The notes under the pieces are model-generated. The model ran no database searches. It was given only the letters and a program-made list of their open reading frames with translations, and was not told the origin of the DNA. Shown in pieces: positions 1 to 40,884 of a stretch of DNA of 40,884 nt (its first letter is position 1; the number at the start of each line of letters is the position of its first letter). Source of the DNA: Bacteroides mediterraneensis. Lineage in GTDB: Bacteria > Bacteroidota > Bacteroidia > Bacteroidales > Bacteroidaceae. Position numbers and translations under genes: made by a program. The stretch is taken from the NCBI RefSeq assembly GCF_016900355.1, contig NZ_JACJKA010000029.1, forward strand, positions 1 through 40,884. The letters run 5' to 3'.

Positions 1-11
1 CAACCGGTGCT

Positions 12-90
12 GACTGCAACATATAGGTTCAACAAAATAATAGCGACTGCAACTATTAGGTTTATAGTGACAGTCGCTATTGTTGTATAT
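12..90. repeat. Hairpin with short repeats at the window edge
   Basis: The 11-bp arms AATAGCGACTG (39-49) and CAGTCGCTATT (71-81) are perfectly complementary around a 21-nt loop. With a small bulge the stem can be lengthened by CAACA (from 30) against TGTTG (81-85). GACTGCAAC also occurs as a direct repeat at 12-20 and 45-53, and each copy is followed by a similar TAGGTT. It lies downstream of the minus-strand IS66 remnants, so it may be a terminator or a remnant insertion-sequence end. The sequence alone does not decide. Confidence 0.55.
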
Positions 91-95
91 AAAGT

Positions 96-329
96 TCAAT
101 ACCTGTAGTTTAACGAATGCTTACCTTCATTGCCTGCCTGGATCAACTCTTCAGGAATACCTTCCACTTCTACAGGTACAACTTTCTTCTGTGTCTTCTT
201 GAACCAGTCATAGAATGCCGTGTAAGGAATGTTGTTGCTAATACAGAATGAGTTGATGGAAACTCCTTTGGGTTCGCCCTCGGTCTTGTAGAGGAACCAC
301 AGTCTTTCAAAATCTTTTTCGCTAAACAT
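96..329 (-). pseudogene. IS66-type accessory ORF remnant, copy A
   Basis: This 77-residue ORF looks like the small helix-turn-helix accessory protein (OrfA/TnpA-like) of IS66-family elements: an N-terminal FSEKDFERLW segment, a mid-region matching the SFC...TAFYDWFKK pattern of these proteins, then a short basic-acidic tail. It is near-identical to the ORF at 382-603 for about 63 residues, after which the two C-termini diverge. No IS66 tnpB or transposase (tnpC) lies beside it, so it is a decayed piece of an insertion sequence rather than a mobile element. The family call rests on motif resemblance only. Confidence 0.55.
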
Positions 330-681
330 AATCTTTCGAGTTTTAAGTTTAGCACGAAGGTAAAGGAAAGGGACATACTAGTCAATACGCCAATTTTGGA
401 AGCTTACCTGTCCGAATCAACTCTTCCGGAATTCCTTCCACTTCTACAGGTACAACCTTCTTTTGTGCCTTCTTGAACCAGTCATAGAATGCCGTGTATG
501 GAATATTGTTGCTAATGCAGAATGAGTTGATGGAAACCCCTTTGGGCTCACCCTCGGTTTTGTATAGGAACCACAGTCTTTCAAAGTCTTTTTCGCTAAA
601 CATAATCTTTCAAGTTTTAAGTTTAGCACGAAGGTATGGGAAAGAACCATGCTAGTCAATACGCCAATTTTGGAAGCTTAC
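141..681. repeat. 274-bp tandem direct duplication
   Basis: Two copies of the same block lie head to tail, about 141-407 and 415-681. Landmarks recur at an offset of exactly 274 bp: the ATG of the two small ORFs (complement of 327-329 and 601-603), the CTCT at 147 and 421, and AGCTTAC at 401 and 675. Scattered substitutions, and diverged sequence outside the block, show that the duplication is not recent. The block carries the start and body of an IS66-type accessory ORF plus its upstream region. Confidence 0.8.
382..603 (-). pseudogene. IS66-type accessory ORF remnant, copy B
   Basis: Second copy (73 residues) of the ORF at 96-329, with the same first 63 residues apart from one substitution. 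Its tail reads into the junction of the tandem duplication (GKLPKLAY) instead of the native C-terminus. It has the same helix-turn-helix-like WFKK region. It is probably non-functional, since no transposase gene accompanies it. Confidence 0.5.
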
Positions 682-743
682 TATTATTCACATCGGGAAA
701 TACCACCTCTATTTCATACAATCAATTATCTGCCATAAAACTC

Positions 744-2417
744 TTACTGAATATGCGGTAAATCAACTCCAATTCTAAGGGCATGGTTAAAAATCTTATT
801 TACAATGCGCTGGGCATAAAAATCTTTTAGCCCCCCAATATACTCTAATTGTATATCCTTATTTTCTATTTTAACAGTAATTTCCTCCTCAACATTAAAT
901 ACATTATTTTCTATATAAATTGTCAAGAAGTTATCATTCCATTTAATAGCCTGATTTTCTGAAATGATAGAATAACAATTTTCTTTCTCAATATTTCGTA
1001 AAGCAGTGCTAAGTTTAACGTCATAAGTATTTCCATATGTAAAAGCATAGTTATTATGAATCTTCTTAGGATGTAAACAATCACAGCTTTGTGAAACACA
1101 AATAATATACTCCTCAAACTCAGCATTCCCAGATCCATCTTTAGAAATAGGATACAATTTCGTCTTCAATCTAAAAATATCTCCAGTTTTTATTTGGTGG
1201 CGCTCTTGATTTGATAATTTCTTTTTATCCACAAATGTTATAATCTTATTAAAGAGAGCTAATTCACAATCTTTTACTATATCTTTTTTCTCGTCATCAC
1301 CTCTCCCAAAAAGGCTTTCTATTTTTCCGGTATCTATGTATGTCCTCATTGATTCCGCTATATCCTCTTTAATACACAACACAAGAAACTCAATGAGGTT
1401 ATCAATATTTTTTTCTTCATAAGACTCCCAATGATGTAATAACATTCGATCAGTTATTCCACCTAAACCTTTTCCACCTATGCCTAATTCTTCAGAAAGT
1501 ATATTCTTCAACATTAAAGACAACAACAATGTACGTTGATTTGGAATATTACAAATAGCATCTGTTACTTTTCCATAAACATCATCAGGAGTTATCTCTT
1601 TCTTCAAGACAAAAATGACAGTCCCATTAATTAAAAGATAATTTCTACCCAATATATGGACAGAGTATTTTTTTTCATCCACCCTGTGTAATATCTCTAA
1701 ATTTTTACTAACAATCTCATAATATGTCAATAAAATATTTAAATCATCTTTTACTATATCCCTCAACTTCTTACAACATTCACGACTATCCTCTTGAGGG
1801 AACAAACTATAAATATAATGCTTAAATTCTTTAATTATACAGTCTTGCTCTTCTTTAGGACTTAGCGTAAAAGCTGAAACAATATCATTAAGTTTTTTCA
1901 TAAAATCAGTTTCAACATCTTCTGCTTCTGATTTTTCCTCAACTATTCCCAATACTTCAAAAAATTTATCATTAATTTCCGCCTTGAGTTCATCAGATGT
2001 TTTCCTAATACAAAAATAAGCGTATATATTTAATAAAATATTATAATCATCCTGTTCGTTAGTATATATTGCTACCCATCTTATATACTTATTAGCAACT
2101 GCATTATCTAAAATCTTTAATGTGCTCTCATGCTTTATTCGGAAAGTAGCATCTAATTCCCAATCAAGAATCATCAAGTCTTTATGATTCAGCAAAAAGT
2201 CTTTATCGTTATCAAATCCATCATAACCTCGAAATTTATATATGTCAAGATCACATTTTCCATCTTTCCTAAATGAAATATACAATTCTTTTGAATCATC
2301 AAAATATTTCCGATTTTCAGGGATGTCACAATATGGAGACTCATATTGATCATCTATACAAATAGCTGAATTAATTGCATTATATATAACAGCTTTTTTA
2401 TCTTCTGTACTTATCAT
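744..2417 (-). CDS. Receiver-like protein of the methyltransferase/GHKL operon
   Basis: Last gene of a three-gene minus-strand operon; its ATG is only 5 nt after the stop of the double-GHKL gene. The N-terminus resembles a response-regulator receiver: an acidic pair after a hydrophobic strand (CIDDQY, D22-D23), a candidate phosphoacceptor in LMILDWELD (D85) and a strand ending in a hydroxyl residue (VAIYTN, T119). The stretch between the acidic pair and D85 is longer than in a canonical receiver, and no clear conserved lysine is visible, so it is a divergent receiver. Residues about 140-420 are mostly helical with no domain I recognise. Near the C-terminus is a short motif CVSQSCDCLHPKK of unknown role. 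There is no DNA-binding helix-turn-helix, so an effector or protein-interaction role is more likely than transcription control. The codons are visibly AT-rich. Function is inferred from the partner gene. Confidence 0.65.
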   Translation of the reverse strand: MISTEDKKAVIYNAINSAICIDDQYESPYCDIPENRKYFDDSKELYISFRKDGKCDLDIYKFRGYDGFDNDKDFLLNHKDLMILDWELDATFRIKHESTLKILDNAVANKYIRWVAIYTNEQDDYNILLNIYAYFCIRKTSDELKAEINDKFFEVLGIVEEKSEAEDVETDFMKKLNDIVSAFTLSPKEEQDCIIKEFKHYIYSLFPQEDSRECCKKLRDIVKDDLNILLTYYEIVSKNLEILHRVDEKKYSVHILGRNYLLINGTVIFVLKKEITPDDVYGKVTDAICNIPNQRTLLLSLMLKNILSEELGIGGKGLGGITDRMLLHHWESYEEKNIDNLIEFLVLCIKEDIAESMRTYIDTGKIESLFGRGDDEKKDIVKDCELALFNKIITFVDKKKLSNQERHQIKTGDIFRLKTKLYPISKDGSGNAEFEEYIICVSQSCDCLHPKKIHNNYAFTYGNTYDVKLSTALRNIEKENCYSIISENQAIKWNDNFLTIYIENNVFNVEEEITVKIENKDIQLEYIGGLKDFYAQRIVNKIFNHALRIGVDLPHIQ

Positions 2418-2422
2418 AATTG

Positions 2423-5305
2423 TTATTTTTTATATGGCCTAATGACAAAACAAGCTCCATTTAACTTATTATACTCTTTGTCATTACTTGCGATAATATC
2501 CAGACCTATAGAATTCAAATTTCTTCTAGCTAAGTATAACCCTATTCCACGCCCATTAGATTTTCTTGTAAAAAATAAAGTAAATATATCTTCTAATAAA
2601 TTGTCAGCTATTTTTTCACCATTATTCATTACAAGAATTTCTTCATTTTCAGTACAATATTCAATATATATCCTACGCTCAGAAACAGGAATCAGCCAAT
2701 ACAATGCATTATTTATTATATTGATAAATGTCGAATAAATCACCGATTCAAATGTAAAAAAAGTATAATTCTTAAAATCATCACTAGCATCAAAATTGAC
2801 CTCCAAATCTCTAATTTTAGAAGCAAAAAACAATTTTAGAGATTCTAACAAATTCAAACCTGTAAAAGTCTTTTTTTGCCTACGTGACATTCTATATAGA
2901 GGCTGTAACATTTTATAATTAGCCTCCATATGCTCAAATGCCACTTTTAATTGACTATATTGATTTGATATTTCAGAATGATTTGCTGCATAATCTCCTA
3001 AATAACGAATAGATGCAGCCATTTGGGAATGGAGCACATTTAATTCATGATCTATAATTTCAGCAGAAATACCTAGTTGAGCCAATTCATCAGTAGCCTC
3101 CAACTTTTCTTCTAATTTTTTATGTTGTTCTTTATACCATCCAATTAAGACGTCATCATCTATATCAAAACTCAGATTTTCAATATGTGTAACAAATGAT
3201 GAATATCTTGAATCAATTTGTGCTAAAATAGATTCTTTACTTGACAATATACACTCTATAGCCTTTTCATACTCTTCTTTTGTGTTTAAGGTACTAATCA
3301 TATTTGAAATCTCTTCTTTAAATGAGTCACTATATGATTTACCTTCCTCCATAAAATTGTTACGAATATTTTCAAATGCTAAAGATGTACGTTTCACATA
3401 TGAATTGACAGTAGTTGTTATTTCTCTTAATACTGCAAGATAATTGTTTTCATAATCCTTTCTAAGATTCTCAACATCAAATTTTTGCCTTACTTTTATT
3501 ATTTCATTATCACAAGCAATCAATGACTTTATAATCTGATTATATACTCCAGTATATTCTGTATATTTTTTCTCCTGAATTGAACTTAATTTTATACGCG
3601 ACGGCTTTTGTATTTTCAAACTTCGAAGCTGTTCTTTCTTTTGAGAAAGCAACTTCGCTAAATCCTGGTACTCATTATAAGTTGTTTCCAAAGATTTAGA
3701 TTTCAATTCTAATTGGAGATGGAGTTCTATTATCTCATTCTGTAACTCAAGAATTTTTACTTCATTAGCTTTCAAGTCTGAATTTAACTTTGCTTTTGTC
3801 TGCTTAGCTTTTTTCTTTTCAGCCTCTAGAACTTTTTCATTTTTTCGAGCAATCTCATCCATTTGGATAGAATGAGCTGTGACATCATCCTTAGAGGAAG
3901 CAAAAAAGTTCTTAGCTATATCAGTAAAGAAATCTATTAAATTCTTTTTGAATTCTTTATAAGCTTTATTTTCTATAAGCCCTTCCCTCCCAGCTTTATC
4001 TGTAAGAGTTTTATTTTTCTCTCGCGTAATAGCTATATATCCATACATATTACGATGACTAAAGAAATAGTGCCCTGCACTTTTAGATCTACGTTCCTCA
4101 AATTTAAGGAAATCGTAATCTGTTCTACCATAAGGTAGGACCCTAAAATTATCTCTATAAATATATAGTCCTCCAAACTTCTTGGTTTTTTCATCCATGA
4201 CGTCATATTCTTCAGGGGACAGCAATGAATATTTTTGACGTCCTTCAATTTCACCAAGTTCTATTTCAAATGGGCCATAAGGTGTTTTACCTGGCAATCG
4301 AACAGGTCTAAATTTATAAGAAAAGGTCTGTTTATAAACTCGCACAATACCATCAAAAACGCCATTTTCATTAAAAGATCCCTTTATATAATGGTCAGCC
4401 TTTTCAAAATCACTATGATCAAAAAAATCGCGAATTATATCATACTTACCATTTTCGTCCCTAATATTAAAAGCTGTATTAAAATCAGGCTTTTGCTGCA
4501 TAAACAAATTATATATTCCACTGAGAGAACGTTTAAGTTCAGACAGTGTAGAATTATCATCATCATTAGCATTGTAATAAGCCAAATCTAAAAGTTGTTC
4601 ATCAGGTTGAAAGATGAGAAAGCGTGTTCCATGTTTATCTTGCGAAAGAAACAAATCCTCTATTTCTTTTTCTATTACATTAGGAACTTTAACGGAAGTA
4701 ACACTATCTACAATATTTTGATGCAAACTTTCTTGTTCACTCCAAGCACTGATATTATTTTGAAAGTTACTCAAAAATTCCAATTTCATAATTTGAAGAT
4801 TATACCGAAATTGTTCAATATTTCTAAACTCAGAAAGAGGAATATTTACATCATCAACAAATAGATTATAATTTTCAAGAATTCGCCAATCCATTAAAAG
4901 CATTTGACAAGGCTCTTCTTTTTTTTTGGTTAACATCAACATTGGAGAACCTAAATATGCTACAGACAAACGACCAATACCTTTCTCACCCATAGGTGTT
5001 CTTGGGCTTAAATTAAAACGTTGTTCATCCGTTAAAAAAGTTTTTCCTCTTGATTTCGAATCTGTGCCTAAAACAATCCACTTTGTTAATATGTCATTTT
5101 GCGTCATACCGAAACCATCATCCGACAAACTAAAAATAGGAGATTCAACGTCTGCATAACCGGGTAAATACAAATCACAATTTAACTCTTTTGCATAAGC
5201 ATCATATCCATTCTTCCATAACTCAGAAATAGCTGTTGGCAAATCTGCAATCTGACCTTTTCCCAATAAATCAACAGCTCTCGCTTTTGTTCTAAATTGT
5301 GCCAT
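2423..5305 (-). CDS. MORC-like GHKL ATPase fused to histidine-kinase-like module
   Basis: A 960-residue protein with two ATP-binding folds of the GHKL superfamily. The N-terminal one resembles prokaryotic MORC/MutL-like ATPases: N box ISELWKNGYDA (E28, N32, D35), G1 motif DDGFGM (62-67), G2 motif GEKGIGRLS (106-114), then a later segment GGLYIYRDNFRVLPYG (378-393) like the second ATPase subdomain of HSP90/MORC proteins. Residues about 480-740 are charged and probably coiled coil. The C-terminus resembles a histidine kinase: an H-box-like IIDHELNVL with H753, N box INIINNAL (861-868), a G1 region VMNNGE with Asn where Asp is usual (N894), and G2 GRGIGLYLARRNL (918-930). The start overlaps the methyltransferase stop by 14 nt. 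Family knowledge: MORC-like GHKL proteins occur in prokaryotic restriction-modification neighbourhoods. I infer ATP-driven DNA or complex remodelling coupled to a phosphorelay with the downstream receiver-like protein. Confidence 0.8.
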   Translation of the reverse strand: MAQFRTKARAVDLLGKGQIADLPTAISELWKNGYDAYAKELNCDLYLPGYADVESPIFSLSDDGFGMTQNDILTKWIVLGTDSKSRGKTFLTDEQRFNLSPRTPMGEKGIGRLSVAYLGSPMLMLTKKKEEPCQMLLMDWRILENYNLFVDDVNIPLSEFRNIEQFRYNLQIMKLEFLSNFQNNISAWSEQESLHQNIVDSVTSVKVPNVIEKEIEDLFLSQDKHGTRFLIFQPDEQLLDLAYYNANDDDNSTLSELKRSLSGIYNLFMQQKPDFNTAFNIRDENGKYDIIRDFFDHSDFEKADHYIKGSFNENGVFDGIVRVYKQTFSYKFRPVRLPGKTPYGPFEIELGEIEGRQKYSLLSPEEYDVMDEKTKKFGGLYIYRDNFRVLPYGRTDYDFLKFEERRSKSAGHYFFSHRNMYGYIAITREKNKTLTDKAGREGLIENKAYKEFKKNLIDFFTDIAKNFFASSKDDVTAHSIQMDEIARKNEKVLEAEKKKAKQTKAKLNSDLKANEVKILELQNEIIELHLQLELKSKSLETTYNEYQDLAKLLSQKKEQLRSLKIQKPSRIKLSSIQEKKYTEYTGVYNQIIKSLIACDNEIIKVRQKFDVENLRKDYENNYLAVLREITTTVNSYVKRTSLAFENIRNNFMEEGKSYSDSFKEEISNMISTLNTKEEYEKAIECILSSKESILAQIDSRYSSFVTHIENLSFDIDDDVLIGWYKEQHKKLEEKLEATDELAQLGISAEIIDHELNVLHSQMAASIRYLGDYAANHSEISNQYSQLKVAFEHMEANYKMLQPLYRMSRRQKKTFTGLNLLESLKLFFASKIRDLEVNFDASDDFKNYTFFTFESVIYSTFINIINNALYWLIPVSERRIYIEYCTENEEILVMNNGEKIADNLLEDIFTLFFTRKSNGRGIGLYLARRNLNSIGLDIIASNDKEYNKLNGACFVIRPYKK

Positions 5306-6359
5306 TGTACTTTTCTTTTAATTCATATAATAAAATTCCTAATCTTCTTGCATATTCAGGAGGTACCGCATTTCCTATAATTCTTGCATTGGCTAGAATA
5401 CTATTTGCACAAAACTTATAATCTTTAGGAAAAGTCTGTAACGTAGCACCTTCACGTATAGATAATCCTCTATTCTCCGTTGGATGTGCAAAACGTCCAC
5501 TTGTAATTTTTACAAAATTTGTGGTAATAGTAGAAGAAGGTTTATCCCAACGCAGTCTACCGTATACATCAGTAAAGCTATGATCTTTACCTACATAACA
5601 TTTAAGTTGAAGAGCCGGGTCATCCTTCCACACCAGGCGTGAACCTCCATTCAAAGGAGTTATTTCCAACCTTTTAACATTGATTGGAGCTAATTTTGAA
5701 GCTGTATGCATAAATTCTGTTTCATCTTTATGTCCAGCTTCAATACATGGGAATCCATTCTCCGGGCCTATAAATTCGCATAATAAAGATGGCTTTTCAT
5801 CTGGTTTAGGTAGCTCCACATCACCTAATCTTGAAGCAATAAGGGAAAATCTCTTCCTTGTTTGTGGAACCCCATAATAGCACATATTTACAATTTCAAA
5901 TTTGTATAAATAATTTTTACTTTTAAGGAACTGTTCAAATTCAGGGAAAACGCTATCTGATTTAGAAAGAATGCCAGGAACATTTTCTACTAAAACAAAT
6001 CCTGGATTATAATAATCAACAAACCTTATGAATTCTTTTAATAAATCCTTACTACCTCTTGATTTATTTTTACTTGTATTTATTATGCTGTAATACTGAC
6101 AGGGACTACACCCTATCAATACTAAATTATCATCATTTCGTTGAATAGAAAAATGCTTTTCAAAATAATCAACTTCCAACTGTTTTATATCTGAATATAC
6201 AAACTTTGAAGTTGGGTTATTTATTTCATAAGTTTCTTTACATTCTTTAGCAAAGTCAATGCCGGCAATTACATCAACACCCGATTGGCGAAGACCATAC
6301 GTCATACCGCCTCCTCCACAAAAAAAATCAATTGCTTTTAATGAACAGCTATTCTTCAT
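5292..6359 (-). CDS. DNA (cytosine-5-)-methyltransferase
   Basis: Complete 355-residue C5 cytosine methyltransferase. Motif I (SAM binding) is DFFCGGGGMTYGL near residue 11; the catalytic loop is GCSPCQYYS with Cys87; the ENV motif is VENVP (E125); motif VIII is QTRKRFSLIA; motif IX/X ends with GNAVPPEYARRLG. The target-recognition region between motifs VIII and IX is short, as expected for a small enzyme. All catalytic motifs look intact. It is first of three tightly packed genes, with a Bacteroides -7 box about 25 nt upstream of the ATG. It is the only methyltransferase in the window, so it may protect DNA both from whatever the GHKL/receiver pair controls and from the McrB/LlaJI nuclease on the other strand. 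Vsr nearby fits a 5mC enzyme, since Vsr repairs T:G mismatches left by 5mC deamination. Confidence 0.93.
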   Translation of the reverse strand: MKNSCSLKAIDFFCGGGGMTYGLRQSGVDVIAGIDFAKECKETYEINNPTSKFVYSDIKQLEVDYFEKHFSIQRNDDNLVLIGCSPCQYYSIINTSKNKSRGSKDLLKEFIRFVDYYNPGFVLVENVPGILSKSDSVFPEFEQFLKSKNYLYKFEIVNMCYYGVPQTRKRFSLIASRLGDVELPKPDEKPSLLCEFIGPENGFPCIEAGHKDETEFMHTASKLAPINVKRLEITPLNGGSRLVWKDDPALQLKCYVGKDHSFTDVYGRLRWDKPSSTITTNFVKITSGRFAHPTENRGLSIREGATLQTFPKDYKFCANSILANARIIGNAVPPEYARRLGILLYELKEKYNGTI

Positions 6360-6383
6360 TATTGTTATTCAAAAATTACTTCG

Positions 6384-6391
6384 CAAATTTA
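6384..6391 (-). promoter_or_regulatory. Predicted -7 box (TAAATTTG) for the methyltransferase operon
   Basis: On the minus strand this reads TAAATTTG, matching the Bacteroides TAnnTTTG -7 element, 24 nt before the methyltransferase ATG. It lies in the 167-bp gap after the HU-like gene, so the three-gene operon can be transcribed without the HU gene. The rest of 6360-6526 is AT-rich with no other feature I can support. Confidence 0.55.
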
Positions 6392-6526
6392 ACCTTTTTC
6401 CCAATTAAATTATTATTCCACACTGCAAAAAACTTTAACATATGGGCTTCTATTTTATTTAGTACAAATTCACACAATAAAATTTGTCAAAACATATTAT
6501 CAAAATTATGTTAGCAAGTATCGAAA

Positions 6527-7138
6527 TCAACCAACCAAACTGTCATATATACTCAAATACACCGGCTGAAACTTCGTCCCCGCATTCTTCAACACCCCTT
6601 TCTGCACCAGCTCCCGAATCACCCGCGTAGCCTTCGACTGGTTGAAACCCGTGAGCCGTTCAAAGTCGCGGCGTTGCAGGAAAGAATGAGTCTTGAAGAA
6701 CTCCGCCAACTTCTGTTGCACTTCTTCTTCGTCCAACTTGGCAGAATGATGTGCCTCGTCCACCTCCCTCTCCAGATACACACTCCGGAAACGGTCAATC
6801 AAGTCTTTGTCGGGCGTGAACTTGATACTTCTCACCTCTACATCGTCGTCCTTCACATACTTCGGGTTAATGTCCGGCGCACATTTCAGGCTCAGACTGA
6901 AATACCCGATGCCGTCCAAGTGCACAGCGTACCCGTTGCTCAGGTACTCATAAAGTTCATCGTTCAGGGCCGTGATGACGGCAGCCACATCCGCCGGGGC
7001 CACGGTACATTTCCTGTGTATCGCCTCCCGGATTTCGCGGGTGGTCACCACATCCTTTGTAATCACTTTTGCATGCAGCTTCGGGGCAGCAATTCCGTCC
7101 TTTACCGGATTCTCAAACAAGTCAAATTTAATAGCCAT
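6527..7138 (-). CDS. HU-like DNA-binding protein with winged-helix tail
   Basis: 203 residues. The N-terminal 120 or so resemble the Bacteroides-type HU family: a helix-rich start (TTREIREAIH..., APADVAAVITALNDELYEYLSNG) followed by a beta-arm section DGIGYFSLSL. The remaining 70 residues look like a winged helix: the helix pair RRDFERLTGFNQSKATRVIRELV, then a hydrophobic wing. Such proteins bind DNA and bend it; the added winged helix suggests sequence-specific regulation. It lies directly upstream of the methyltransferase operon on the same strand and diverges from the McrB/LlaJI operon, with the 22-bp palindromic array between the two start regions. That position makes it a candidate regulator of both arms, which is inference. 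Confidence 0.75.
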   Translation of the reverse strand: MAIKFDLFENPVKDGIAAPKLHAKVITKDVVTTREIREAIHRKCTVAPADVAAVITALNDELYEYLSNGYAVHLDGIGYFSLSLKCAPDINPKYVKDDDVEVRSIKFTPDKDLIDRFRSVYLEREVDEAHHSAKLDEEEVQQKLAEFFKTHSFLQRRDFERLTGFNQSKATRVIRELVQKGVLKNAGTKFQPVYLSIYDSLVG

Positions 7139-7185
7139 AACCGTATCTGTTTTATCGTTTCACTCTTCCTTTCCAAACTCTTCCA

Positions 7186-7193
7186 CAAAAATA
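7186..7193 (-). promoter_or_regulatory. Predicted -7 box (TATTTTTG) for the HU-like gene
   Basis: Minus-strand TATTTTTG fits TAnnTTTG and lies 47 nt before the HU-like ATG. It directly abuts the palindromic array at 7194-7281, so the array fills the region where -33 and regulator contacts would be. Confidence 0.5.
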
Positions 7194-7281
7194 CCTCGAC
7201 ACGTAGCTGCCGAGACCTCATCACGAACGTGACGAGACATCCGCACGAACGTGTCAAGACCTCGTCACGTTCGTGTCGAGG
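7194..7281. repeat. Array of four 22-bp palindromic units between divergent operons
   Basis: Four units in exact 22-bp register. The ten-base core starts at 7200 (CACGTAGCTG, degenerate), 7222 (CACGAACGTG), 7244 (CACGAACGTG) and 7266 (CACGTTCGTG). Flanks are CCTC(G/A)(A/T) on the left and (A/T)CGAG(A/G) on the right, so the consensus unit is itself a near-perfect palindrome. The outermost arms ACCTCGACACG (7193-7203) and CGTGTCGAGGT (7272-7282) are also complementary, so the whole block can fold as one long hairpin or cruciform. It lies between the -7 boxes of the HU-like gene and the mcrB-like gene. Units are contiguous, with no unique spacers, so it is not a CRISPR array. It could be an operator array for the HU-like protein. 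Confidence 0.85.
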
Positions 7282-7366
7282 TAAATTTACAAAATTTTTC
7301 AAGAAAAAACAATGATAAAGCAACACAAAAAAGAATATTTCTGTCATTTATTATTGTGTTTTATAA

Positions 7367-7374
7367 TACCTTTG
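7367..7374 (+). promoter_or_regulatory. Predicted -7 box (TACCTTTG) for the McrB/LlaJI operon
   Basis: TACCTTTG matches TAnnTTTG and lies 43 nt before the ATG of the mcrB-like gene. The 85 bp between it and the palindromic array is AT-rich. No convincing -33 TTTG at 19-21 bp spacing is visible. Confidence 0.55.
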
Positions 7375-7417
7375 TAATTACATAACTCAATGAATTATCT
7401 ATCAAAATAAAACCATT

Positions 7418-9187
7418 ATGTCACAATATACACCACTCCACAAGAACGATTCATCCGAAAACGGACAAATACGAATAATAGATGAAGACAGGCTTTGCTA
7501 TCTTGTAGAGTCTACAAGTAAAGGAGCATACGGTTTGCGCACTATATCAAAATCTCTCCTGAAAGAATATATCGACTATTTTGAGAAACACCCTGATGCT
7601 TCACCTACTGATGCTCGTAATGCCCTGTCTGGACTAACCCAAATTGATAAGTTTGAATATGGATATACTTCCACATTGACATTAATGGCCAAAATGGCTT
7701 TAGGAAAGGAGAAAGTCATCAATACTGCAACCAACAACAGAGTACCGCACAAAGACAAAAAGCCACACCAGATTATCTTTTACGGTGCTCCGGGTACAGG
7801 TAAGTCATACACCATTAATGAAACAACCAAGGATGAAAGCGTTATCCGTACCACATTCCATCCAGACAGTGATTATTCCACATTTGTCGGTGCCTACAAA
7901 CCTACGACCATCCAAGTAACGATGCGTGACGTAGCTGGTCATAAGATTATCGAAGGAGGAGAAGAAGTCAAGGAAGACCGGATTGTATATGAATTTGTCA
8001 ATCAGGCTTTTCTTCAAGCCTACATACAGGCATGGAAATTCTATGCAGAAACGGCTGAGGACGCAGAACCTCAAAAGCAATATCTCATTATCGAAGAAAT
8101 CAACAGAGGTAATTGCGCCCAAGTATTCGGCGATTTGTTTCAACTTCTTGACCGAAATTCTACAGGATTCTCTGACTACCCCATCTATACAGACACCGAC
8201 ATGAAAAAGCAGCTTTTCAAAGCGTTCAATGGGCTTTCCATTCCTCAGTCGGAACGAATCAATAACTTATACAACGGGCGACAGATTACAGAACAAGTGC
8301 TGAAAGGAGAAATTCTGCTTTTGCCGAACAATCTTTATATATGGTCAACCATGAACACCAGCGACCAGTCACTCTTCCCTGTGGATTCAGCTTTCAAACG
8401 CCGCTGGGAATGGCAGTACATGCCTATAGGAAAAGGTTATGATGATAATGGAAACGAGCTGAACTGGAAAATCAGTGTAGGTACTAACGAATACGACTGG
8501 TGGTCATTCATCGAAAAAATCAATCTTCAGATTGGCTCAACCACTAATTCAGAAGACAAAAAACTAGGTTTTTTCTTCTGCAAAGCCGAAAACGGCTATA
8601 TCAGTGCAGAAACTTTTGTGGGAAAAGTCATCTTTTATCTATGGAATGATGTATTCAAGGATTATGGATTCGACGGAACCATCTTCAAGGATACAGACGG
8701 AGGTACACTTTCTTTTGACAAGTTCTATAAGGCTGACAGAAGCGGTAAAGCTATTGTGCAGAATGAGAAGATTGACTTATTCCTGAGCAATCTGGGTGTT
8801 GAGGTTTCCAACAATGACCTTGAAGTAGATGCAGAAGAGAACGATGATGAGGGAATTGATAAAAATGGGAATAGCAGGCTGAAAGTTCGATTCCCAGATG
8901 GAACTGAGATTGTCGGAAAAACTCGTTTTGATGCCTATCTCAATACCATAAAGAAGATTGGAATGACACAAATAGCACCGATAATTCCAGATTTGAAATA
9001 TTCACGTTTAGGCTGTCCAATAATAAGCTCCAACAAATATGAGAAAATAGAAAATAATACTGGAAAATATTCATACATTGAATCTGATGGTTTCTATTTC
9101 ATAAAAGGAATGAATGGAAAAGCAATGTGCAATATTTTAAAGGCTATATCTAACAAATTAGGCCTTAACCTAAAAGTCGAATACTGA
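7418..9187 (+). CDS. McrB-like AAA+ GTPase (LlaJI-type restriction subunit)
   Basis: 589 residues. Walker A is GAPGTGKS (123-130). The McrB-type Walker B/signature is YLIIEEINRGNCAQVFGDL (from 222), and the sensor region is WSTMNTSDQSLFPVDSAFKRRW, matching the TMNTaD...VD.A..RRF pattern of McrB. The N-terminal 110 residues are a small helical module with a YGYTSTLTLMAKM segment typical of LlaJI-type McrB relatives rather than the DNA-binding domain of E. coli McrB. McrB-family GTPases translocate on DNA and activate a partner nuclease. The stop overlaps the start of the next ORF (TGATG), so translation is probably coupled. First gene of a plus-strand operon with the LlaJI-like nuclease and vsr. 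Confidence 0.88.
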   Translation: MSQYTPLHKNDSSENGQIRIIDEDRLCYLVESTSKGAYGLRTISKSLLKEYIDYFEKHPDASPTDARNALSGLTQIDKFEYGYTSTLTLMAKMALGKEKVINTATNNRVPHKDKKPHQIIFYGAPGTGKSYTINETTKDESVIRTTFHPDSDYSTFVGAYKPTTIQVTMRDVAGHKIIEGGEEVKEDRIVYEFVNQAFLQAYIQAWKFYAETAEDAEPQKQYLIIEEINRGNCAQVFGDLFQLLDRNSTGFSDYPIYTDTDMKKQLFKAFNGLSIPQSERINNLYNGRQITEQVLKGEILLLPNNLYIWSTMNTSDQSLFPVDSAFKRRWEWQYMPIGKGYDDNGNELNWKISVGTNEYDWWSFIEKINLQIGSTTNSEDKKLGFFFCKAENGYISAETFVGKVIFYLWNDVFKDYGFDGTIFKDTDGGTLSFDKFYKADRSGKAIVQNEKIDLFLSNLGVEVSNNDLEVDAEENDDEGIDKNGNSRLKVRFPDGTEIVGKTRFDAYLNTIKKIGMTQIAPIIPDLKYSRLGCPIISSNKYEKIENNTGKYSYIESDGFYFIKGMNGKAMCNILKAISNKLGLNLKVEY

Positions 9188-9660
9188 TGAGAATTATCAT
9201 AGAAGGACATAAATATCTTGCGGCAAGCGTAAAAGACATTCTCCATGGCATTGATGCCTTGGAAAATGTGGAGGGCTACGTGGTTCTGAATTACGTGGGT
9301 TATTTTTACAATACCCAACTGCACGACTGCGTATTTATCTTGCCCAAGGTTCTTCTGGAAGACATAGATGGGAAAGAAATGGTTTTCGGTAAATATAAGC
9401 CGGAGGACATCATTCATCTTGATAAAAACACCCAGCTTACCCAGAAGGAAAAGGACTTCATTTATGAGTTTTCCGTATGGATTTACCGCACGATTGATGT
9501 ATTCAGAACAGATCGAAACAACCAGACGGACATCGTATATCACAAAAAGATTATTCAAATAGGAAAAGGCAGTCGCAGGTTAAGCAACACGTTCCTGGAC
9601 ATACTGCTCTCGCTTATCCAATTCAACAAGAACAACCGAAACTTTTTTTCTTCATCTTGA
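9187..9660 (+). CDS. N-terminal piece of LlaJI-type endonuclease (frameshifted)
   Basis: 157 residues starting in the 1-nt overlap with the mcrB-like stop. It has no complete domain alone: a strand-rich segment (VLNYVGYFYNTQLHDCVFILPKV) and a helix (LSNTFLDILLSLIQFNKNN), followed by FF and then an out-of-frame tail SSS. Reading one base back at the T7 run (9643-9649) would continue as FFFFILKNLHSGYNKINW, joining it smoothly to the 552-residue ORF downstream. I therefore read it as the amino end of a single roughly 709-residue nuclease subunit that is broken by a missing T, or expressed by slippage. Confidence 0.7.
   Translation: MRIIIEGHKYLAASVKDILHGIDALENVEGYVVLNYVGYFYNTQLHDCVFILPKVLLEDIDGKEMVFGKYKPEDIIHLDKNTQLTQKEKDFIYEFSVWIYRTIDVFRTDRNNQTDIVYHKKIIQIGKGSRRLSNTFLDILLSLIQFNKNNRNFFSSS
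9643..9649 (+). other. T7 run at the frameshift junction
   Basis: Seven Ts follow AAC. The upstream frame reads N-F-F-S-S-S-stop, and the downstream frame is -1 relative to it. Eight Ts would restore one continuous ORF. The context C TTT TTT is not a classical -1 slippery heptamer, so an indel, a sequencing error or transcriptional slippage are all more likely than programmed ribosomal frameshifting. Confidence 0.75.
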
Positions 9661-11315
9661 AAAACCTGCATTCAGGATACAACAAGATAAACTGGACACG
9701 TACCATAGGTACAACCACAGCCATCGTTCAAAACAATCGTCCTGTATACCTGAATCCGGTCAACAAAAAAAGGCAGATAAACTTTGACGAGGAACTTCTG
9801 ATTATATTTTTCTCCATCCTGAACTACATCGGTGACCATTACGGATTTGCCAAAGAAATAGACTGCCACTTTAATCTGATCAAGGGGAAACAGTTTGAAA
9901 CATACTTGAACGGAATCGGTAAAACACGCCTGCTGCAAATCAAATACAAATATTTCTCCGACAAGGCACTGGAATTATGGAATCTTTGCTATGCCTTTTT
10001 TGATGCGGCAAGACAGGTACAGATAAATACGGATTTGCAGGAATACCTGCTGGTAAAGAATTTCAACATCGTTTTCGAAGCGATTATTGATGAACTTATC
10101 GGTGACAAGAATATTCCTGACGGACTGAAGGAGCAGGAAGACGGCAAGTTGGTAGACCACATGTACACCTACAAGAGTCTGACAACTACCGAGGAACAGC
10201 CTATCTACTACATAGGTGATTCTAAATATTACAAGAGAGGCAATGTTATAGGTCGCCACTCTGTGTACAAACAGTTCACTTATGCACGCAATGTGATTCA
10301 ATGGAACCTAAACCTCTTCATGAATGGCGAGGACGAGAAAGTCAACCTGTCCAAAGCAAAAGGTGTCTCCAAACTGCGGGATGACCAAACTGAAGGTTAT
10401 AACATCATTCCAAACTTCTTTATCAGTGCCCGTCTGAATGAGGAACTAAACTACAAAGAAGAGTTGCAAATCACTGACAAACAGCACACTTATTTCTGTA
10501 ACAAGCAATTTGACAACAGACTGTTCGACCGCGACACCTTGCTTGTATGCCATTATGACGTGAACTTTCTTTATGTGGTTTCTTTGTACGCCCGAAACAA
10601 TACCCTACAAAAAGATTCATGGAAAGCCGCAGTCAGAGAGAAATTCCGACAGGAAATACAGAAAATGCTAGAAGATAATTTCCAGTTCCACGCCATGAAA
10701 GCTCGTAGCGGAGTAAACGCAGCATCCTATATCAAAGAGCACTTCCAGGAATTGCTCGGAAAGATTTATACTCCCTATCCAGAAAAAGACATTTATTCTC
10801 TGGCTCTCAGCAAAGACTTTCCAGATGAAAACAGGATTCTCCTGGATAAATTGGATGAATATTTTGTCATTCAGGAATGTAAAATGGGAGAAAATCCGAG
10901 ACCGATGTTTGAACAGTATGATTCGGAAACACATAGCGCAATTCCAACGGAAATGGTAACCTCTGTAAAAAATGTGTTTACAGGACTTATCCGTGTCAAG
11001 GATGAGAATTATAAAACTTTCCGCACCCATCAGGCCCAACTATACACGATGGAAAAAATTCCGCCAACTAATCTGATTGAAGTCAAATACTTCCTGCCTA
11101 TGGTGAGCGGAAAAATTGACGGCTTCTATCAAATAGAGAAACTACAGTTCGGCAGTTACAAAGACAAAGAAGGTAATACACAACCTTGCCTGAAGTTCAA
11201 GCTGGGGAAATATATTCATATCGGAGATACCTGGAAATCTATTTATGAGATAATGCGCCCGGGAGAGGTTATCTCCATTGAGGATGTAATCAAGATGTAT
11301 AATTACATAAAATAG
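9657..11315 (+). CDS. LlaJI-type restriction endonuclease, main part
   Basis: As written the ORF could only begin at TTG 9657, inside the stop of the upstream piece. Continuity of sequence suggests it is the body of the protein begun at 9187. The segment HSGYNKINWTRTI resembles the GxINWxKTI region of LlaJI endonucleases. FEAIIDELIGD followed by YYIGDSKYYK (Asp188, Lys190 in this ORF's numbering) fits a PD-(D/E)XK nuclease core. A C-terminal region of about 110 residues (from IRVKDENYKTF) is a separate small beta-rich domain I do not recognise. Family knowledge: LlaJI-type systems pair a McrB-like GTPase with this nuclease and cytosine methyltransferases. No methyltransferase lies on this strand. 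Twelve nt separate it from vsr. Confidence 0.78.
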   Translation: MKNLHSGYNKINWTRTIGTTTAIVQNNRPVYLNPVNKKRQINFDEELLIIFFSILNYIGDHYGFAKEIDCHFNLIKGKQFETYLNGIGKTRLLQIKYKYFSDKALELWNLCYAFFDAARQVQINTDLQEYLLVKNFNIVFEAIIDELIGDKNIPDGLKEQEDGKLVDHMYTYKSLTTTEEQPIYYIGDSKYYKRGNVIGRHSVYKQFTYARNVIQWNLNLFMNGEDEKVNLSKAKGVSKLRDDQTEGYNIIPNFFISARLNEELNYKEELQITDKQHTYFCNKQFDNRLFDRDTLLVCHYDVNFLYVVSLYARNNTLQKDSWKAAVREKFRQEIQKMLEDNFQFHAMKARSGVNAASYIKEHFQELLGKIYTPYPEKDIYSLALSKDFPDENRILLDKLDEYFVIQECKMGENPRPMFEQYDSETHSAIPTEMVTSVKNVFTGLIRVKDENYKTFRTHQAQLYTMEKIPPTNLIEVKYFLPMVSGKIDGFYQIEKLQFGSYKDKEGNTQPCLKFKLGKYIHIGDTWKSIYEIMRPGEVISIEDVIKMYNYIK

Positions 11316-11327
11316 CAAAACAGAATC

Positions 11328-11864
11328 ATGGACACCCTCTCTCAAGACCAGCGGCACAAAAACATGGCTGCCATTCACGCGGCCAACACCAAGCCGGAAA
11401 TGATAGTCAGAAAGTACCTGCTCGCCCACGGATTCAGGTACCGGCTGAACCATCCGCGTCTACCAGGACGTCCGGACATCGTGCTGCGGAAATACCGCAC
11501 CTGCATCTTCGTCAACGGATGTTTCTGGCACGGACATGAAAACTGCAAATATTACACTATTCCCAAAACCAACACGGAATTCTGGACACGGAAAATCACA
11601 CGCAACATAGAACGTGACAAGCAGGTGCAGCAGAAACTGGCACAAATGGGCTGGCATTGCATGACGATATGGGAATGTGAGCTGAAGCCTCAGAAACGAG
11701 AGCAGACGCTACTGGCTCTGGAATATACGCTCAACCATATTTACCTGAAAGACCACGCCGTGAGCTACTCCATCGAGGAAGAAAAACCACTTATGGCTGC
11801 GGAAGATACAGAAGATACCTATCACACTACTCCCCCAACAAACAATCCAGTCACTCATGAATAA
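11328..11864 (+). CDS. vsr: Very short patch repair endonuclease
   Basis: 178 residues. Typical Vsr sequence: MDTLSQDQRHKNMAAI, then GRPDIVL (Asp50, matching the catalytic Asp), FVNGCFWHGHENC (His68/His70 region), and WTRKITRNIERDKQVQQKL, followed by MGWHCMTIWECEL. Vsr nicks next to T in T:G mismatches that arise when 5-methylcytosine deaminates, so it is normally paired with a C5 methyltransferase; here the only candidate is the minus-strand gene at 5292-6359. The last 40 or so residues are an acidic extension beyond the E. coli length (156 aa). The 3' end overlaps the convergent MBL-Nudix gene by 14 bp, which marks the edge of the defence island. Confidence 0.95.
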   Translation: MDTLSQDQRHKNMAAIHAANTKPEMIVRKYLLAHGFRYRLNHPRLPGRPDIVLRKYRTCIFVNGCFWHGHENCKYYTIPKTNTEFWTRKITRNIERDKQVQQKLAQMGWHCMTIWECELKPQKREQTLLALEYTLNHIYLKDHAVSYSIEEEKPLMAAEDTEDTYHTTPPTNNPVTHE

Positions 11865-13017
11865 AGTTACGGCTGGAAGAAGCTAACTGACTCTTTATCT
11901 CCTCCACCACCCTCACATCTGCCGGAAGCCACGCTACACTCTCCAGCTCCTCCCGCTTCAGCCAAGCGGCATTCTCGTGCTCCTTCAGCACCAGGCTACC
12001 GGAAACCACCGAGCAAAGGTAGCAGTGCATGGTGAGATGGAACGACGGATACTCGCAGTCCACCGTGGTGAGGAAGGCATCCACCCGAATGTCCGTGTCC
12101 AGCTCCTCGCGGATTTCCCGCACCAGAGCCTCTTCCCTGCTCTCGCCCGGCTCCATCTTCCCGCCGGGGAACTCCCAGTAGTCCTTGAACTCGCCGTAGC
12201 CGCGCTGGGTAGCGAAGTACTTCCCGTCGCGGACGATGACCGCCGCCACCACTTCGATGCGCTTGCCCACCACATACGTCTCTCCTTCTTGCCGGATGCT
12301 CCAGAACGGGACGGACTTGGCGTCGGTGAACTCTTTCATCCGCCAGGCCGATTCGAAACCGCTGGCCACGAAGTGCATGGGCACGAACAGACCGACCTGA
12401 AACACGTCGAGAAACTGACGGGCCCCACGGGTGTAGCCGTTGCCGATGCGCCCGTCTACGGGGAACATTACCACGTCGAAACGGTCGGTGAGCTTGCGGA
12501 TGTCTTTCAGCTCGCCCAGGTAACGTTTCTCTTCCTTCAAGGGGTCGATGTCCATGCCGAAATCGGGACTGTAGACCATACCTCCGTGGTAGTCGTCGGT
12601 CAGGAAGCGGGCGTACCAGTTGTTCAGGTCGCCGGCATGGAAGATGCGCTTGCCGCCGGTCTCAATCACCCACGACACGCCGCTGTCGGTGCTTCCGGTG
12701 GCGGCCACGTGCACCAGCTCGTCTGCCCACGTGGCCCCCTTGCCCAGCCAGGCGTCGGCTTCGTCCTTCTGCGCACGGCGGTGTTTCAGGATGTCTTTCG
12801 AAAGGATGTAGCGGAGGTCCGTCTTCGTGGTCCGCCAGGAGAAGATGTCGCGGTTGAAATGGTCTTCGTGGAAATGGCTGGAGAAAACGTACATCGGCTT
12901 GGGCGACCGCAGCAGACGGGGCATCACGCCGGCAGGGTCCATCCAATAATCAAACACGAGGATGCAGCGGTCGGTCTCGAGGGCAAAGCCGCTGTGGAAG
13001 ATATAGGTGAGTTGCAT
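11851..13017 (-). CDS. Metallo-beta-lactamase fold / Nudix hydrolase fusion
   Basis: 388 residues from the ATG at 13017. The upstream ATG at 13041 lies inside the predicted -7 box and is rejected. The N-terminal 240 residues are an MBL-fold hydrolase with the metal motif HFHEDH (in SSHFHEDHFNRDIF) and a later AGDLNNW. The C-terminal 135 residues are a Nudix domain: VAAVIVRDGKYFATQRG..., then the Nudix box GGKMEPGESREEALVREI with REELD in place of the usual REEtG ending, as in MutT-like (d)NTP pyrophosphatases. The combination suggests clean-up of a damaged nucleotide or phosphorylated metabolite, but the substrate is not visible. It diverges from the DUF4112 gene. Confidence 0.85.
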   Translation of the reverse strand: MQLTYIFHSGFALETDRCILVFDYWMDPAGVMPRLLRSPKPMYVFSSHFHEDHFNRDIFSWRTTKTDLRYILSKDILKHRRAQKDEADAWLGKGATWADELVHVAATGSTDSGVSWVIETGGKRIFHAGDLNNWYARFLTDDYHGGMVYSPDFGMDIDPLKEEKRYLGELKDIRKLTDRFDVVMFPVDGRIGNGYTRGARQFLDVFQVGLFVPMHFVASGFESAWRMKEFTDAKSVPFWSIRQEGETYVVGKRIEVVAAVIVRDGKYFATQRGYGEFKDYWEFPGGKMEPGESREEALVREIREELDTDIRVDAFLTTVDCEYPSFHLTMHCYLCSVVSGSLVLKEHENAAWLKREELESVAWLPADVRVVEEIKSQLASSSRNFIHE

Positions 13018-13038
13018 AGGTTTCTTGAATAGTTTATG

Positions 13039-13046
13039 CAAAGATA
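13039..13046 (-). promoter_or_regulatory. Predicted -7 box (TATCTTTG) for the MBL-Nudix gene
   Basis: Minus-strand TATCTTTG, 21 nt before the ATG at 13017. It excludes the longer start at 13041. It faces an identical octamer on the other strand at 13067-13074, so two promoters diverge from about 36 bp. Confidence 0.65.
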
Positions 13047-13066
13047 GCGTTTTTGCCGGGATTTAC

Positions 13067-13074
13067 TATCTTTG
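13067..13074 (+). promoter_or_regulatory. Predicted -7 box (TATCTTTG) for the DUF4112 gene
   Basis: TATCTTTG lies 18 nt before the ATG at 13093. It overlaps the TTG at 13072, which therefore cannot be the start codon. Confidence 0.65.
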
Positions 13075-13092
13075 TACCTGACAAGCCACCCA

Positions 13093-13584
13093 ATGAAGAC
13101 TACAAGACAAAATATCCAACGTATGGAGTGGGAAACCGACCCGCTCTACCGACTGATCAGGACCATCAAGAACGTGATGGACCGGTATTTCCTGGACCCT
13201 CTCATCGGTCTGCTTTTTCCGACGGCGGGCGATATCTTCTCGTCTGTCATGACGCTGCCTTTCCTCGCCGTGTCCCTGTTCAGAATCAAGTCTATTCCTC
13301 TCACCTTAGCCATCGTCTACAACATGCTGACAGACATGCTGCTGGGCATCATCCCACTCTGGATTGGCGACTTGCTGGACATTTTCAGCCGCTCGTACAC
13401 CAAGAACTTCCGGCTGATTGTGGGCTTCGTGGAGGGCGACCAGGAAATCATCCGGGAGGTGAACCGCAAGGCCGTACTCACCGCCGTGGGCATCCTGTTG
13501 CTGTGCGTGCTCATCTATTGGCTCGCCCAAGCGGTGGTCTACCTCAGTACGGAGCTGTGGGAATGGATTCAGGGACTGTTTTAA
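13093..13584 (+). CDS. DUF4112 membrane protein
   Basis: 163 residues from ATG 13093, chosen because the earlier TTG lies in the -7 box. The pattern DPLIGLLFPTAGDIFSSV, then NMLTDMLLGIIPLWIGDLLDIF, is characteristic of DUF4112: two short Gly/Asp-containing hairpins that look like re-entrant membrane segments. A further hydrophobic helix (ILLLCVLIYWLAQAVVYL) sits near the C-terminus. Inner-membrane location is likely; the role is unknown in the family. Its partner across the divergent promoter is the MBL-Nudix gene. Confidence 0.85.
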   Translation: MKTTRQNIQRMEWETDPLYRLIRTIKNVMDRYFLDPLIGLLFPTAGDIFSSVMTLPFLAVSLFRIKSIPLTLAIVYNMLTDMLLGIIPLWIGDLLDIFSRSYTKNFRLIVGFVEGDQEIIREVNRKAVLTAVGILLLCVLIYWLAQAVVYLSTELWEWIQGLF

Positions 13585-13602
13585 CTTTCCGGGGAAAATC
13601 CG

Positions 13603-13610
13603 TACCTTTG
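13603..13610 (+). promoter_or_regulatory. Predicted -7 box (TACCTTTG) for the FKBP gene
   Basis: TACCTTTG, 18 nt before the FKBP ATG and 18 nt after the DUF4112 stop, so the isomerase probably has its own promoter. Confidence 0.6.
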
Positions 13611-13628
13611 TCCCAAAATCATTTGTAA

Positions 13629-14027
13629 ATGGGAAAGAAAGAATACATGCAGGCCAACAAGGACTGGCTGGCCGAAAAGGCGAAGGAAGAGGGAGTACAG
13701 GCGCTCCCCAAAGGAATCTATTACAAGGTACTGGCTTCGGGAGCGAACGACGGCAAGCATCCCACGCCGCGGAGCATCGTCACCGCTCACTACACGGGAT
13801 GGACCATCAACGGGAAGAAGTTTGACAGCAGCCGCGGAGGTGCACCTGCCGCTTTCCGCCTGAGCGACCTCATTGAGGGATGGATCATCGCGATGCAGCA
13901 GATGTGCGTGGGCGACAAATGGGAGATTTACCTCCCGGCAGAGATGGGCTACGGCAAATTCTCACAACCCGGCATCCCCGGAGGCTCCACCCTGATTTTT
14001 GAGATTGAATTGTTGGGGATAGCGTAA
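13629..14027 (+). CDS. FKBP-type peptidyl-prolyl cis-trans isomerase
   Basis: 132 residues, no signal peptide, so probably cytoplasmic. A short helical N-terminus (NKDWLAEKAKEEGVQALPKG) leads into the FKBP core: YKVLASG, VTAHYTGWTINGKKFDSS, then AFRLSDLIEGWIIAMQQM (active-site Trp region), KWEIYLPAEMGYG and the final strand STLIFEIELLGI. These match the usual FKBP order. It catalyses proline isomerisation in protein folding. Single gene flanked by its own -7 box and that of the AraC gene. Confidence 0.93.
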   Translation: MGKKEYMQANKDWLAEKAKEEGVQALPKGIYYKVLASGANDGKHPTPRSIVTAHYTGWTINGKKFDSSRGGAPAAFRLSDLIEGWIIAMQQMCVGDKWEIYLPAEMGYGKFSQPGIPGGSTLIFEIELLGIA

Positions 14028-14071
14028 GGAAAGGCCACCAAGGGAATATTGCGGTTTCCAACAATAAATCG

Positions 14072-14079
14072 TAAATTTG
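14072..14079 (+). promoter_or_regulatory. Predicted -7 box (TAAATTTG) for the AraC gene
   Basis: TAAATTTG, 26 nt before the ATG at 14105. A purine-rich GGAGGA at 14092-14097 lies before the start, unusually Shine-Dalgarno-like for Bacteroidetes. Confidence 0.6.
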
Positions 14080-14104
14080 CCAGAGAATAAACGGAGGAAA
14101 GACG

Positions 14105-15007
14105 ATGAAAGAAGAAGTGATTGAACTGGATTCAGTGGAAAAATACAACCAGCTCTTCGGACTGGAGACCCTGCACCCGATGGTCAGCGTGGTCGACTTG
14201 TCGAAGGCTACGCGGTGGCCGCAGGAGTTTAAAGTCAACTATGGAGTGTATGCCCTGTTCCTGAAAGAAATCTGTTGCGGAGACATCACCTACGGACGCC
14301 AGCCCTACGACTACCAGGAGGGGACGATTGTCTGTTTCGCTCCGGGGCAGGTAGCCTCTTTCCGCATGAAGGAAGGTACGCTGCCCCAATGCCACGGACT
14401 GCTGTTTCATCCGGATTTTATCCGAGGCACGCAGTTGGGACGGGACATCAAGCATTACTCCTTTTTCTCCTACGAAACCCGCGAAGCCCTGCACGTGTCG
14501 GAAGACGAACGGCGCACGGTGATGGATTGTCTGCAAAAGATTGACACGGAACTGCGGCGTCCGGCCGACAAGCACAGCCGCCGCCTGATTACGGCCAACA
14601 TCGGACTGCTGCTGGACTATTGCATGCGGTTCTACGAACGGCAGTTTACCACACGCGAGGCTTCCAACAAAGACGTCATCGTGCGCTTTGAACAGTTGCT
14701 CGACGAGTATTTCGACAGTCCGGCACCGCAGGAAGAGGGACTGCCCACGGTGAAATACTTCGCAGAAAAGGTCTTCCTCTCACCCAACTATTTCGGCGAC
14801 ATGATCAGCAAGCAGACGGGACGGACGGCTTCGGAATACATTCAGGGAAAGGTGATTGAAAAAGCGAAGGAATTGCTGCTTTCCACCACCAAGCCCATGA
14901 GCGAGATTGCCTACAGCCTGGGCTTCCAGTACCCGCAGCACATGAGCCGCATGTTCAAGCGGCTGGTGGGACACACCCCGAACGAATACCGGAGCCTGTG
15001 CGGATAA
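14105..15007 (+). CDS. AraC-family transcriptional regulator
   Basis: 300 residues. The N-terminal 190 are a cupin-like ligand or sensor region (YQEGTIVCFAPGQVASF). The C-terminal 100 contain the double helix-turn-helix of AraC proteins: VKYFAEKVFLSPNYFGDMISKQTGRTASEYI, written here in outline, and SEIAYSLGFQYPQHMSRMFKR, ending GHTPNEYRSL. No obvious target operon lies adjacent; the neighbouring HTCS gene is convergent, 33 bp away. The ligand is unknown. Confidence 0.9.
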   Translation: MKEEVIELDSVEKYNQLFGLETLHPMVSVVDLSKATRWPQEFKVNYGVYALFLKEICCGDITYGRQPYDYQEGTIVCFAPGQVASFRMKEGTLPQCHGLLFHPDFIRGTQLGRDIKHYSFFSYETREALHVSEDERRTVMDCLQKIDTELRRPADKHSRRLITANIGLLLDYCMRFYERQFTTREASNKDVIVRFEQLLDEYFDSPAPQEEGLPTVKYFAEKVFLSPNYFGDMISKQTGRTASEYIQGKVIEKAKELLLSTTKPMSEIAYSLGFQYPQHMSRMFKRLVGHTPNEYRSLCG

Positions 15008-15040
15008 ACTTATCCGCACAATATTTCTCTGATTGATTTA

Positions 15041-18000
15041 TCACACCCCGGTCCCGGCCTCTGGCTGGGACTTGTTGTTTCCGCCCTGCCCGCTCTCGGC
15101 ATACTTGGAAGGGGAAACACCGAACATGTCCGTGAAATGCTTGCGGAAGGTGGGCAGGTCGTTGAAACCTACGCGCTCGGCCACTTCCGTCACCGAAAGA
15201 CTGGTTTCCATCAGCAGCAAGGCGGCCTTGGTCATGCGGATGTGGCGAATCAGTTCCACGGCCGAAAGGTCGGTATGCTGCTTCAGCTTGCGGTAGAGGG
15301 TGGCCAGGCTCATGTGAAGTTCCCCAGACAGCACCTTGACATTGAAATCGGGATTGCTGACATTCGCCTCGATGCAAGCCCACACCTTCTGCATAAATTC
15401 GCTTTCCGTGCTTTCCGCTTTCTCCGTCGAAGCTGACGCGGCAGACGAAGCATGCAGCAACGTACGGGTGTAAATCTGTTTCAGACGGCGACGCATGTCG
15501 AGCAGACAGGCCACTTTGGCCAGGAGCACTTCCGGATTGAACGGTTTGCGCAGGTAGTCGTCGGCTCCCCGTCGGGAAGCTTCCACACTGTCTTTATCCT
15601 CGGCCTTGGCAGTGAGCAGCAGAATAGGAATGTGGGCGGTTTCCTTCCGCTTGCGCAGTTCGGCACAGCAGGTGAACCCGTCCATCACGGGCATCATCAC
15701 ATCCGACAGCACCAGATCAGGCACCTGCTCTACGGCTGTTTTCAAACCCTCTTCTCCGTTTTCGGCTTCCAGCACCCGATACTGCTTCCGCAACAATTCG
15801 CACAAGTAGTGACGCATGTCGGTATTGTCTTCTATGACGAGCACCGTCTGACGGGCGGCAGATGGCTTTTCTTCCTTCGCCTCTGCAACATGTTCCGATG
15901 TCACAGGGAAAATCATTTCCGGTACAACAGAGGAGACTTCCGGAGCAACGGCGGCCGCTGAACCTTCTTCCCATGTACAATCGTCTTCTCTGAAATGCGA
16001 TTTTCCTTCGGGCAGGTACACACAGAACAGGCTGCCCTTGCCCGGCTCACTGTCCACGGTCACCCGTCCGTGGTGCATTTCGACGATGTGTTTCACGATT
16101 TTCAGGCCGATACCCACATGCGTAGAAACAGCGGGCGCTTCCTTTCCAGTCACGAAAGGATCGAATATATGCTGCAACAGATCCGCATCAATGCCTTTTC
16201 CGGTGTCGCTCACCGACAGGCAGCAGAAATGCTCTCCGTCTATTTCTTTCCGTTCTACCTTCAGGTGGATGCTTCCTCCTTCCGGCGTGTATTTGAAGGC
16301 GTTCGAAATCAAGTTCTGCACCACCGACGAAAGCTTTTCGCGGTCGGCCCATACCGGCACACAGTCGGGCGCCAGTTTCCAAACGTAATCTATCTTCCGT
16401 TCGGCCGCCAGCGACTGGAACCCCTGCGCCACGTCTACCAGCAGGGCTTCCACATCCACCTCTGACAAACGGAGCTTTACCATCCCGGCTTCAGCCTTCT
16501 GCACGTAGAGCAGACGGTCGGTCAGAGTGTGTAGTCCTTCGGCATACTTGAACATCATAGACAGTTTGGCATAGGAAGGATTTGAGGCCGGCGTCTTGGA
16601 CAGAAGCTCACGCAAAGGAGCCAGAATCAGGGTAAGCGGGGTACGCAGCTCGTGAGCCGCCATCGTGAAGAAATTCTCACGCTCCTTGCGGAGTTCAACT
16701 TCCTTGTTGCGCTCCATGTTCACCGTAAAAAGTTCATGTTCCAGCCGCAGTTCATACTGCACGCGCTTTTCTTTCAGCCGTACGCGGTGGATATAGACCA
16801 ACAATATTCCCACCAGTCCGAAAGTAGCCAGCAGACGGAACCACCAGGTCTCGCTCCAATGCGGGGCAACCACGATGTCCAGACTGCTCACCTCTCCCTC
16901 ACTCTGGTCCTGAAAGACTGTCTTTACCTGAAACGTATATTTGCCGGCTGGCAGACGGTCGTAGGAAATCTTATCACCCTCATCGGCCATAATCCAATCC
17001 TCCTGATACGGGTACAGGCGATAGAGGTATTTCTGCAGCTTATTCAGGTAAAGCAGGTTGGAGAACGAAAGCGAGAAATTGCGGTTGGCATGGTTCAGGT
17101 GTAGCTCCTTCGTGTAAAGTAAGGAATGTGATAATACCACCTGTCCGTTCACATGCTCGCCAATCTGTACCGAAGCATGGTTGACTTCCAAGTCGGTAAA
17201 CACCACTCTTCCCTTCTCAATGGGATAATGAAACCGAAGCCGCGACGGACGGAAATAGGTCAACGTACTGTGGTTTCCCCAAAACAGACAATCTTTTCCA
17301 AAAAAGACAGAACGGTTGCTGCCCGAGATATAGAAATTGTAGAACGACTGTAAATGACGACTCAAACGGGAGATACCGGAATTGGAACCCACCCACAAGG
17401 AATGATCGCCGTCTTCGGCCAAAGTGGTCACGAAATTGCTGCACAAGCCCTCCTCGGTGGTGTAACGACATACAATGCGGTCTGCTTCTGGTGAACATAC
17501 GCCGAGTCCGTTGCCGGCATACCCCACCCACAATTTCCGGTCGCTTCCCCATAGGAGTGCCCGCACTTCCACGTCCGTTACCGGCATGCCTGCTTCTTTT
17601 TCATAACCAGTATGCGAGCGCATCACCCGGTTTCCTTCCATCGTGAGGCGCAACAGGCCGCGAGCTGTACCTAGCCACAACGTGTGGGCATCACTACGAG
17701 CCAATGCCCGTACATGCACACGATTGGAAATCTGGGAATTCTTCCATTCCACCTTCACCGAAGTTCCTTTACGGAGATTCACGCGGTAAAGTCCGCTGCT
17801 GGTACCCGCCCAGGCCTCATTTTCCGACAGAGGCAACAGGCTCCACACCTCTGGTGATTTTCCTTTTTCCGGAACAATTTCCACCACCTGCCAGCTGCCG
17901 TCCTCTCCATAACGGAGCACTTTTCCACCCTGAGAGCCGAACCAAAGTCCGCCACGGACGTCTGCGGCACTGCACAACACGGTACGTACCACCGCCACGC

Positions 18001-19198
18001 CCGGTTCCACCGAGCGGAAATCCACGGGCACAGCCGCATCAAAAGGCCGCGTGCTGCGCAGCAGTCCCTTGTGGAAAGTGGCCAGCCAGAGGTAGCCTTC
18101 CTTATCCATCTGGATACCGCACAGCTCGTTGGAATGTGCCTGTGCATATTGCTGATAGAAAAGCTGGCGCAGGTCAGAAAACAGCACGCCCCCTCCTTCC
18201 GTTCCAATCCACAGCAATCCTTCGGGGTCGTAATAGCCGGTCACCATGCGGGTCTCGATGTACTGGTTACCGCTGTTCTCGAAAGAATGAAAAGCCCGCA
18301 TCTTCAATTCCCGCTCCGGGGTCAATGTAAGCAGCGTATAGCCGTTCCATGTCAAGGCCATGTAGCGGGAGTCCCCCAGGGGCAAAAGCTGGAACACATC
18401 GTTGTGCGAGAGCTGTTCGTTGGGGTTGGCCGGATTGTAGCGCCAGTGATGCATCACACGGGTGGTCAGGTCGTAAGCATACAGTCCGTCGCCAATGGTA
18501 GAAATCCAAAGAAAATCGTCGCCCTGAAGAACGGAAGTAATCCGGACCTCTTCCGACATTTGCCGGACACAAAGGGTCATCATCCTCCTGGTTGTGCGGT
18601 CATAACGACAGACTGTTCCTCCCTTGCCGATACAATAAAGACTTTTCCCATCCTCGCCGACACAAAGTGACAGAAATTCACATGCCGGATTGGCCTCCGC
18701 TGTCGATTGCAGATGGACGAAGGCCGTATCTTCCCGAAAAGAAGCCTCAGCCAGGTCCATTTCCGAAAGTGCAGAACCGGTTATTCCCCAACAATGCCCA
18801 TCGGAGGTTGCCACAAAACGGGTGAAGGCCACGGTCTGATTCCGCTCCTCGTTCCAAAGAGGAAGGAAGCGTTCCCGCTGCTTGTCGAACAGAAACAGGG
18901 TCTGCTCCGAACGGAGCAACAGATAATCCTTATTAAGTGAAACCACCTTCTCCACTGTGCGATGGGGAGCATCTGTGATACGGAAGGTCTTGAACGATTG
19001 CCCGTCGTAGCGGCTCAATCCGCTGCTGGTACCAAACCAGATAAAGCCTTCGGCATCCTTTTCAATGGAATGAATGTCATTGTCGGCTATTCCGTCGTTC
19101 ATGTTCAGCACCTGAAAATCTTTTTCCAGCAACCTTTGGGCTCCAGACGGAAGCACGATTCCGACAAAAAAGAGGACTATAAGTGTGTAAATTTTCAT
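15041..19198 (-). CDS. Hybrid two-component system (HTCS) regulator of the PUL
   Basis: 1385 residues, typical HTCS length. Signal peptide at 1-20; a periplasmic sensor of Reg_prop beta-propeller repeats (WFGTSSGLSRYD-like, LWIGTEGGGVLF, LWVGSNSGISRL) followed by a Y_Y_Y domain (YLYRLYPYQEDWI); a transmembrane helix near 783-803; histidine kinase with H849 in MAAHELRTPLTLI and an ATP-binding domain (NLISNAFKYTPEGG, DTGKGID); receiver with phosphoacceptor D1166 in LSDVMMPVMDG; C-terminal AraC-type DNA-binding domain (VTEVAERVGFNDLPTFRKHF). In Bacteroides such proteins sense a glycan fragment in the periplasm and activate the adjacent PUL. It diverges from susC, which fits. All key residues are present. 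Confidence 0.96.
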   Translation of the reverse strand: MKIYTLIVLFFVGIVLPSGAQRLLEKDFQVLNMNDGIADNDIHSIEKDAEGFIWFGTSSGLSRYDGQSFKTFRITDAPHRTVEKVVSLNKDYLLLRSEQTLFLFDKQRERFLPLWNEERNQTVAFTRFVATSDGHCWGITGSALSEMDLAEASFREDTAFVHLQSTAEANPACEFLSLCVGEDGKSLYCIGKGGTVCRYDRTTRRMMTLCVRQMSEEVRITSVLQGDDFLWISTIGDGLYAYDLTTRVMHHWRYNPANPNEQLSHNDVFQLLPLGDSRYMALTWNGYTLLTLTPERELKMRAFHSFENSGNQYIETRMVTGYYDPEGLLWIGTEGGGVLFSDLRQLFYQQYAQAHSNELCGIQMDKEGYLWLATFHKGLLRSTRPFDAAVPVDFRSVEPGVAVVRTVLCSAADVRGGLWFGSQGGKVLRYGEDGSWQVVEIVPEKGKSPEVWSLLPLSENEAWAGTSSGLYRVNLRKGTSVKVEWKNSQISNRVHVRALARSDAHTLWLGTARGLLRLTMEGNRVMRSHTGYEKEAGMPVTDVEVRALLWGSDRKLWVGYAGNGLGVCSPEADRIVCRYTTEEGLCSNFVTTLAEDGDHSLWVGSNSGISRLSRHLQSFYNFYISGSNRSVFFGKDCLFWGNHSTLTYFRPSRLRFHYPIEKGRVVFTDLEVNHASVQIGEHVNGQVVLSHSLLYTKELHLNHANRNFSLSFSNLLYLNKLQKYLYRLYPYQEDWIMADEGDKISYDRLPAGKYTFQVKTVFQDQSEGEVSSLDIVVAPHWSETWWFRLLATFGLVGILLVYIHRVRLKEKRVQYELRLEHELFTVNMERNKEVELRKERENFFTMAAHELRTPLTLILAPLRELLSKTPASNPSYAKLSMMFKYAEGLHTLTDRLLYVQKAEAGMVKLRLSEVDVEALLVDVAQGFQSLAAERKIDYVWKLAPDCVPVWADREKLSSVVQNLISNAFKYTPEGGSIHLKVERKEIDGEHFCCLSVSDTGKGIDADLLQHIFDPFVTGKEAPAVSTHVGIGLKIVKHIVEMHHGRVTVDSEPGKGSLFCVYLPEGKSHFREDDCTWEEGSAAAVAPEVSSVVPEMIFPVTSEHVAEAKEEKPSAARQTVLVIEDNTDMRHYLCELLRKQYRVLEAENGEEGLKTAVEQVPDLVLSDVMMPVMDGFTCCAELRKRKETAHIPILLLTAKAEDKDSVEASRRGADDYLRKPFNPEVLLAKVACLLDMRRRLKQIYTRTLLHASSAASASTEKAESTESEFMQKVWACIEANVSNPDFNVKVLSGELHMSLATLYRKLKQHTDLSAVELIRHIRMTKAALLLMETSLSVTEVAERVGFNDLPTFRKHFTDMFGVSPSKYAESGQGGNNKSQPEAGTGV

Positions 19199-19342
19199 TC
19201 TTTAGATTTAGCCTAGTAAACAAATGCAAAGAAAACAAAAATCCACTACAAAACATCCTCCACAAGGCAGAAAAAAAGGATTTTATCCCCTAAAAAGCAC
19301 AAATAAGAAGAATACCCCCTATGAATGCAACGTTTACCCACC

Positions 19343-19371
19343 TTGACAAATCCTTTAAATTCATAGCTTTG
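19343..19371 (+). promoter_or_regulatory. Predicted promoter of the susC-led PUL operon
   Basis: TTG at 19343-19345 and TAGCTTTG at 19364-19371 match the Bacteroides -33 and -7 elements with an 18-bp spacer. A leader of about 60 nt precedes the susC ATG at 19437. The rest of the 238-bp HTCS-susC gap is AT-rich and is where HTCS binding would be expected; I could not identify an operator. Confidence 0.65.
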
Positions 19372-19436
19372 CAAAAGGTGAAGACACCCAATTTATTTAA
19401 CCATCTAATTAATAACTTAATCTAAAAAGGAACCTT

Positions 19437-22400
19437 ATGAAGACACAATTCATCACTCTGCTCATCGCAGTGCTGGCAGGTTTGCTACCGCTACACGCGC
19501 AACAGATGAGCATCTCCGGAATTGTCACAGACAAGAAGCTGAATGAACCCATCATCGGGGCGTCAGTAGTAATTAAAGGTACGACCAACGGCGGTATCAC
19601 CGACCTGGACGGAAACTTCCAGCTCAACAACGTGGCTGCCGGAAGTACGCTGGTCGTATCGTACATCGGTTATCAGACATTGGAAATCCCGGTACAGAAA
19701 GGCAAGACCTCTTATCAGGTAGCCCTGTCGGAAGACACCCAGACACTCGACGAAGTGGTAGTGGTAGGGTTCGGTACACAGAAGAAGGTGAACCTGACCG
19801 GTGCCGTAGCTACTGTCGATACCAAAGCACTGGAATCACGTCCGGTATCACAGGTGGGACAGGCCTTGCAGGGAACCGTACCGGGCCTGAACTTGTCGGC
19901 AGCCGATTTGGGCGGCCAGCTCGGACAGTCCATGAAAGTCAACATCCGCGGTACAGGTACCATCGGTACAGGCTCCAAAGGAGAACCGCTGATCTTGATT
20001 GACGGAATGGAAGGCGACATGAACACCCTGAACCCGGAAGACATTGAAAGCATCTCCGTGTTGAAGGATGCAGCCTCTTCTTCCATCTACGGTTCACGTG
20101 CGGCATTCGGTGTCATCCTGATTACCACCAAAAAAGGAAAGGCCGGAAAAATGACCATCAATTATAACAACAGTTTTCGTTACTCCGGTCCGACCAACCT
20201 GCCGAACCAGCTCGACTCCTACCGCTTTGCCAACTACTTCAACGAGGCTTCGGTGAACCAGGGAGAGAAAATCATTTTCGATGATGAAACCATCGGCCGT
20301 ATTCAGGACTACATGGCGGGAAAAATCACCACAACCACCATCCCGAACGGAACCAACTGGCATTTCCATGAAAAGGCCAACGACAACGTGAACTGGTACA
20401 AGACTCACTTCGCCTGGGCATGGAGCAACGAACACAACCTCAGCATGAGCGGAGGAACCGAAAAGCTGCAATATTATGTATCCGGAAGTTACCTGAACCA
20501 GAACGGTAACCTGCGTTACGGAAACGATAACATGAAGCGTTACAACTTGAGCGCGAAAATCAACACAAAAATTAATAAATATATTGATTTCAACCTGAGT
20601 ACCAAGTTCATCCGCTACGACCTCGACAACCCGATTTACCTGGAAGAAGGTGGCTTGTTGTATCACGACATCGCCCGCATGTGGCCGATGATGCCGTTCA
20701 AGGACCCCAACGGACACTACATGCGCAACGGCAAACTGGCACAGCTGACCGACGGCGGACGTTCGAAGACCCACAACGATGATATTTACCTGCAGGGCCA
20801 ACTGGTACTCCATCCGCTCAAGAACTGGAATATCTACGCAGAGGCCGGCATGCGCGTCATCAACCAAAACAAGCAGGTGAACCTGAACAAGATTTATGAA
20901 TATGACATCAACAACAATCCGGTAGAACTGGCATTCAGCGGAAGTTATGCACCGGGAGCAACCTTTGCCCGCATGAACTACCTGAACAGCAACTTCTATA
21001 CCACTTCTTTCTATACGGATTATACCCTCGAAAAAAACGACCACTACCTGAAGGTGATGCTGGGTATGAATACGGAAGAATACATCGTGCGTTCTCTTTC
21101 CGCACAGCGCAGCGACGTCATCACCAGCCTGATTCCGGAAATCGGCGCAGCCGTAGGTGAAGACAAAATCAACAACGACGACAACAACCCTACTCAGTAT
21201 AAGAACTGGGCTACTGCCGGTTTCTTCGGACGTATCAACTACTCTTACAAAGAACGTTACCTGTTTGAAGCCAACCTCCGCTACGACGGTTCTTCACGCT
21301 TCCTCCGCGACCAGCGCTGGAACCTCTTCCCGTCATTCTCTTTCGGATGGAACATGGCACACGAATCGTTCTTCGCACCGCTGACCAAGGTCATCAACAC
21401 CTTCAAGCCGCGCGTATCCTGGGGTATGCTGGGTAACCAGAACACCGATGCCTTCTATCCGTTCTACCTGACACAAAATGTAGTGGCCAACGGAGGAAGC
21501 TGGCTGATGGGCGGTGTACGTCCTACCACTTCCGGCGTGCCGGGACTGGTCAGCAGTACCCTCACCTGGGAAAAGATTTACAATACGAACATCGGTTTCG
21601 ACTTCGGACTGCTCAATAACCGCCTGACCGGTTCATTCGAATACTTCATCCGCCGTACCAAAGGTATGGTAGGCCCTCCGGCTGAAATCGGTGCCGCTCT
21701 GGGTACTTCCCTCCCGAACACCAACAACGCCGAACTGGAAAACAAGGGATGGGACTTGAACATCTCCTGGAGAGACCGCATCGGACAGGTGAACTACGAC
21801 TTGGGCTTCAACCTTTCCGACAACCGGGCTACAGTGAAGAAATACCCGAATGCATCCAAAGCCATCTTCCAGTCCGACGGTTCCACTTACGCTTACTATG
21901 ACGGAAAGACCATCGGTGAAATCTGGGGATATGAAACTCAGGGCATCGCACAGAGCGACCAACAGATGCAGGAATGGCTGGCTTCGAACGACCAGAGCAA
22001 GTTGGGTTCACAATGGGGTGCAGGCGATATCATGTACAAAGACTTGAATGGCGACAAAGTGGTGGACGACGGTTCCAAGACTGTAGACGATCACGGCGAC
22101 CTGAGAGTCATCGGTAACAGCGAACCACGTTTCAATTTCGGTCTTCACCTTGGTGCCGACTGGAAAGGCATCGATATCCAGATGTTCTTCCAAGGCGTAT
22201 TGAAACGTGACCTCTGGCTCAGCGGTCCGATGTTCTGGGGAGTTGACGGAGGCGAATGGCAGTCTGTCGGTTTCGAAGAGCACCTCGATTACTGGCGTCC
22301 GGAAAACACCACTTCCATCTTCGGCCCGAACACAAACGCTTACTACCCGAAAGCTTACATCGGCGACAAGGGAAACAAGAACAAGCTGACGCAGACCGGT

Positions 22401-22646
22401 TACCTTCAGAACGGTGCCTACATGCGTATGAAGAACCTGCAGGTGGGATACACTCTCCCCAAAGCATGGACCAACAAGGCACACATTGAAAAAGTACGCG
22501 TATATTTCAGTGCCGAAAACTTGTTTACCATCAGTGGCATTGCCGATATGTTCGACCCGGAAGCCATTGCCGCCAACGGCTGGTCTAACGGTAAAACATA
22601 TCCGCTTTCACAGACCTTCTCATTCGGTATCAACGTGACACTTTAA
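19437..22646 (+). CDS. SusC-like TonB-dependent outer-membrane transporter
   Basis: 1069 residues. Signal peptide 1-21 ending LLPLHAQ; a carboxypeptidase-D regulatory-like domain (ISGIVTDKKLNEPIIGASVV...), then a TonB-box-like DEVVVVGFGTQKK, a plug domain (NIRGTGTIGTGSKGEPLILI, VLKDAASSSIYGSRAAFGVI) and a long beta-barrel ending in a typical aromatic C-terminus (FSFGINVTL). It imports oligosaccharides across the outer membrane using TonB energy. It works with the SusD-like lipoprotein encoded 23 bp downstream. Confidence 0.98.
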   Translation: MKTQFITLLIAVLAGLLPLHAQQMSISGIVTDKKLNEPIIGASVVIKGTTNGGITDLDGNFQLNNVAAGSTLVVSYIGYQTLEIPVQKGKTSYQVALSEDTQTLDEVVVVGFGTQKKVNLTGAVATVDTKALESRPVSQVGQALQGTVPGLNLSAADLGGQLGQSMKVNIRGTGTIGTGSKGEPLILIDGMEGDMNTLNPEDIESISVLKDAASSSIYGSRAAFGVILITTKKGKAGKMTINYNNSFRYSGPTNLPNQLDSYRFANYFNEASVNQGEKIIFDDETIGRIQDYMAGKITTTTIPNGTNWHFHEKANDNVNWYKTHFAWAWSNEHNLSMSGGTEKLQYYVSGSYLNQNGNLRYGNDNMKRYNLSAKINTKINKYIDFNLSTKFIRYDLDNPIYLEEGGLLYHDIARMWPMMPFKDPNGHYMRNGKLAQLTDGGRSKTHNDDIYLQGQLVLHPLKNWNIYAEAGMRVINQNKQVNLNKIYEYDINNNPVELAFSGSYAPGATFARMNYLNSNFYTTSFYTDYTLEKNDHYLKVMLGMNTEEYIVRSLSAQRSDVITSLIPEIGAAVGEDKINNDDNNPTQYKNWATAGFFGRINYSYKERYLFEANLRYDGSSRFLRDQRWNLFPSFSFGWNMAHESFFAPLTKVINTFKPRVSWGMLGNQNTDAFYPFYLTQNVVANGGSWLMGGVRPTTSGVPGLVSSTLTWEKIYNTNIGFDFGLLNNRLTGSFEYFIRRTKGMVGPPAEIGAALGTSLPNTNNAELENKGWDLNISWRDRIGQVNYDLGFNLSDNRATVKKYPNASKAIFQSDGSTYAYYDGKTIGEIWGYETQGIAQSDQQMQEWLASNDQSKLGSQWGAGDIMYKDLNGDKVVDDGSKTVDDHGDLRVIGNSEPRFNFGLHLGADWKGIDIQMFFQGVLKRDLWLSGPMFWGVDGGEWQSVGFEEHLDYWRPENTTSIFGPNTNAYYPKAYIGDKGNKNKLTQTGYLQNGAYMRMKNLQVGYTLPKAWTNKAHIEKVRVYFSAENLFTISGIADMFDPEAIAANGWSNGKTYPLSQTFSFGINVTL

Positions 22647-22669
22647 CCCTTTAACTATTCGAATAAACC

Positions 22670-24658
22670 ATGAAAAAGAATATATTATTCGCCATCGGAA
22701 TGACGGCACTGGCCTGCTCCTGCAACGATTTTCTGGACAGAGAGCCACTGGATGCAGTGCCCGTAGAAAAATACCTGCTCAGCGAAAACGACCTGGCAGC
22801 CTATACAGCCAACTTGTATGAGACTCTTCCTTCACATCAGCCGGGAGTTTACAGCATCGGTGTGTTTGCCACCGACAACAACAGTGATAACCAGGCGGCA
22901 TCCAATCCGGAGAAACTGTTTGTAAACGGTGAAAACCGTGTGCCACAGTCGGGAGGTGCCTGGGAGTTCGGCGGCATCCGCTCAACCAACTACTTCATCA
23001 ACCGGGTACGTCCGCTGCTGGAAGCCGGCGAACTGGGAGGCAATGAAGCCAACAACAAGCATTATTTGGGAGAAGCTTATTTCTTCCGGGCCTTCTATTA
23101 TGCCAACAAACTGGACTCACTGGGCGACTTCCCCATCATCAAAACCACTGTAGCCGATAATTACGAGGCGGTGAAACAGGCCAGCCAGCGCCGTCCACGC
23201 AACGAAGTGGCCCGTTTCATCATCGAAAATCTGGATTCAGCCTATTATTTCATGGCAAGTACCCCTCCGACCAGCAACCGCCTGACCAAGGATTGTGCTG
23301 CCCTGCTGAAAAGCCGTGTAGCCCTGTTTGAAGGTACATGGGAAAAATACCACAAAGGAACGGCACGTGTACCAGGAGGACCGGGATGGCCGGGTGCACA
23401 AAAGGATTACTTGAAGGACTTCACCATCGACATCGATGCTGAAAGCCGTTATTTCCTGGAAGAAGCCAAGAAAGCCGCACAGATTGTGGCCGACAACCAT
23501 CCTTTGTACAATGACTATCCTGCCCTCTTCAACAGCAACTCACTGAGCGGCATGCCGGAAGTGCTGCTTTGGAGAGCCTACGATGCCAAACTGACTCCGG
23601 CGGTCAACCACTTTGTGGTGGGCTACCTGCAACGCAACGGAGGTGGAAACAGCGGTTATACCCGCAGTATGATCAATACCTACCTGATGAAAAACGGACT
23701 TCCGATTTATGCAGACGGAGCCAACTACAAAGGCGACCGCACTTATCAGGACGTAGCCGACGGACGCGACCCGCGTCTGACTTACAACACGATGATGCCG
23801 GGCGACATGCTGACTGAAAAAGCGGCTATGACCGAGGCCATCATCGACGGCGCAGGCTATTACTACCGTGCCCCGATTACGGAAATGGCAGAAAACCGCA
23901 GCACGACAGGATATTCGGTCAAGAAAGGACTGACCACCGACCCGTCGCAAGGTCCTACCCTGCCGGCTACCACAGCTTGTGTCATCTTCCGTGCTGCAGA
24001 AGCTTACCTCAACTACATGGAAGCCGACTATGAACTGAACCATTCACTCGATGCCAAAAGTAAAGAATACTGGAAAGCCATCCGCGAACGTGCCGGAATG
24101 GATACGGACTTTGAAAAGACCATCCGAAACACCAAACTGGATCAGGAAATCGACTTGGCACGCTACTCTGGCAACAATCTGGTAGATGAAACTCTCTACA
24201 ACATCCGCCGCGAACGCCGCATCGAACTGGCTGCCGAAGGATTCCGTCTGCGTGACCTCCGCCGCTGGTGTGCACTCGACAAGATGCAGAACTACCGAGT
24301 GGAAGGTTTCAACCTGTGGGAAGAGAATTACAAACGTTATACGACTCCGGATACGGGCATCAACGGAAAGAGCTTCGACAAGGCACTGACGGTCATCGAA
24401 CTGAAAGAAGCTGGCACTGACGGAGCCAACGTATCGGCCAAGAGCGATGGCAACTATCTGTTGCCGTATCGGATTATCTCGACCAACATCGCCTACAACG
24501 GCTACAACTGGAACCCGAACCGTTATCTTTATCCGATTGCCTTCGACCATTTCCGTCTGACCACCGACGTGGAAGGCTCCGGCGATTATGCTTCTTCTCC
24601 TATCTACCAGAATCCGGGATGGAAGATTGAGACCAATAGCCTGCCGGAAGGTGAATAA
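22670..24658 (+). CDS. SusD-like glycan-binding lipoprotein
   Basis: 662 residues. Lipoprotein signal ends in ACSCNDFLDREPLDAV, the usual SusD N-terminus, so it is expected at the outer-membrane surface. A tetratricopeptide-like helical body contains YLGEAYFFRAFYYA and IRRERRIELAAEGFRLRDLRRW, both hallmark SusD/RagB segments. It forms the lid of the SusC channel and binds the incoming glycan. At 662 residues it is longer than archetypal SusD (about 550), with inserts in the middle. A terminator-like hairpin follows it. Confidence 0.97.
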   Translation: MKKNILFAIGMTALACSCNDFLDREPLDAVPVEKYLLSENDLAAYTANLYETLPSHQPGVYSIGVFATDNNSDNQAASNPEKLFVNGENRVPQSGGAWEFGGIRSTNYFINRVRPLLEAGELGGNEANNKHYLGEAYFFRAFYYANKLDSLGDFPIIKTTVADNYEAVKQASQRRPRNEVARFIIENLDSAYYFMASTPPTSNRLTKDCAALLKSRVALFEGTWEKYHKGTARVPGGPGWPGAQKDYLKDFTIDIDAESRYFLEEAKKAAQIVADNHPLYNDYPALFNSNSLSGMPEVLLWRAYDAKLTPAVNHFVVGYLQRNGGGNSGYTRSMINTYLMKNGLPIYADGANYKGDRTYQDVADGRDPRLTYNTMMPGDMLTEKAAMTEAIIDGAGYYYRAPITEMAENRSTTGYSVKKGLTTDPSQGPTLPATTACVIFRAAEAYLNYMEADYELNHSLDAKSKEYWKAIRERAGMDTDFEKTIRNTKLDQEIDLARYSGNNLVDETLYNIRRERRIELAAEGFRLRDLRRWCALDKMQNYRVEGFNLWEENYKRYTTPDTGINGKSFDKALTVIELKEAGTDGANVSAKSDGNYLLPYRIISTNIAYNGYNWNPNRYLYPIAFDHFRLTTDVEGSGDYASSPIYQNPGWKIETNSLPEGE

Positions 24659-24680
24659 TCTTTTCGGCGTATGAATAATG

Positions 24681-24720
24681 AAAGGAGAAGATTCTTGGAA
24701 ACAGGAAACTTCTCCTTTTT
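24681..24720 (+). terminator. Stem-loop after susD
   Basis: AAAGGAGAAG (24681-24690) pairs with CTTCTCCTTT (24709-24718), followed by Ts. In an operon this may reduce transcription from SusCD into the enzyme genes. TATCTTTA at 24726-24733 resembles a -7 box but lies only 8 nt before the sulfatase ATG, so a separate promoter is doubtful. Confidence 0.65.
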
Positions 24721-24741
24721 ATCACTATCTTTAGACCGATT

Positions 24742-26199
24742 ATGAAACTGACACACCTACTCTACACATCCGCCGCACTGGCCGCACTTCCAGCAGCTGC
24801 GTCCGCACAAGGAAACCCTTCGCAGCCCAACCTGGTCTTCATCATGGCCGACCAGTTCAGGGGCGATGCGCTGGGCTGCCTGCAACAGGAACCGGTGCAG
24901 ACTCCTCATCTGGACCAGCTGGCAAGCGAAGGTATCCTCTTCACGGAGGCCGTGAGCAGCTATCCGGTATCCTCGCCCGCCCGGGCCATGCTTATGACGG
25001 GCATGTATCCCATGGCCAACGGGGTAACGGGCAACTGCAACTCGCTGAACACGCCCTACGGGGTGGAGCTTTCCACCGAGGCGGTCTGCTGGAGCGACGT
25101 ACTGAAACAGGCGGGTTATGCCACGGCCTACATCGGCAAATGGCACCTCGACGCGCCGCATCCTCCCTACGTGGATACCTACAACAACCGGGGGGCAGTG
25201 GCCTGGAACGAATGGTGTCCGCCCGAACGCCGCCACGGCTTCGACCGCTGGATAGCCTACGGCACCTACGACAACCACCTGCATCCGATGTACTGGGATA
25301 CCTTGGCGGGAAGAGACGAGTTCCACTACGTGAACCAGTGGGGACCGGTCTACGAGGCCGACCGTGCCATCGAGTTCATCCGCACGGAAAGCGTGCAGTC
25401 CGACCGCCCCTTTGCCCTGGTGGTTTCCATGAATCCCCCGCACACAGGCTACGAGCTGGTACCCGATAAATACAAACGGCTGTACGACTCGCTCGACGTG
25501 GAAGCACTGGCCCGGCAGAAACCGTATATTCCGGAGAAAGGAACTCCCGAAGGCGACTATTTCCGGGCAAATATCCGCAACTACTACGCCTGCATCACCG
25601 GAGTGGACGAACAGGTGGGACGCATCGTACAGGCCCTGAAAGACTGCAAACTGTTTGAGAATACCCTCCTCGTTTTCACGTCCGACCACGGCGTCTGCAT
25701 GGGCGGACACGGAGTGGAAGGCAAGAACGTGTTCTACGAGGAAGCGATGCGCATCCCGATGATATGCTGCTGGAAAGGCAGACTCCATCCGCAACGGAGC
25801 GACCTGCCCGTGGCCTTTGCCGACTTGTATCCTACCCTGCTCTCGCTGATGGGAAAGAAGGCGGAGATTCCGTCCACCGTGCAGACACACGACTGGAGCC
25901 GGTATTTCCTGCAGGAACAGATTCAGACACCCGAAGACGCTTTCCAGCCTTATTACTATTGTGTGCCTTCCGACCCCACATCCGGACGACGCGGCATCCG
26001 TACCGCCCGCTACACCTACGTGGTGGATGTGCAGAAAGGGAAAGTGACGCAGACCTGGCTGTACGACCGGACCACCGACCCCGGCCAGCTGCACAACGTG
26101 GCGGAAAGCCAGCCGACGCTCTGCGATTCGTTGCACCAGACCCTTATCCAATGGCTTGGAAAGACCCATGACCCGTTTGTAAAATACTTGACACATTGA
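24742..26199 (+). CDS. Family S1 sulfatase, serine type (first)
   Basis: 485 residues with a signal peptide (cleavage near ASAQ, residue 23). The formylglycine motif is S-S-P-A-R with Ser77, the serine form that anaerobic sulfatase-maturing enzyme converts to formylglycine. Metal ligands are visible in IMADQ (Asp37) and FTSDHGVCMGGHG. KWHLDAPHPPY carries the active-site Lys/His region. It removes sulfate from a glycan, probably in the periplasm. It lies between SusD and the GH29 enzyme, and its stop is 2 nt before the next ATG. Subfamily and exact substrate cannot be read from the motifs. Confidence 0.95.
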   Translation: MKLTHLLYTSAALAALPAAASAQGNPSQPNLVFIMADQFRGDALGCLQQEPVQTPHLDQLASEGILFTEAVSSYPVSSPARAMLMTGMYPMANGVTGNCNSLNTPYGVELSTEAVCWSDVLKQAGYATAYIGKWHLDAPHPPYVDTYNNRGAVAWNEWCPPERRHGFDRWIAYGTYDNHLHPMYWDTLAGRDEFHYVNQWGPVYEADRAIEFIRTESVQSDRPFALVVSMNPPHTGYELVPDKYKRLYDSLDVEALARQKPYIPEKGTPEGDYFRANIRNYYACITGVDEQVGRIVQALKDCKLFENTLLVFTSDHGVCMGGHGVEGKNVFYEEAMRIPMICCWKGRLHPQRSDLPVAFADLYPTLLSLMGKKAEIPSTVQTHDWSRYFLQEQIQTPEDAFQPYYYCVPSDPTSGRRGIRTARYTYVVDVQKGKVTQTWLYDRTTDPGQLHNVAESQPTLCDSLHQTLIQWLGKTHDPFVKYLTH

Positions 26200-26201
26200 A
26201 T

Positions 26202-27605
26202 ATGAAAAAAACACTCTTTACCCTACTGATGCTGCTCGCCACCTGCGGTGCAGCCGTTCACGCCCGGAACACCGAACCCGAAGGACCGAAACCGGCTCCC
26301 CGCCAGATGAAATGGCACGAGGCCGAACTGGGCGTGGTATTCCACTACGACCTGCACGTGTTCGACGGACAGGTGTACGGACAAGACAACAACCGTATCA
26401 ACCCGATTGAAGACTACAACATCTTCCATCCCGACCACCTCGACACCGACCAGTGGATTCAGTCGGCCAAGGCGGCCGGCGCCAAGTTTGCCATCCTGAC
26501 CGCCACCCACGAGACGGGCTTCGGACTGTGGCAGAGCGACGTGAACCCCTACTGCCTGAAGGCCGTGAAATGGCGCGACGGAAAGGGCGACATCGTGCGC
26601 GACTTCGTGAACTCCTGCCGCAAATACGGCCTGCAGCCGGGCATCTACATCGGCATCCGCTGGAACTCCCTGCTGGGCATCCACAACTTCAAGGCGGAGG
26701 GCGAAGGCGAGTTTGCCCGCAACCGTCAGGCATGGTACAAGCGACTGTGTGAAAAGATGGTGAAGGAACTCTGCACCCGCTACGGCGACCTCTTCATGAT
26801 TTGGTTCGACGGGGGTGCCGACGACCCGAAAGGCTTGGGTCCCGACGTGGAACCCATCGTGAACGAATACCAGCCCGACTGTCTGTTCTATCATAACGTG
26901 AACCGGGCCGACCTGCGCTGGGGTGGTTCGGAAAGCGGTACCGTGGGCTATCCCTGCTGGTCGAGCTTCCCCTACCCGTACAGCCACAGCAACGCTACCG
27001 ACGGCGTGACTGACCACAACAAGTTGCTGGCCCACGGTGACCCCAACGGCAAATATTGGGTGCCAGCCATGGCCGACACGCCCCTGCGCGGCTACAACGG
27101 ACGCCACGAATGGTTCTGGGAACCGGGCGATGACGACAAGGCAGTCTATCCGCTGGAAAACCTGATGGAGATGTACGAGAAATCGGTGGGCCGCAACGCC
27201 ACGCTGATGGTGGGACTCACTCCCAACCCCGACGGTCTGATTCCGGAGGGCGACGTACGCCGTCTGAAGGAATGGGGCGCGGAAATCAACCGCCGTTTCG
27301 GCCAGCCGCTGGCAGCCACTTCGGCCACTGGAAAGAAGCGGTTGTCGCTCTCGCTCGACAAGGCGCAACCCGTGAACTACTACCAGATTCAGGAAGACCT
27401 GAACGGCGGCGAACGCATCCGGGCCTACCGGGTGGAAGCAAAGGTGAACGGCAAGTGGACCACCGTGGCCAAAGGCTCTTCCGTGGGACACAAGCGCATC
27501 GAATCCTTCCCTGCCGTCGAAGCCCAATCCTTCCGGCTGGTGGTGGAGGAATGTACCGCAGAACCTCTCATCCGAAACTTTAGCATTTATCATGTAAACA
27601 ATTAA
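26202..27605 (+). CDS. GH29-family alpha-L-fucosidase
   Basis: 467 residues from ATG 26202; a TTG at 26196 overlaps the previous stop and is rejected. It has an N-terminal signal peptide (MKKTLFTLLMLLATCGAAVHA). The catalytic (beta/alpha)8 domain carries AAGAKFAILTATHETGFGLW (in place of the common KHHDGF), YGLQPGIYIG, and MIWFDGG with the nucleophile Asp203. A C-terminal region of about 110 residues is beta-rich (INYYQIQEDL-like) and resembles a carbohydrate-binding module. It hydrolyses terminal alpha-L-fucose, here probably from a sulfated glycan given the two neighbouring sulfatases. The His-Glu-Thr variant of the active-site motif is worth noting. Confidence 0.88.
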   Translation: MKKTLFTLLMLLATCGAAVHARNTEPEGPKPAPRQMKWHEAELGVVFHYDLHVFDGQVYGQDNNRINPIEDYNIFHPDHLDTDQWIQSAKAAGAKFAILTATHETGFGLWQSDVNPYCLKAVKWRDGKGDIVRDFVNSCRKYGLQPGIYIGIRWNSLLGIHNFKAEGEGEFARNRQAWYKRLCEKMVKELCTRYGDLFMIWFDGGADDPKGLGPDVEPIVNEYQPDCLFYHNVNRADLRWGGSESGTVGYPCWSSFPYPYSHSNATDGVTDHNKLLAHGDPNGKYWVPAMADTPLRGYNGRHEWFWEPGDDDKAVYPLENLMEMYEKSVGRNATLMVGLTPNPDGLIPEGDVRRLKEWGAEINRRFGQPLAATSATGKKRLSLSLDKAQPVNYYQIQEDLNGGERIRAYRVEAKVNGKWTTVAKGSSVGHKRIESFPAVEAQSFRLVVEECTAEPLIRNFSIYHVNN

Positions 27606-27621
27606 TTTATAGCAATATATT

Positions 27622-29163
27622 ATGAACAAAAATCTACTCGCACTCTTGGGACTGGCTCCCATTCTTTCCCCGTTGAATACCATGGCCAACGACCGTCCCG
27701 ACCCGCGTCCGAATATCATCTTCTTCCTGGTGGACGACATGGGATGGCAGGACACTTCCCTGCCTTTCTGGACACAGAAGACGATGTACAACGAGCGTTA
27801 CGAAACTCCCAACATGGAACGTCTGGCCCGCCAGGGAATGATGTTCACTCAGGCCTACGCCTCCAGCATCAGCTCGCCCACACGCTGCAGCCTGATGACC
27901 GGAGCCAACGCCGCCCGTCACCGGGTGACCAACTGGACCTTGCAGAAGGACAAGACCACTGACGCCCAAAGTGACGTGCTGCAACTGCCCGACTGGAACT
28001 ACAACGGCATCGCGCAGGTGGAGGGCACGAACCACACCTTCGTGGCCAAGTCGTTCGTGCAGTTCCTTAAAGACAGCGGCTACCACACCATCCACTGCGG
28101 AAAGGCGCACTGGGGGGCCATTGACACCCCGGGAGAGAATCCCTGTCACTTCGGCTTCGAGACGAACATCGCCGGACATGCAGCAGGGGGACTGGCCACG
28201 TACCTGAGCGAGCTGAGCTACGGACACGACGACAAGGGAAACCCTACCTCGCTCATGTCGGTGCCAGGACTGGAGCACTACTGGAAGACGGGCACGTTCA
28301 TTACGGAGGCCCTGACGCAGGAAGCCCTGAAGGCCCTCGACAAGGCCAAGGCCTACAACCAGCCGTTCTACCTCTACATGTCGCACTATGCCATCCACAT
28401 CCCGATTGACAAGGACGTGCGCTTCTTCGACAAGTACAAGAAGAGGGGCATGTCGGACAAAGAGGCAGCTTATGCGTCCCTCATCGAAGGCATGGACAAG
28501 AGCCTGGGCGACATCATGGACTGGCTGGAGAAGAACGGTGAGGCGGATAACACCATCATCCTGTTCTGCGGTGACAACGGCGGATATGCCACCGGCAAGG
28601 AATGGAGAGACGAACCGCTCTACACGCAGAATGCGCCCCTCACCTGCGGGAAAGGCTCGGCCTACGAGGGCGGTATCCGCGAACCGATGATTGTGAGCTG
28701 GCCGGGTGTGACGAAACCCAACACCCGCTGCGACAAGTACGTCATCATTGAGGACTACTATCCCACCATCCTCGAGATGGCCGGTATCACCGACTGGAAA
28801 GTGCCGCAGACCGTGGACGGCGTGAGCTTCGTGCCTCTGCTCAAGCAGACCGGCGACCCCTCGGAAGGCAGAAGCCTCTACTGGAACTGTCCGAACCTGT
28901 GGGGCGAACAAGGCCCGGGCATCGGCGCCACCTGCACCGTCCGTCAAGGAAAATGGAAACTGATTTATTTCTACGAAACGGGAAAGAAGGAACTCTATGA
29001 CATCCCGGCGGACATCAGTGAACAGCACAACCTGGCCCAGCAGTATCCGGAGGTAGTGAAAGCCCTCTCGGCCAACCTCGGGGAGTTCCTCCGCAGCTCG
29101 GGAGCCCAGCGTCCGTCGTTCAAGAAGACCGGAAAACCCTGCCCTTGGCCGGACGAAATCTGA
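27622..29163 (+). CDS. Family S1 sulfatase, serine type (second)
   Basis: 513 residues; the N-terminus looks like a signal peptide (MNKNLLALLGLAPILSPLNTMA). The formylglycine motif is S-S-P-T-R with Ser84. Metal ligands are in FLVDDMGWQD (Asp38/Asp39) and FCGDNGG. HCGKAHWGA is the active-site Lys region. It differs clearly from the first sulfatase (insertion after the nucleophile motif, different C-terminus), so the two probably remove sulfate from different positions. Last gene of the PUL; the palindromic array with a terminator follows 7 nt after the stop. Confidence 0.95.
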   Translation: MNKNLLALLGLAPILSPLNTMANDRPDPRPNIIFFLVDDMGWQDTSLPFWTQKTMYNERYETPNMERLARQGMMFTQAYASSISSPTRCSLMTGANAARHRVTNWTLQKDKTTDAQSDVLQLPDWNYNGIAQVEGTNHTFVAKSFVQFLKDSGYHTIHCGKAHWGAIDTPGENPCHFGFETNIAGHAAGGLATYLSELSYGHDDKGNPTSLMSVPGLEHYWKTGTFITEALTQEALKALDKAKAYNQPFYLYMSHYAIHIPIDKDVRFFDKYKKRGMSDKEAAYASLIEGMDKSLGDIMDWLEKNGEADNTIILFCGDNGGYATGKEWRDEPLYTQNAPLTCGKGSAYEGGIREPMIVSWPGVTKPNTRCDKYVIIEDYYPTILEMAGITDWKVPQTVDGVSFVPLLKQTGDPSEGRSLYWNCPNLWGEQGPGIGATCTVRQGKWKLIYFYETGKKELYDIPADISEQHNLAQQYPEVVKALSANLGEFLRSSGAQRPSFKKTGKPCPWPDEI

Positions 29164-29170
29164 CCTTGAA

Positions 29171-29300
29171 AAAACGCCTTTGCGTTTCAGTGAAAACGCA
29201 AGTGCATTTCATACAAAACGTCCTTGCGTTTGAATCAAAACACAAGGACGTTTTAGTCTAAACGCTTTGACGTTTCCCCGAACGTCAAGGCGTTTTTTAT
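29171..29300. repeat. Array of six ~22-bp palindromic units between convergent genes
   Basis: The core pattern is AAACG(C/T)-N4-(G/A)CGTTT followed by a 5-nt variable spacer. Core ends (the seven bases NNCGTTT or variant) fall at 29181, 29203, 29225, 29247 and 29269, an exact 22-bp period; a sixth at 29289 is 20 bp on. The N4 loops of neighbours are complementary, so units pair up: unit 1 with 2 (TTGCGTTT/AAACGCAA), 3 with 4 (perfect 12-bp arms AAAACGTCCTTG at 29215-29226 and CAAGGACGTTTT at 29243-29254) and 5 with 6. It occupies the intergenic region between the second sulfatase and the convergent TrmH gene. No unique spacers of CRISPR length. Confidence 0.85.
29260..29300. terminator. Bidirectional terminator formed by array units 5 and 6
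   Basis: AAACGCTTTGACGTT pairs with AACGTCAAGGCGTTT across a 6-nt loop (one wobble), followed by a T run on the plus strand. A stem flanked this way can end transcription of the PUL from the left and may also serve the TrmH gene from the right. Confidence 0.7.
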
Positions 29301-29329
29301 GTACTGAAAATAATTGTCAGTTTGAAGAT

Positions 29330-30133
29330 TTATTCCCGGCTCCGCAACTCCCAAAAAGCCACGGCCGAGGCCGCCGCCACATTCAGCGAATCCACCCCGT
29401 GCGCCATGGGAATACGCACCACGTAGTCGGCTCCTTCGATAGCTGCTTCCGGCAGTCCGTCGCCCTCGGTACCCATCACCAGGGCCAGGCGCGGTTCCTC
29501 CTTCAACGGCGGATAGTCCAACGGCACGGAACGGTCGGTCAGCGCCATGGCAGCCGTGCGGAAACCCAGTGCCTTCAACCGCTCCAGCGGACGGTCGACC
29601 CACGTCCAGGGTACTAAAAACACCGAACCCATCGACACCCGCACCGCCCGGCGGTTCAGCGGGTCGCACGAATCGGGGGTGAGCAGCACGGCATCGATGC
29701 CCAGTGCGGCTGCCGAACGGAATATGGCTCCGATGTTGGTGGTATCGACCACCCCGTGGATGACCACCACCCTGCGGGCCCCGCGGCAGACCTCCTCCAC
29801 CGGGTGAAAAGCCGGACGCCGCATGGCACACAGCACGCCCCGCGTCAGCGTATAGCCCGTGAGCCGGGCCAGCAAGTTCCGGTCGCCCGTATAGACAGGC
29901 AGGTCGGCCATCCGCCGCACGAGGTCCTCCGCATCGCCCGTGAGGTGCTTCCGCTCGCAAAGCAGCGACACAGGTTCATATCCGGCCTCCAGGGCCACCC
30001 GGATGACTTTCGGACTCTCGGCAATAAAGATACCCCGCTGCGGGTCAAGACGGTTGCGCAGCTGGGCTTCGGTCAGGGTGCTGAACACGTCCACTCCGGG
30101 ATGCGTCAGCGAGGTGATTTCGATAACGGGCAT
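29330..30133 (-). CDS. TrmH/SpoU-family RNA 2'-O-methyltransferase
   Basis: 267 residues from ATG 30133; the ATG at 30151 would sit only about 8 nt from the -7 box and is less likely. An N-terminal substrate-binding domain is followed by the SPOUT core with three hallmark motifs: NIGAIFRSAAALG, LALVMGTEGDGLP and IPMAHGVDSLNVAAASAVAFW. These build the deep-trefoil knot that binds S-adenosylmethionine. Likely target is rRNA or tRNA; the sequence alone does not say which (RlmB-like is plausible). Confidence 0.93.
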   Translation of the reverse strand: MPVIEITSLTHPGVDVFSTLTEAQLRNRLDPQRGIFIAESPKVIRVALEAGYEPVSLLCERKHLTGDAEDLVRRMADLPVYTGDRNLLARLTGYTLTRGVLCAMRRPAFHPVEEVCRGARRVVVIHGVVDTTNIGAIFRSAAALGIDAVLLTPDSCDPLNRRAVRVSMGSVFLVPWTWVDRPLERLKALGFRTAAMALTDRSVPLDYPPLKEEPRLALVMGTEGDGLPEAAIEGADYVVRIPMAHGVDSLNVAAASAVAFWELRSRE

Positions 30134-30158
30134 AACACAGTCTGTTTTCAATGTGCGG

Positions 30159-30166
30159 CAAAGTTA
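30159..30166 (-). promoter_or_regulatory. Predicted -7 box (TAACTTTG) for the TrmH gene
   Basis: Minus-strand TAACTTTG, 25 nt before the ATG at 30133, matching TAnnTTTG. Confidence 0.6.
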
Positions 30167-30221
30167 CGACATCTGCCGCACATTCCGCGAATCTCCCCGC
30201 CGGAAAATCACGTGTCGCCTG

Positions 30222-30794
30222 TCAGCGGAGGCAGCCGAGTTTCTCCACCCACGAGCGGATGTCACTCTCGCTGGCCCGGTTGAGCAAACGCCCTTCCGTC
30301 CATTGCAGTGACGGATACGCCGCCTTGAGGGCCTTCACGCTCGAAGCGATACCGCTGCCGCCCGAAGTGGCAAAAGGCACGAGCGTCTTACCCTTCAGGT
30401 CATGGCTCTCGATAAAGGTATTGATGATTCTCGGTGCCACGCCCCACCAGATGGGATAACCGATGAACACCACGTCGTAGGCCGCCATATCCGCTTTTTT
30501 CGTCTTCAAGGCCGGACGCGCCTTCTCGTCGTTCATCTCTACCGAACTCCGCGACTGCTTATTGTGCCAGTCGAGGTCGGCTGCCGTGTAAGCCTGTTGG
30601 GGAGTCACGGCAAACAATTCCCCACCCGTCACGCGGGCCAGTTTCGCTGCTGCCTCGGCAGTAGTGCCTGTGGCCGAAAAATACGCCACCAGGATTTTCG
30701 CATCATGTGTCATAGGCTGAGTCTTTTGTTTCTGGGCACAGGCCGTCAGGTTCACGCCGCAAAGTAAGGCCAGTGCCATCAAAATCTGTTTCAT
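30222..30794 (-). CDS. Flavodoxin-family lipoprotein
   Basis: 190 residues from ATG 30794, chosen because it begins a lipoprotein signal peptide (MKQILMALALLCGVNLTAC) and lies downstream of a -7 box; longer in-frame starts extend into the promoter. The flavodoxin fold is shown by KILVAYFSATGTTAEAA (FMN phosphate loop), VVFIGYPIWWGVAPRI and LVPFATSGGSG. The lipidation cysteine implies a periplasmic or membrane-anchored electron carrier or quinone reductase, unlike standard cytoplasmic flavodoxin. The AraC gene on the same strand upstream may regulate it. Confidence 0.9.
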   Translation of the reverse strand: MKQILMALALLCGVNLTACAQKQKTQPMTHDAKILVAYFSATGTTAEAAAKLARVTGGELFAVTPQQAYTAADLDWHNKQSRSSVEMNDEKARPALKTKKADMAAYDVVFIGYPIWWGVAPRIINTFIESHDLKGKTLVPFATSGGSGIASSVKALKAAYPSLQWTEGRLLNRASESDIRSWVEKLGCLR

Positions 30795-30823
30795 AGTTCT
30801 TCCTCGTTTCATTGGTGATAGGG

Positions 30824-30831
30824 CAAAGATA
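30824..30831 (-). promoter_or_regulatory. Predicted -7 box (TATCTTTG) for the flavodoxin gene
   Basis: Minus-strand TATCTTTG, 29 nt before the ATG at 30794. It supports the short start. Confidence 0.65.
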
Positions 30832-30929
30832 GTCCGTTTCTTTCTCATCCCCACAACCCGTTTCACTGCGGAAACTACCCCGTTTACGGTTTCCGACTCA
30901 GAATTCCACCTGCTTCTGCTGCACTGCGT

Positions 30930-31757
30930 TCAACGCTCGACCCGCATCTCCGTAGGTGACACTCCATACCTTTCCTTGTAAATCTTGGAAAAATGCGACA
31001 AATTCTTGAAACCCACCTTCCAACATACCTCCGACACCTTCTGCCGCGAAGTGCGCAACAGCTCACAAGCCGCCTCCAGTCTGCGCTGGGTAATCCACCG
31101 CTGAGGAGTGAGTTCACTGTATTTCTGGAAATCACGCTTGAACGTAGACAGACTGCGGCCCGTATAACTGGCCATCTCCTCCAGTGAAAGGTCGTTCATG
31201 TAATTCTGCTCCATGAAATCCATGAGATCAATCTTCCAGGGGGCTGTAAAATCGAAGAGCGACGCATACAGATTCTTGTCCGTGTTCAGCAATACGTACA
31301 GCCCCTCCACCATCTTGCGGCGAAGCTGTTCCTCCGAAGGCTTCACCTCCGCCTCGAATAAACGCAAGACCGACTCGAAAAGGCTCCGGATGTCGGGACG
31401 ATTGGCCGGTAGCAAATACAGGCTGTCGCGGTTACGTTCCGCATGCACAGGCAATGCCCCACTATCCAGTGTCTGGTAGAACTCGCGCAGGAAATTCCGC
31501 GAGAACTCCCATACCACCGCACGGTAAGGTTTCCCCGCTTGCACCCGTTCCTGTAACCTCATCCGGTAGTCGCGGCGCATAAACGCACATTCCCCTTCGT
31601 GGAGCACCGTCCTTCGTCCTTCCTGTTCAATCTCCAGTTTGCCCGAGCAGAGATAAATCAACGTATGCTCGCAGTTGTGATGCGCACACGGACAATCGTC
31701 GGTGAAATAACTCTCCCTCAACATATTTGAAAAATCAAGTGCCTTCAATTCTTCCAT
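30930..31757 (-). CDS. AraC-family regulator (ExsA-like N-terminus)
   Basis: 275 residues. The N-terminal region (CPCAHHNCEHTLIYLCSGKL, then GECAFMRRDYRMRL) resembles the cupin domain of ExsA-type AraC proteins. It contains several cysteines and histidines (C-P-C-A-H-H-N-C) that could bind a metal or sense redox state. The C-terminal DNA-binding domain is LSLEEMASYTGRSLSTFKRDF and VSEVCWKVGFKNLSHFSKIY. It lies upstream of the lipid-anchored flavodoxin on the same strand, so a redox-responsive link is plausible but unproven. Confidence 0.88.
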   Translation of the reverse strand: MEELKALDFSNMLRESYFTDDCPCAHHNCEHTLIYLCSGKLEIEQEGRRTVLHEGECAFMRRDYRMRLQERVQAGKPYRAVVWEFSRNFLREFYQTLDSGALPVHAERNRDSLYLLPANRPDIRSLFESVLRLFEAEVKPSEEQLRRKMVEGLYVLLNTDKNLYASLFDFTAPWKIDLMDFMEQNYMNDLSLEEMASYTGRSLSTFKRDFQKYSELTPQRWITQRRLEAACELLRTSRQKVSEVCWKVGFKNLSHFSKIYKERYGVSPTEMRVER

Positions 31758-31783
31758 AGTCTACTTCCTCTTATTATTTCTTA

Positions 31784-31826
31784 CAAAAATAGACGGGAGA
31801 GGAAATTCCCCTTTTACTCTCCCGTC
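31784..31826 (-). terminator. Terminator of the DUF4890 gene
   Basis: GACGGGAGAG (31792-31801) pairs with CTCTCCCGTC (31817-31826). On the minus strand the stem is followed by TATTTTTGT. The same T-tract also fits the TAnnTTTG -7 box (31784-31791) and lies 27 nt before the AraC ATG, so it may serve both roles. Confidence 0.7.
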
Positions 31827-31858
31827 CAATGAAACGATCTGAAATGTGAAAACACAGT

Positions 31859-32467
31859 TCAGAACGCACGGGCCTCCTGCAACGGAGTCTCCCCTTCTTC
31901 TCGTTCACGGGGGCCCGGTCCCGGCCGATCGCCCTTCGGCATCGGCGGCAGGATCTGCGGTTTCCGTGTCTGCCAGATTTCATACTGTTCGTCAGTGAGA
32001 ATCTTGCGGATTTTCTTCTCCCGCTTTTCCTGCTCTTTTTGGATTTCTTCGCCACGGGCTTTCATCCGCTCCTCCGGCGTCATGTCGTCCATATCTCCTC
32101 CCATACCAGGGAATCCTCCACCTTGCGGAGGCATACCTCCTCCCATGGGCAGGCGTCCTCCTCCCATAGGCGGTCTCCCTCCCATGGGAGACTCACCGTT
32201 CATTCCCTCGGGATGACGCTCCATCAGGGCTTCCACTTTTTCCTTCTCTTCCTTCAGAAAGAGCTTGTAAATCTTCTTGTACTGCTTCTCCGTGAGGTCC
32301 AGCATCTTGTCCATCTCGTCGGTCCGACGTTGCGCCGCCTTTTCCGGATTGGGCACTTCTTTCTTCTGCACCTTCTCCTGCGGGTCGTCAAAGCGGTTCA
32401 TGGCATTGGCCCCCATCGGGGCACACAGCAAAGCCAGTCCACAAGCCATCCACATCAATTTCTTCAT
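31859..32467 (-). CDS. DUF4890-type periplasmic protein, Gly/Met/Pro-rich
   Basis: 202 residues from ATG 32467, at the start of a signal peptide (MKKLMWMACGLALLCAPMGANA). The body has two helix-rich blocks typical of DUF4890/Spy-like proteins: RTDEMDKMLDLTEKQYKKIY and EKREKKIRKILTDEQYEIW. Between them (about residues 90-125) is a low-complexity tract of PMGG, PPMGGG and GGFPGMGG units. The family is probably periplasmic and chaperone-like by analogy to Spy/CpxP; the Met-rich tract could bind copper or silver, which is speculation. Confidence 0.75.
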   Translation of the reverse strand: MKKLMWMACGLALLCAPMGANAMNRFDDPQEKVQKKEVPNPEKAAQRRTDEMDKMLDLTEKQYKKIYKLFLKEEKEKVEALMERHPEGMNGESPMGGRPPMGGGRLPMGGGMPPQGGGFPGMGGDMDDMTPEERMKARGEEIQKEQEKREKKIRKILTDEQYEIWQTRKPQILPPMPKGDRPGPGPREREEGETPLQEARAF

Positions 32468-32583
32468 CTTACACACAATTTAAATGAAAACTAATCGGAA
32501 GCGAATGTAGACATCTGTTCCCATTTCTGAAAATAGAATCCACCAAATGCGGTTTTCTATCTACCAATTGGAAAGAAATCTCG

Positions 32584-32591
32584 TATATTTG
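32584..32591 (+). promoter_or_regulatory. Predicted -7 box (TATATTTG) for the DUF1847 gene
   Basis: TATATTTG, 29 nt before the ATG at 32621. Confidence 0.6.
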
Positions 32592-32620
32592 TCCCCAGTT
32601 TAACCAATCACACTCGTCGC

Positions 32621-33259
32621 ATGGAAAAAGAAACGACACCTACCTGTGTGGACTGCGGCACACAGAACTGCAAATTCAAAGACCGCACTTATCCTGATTT
32701 CTGCCTGACCACCCACCTGAAGGAGGAAGACCGCCAATGGGCACTGGAGCGTTACGAAGAGGGCCGCAACCACGACATCATGGTTGCCAGTGCGGAAGTG
32801 GAATACGAAGGCTACTGCCAGTGGACCCGCGTACAGGAAATCATGGAGTTCGCCCGGAAAATCGGTGCACACCGCATCGGCATTGCCAACTGCATCGGGC
32901 TCATCCGCGAGGCACGTATCTTCGCCCGCATCCTCCGCGCCAACGGTTTCGAGGCGTATTCCGTCATCTGCAAGGTAGCCGGACAACCCAAGACATCAGT
33001 GGGCATCCCCGCCCAGTGTGAGAGTATCGGGGCCGCCATGTGCAATCCGATTCTGCAAGCCCGCCTGCTGAACAAGGCACACACCGACCTGAACGTGGTC
33101 ATCGGTCTCTGCGTAGGACACGACAGCCTGTTCTACAAATACTCGGAAGCGTATGTCACTACCCTCGTCACCAAGGACCGTGTGACGGGCAACAATCCGG
33201 CAGCGGCACTCTATACCGCCGAATCGTATTACAAGAAGAAGTTCTTTGGAGGGAAATAA
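32621..33259 (+). CDS. DUF1847 cysteine-rich protein
   Basis: 212 residues. The Cys-rich N-terminus (TCVDCGTQNCKFKD, then DFC) and recurring cysteines later (YCQWTR, ANCIGL, ICKVAG, AQCESIGAAMCNP, GLCVGHDSL) match DUF1847, a family of predicted metal-binding proteins. No signal peptide, so cytoplasmic. The reaction is unknown in the family. Own -7 box; a strong terminator hairpin lies about 177 nt after the stop. Confidence 0.85.
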   Translation: MEKETTPTCVDCGTQNCKFKDRTYPDFCLTTHLKEEDRQWALERYEEGRNHDIMVASAEVEYEGYCQWTRVQEIMEFARKIGAHRIGIANCIGLIREARIFARILRANGFEAYSVICKVAGQPKTSVGIPAQCESIGAAMCNPILQARLLNKAHTDLNVVIGLCVGHDSLFYKYSEAYVTTLVTKDRVTGNNPAAALYTAESYYKKKFFGGK

Positions 33260-33506
33260 ATGAGTCTAGAGGATGAAGTCCCTTGCGTGCCTTCAGGCGC
33301 TGTATACATTCCTTATCTTCCAAGACCCTCATACAAAAATCAGAGAACGGATCCACTATCTCATCCACACAGGCCTTTACTGAAAACCCATTGTTTCTAC
33401 TAAATAAATTGGATGAATCATAGATTTCACAAAACAATAAGGCCTGACCCCATTGAATGGAATCAGGCCTTATTCATCCTATATTTTCAAAATTGAAACG
33501 TAATTT
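33260..33506. other. Intergenic region with terminator
   Basis: Between the convergent DUF1847 and AAA/PD-(D/E)XK genes. AATAAGGCCTGA (33436-33447) and TCAGGCCTTATT (33463-33474) form a perfect 12-bp stem extended by CCATT/AATGG in the loop, a good bidirectional terminator. On the minus strand 33168-33437 can be read as an 89-codon ORF, but its last third is antisense to DUF1847 and no family is recognisable. Confidence 0.75.
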
Positions 33507-35054
33507 TCACGCCACAATCCACCGCTCAATGCTCCGGGTCTCGTCACTGAAGTTCACTCCGACCTTAATCACCTTACGACCGTCCGCTGCAAAGGCGGAA
33601 GCATAACCTTTCTCCTCAATCTGTTGCAGAGCCTCCTCGGCGGTTCCGTTCAGTTTGAACTCTATCACGTAGATGTAATCGGCAGTCTTCAGCACCAGGT
33701 CCACCCGGCCGCGTGATGTGTGATATTCCACCTCGGTATGGAAACCCATCAATTTGAACACGATGTAGAGGATATTCTGGTAATGCACTTCCCGGTCGCG
33801 GGCCAGCTCGTAGGGCGTATCGTCGAAGAACGTCTGTAGCCGGCTCAGGAAACCGTCCACATCCCCCTTGCGCACCTCGCCCACAAAGCACTGAATCTCG
33901 TAGGGCGACTTGCTGGTGCTCACTGACGCATAGTTGGGCAGCAGGAAGCGGAAGAAGCCCTGCTCCACCTCCCGGTTCGGGAAACCCAGCGTATAGTTTT
34001 CAAACTCCGCATTGTAGTCCTTGATGGTGAGGTACCCACTCTGGTAGATGACCGGCACCGGGTCGGTAGAGGCCGCATCGATGGAGTCCAGCACCGGACC
34101 GCTGGTCACGATGTGTTCGATTTCATCCACCCGGTAATGGTGAAGCTTCATCAGTTCCACCAGGTAGGTCGGCGTACCCGTCTCGAACCAATAGCTCCCA
34201 ATCTGCTTCTTGGCAAAGGTATTCAGCAGACTGAAGGGATTGTACATCCCCACCGATTTATAACAGAAATGATAGCCGTCGTAGTTTTCCTGCAACAAAG
34301 CGCAGGCCTTTGCGTAATCCACACCCAGATTGTCCGCCAGCGCGTGAATGTCCTCCTCAAAATACGCATGAAGTTCCGCATCGCTGATACCGCAAAGTTC
34401 CGCATAACGGTTATCCATAGAAATGTCCATAAGGTTGTTCAAGTCGCTGAACACGCTCACCTTGCTGAACTTCGTCACGCCCGTCAGCATCGCAAAATAA
34501 ATGGAACCGTCACACGACTTGAGCGCCCCGTAAAACGCCTTGAGCGTGTTGCGGAATTTGGTCTGCAAATCCGGGTTCGTGATGGCCTGAAGCATCGGCT
34601 TGTCGTACTCGTCAATCAGAATCACGACCTTCTGTCCGGTTTTCTTCGCTGCCCGGCGGATTACTCCCTCAAAACGGGTCGCCACGGAATACTCATCCGG
34701 ATTATAGCCATATTCCGCCTCCCACTGTTTCAGGGTCAGTTCCAGCTTGTTTTCCAGACTTGCCTCCGTATCATATTTTTCCGTATTCAAATCCATGTGC
34801 AGTACGGGATGCACCGTCCAGTCATTCTCCAAACTTTCCATGGCAAGTCCTTTGAAAAGTTCCTTCTTTCCCTGAAAGTAAGCCTCCAATGTGGAAATCA
34901 TCAAGCTCTTCCCAAACCGACGAGGACGGCTCAGGAAATAATACTTTCCTGTCTGTACCAGATTATATAAAAGAGAGGTCTTGTCTACATAAATATATCC
35001 CCTGCTGCGGAGATCTTCGAAATTCTGTATGCCTACCGGATAAAGTCTGTTCAT
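33507..35054 (-). CDS. AAA-ATPase-like protein with PD-(D/E)XK nuclease domain
   Basis: 515 residues from ATG 35054; longer starts run into the -7 box, though ATG 35060 is possible. The N-terminal ATPase has Walker A SRPRRFGKS (42-50) and Walker B VVILIDEYDKPM, the pattern of the AAA-ATPase_like family found in many copies in Bacteroides. The C-terminal 80 residues have a PD-(D/E)XK-like core: Asp452 in GRVDLVL and E465-x-K467 in IEFKL. The role is unknown; such genes are dispersed and have been suspected of mobile or conflict functions. All catalytic-looking residues are present. Single-gene unit. Confidence 0.88.
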   Translation of the reverse strand: MNRLYPVGIQNFEDLRSRGYIYVDKTSLLYNLVQTGKYYFLSRPRRFGKSLMISTLEAYFQGKKELFKGLAMESLENDWTVHPVLHMDLNTEKYDTEASLENKLELTLKQWEAEYGYNPDEYSVATRFEGVIRRAAKKTGQKVVILIDEYDKPMLQAITNPDLQTKFRNTLKAFYGALKSCDGSIYFAMLTGVTKFSKVSVFSDLNNLMDISMDNRYAELCGISDAELHAYFEEDIHALADNLGVDYAKACALLQENYDGYHFCYKSVGMYNPFSLLNTFAKKQIGSYWFETGTPTYLVELMKLHHYRVDEIEHIVTSGPVLDSIDAASTDPVPVIYQSGYLTIKDYNAEFENYTLGFPNREVEQGFFRFLLPNYASVSTSKSPYEIQCFVGEVRKGDVDGFLSRLQTFFDDTPYELARDREVHYQNILYIVFKLMGFHTEVEYHTSRGRVDLVLKTADYIYVIEFKLNGTAEEALQQIEEKGYASAFAADGRKVIKVGVNFSDETRSIERWIVA

Positions 35055-35078
35055 GGCCATTTCGTTTTTATACCTACA

Positions 35079-35086
35079 CAAAGGTA
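35079..35086 (-). promoter_or_regulatory. Predicted -7 box (TACCTTTG) for the AAA/PD-(D/E)XK gene
   Basis: Minus-strand TACCTTTG, 24 nt before ATG 35054. It overlaps the in-frame ATG at 35081, excluding that start. Confidence 0.6.
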
Positions 35087-35128
35087 AGGTTTATCTGCCG
35101 CAATTCCTAATCTGGCAGAATGAAAAAA

Positions 35129-35160
35129 CCGCCACGCATCCTGCTGAAGACACGTGGCGG
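35129..35160 (-). terminator. Terminator of the flavin reductase operon
   Basis: CCGCCACG (35129-35136) pairs with CGTGGCGG (35153-35160); on the minus strand TTTTTT follows. It separates the redox operon from the AAA/PD-(D/E)XK gene. Confidence 0.8.
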
Positions 35161-35181
35161 CTTCTTTTTACTTCACTGATT

Positions 35182-35742
35182 CTACTTCAATGCTTTCCCG
35201 TCGGAGAAGGCATTGCCCACTTTCTCACCGATGGCCAGATACTGGTGATGAATCGGGTCAAAAGTAATCGGTTTCAGACGGGCAGGATCAATCTTTCCAT
35301 TCTCGTCCAGAATCTCTTCTGCGGCCGACACATTGACAATACGGCCTACCAGGTGGTTGCTCTCCTTGTCGTACGAAACCAGTTCACATTCCAAGGTCAT
35401 CGGCAACTCCTCGATAATCGGGGCATTCACGAACTCCGACTTCACGGCATGGAAGCCCGCCTTGGCAAACTTGTCCAGCTCTCTCTTTCCGGAAACAAGA
35501 CCTACATAGTCGCAAGCCACTACCTGACCGACTGTCGCCATGCTCACGGTGAAAGCCTTCGTAGCCAGGATATTCTGGGTCGTCTTATGGCCCTCAGACA
35601 GGCAGATGCCCACCATGTTATCCGTATAAACTCCACCCCACGCGGCATTCATGGCGTTGGGCTTTCCATTCTCGTCGTACGCAGCCACGATAAAGACGGG
35701 CATCGGGTACAAGCATGTGTTTACTCCAAAATTCTTTCGCAT
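35182..35742 (-). CDS. Flavin reductase family protein
   Basis: 186 residues from ATG 35742 (MRKNFGVNTCLYPMPVFIVA), chosen because the longer start overlaps the stop of the upstream dehydrogenase. The FMN-binding split-barrel fold is suggested by GKPNAMNAAWGGVYTDNMVGICL and ILATKAFTVSMATVGQVVACDYVG. These proteins bind FMN and reduce it or act as flavoprotein oxidoreductases. Last gene of a four-gene unit downstream of the dehydrogenase; a terminator follows. Confidence 0.92.
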   Translation of the reverse strand: MRKNFGVNTCLYPMPVFIVAAYDENGKPNAMNAAWGGVYTDNMVGICLSEGHKTTQNILATKAFTVSMATVGQVVACDYVGLVSGKRELDKFAKAGFHAVKSEFVNAPIIEELPMTLECELVSYDKESNHLVGRIVNVSAAEEILDENGKIDPARLKPITFDPIHHQYLAIGEKVGNAFSDGKALK

Positions 35743-35768
35743 AGTCTGTATATTTTTATGTGGTACAA

Positions 35769-36815
35769 TCATTTGTCATTGCGAGGGGTTACCGCCACCT
35801 TAATCACCCCATCCAGACGATTCTCGAAGATGCGGTAAGCCTCTTCTATCTCGTTGAGGGGGAAGCGGTGCGTGATGAGCGGCGTGGTGTCAATCTTACC
35901 TTCCGCAATCAGCCGGAGGATTTCGGCACAGTCACAGCCGTCTACCCCTCCCGTCTTGAAGGTGAGATTCTTGCCGTACATGTCGGGCAAGGGAAGCACC
36001 TGCGGACGGTCGTACAAGGCGACGACGGTCACGATGGCATTCGGACGGGCACATTCCCAAGCCAGACGGAAGGTGTCATCGGCTCCGGCCACCTCGATGA
36101 CCACGTCGGCTCCACCGTGCGCACTGTGGGCTTTCACGAATGCCTGACACTGCTCCGGGGTAGTAACCAGTACCTCGGGATAATGCGTCTGCACGAAACG
36201 GATGCGCTCTTCCGATTTTTCACACACGATGAGGCGGCGCGGATGCTTCAAGCGGGCACAGAGCAGCGTGCAGATTCCCGTAGGTCCGGCCCCAATCAGC
36301 AGCACCGTATCGTCGGGCGTGATTTCCGAGATACGTGCAGCCCAGAAGCCGGTGGCCAAAATGTCACCCACGAAAAGCGCCTGCTCGTCCGTCACCCCAT
36401 CGGGAATACGGTTCAGTCCCTGGTCGGCATGCGGCACCCGCACGTATTCCGTCTGACCGCCGTCGATACGGCAACCCAATGCCCAACCCCCGTCGAGGTC
36501 CTCGCAGTTGTTCACATACCCGTGGCGGCAGAAAAAACACTCTCCACAGAAAGTCTCCACGTTGACCGTCACCCGGTCGCCCGGCTTTACGGTCGTGACT
36601 TCCGCTCCCACCTGCTCCACGATGCCCACCATTTCATGGCCCACCGTGATGCCCGGTACGGCCCGCGGCACACTGCCGTGCTTGATGTGCAAATCGCTGG
36701 TGCAGATACTTCCCAAGGTGACGCGCACCAAGGCATCCTTCGGGTCTTTCAGCACAGGCATCGGCTTCTCCAACAAGGCAAACTGCCCCTGCTTCATATA
36801 GGTATAAGCTAACAT
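35769..36815 (-). CDS. Zinc-dependent alcohol dehydrogenase (MDR family)
   Basis: 348 residues from ATG 36815 (MLAYTYMKQGQFALLEKP); the longer ORF would overlap the upstream gene. Catalytic zinc ligands in CTSDLH and GHEMVG; structural zinc cysteines in CGECFFCRHGYVNNC; NAD(P)-binding GAGPTG. The family includes alcohol, sorbitol and threonine dehydrogenases; the substrate is unresolved. It is 11 nt downstream of the TIGR04076 gene and 26 nt upstream of the flavin reductase. Confidence 0.95.
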   Translation of the reverse strand: MLAYTYMKQGQFALLEKPMPVLKDPKDALVRVTLGSICTSDLHIKHGSVPRAVPGITVGHEMVGIVEQVGAEVTTVKPGDRVTVNVETFCGECFFCRHGYVNNCEDLDGGWALGCRIDGGQTEYVRVPHADQGLNRIPDGVTDEQALFVGDILATGFWAARISEITPDDTVLLIGAGPTGICTLLCARLKHPRRLIVCEKSEERIRFVQTHYPEVLVTTPEQCQAFVKAHSAHGGADVVIEVAGADDTFRLAWECARPNAIVTVVALYDRPQVLPLPDMYGKNLTFKTGGVDGCDCAEILRLIAEGKIDTTPLITHRFPLNEIEEAYRIFENRLDGVIKVAVTPRNDK

Positions 36816-36826
36816 ATTCTTCGGTA

Positions 36827-37129
36827 TTAATCGATTACTTCTATCAGGAAACTTACCGGACGGAAACCGTCGTTGCACGAAATCATGGCCGACCGCTCGT
36901 TCTTCATCCAGCCGTCGTAGAAATTACTTCCCCCATGCGCCAGTGCCATCACGAAAGGCGACATGCTCTGCCACGCACTCTCACACAGTCCCTCGGGCTT
37001 CTCCCAGCCGTGGGCGATGAACACCTGCCCTTCTTCCATATCACAGGGATGTTCAAGGGGATTCTCATACAGCGCCATCAAGTCGCGGTAGCACGCCTTG
37101 CGCATCACGGTTATTCGGATATCTTTCAT
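36827..37129 (-). CDS. TIGR04076-type small protein
   Basis: 100 residues. The start MKDIRITVMRKACYRDLMALY, outlined only, and CDMEEGQVFIAHGWEKPEGLC match the TIGR04076 family of small proteins with conserved cysteines that often sit near redox enzymes. Function unknown. Second gene of the operon, 13 nt after the DUF1810 stop and 11 nt before the dehydrogenase. Confidence 0.8.
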   Translation of the reverse strand: MKDIRITVMRKACYRDLMALYENPLEHPCDMEEGQVFIAHGWEKPEGLCESAWQSMSPFVMALAHGGSNFYDGWMKNERSAMISCNDGFRPVSFLIEVID

Positions 37130-37142
37130 GGCTTCCTCCTTC

Positions 37143-37550
37143 TTATTTAGTAGAAAAATAGGCTTTCAACACCTCGGCAAACACATCGTCCGGGGAGACC
37201 TTGTCGAACAGCTGCATCGAGCTGCGCAGTTTCAACACGTCCACCTCCGAACCCATCAGTTGCCGTACCGTACGATGTCCGCGATGCGCCAACAAAGCAC
37301 GAGTGATTTCCCGCAGACGAGTTCCTAACACCGGATGTGCCAGATAGGCCCGTGCCTCTTCCTCGCCATCCAATCCATAGAATTGGGAGTTGTAACTATA
37401 GCCCAGCCCCTTCTCCTGAGGGAAGATATACCAAATCCAATGGCTCTGCTTGCCGCCCTTGCGGATTTCCTTCAATGCTACGGGATACATGTCTTCCTGG
37501 GCATCCAAAAATCGTTGCAGATTATAATTTGTGTCACCCATATTCTTCAT
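37143..37550 (-). CDS. DUF1810 protein
   Basis: 135 residues. NLQRFLDAQEDMYPVALKEI, GGKQSHWIWYIFPQ, GLGYSYNSQFYGLDGEEEARAYL and HPVLGTRLREI are characteristic of DUF1810. The function is not established. A second ATG (fourth residue, MGDTNY) is an equally possible start. First gene of the minus-strand operon leading to the dehydrogenase and flavin reductase. Confidence 0.9.
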   Translation of the reverse strand: MKNMGDTNYNLQRFLDAQEDMYPVALKEIRKGGKQSHWIWYIFPQEKGLGYSYNSQFYGLDGEEEARAYLAHPVLGTRLREITRALLAHRGHRTVRQLMGSEVDVLKLRSSMQLFDKVSPDDVFAEVLKAYFSTK

Positions 37551-37820
37551 TTTTATCTACACTCAAAATTAGGGATAATCTTCCAATTCTACAAACGCAT
37601 TACCTGCATTCTTTTTTCTTTGTTTTGTGGATGTTTTCTTTTTTCAGACAGAAAAACAAAAGAACATATTTTTTGTGTGCACCCCACTCCGTCGTTCTTT
37701 AATTTTTTGTTCTTATGTTCTTCTGTCTTTTAAGTATAGACATAAGCACAAAAGAACAGATTCTCAGTGAATAGTTGAAAATTAAAAGTGTCCTTAGTTG
37801 CTTATTCCCAAAAGAATATC
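37551..37820. other. AT-rich regulatory-looking gap with GTTCTT repeats
   Basis: Divergent gap between the DUF1810 operon and the AAA+ gene. GTTCTT occurs at 37694, 37709 and 37717, and its inverse AAGAAC at 37660 and 37752: five copies in about 100 bp. CTTATG (37712-37717) pairs with CATAAG (37741-37746). No ORF of substance. The repeats could be regulator sites for either neighbour. Confidence 0.45.
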
Positions 37821-37828
37821 TATCTTTG
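37821..37828 (+). promoter_or_regulatory. Predicted -7 box (TATCTTTG) for the AAA+ gene
   Basis: TATCTTTG matches TAnnTTTG. The ATG it would serve is at 38142, giving a leader of about 305 nt, unusually long for this window. Confidence 0.65.
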
Positions 37829-37834
37829 CCTCCG

Positions 37835-38143
37835 AACCTCCGTCTAAAGGAGATTTATCGCACTTTGATTTGATATACAACAAATGATCGTTAAAGAAGT
37901 CACACTAAGTTTTCGTTACGTTCCGCTGAGGTCCTGACCGGATTTTTCTCAGCTTAGGAATCGAATGAACGATTGCTTCCGACAAGGAGGCCGGGATTGT
38001 TGTGCTCTTTGACGTACCAGCCGCGTACCTCTCTTTCAATGGGGAAACGAGAGGGACTCTACCTACTCCCGCAGACCGTTCGTGCCTGCAGGTTTCAACT
38101 CTCTTCATTTATTTTTTCACTTTAAAATCCATTTGTTGTATAT
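37835..38143 (+). promoter_or_regulatory. Structured 5' leader of the AAA+ gene
   Basis: ATATACAACAAATG (37873-37886) is perfectly complementary to CATTTGTTGTATAT (38130-38143), which covers the first two bases of the AAA+ start codon. Pairing would close a loop of about 243 nt and hide the start. Inside are further stems: GCTGAG/CTCAGC (with TCC/GGA inside), AATCG/CGATT, GTAC/GTAC and CCTCTC-TTTC/GAAA-GAGAGG. I do not recognise a named riboswitch or ribosomal-protein leader. Confidence 0.6.
37884..37937 (+). CDS. Candidate 17-residue leader peptide
   Basis: ATG 37884 opens a short frame encoding MIVKEVTLSFRYVPLRS, then TGA. The ATG lies inside the 14-nt segment that pairs with the AAA+ start region, and the stop lies inside the GCTGAG/CTCAGC hairpin. 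Translating it would disrupt the long-range pairing, a plausible attenuation-like switch. Evidence is positional only. Confidence 0.35.
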   Translation: MIVKEVTLSFRYVPLRS

Positions 38144-40076
38144 GAAAAATCTTATGTTACGTGTTTCCCGCACTTTTTCTGAAGAACTTTATGCTCCCGA
38201 ATATGCTCAGAACCACCTCGCTGTGGAACTCTCTCATCCCGATGGCTTTACCGATACACAGGAACTTTCCATCCGCGTATATTCCGATGAATACCGCTTC
38301 TTAGGTTGCGACGCCCGCGAACTGCCGAGAAAAAATCTCCGCAAAGTCCGCTTCGACATCTGTTCTGATGAGGTATGGGGTGTCGGCCTCTACCGCATCT
38401 ATGTCTACCGTAACGGGCACCCGATGGGATGGGCCCTCGTGGAACTCTATGCCGGCTACGAACGCTGGGACAAGACCGAGGTGGAGGATTTCCAGAGACG
38501 ACCCGAAGAAAAATACTTTGCCGAAAAATTCTGCTTCCTGCCCTTGTTCGACCGACTGCTGCGGGAGGGAAGCGACGGCAACTATATCCGGCAGTTCATC
38601 GAGCTGTTCCACGCCCTCGACAGCCGTCAGCTTCCCGTGCCCCATTTGCTCGTGACAGGCGACCAGGCCCGTACCTGTGCCATCCGTCTGTTAGCTTTCC
38701 ATTTCTGTGAGAAGAAGGCATCGCTCTGCTATCATTTTTCTTTGCGGGAACTGCTGAACAGCTCCCTGTCATGGAAACAGTTGCAGCAGAAAATCAGTCA
38801 GAAGAAGGTGGTGTTAGTGGAAGTGCCCTACCTGACCTACTCCGACCAGGATACCCTTCTGGTCGACCTGTTAGGACAGTGGCTGGAGCAGAACGCCTCG
38901 TCTGGCCCCCGCTTCATCTTCTACGGACTGTTAGCGGCCACCTGCCAGCTGCGGACCTACAGTGAGGGGATAGAACGGCTCTTTACCGAGCAGAATACGA
39001 TTTATACTCCCGACCGCCCTGCCGATGCCGACCCGGATGAAGAAACTCCGGCCGGCTTGCTTGCCCTACCGTTTGACGAGGAAGACATGCTGCTGAAAAC
39101 CGACATTCTCACGCCGGAAGGAACCGATACCCTCAAGTTGGAAGATTCTGACGACCAGCCAACGCAAGCATCCACCGAAGAGGTTCTCGATGCCGAACAG
39201 GCCTTGCAGGAGATGGTGGGACTGACGCGACTGAAAGAGGATCTGGAGGAAGCCCGGATGCTGGCCCGCTTCACCAAGAAACGGCAGGAACTGGGACTCG
39301 ACACCTCGCACGAGAACCGACACCACATGCTGTTCCTCGGCAATCCCGGAACGGGAAAGACCACGGTGGCCAAGCTCATCGGACAGATGTACCATCGGAT
39401 GGGACTGCTTTCCGTGGGACATACCGTGGAGACCTGCCGCACGAACCTCGTGGGCGAATTCATCGGAGAGACGGAAAAGAAGACCAGAGAGGCCATCCAG
39501 GAAGCACGGGGCGGCGTACTCTTCATCGACGAGGCCTACACCTTAGTGACCACCCGGGAGGAAACAAAGGACTTTGGCAAGGAGGTTATCCATGCACTGC
39601 TTCCCGTACTCTCGGAACCCAATCCCGACCTGATTGTCATCCTGGCCGGCTACGAGGACAAGATGCAGTTGCTGATGCGCACCAACCCGGGCTTGCAGGA
39701 CCGCTTCCCACTCCAATTCCACTTTGACGACTACACGGCGGACGAGCTGCGGGAGATGGCGCACCGCTACCTGGAGAAACAGAATTTCCAGCTGACGCTT
39801 GCCGCAGGCGAGGCCCTGTACCGCCTCATCGTGGAAGCTACCACCCACCGCGACGAACATTTCGGCAACGGGCGCTGGGTACACAACCTGATAGAGCAAG
39901 GCCTCATCAAGAGCATGGCCCGGCGCATCATGTCACTGCCTACCCTGCCCGACGACACCCTCCTGTTCCGTACCATCGAGGTGGAAGACGTACAGGCTGC
40001 CAGCCGTCACCTCTTCGGCAACCGGGTGCTGAAACTGGAACCGCAGCCCACACGCCGCATCGGCTTCCGGGCCTGA
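38142..40076 (+). CDS. CbbX/SpoVK-like AAA+ ATPase with novel N-terminus
   Basis: 644 residues from ATG 38142; the upstream ATG at 38082 lies in the leader. Residues about 1-330 form a domain I do not recognise (opening FSEELYAPEYAQNHLAVELS) with a beta-rich start and a helical end, then an acidic linker. From about 350 comes the AAA+ module: MVGLTRLKEDLEEA, Walker A GNPGTGKT (400-407), a GEFIGETEKKT segment, Walker B VLFIDEAYTLV (about 458-468), sensor/arginine finger in NPGLQDRFPLQFHF, and a C-terminal lid (GNGRWVHNLIEQGL). The AAA+ part matches the CbbX/SpoVK clade, hexameric remodelling ATPases. The substrate is unknown. Confidence 0.85.
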   Translation: MKNLMLRVSRTFSEELYAPEYAQNHLAVELSHPDGFTDTQELSIRVYSDEYRFLGCDARELPRKNLRKVRFDICSDEVWGVGLYRIYVYRNGHPMGWALVELYAGYERWDKTEVEDFQRRPEEKYFAEKFCFLPLFDRLLREGSDGNYIRQFIELFHALDSRQLPVPHLLVTGDQARTCAIRLLAFHFCEKKASLCYHFSLRELLNSSLSWKQLQQKISQKKVVLVEVPYLTYSDQDTLLVDLLGQWLEQNASSGPRFIFYGLLAATCQLRTYSEGIERLFTEQNTIYTPDRPADADPDEETPAGLLALPFDEEDMLLKTDILTPEGTDTLKLEDSDDQPTQASTEEVLDAEQALQEMVGLTRLKEDLEEARMLARFTKKRQELGLDTSHENRHHMLFLGNPGTGKTTVAKLIGQMYHRMGLLSVGHTVETCRTNLVGEFIGETEKKTREAIQEARGGVLFIDEAYTLVTTREETKDFGKEVIHALLPVLSEPNPDLIVILAGYEDKMQLLMRTNPGLQDRFPLQFHFDDYTADELREMAHRYLEKQNFQLTLAAGEALYRLIVEATTHRDEHFGNGRWVHNLIEQGLIKSMARRIMSLPTLPDDTLLFRTIEVEDVQAASRHLFGNRVLKLEPQPTRRIGFRA

Positions 40077-40153
40077 GACACTAACCACAAAAGGGTGCCT
40101 CAACACAGCACCATGAAAGCAACCATCTTATTGATTGGAACCCACAAAAAAAA

Positions 40154-40197
40154 CTCCTGCTTTCGTCCTATTCATCAAGACAAAGCAGGAGATTTTT
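40154..40197 (+). terminator. Terminator of the AAA+ gene
   Basis: CTCCTGCTTT (40154-40163) pairs with AAAGCAGGAG (40182-40191), followed by ATTTTTT. An A-run on the left side means it may also stop transcription from the lipocalin side. Confidence 0.85.
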
Positions 40198-40234
40198 TAT
40201 ATTACAAGCGCTTTCCGCCATCAATATCCTTCCA

Positions 40235-40743
40235 TTAATTGAACACCAGCCTATCTGTGTCGTATCCGCGTTTCCGCAGTTCGTCGAGGAGTTTCTGAAG
40301 CACATCGTCAGGCAGTTTCTCTTCCCGGCTCATGATCCAGAGATACTTGTCACTGCTGCTACCAATCAACACATAGCGGTAATCCGGGTCAATGTCGAGC
40401 ACATAGTAATCAGCATAGAACCACAGGAAGAACGATACCTTCAGTTTGCCGGGGTCGTTCGGGTCAGGCTGTTTCGCCTTGCCCTTGATTTCCTTGTACT
40501 TCCCGTCCTTGTATCCCGCGTTCAGTACCTCGATACGCCCTTCGGGAGCAAAGTGTAAGTGGCTGTCACCCGGCTCATCCCCTTTTCAAAACGATGGTCA
40601 TAACGGGCTATTTCGTACCATTTACCCATGAAGCGGGCCACATCAAATTGTTTCACCGTCTGGTTGTCTATTTGGGTGGAATTTCCGCCCTGGCAACTGC
40701 CCAATCCCAACAGGGCACACAAAAGAATCAAGATTTGTTTCAT
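40235..40743 (-). pseudogene. Lipocalin (Blc-like) lipoprotein, frameshifted
   Basis: The 5' part from ATG 40743 encodes a lipoprotein signal ending LGLGSCQGG and the lipocalin motif FMGKWYEIARYDHRFEKG, then VTATYTLLP; it then shifts frame and stops (KGVSRY). In the next frame the protein continues as EGRIEVLNAGYKDGKY, KLKVSFFLWFYADYYV, YLWIMSRE and DELRKRGYDTDRLVFN to a TAA at 40235. One missing C in the CTCCCG at about 40549-40554 explains it; restored, the protein is about 170 residues, the normal Blc length. Either a real pseudogene or a sequencing error. Confidence 0.85.
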
Positions 40744-40884
40744 CACGCAATCTATTTTAACGTGAGTTCGATATAAGGAATAAAATTATTCGTTTGATAA
40801 TTAGGAACATAGCGATAAAAGCATTAAATTTATAGTGTCAAGTTATAACATTTAAGCGATTACCACTATGTTCTCAGAGGATAA

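What the first reader, a model, noticed from the sequence alone, without database searches (positions are those of the whole stretch)
744..6359. Methyltransferase / double-GHKL / receiver operon: a phosphorelay-like defence system
Seen: three genes with a 14-nt overlap and a 5-nt gap encode a complete C5 methyltransferase, a MORC-like ATPase with a histidine-kinase-like tail, and a receiver-like protein. They are AT-rich and sit in a defence island. Known: MORC-like GHKL proteins occur in restriction-modification neighbourhoods. Inferred: the ATPase may sense unmodified or foreign DNA and pass a phosphoryl or conformational signal to the receiver-like protein, the likely effector. No nuclease is visible in the trio, so the effector is unknown. 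I know of no named defence system with exactly this trio.
Basis: partly seen in the sequence, partly recalled or inferred. Interest (0 to 1): 0.85.

Follow-up and report, generated by a model that had tools for sequence, protein, structure and literature searches.

The report
Phosphorelay switch guarding DNA modification
Three adjacent genes, for a DNA-methylating enzyme, a kinase-like protein with two ATPase domains and a receiver protein with a predicted toxin-like tail, recur together across distant bacteria and likely form a signal-triggered antiviral switch; the gene trio is already published, but how it would act is a new prediction.

Summary
In detail: C5 methyltransferase, 960-aa double-ATPase kinase-like protein and 557-aa receiver protein lie as stated. 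The trio is not new: Bellieny-Rabelo 2021 (PMC8011034) described it as HEF_HK/Response_reg_2 two-component-like elements beside C5 methylases, without a tested function. Added here: (1) of 82 loci with a complete kinase, 80 have the receiver next door (2 end at a contig edge) and 73 the methylase directly upstream; His753 (84/84 rows) and Asp85 (77/77) do not vary. (2) Models show a receiver split by a helical insert, then a tail barrel like the MazF/CcdB/Kid toxin fold, by fold only, not by sequence. (3) An operon-like downstream gene, present in 34 of 71 loci, changes type, often a nuclease, between close trios. (4) Distant kinase-receiver pairs sit in or near phosphorothioate (Ssp, Dnd/Pbe-like) loci. 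Best reading: a portable phosphorelay that likely watches the DNA mark and fires the receiver's tail, a linked nuclease, or both. Phosphotransfer, toxicity and phage defence are untested. In the window a frame-split LlaJI/McrBC-like cassette with Vsr lies divergently beside the trio; whether they cooperate is open.

The parts
5292..6359 (-). C5-cytosine DNA methyltransferase, 355 aa, the checked catalytic motifs present
   Evidence: Pfam DNA_methylase 1.5e-47; PCQ, EN, QxRxR residues invariant in 75 rows
2423..5305 (-). HK-like protein, 960 aa: MORC-type ATPase, middle region, HEF_HK and HATPase_c
4868..5236 (-). N-terminal GHKL ATPase (aa 24-146), MORC-like in type; E28, N32, D62 invariant
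   Evidence: HATPase_c_3 4.4e-11; 84 of 84 rows
2879..3079 (-). HEF_HK phosphoacceptor-type domain (aa 743-809) with His753
   Evidence: 9.6e-23; H753 84 of 84 rows; place
2438..2737 (-). C-terminal histidine-kinase type ATPase (aa 857-956)
   Evidence: HATPase_c 8.4e-9
744..2417 (-). RR-like protein, 557 aa: split receiver plus helical and barrel output region
   Evidence: Response_reg_2 2.3e-18; models
1548..2378 (-). Predicted receiver fold (aa 14-290) with D22, D23, D85, T119, K273
1671..2003 (-). Predicted helical insert splitting the receiver before its last strand (about aa 139-249)
   Evidence: 89-170 residues between T119 and K273 in 75 proteins
771..1208 (-). Output barrel (aa about 404-549), predicted MazF/CcdB/Kid fold, with C440, C445, D446, R537
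6527..7138 (-). HU-HIG protein upstream of the methylase; probably not part of the system
   Evidence: Pfam HU-HIG 1.9e-32
7418..9187 (+). McrB-like AAA ATPase, divergent neighbour, possible restriction partner
   Evidence: AAA_5 1.5e-6; PADLOC REase_II 1.7e-43
9187..11315 (+). LlaJI/McrBC-like partner subunit split in two frames (9187-9660 and 9657-11315); near relatives are one protein of about 709 aa
11328..11864 (+). Vsr mismatch endonuclease
   Evidence: Pfam 3.3e-30, NCBIfam 2.2e-42

Best explanation
The three genes encode a C5 methyltransferase, a double-ATPase histidine-kinase-like protein and a split-receiver protein with a predicted MazF/CcdB-fold tail, and they likely work as a phosphorelay-type switch that would release that tail as a growth-arresting effector when the DNA mark is wrong or foreign DNA appears. 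Shown by sequence: gene order, domains, and invariance or near-invariance of the key phosphotransfer and ATPase residues. Shown only by predicted structure: the insert that splits the receiver and the toxin-like barrel. Inferred: that the MORC-type ATPase senses DNA, that His753 phosphorylates Asp85, that this frees the barrel, and that the barrel harms the cell or the phage. A linked nuclease, where present, would be a second, exchangeable effector arm.
Confidence: 0.4

Rival explanations
1. The relay is a control arm of restriction: the receiver's tail is only a docking module and the phosphorylated RR would switch on the linked, exchangeable nuclease.
For: 34 of 71 loci have a same-strand gene within 60 nt of RR; scanned representatives are HNH types, NOV_C, AAA_15 ATPase, McrB-like AAA with DUF2357/PDDEXK_7, and Vsr by similarity to the window's; convergent HNH_2 or HNH genes in others. 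The fourth-gene class changes 27 times on the HK tree among 45 labelled loci in 12 classes (200 shuffles give 29-36). L030/L034: HK 89%, RR 88%, methylase 45%, unrelated downstream genes, DNA similarity confined to HK+RR.
Against: 37 of 71 loci lack such a gene at that distance. If RR only bound the nuclease, RR should change with it, yet L030/L034 keep RR at 88% across the swap.
Confidence: 0.28
2. An ordinary two-component regulator that adjusts expression of a restriction-modification system, as the 2021 authors speculated.
For: Conserved His and Asp; proposed in PMC8011034.
Against: No known DNA-binding output domain in the window's RR or among the families listed for 51 output regions (25 of 43 listed); the tail model resembles a toxin fold; the kinase carries a second, MORC-type ATPase.
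Confidence: 0.17
3. A MORC-like ATP-driven DNA clamp in which kinase and receiver parts serve only as dimer and docking surfaces, with no phosphotransfer.
For: N-terminal ATPase motifs invariant; paraMORCs were proposed as DNA loopers in restriction systems (PMC2292703, passages).
Against: H753, D85, D22 and K273 would not need near-complete invariance.
Confidence: 0.08
4. The trio's methylase is the protecting enzyme for the divergent McrB/LlaJI-like cassette and Vsr, so the window holds one composite restriction system.
For: The cassette has a C5 methylase within two genes upstream in 15 of 23 fetched loci, and in the window the only C5 methylase is the trio's. In L055 a methylase, McrB-like, RE_LlaJI, Mrr, Vsr, YhcG, HK and RR lie in a row.
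Against: None of the 23 cassette loci holds an HK or RR hit. A match to the cassette's 552-aa part is in 21 of 101 family genomes, an RR in 1 of 101. The genome has another C5 methylase on contig C11. The second subunit is frame-split in the window and does not hit Pfam RE_LlaJI.
Confidence: 0.2

Closest known systems
HEF_HK / Response_reg_2 two-component-like elements (Bellieny-Rabelo 2021, PMC8011034)
   Same: Same two Pfam domains, same order, C5 methylase upstream, Vsr and HNH_2 nearby
   Different: The paper reported no other known domain in the receiver and no tested mechanism; the split receiver, MazF/CcdB-fold tail, fourth-gene exchange and phosphorothioate relatives are added here
MORC / paraMORC GHKL ATPases of restriction systems (Iyer 2008, PMC2292703, passages)
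   Same: N-terminal GHKL ATPase in restriction neighbourhoods with C5 methylases and Vsr
   Different: Here a complete histidine-kinase core follows and a receiver partner is adjacent
MazF/Kid/CcdB toxins
   Same: Predicted fold of the RR tail
   Different: No sequence support; fused to a receiver; recalled MazF catalytic Arg not conserved; no antitoxin looked for
Ssp and Dnd/Pbe phosphorothioate systems
   Same: Distant HK-RR relatives lie in or near such loci; two papers note histidine kinases beside Ssp genes (PMC7464106, PMC12421847, passages only)
   Different: The window's system carries a methylase, not sulfur-transfer genes
PrrC guarded by EcoprrI (recalled, no call)
   Same: A toxin guarding a restriction system
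   Different: No phosphorelay there
[not shown]
   Same: C5 methylase linked to MORC-type ATPase

Membership tests
HEF_HK / Response_reg_2 elements | Response_reg_2 receiver with acidic pair, Asp, Thr, Lys | tested here: met
   67.4 bits vs cut-off 27; residues (D23 is E in 32 and T119 is S in 15 of 77 rows)
HEF_HK / Response_reg_2 elements | HATPase_c_3 + HEF_HK + HATPase_c in one protein, His conserved | tested here: met
HEF_HK / Response_reg_2 elements | The two genes adjacent, C5 methylase upstream | tested here: met
   window coordinates; relatives
Two-component system | Phosphotransfer from His to Asp | not testable with these tools
   residues only
Type II restriction-modification system | Methyltransferase with catalytic motifs | tested here: met
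Type II restriction-modification system | Cognate endonuclease in the operon | tested here: not met
   no nuclease domain in the three genes; no ORF over 77 aa in the 743 bases to the contig end; what lies beyond the contig is unknown, and the divergent cassette's kinship is open
MazF/PemK/CcdB toxin | Fold | tested here: inconclusive
   [not shown]
MazF/PemK toxin | Sequence profile of the family | tested here: not met
   hhalign probability 0.1; no PemK_toxin hit in the window's RR or genome
MazF toxin | Ribonuclease activity | not testable with these tools
   none
LlaJI-type restriction cassette (neighbour) | McrB-like AAA subunit plus LlaJI second subunit | tested here: inconclusive
   AAA_5 met; PF09563 not hit by the window's second gene or five relatives; C5 methylase neighbours in 15 of 23 relatives
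Named defence system in PADLOC | Model for HK or RR | tested here: not met
   0 families for both at E up to 1
Detocs | Its kinase, phosphotransfer and nucleotidase trio (recalled) | not tested
   considered from memory only

The most novel reading that the evidence does not exclude
A portable phosphorelay-armed suicide guard: one kinase that reads the chemical state of DNA through a MORC-type ATPase and fires a receiver-caged MazF/CcdB-fold toxin, plugged by evolution into chemically unrelated DNA-marking systems (C5 methylation, Ssp and Dnd/Pbe-like phosphorothioation), where it stands in for or backs up the restriction nuclease.
Probability: 0.3. Interest if true: 0.88.

Novelty: new member of a known kind. 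Interest (0 to 1): 0.6.

Why it matters
The trio has been in print since 2021 and I found no tested function for it. If the receiver tail is a caged toxin, this would be a two-component system that triggers cell arrest directly rather than transcription, and it would link bacterial phosphorelays to DNA-mark surveillance. The phosphorothioate relatives could explain an Ssp system reported without its nuclease but near a histidine kinase (PMC12421847, passage). A complete trio in E. coli NCTC86 makes it directly testable in laboratory E. coli.

Tried and rejected
Naming a system through PADLOC, Pfam and NCBIfam: PADLOC matched only the methylase of the three, and the other two matched only the published HK/RR domains and general kinase models. 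Searching solved structures by sequence with RR gave nothing and with the A1 and A3 profiles nothing convincing. Foldseek with the whole RR model was uninformative; the tail alone was needed. A single-sequence scan of genome contigs found no relative; the alignment scan did. Sequence support for MazF homology was sought and not found. A fourth nuclease gene downstream in the window was sought: 96-603 holds only two near-identical short ORFs that look like a transposase fragment (recalled resemblance, not searched) before the contig ends. The idea that the whole family shares one fixed nuclease was rejected. tblastn of HK gave 83 plasmid records of which 2 cover 80% or more, and 3 phage records with none. 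A search for the L200-type kinase at E 1e-40 found it only in its own genome of 178 in its class. Literature: ten searches; in the listings and passages I saw, none shows a phage test of this trio; the library lacks most subscription papers and bioRxiv. DefensePredictor (PMC13092281, three legend passages) lists predicted, unvalidated systems with HATPase and REC domains; whether they are this trio is unknown.

Full report
OBSERVATION. Pfam, over curated cut-offs, gives DNA_methylase; HATPase_c_3, HEF_HK and HATPase_c in one protein; and Response_reg_2. The first 6 kb are about 28-37% GC per kb against 44-61% beyond 12 kb. PADLOC matches only the methylase of the three.

ALREADY IN PRINT. Bellieny-Rabelo and others, 2021 (PMC8011034; abstract, introduction, results and discussion read; methods and supplements not) defined both domains, found 91.6% linkage in 644 regions, and noted C5 methylases upstream and Vsr and HNH_2 genes nearby. 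They proposed a two-component-like system linked to restriction-modification and to paraMORC ATPases, and reported the receiver domain in proteins lacking any other known domain. So the trio is a published kind; I found no tested function.

CONSERVATION. A profile scan of GTDB genomes returned 96 relatives of the HK-like protein, 80 kept. After dropping two duplicates and four short HK frames, and adding the window and seven loci found through RR, 82 loci hold a complete HK: RR is directly downstream in 80 and the contig ends in the other 2; the methylase is directly upstream on the same strand in 73, the contig ends in 1, and 8 lack it there. Five of those 8 have a C5 methylase on the opposite strand within three genes downstream. 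Organisms named in the records include Bacteroidota, Gammaproteobacteria, Aminicenantes, Acidobacteria, Spirochaetes and Firmicutes. In the alignments (84 HK, 77 RR, 75 methylase rows, two duplicate genomes included) E28, N32 and D62 of the MORC-type ATPase and His753 are invariant; Asp85 and Asp22 are invariant; D23 is D or E in 76 of 77, T119 is T or S in all, K273 is kept in 76 of 77; the methylase PCQ Cys in 75 of 75. Both ATPase modules and the His-Asp pair therefore look under strong constraint. Distances correlate (HK-RR 0.91, HK-methylase 0.78, RR-methylase 0.71, 68 loci, no correction for shared descent).

LIMITS OF THAT READING. Profile-profile comparison with PemK/MazF sequences gives probability 0.1, the same as controls. 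The window's RR and genome have no PemK_toxin hit, and none is among the 25 listed of 43 weak Pfam families for the 51 output regions. The arginine recalled as catalytic in MazF is not conserved here. So the claim is a predicted fold, not membership, and the tail may bind something rather than cut RNA.

EXCHANGEABLE FOURTH GENE. Of 71 loci with at least 700 nt and a further ORF after RR, 34 have a same-strand gene within 60 nt and 37 do not; some of the 37 have one further off or convergent. One scanned representative per cluster gives HNH_2, HNH-DUF3427, HNH_5, NOV_C, AAA_15 (labelled OLD-like), McrB-like AAA with DUF2357/PDDEXK_7, a HEPN-like gene below the Pfam cut-off, a pair with kinase and ORC-CDC6-like domains, and an unknown 553-aa protein; Vsr was found by similarity to the window's. 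On the HK tree the class changes 27 times among 45 labelled loci in 12 classes; 200 label shuffles give 29-36, so the classes are only weakly clustered (FastTree, labels by hand). In L030/L034 HK is 89% and RR 88% identical while the methylase is 45% and the downstream genes are unrelated; DNA similarity spans only HK and RR. In L043/L074 HK is 83% and methylase 82% identical but RR 35%. Of 48 locus pairs with HK at least 75% identical, RR is under 50% in 10 and the methylase in 1. The genes appear to move as modules.

WINDOW NEIGHBOURS. Divergent from the trio are a McrB-like AAA gene, a gene split between 9187-9660 and 9657-11315, and Vsr. Near relatives of the split gene are single proteins of about 709 aa; in the five compared, their two parts match the two ORFs, so the window copy carries a frameshift, real or from assembly; it was not mended. 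A match to its 552-aa part is in 21 of 101 family genomes and an RR in 1 of 101. A C5 methylase lies within two genes upstream in 15 of 23 fetched copies, none of which has HK or RR hits. Hence the cassette is LlaJI-like and usually has its own methylase; in the window the only one is the trio's, but another lies on contig C11.

BEYOND METHYLATION. A search of 395 phylum genomes with the output-domain profile hit 12. Of five regions opened, L197 and the second pair of L199 are ordinary trios with a methylase; L199's first pair lies beside a contig-edge fragment matching type II methylases; L198, L200 and L201 are HK-RR pairs without a C5 methylase. L200 lies between SspC and SspD with SspF following; L198 and L201 lie near an ATPase whose best PADLOC models are PbeC and DndD. 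With the L200 receiver as query, 9 plasmids matched; the 4 opened all show the pair within about 7 kb of an Ssp-like set (cysteine desulfurase or class V aminotransferase, DUF4007 or an unnamed protein, a large protein, PAPS reductase; the last lies outside the view in Devosia) (equating these products with SspA-D is from knowledge and the passage). All 7 kinases match the family profile including its N-terminal ATPase; the output profile matches 4 of 7 receivers, the GD..CD motif 5 of 7, an Asp-acceptor-like strand 7 of 7. HEF_HK is borderline, below cut-off or absent in those scanned, and the receivers have no Pfam receiver hit, so they are distant kin at most. Passages in two papers fit: histidine kinase genes next to SspE in 211 Acinetobacter strains (PMC7464106), and an Acinetobacter Ssp system lacking its nuclease in a region with a two-component system (PMC12421847). 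A reappraisal of phosphorothioate systems (PMC10853773) has no occurrence of receiver, GHKL, MORC, histidine-kinase, MazF or two-component.

A TESTABLE COPY. 205 of 5,426 E. coli genomes match a short HK stretch (107 nt at about 82% in the ten rows shown). The two opened, NCTC86 and an O55:H7 strain, both carry the whole trio plus a 'phosphorothioated DNA-binding restriction endonuclease' near a MobH relaxase gene. NCTC86 and a Pantoea plasmid trio keep H753, D85, K273, C445 and D446, but not D413 or R537, and E107 reads Q.

MECHANISM. Committed reading: the MORC-type ATPase end likely senses DNA state, the kinase end would pass phosphate from His753 to Asp85, and the split receiver would then free its toxin-like tail; a linked nuclease would be a second arm. 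The first parts rest on conservation, the tail on a predicted fold, the trigger and outcome on inference. The main rival is that the tail docks the nuclease. Both are separable by the bare-trio and point-mutant tests listed.

VERDICT. Real, strongly conserved, already described as a gene association; the split receiver, toxin-fold tail, fourth-gene exchange and phosphorothioate relatives give it a testable function.

Noticed in passing
window 9187-9660 and 9657-11315: A gene that is one protein of about 709 aa in near relatives is split in two frames here, next to a T-rich run; intact copies exist elsewhere.
   Followed up: partly
window 96-329 and 382-603: Two near-identical short ORFs (77 and 73 aa) after the receiver gene, resembling a transposase fragment (recalled); the contig ends there.
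   Followed up: no
L043 vs L074, L061 vs L081: Kinases 79-83% identical carry receivers only 35-39% identical; DNA similarity fades about 80 to 360 bases past the HK gene's end, as if receivers were swapped.
   Followed up: partly
L200:3752-8102, L198:6699-10990, L201:6725-10992: Distant kinase-receiver pairs in or near Ssp and Dnd/Pbe-like phosphorothioate loci; a systematic survey is lacking.
   Followed up: partly
L055 (Lachnospiraceae contig ONHB01000011.1) 2092-14526: Methylase, McrB-like, RE_LlaJI, Mrr, Vsr, YhcG nuclease, HK and RR in a row on one strand.
   Followed up: partly
G000 contig C11:1066-2268: A second C5 methyltransferase in the same genome, neighbours not read.
   Followed up: no
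L067:14552-19320 and L064: A 387-405-aa protein plus a 1,200-aa protein directly downstream of the receiver; the L067 copy has kinase and ORC-CDC6-like domains; possible unusual effector.
   Followed up: no
plasmid search: 41 of 83 plasmid records with a match are Campylobacter; the listed ones are annotated as (sensor) histidine kinase and match only residues 3-481 of the 960-aa protein.
   Followed up: no
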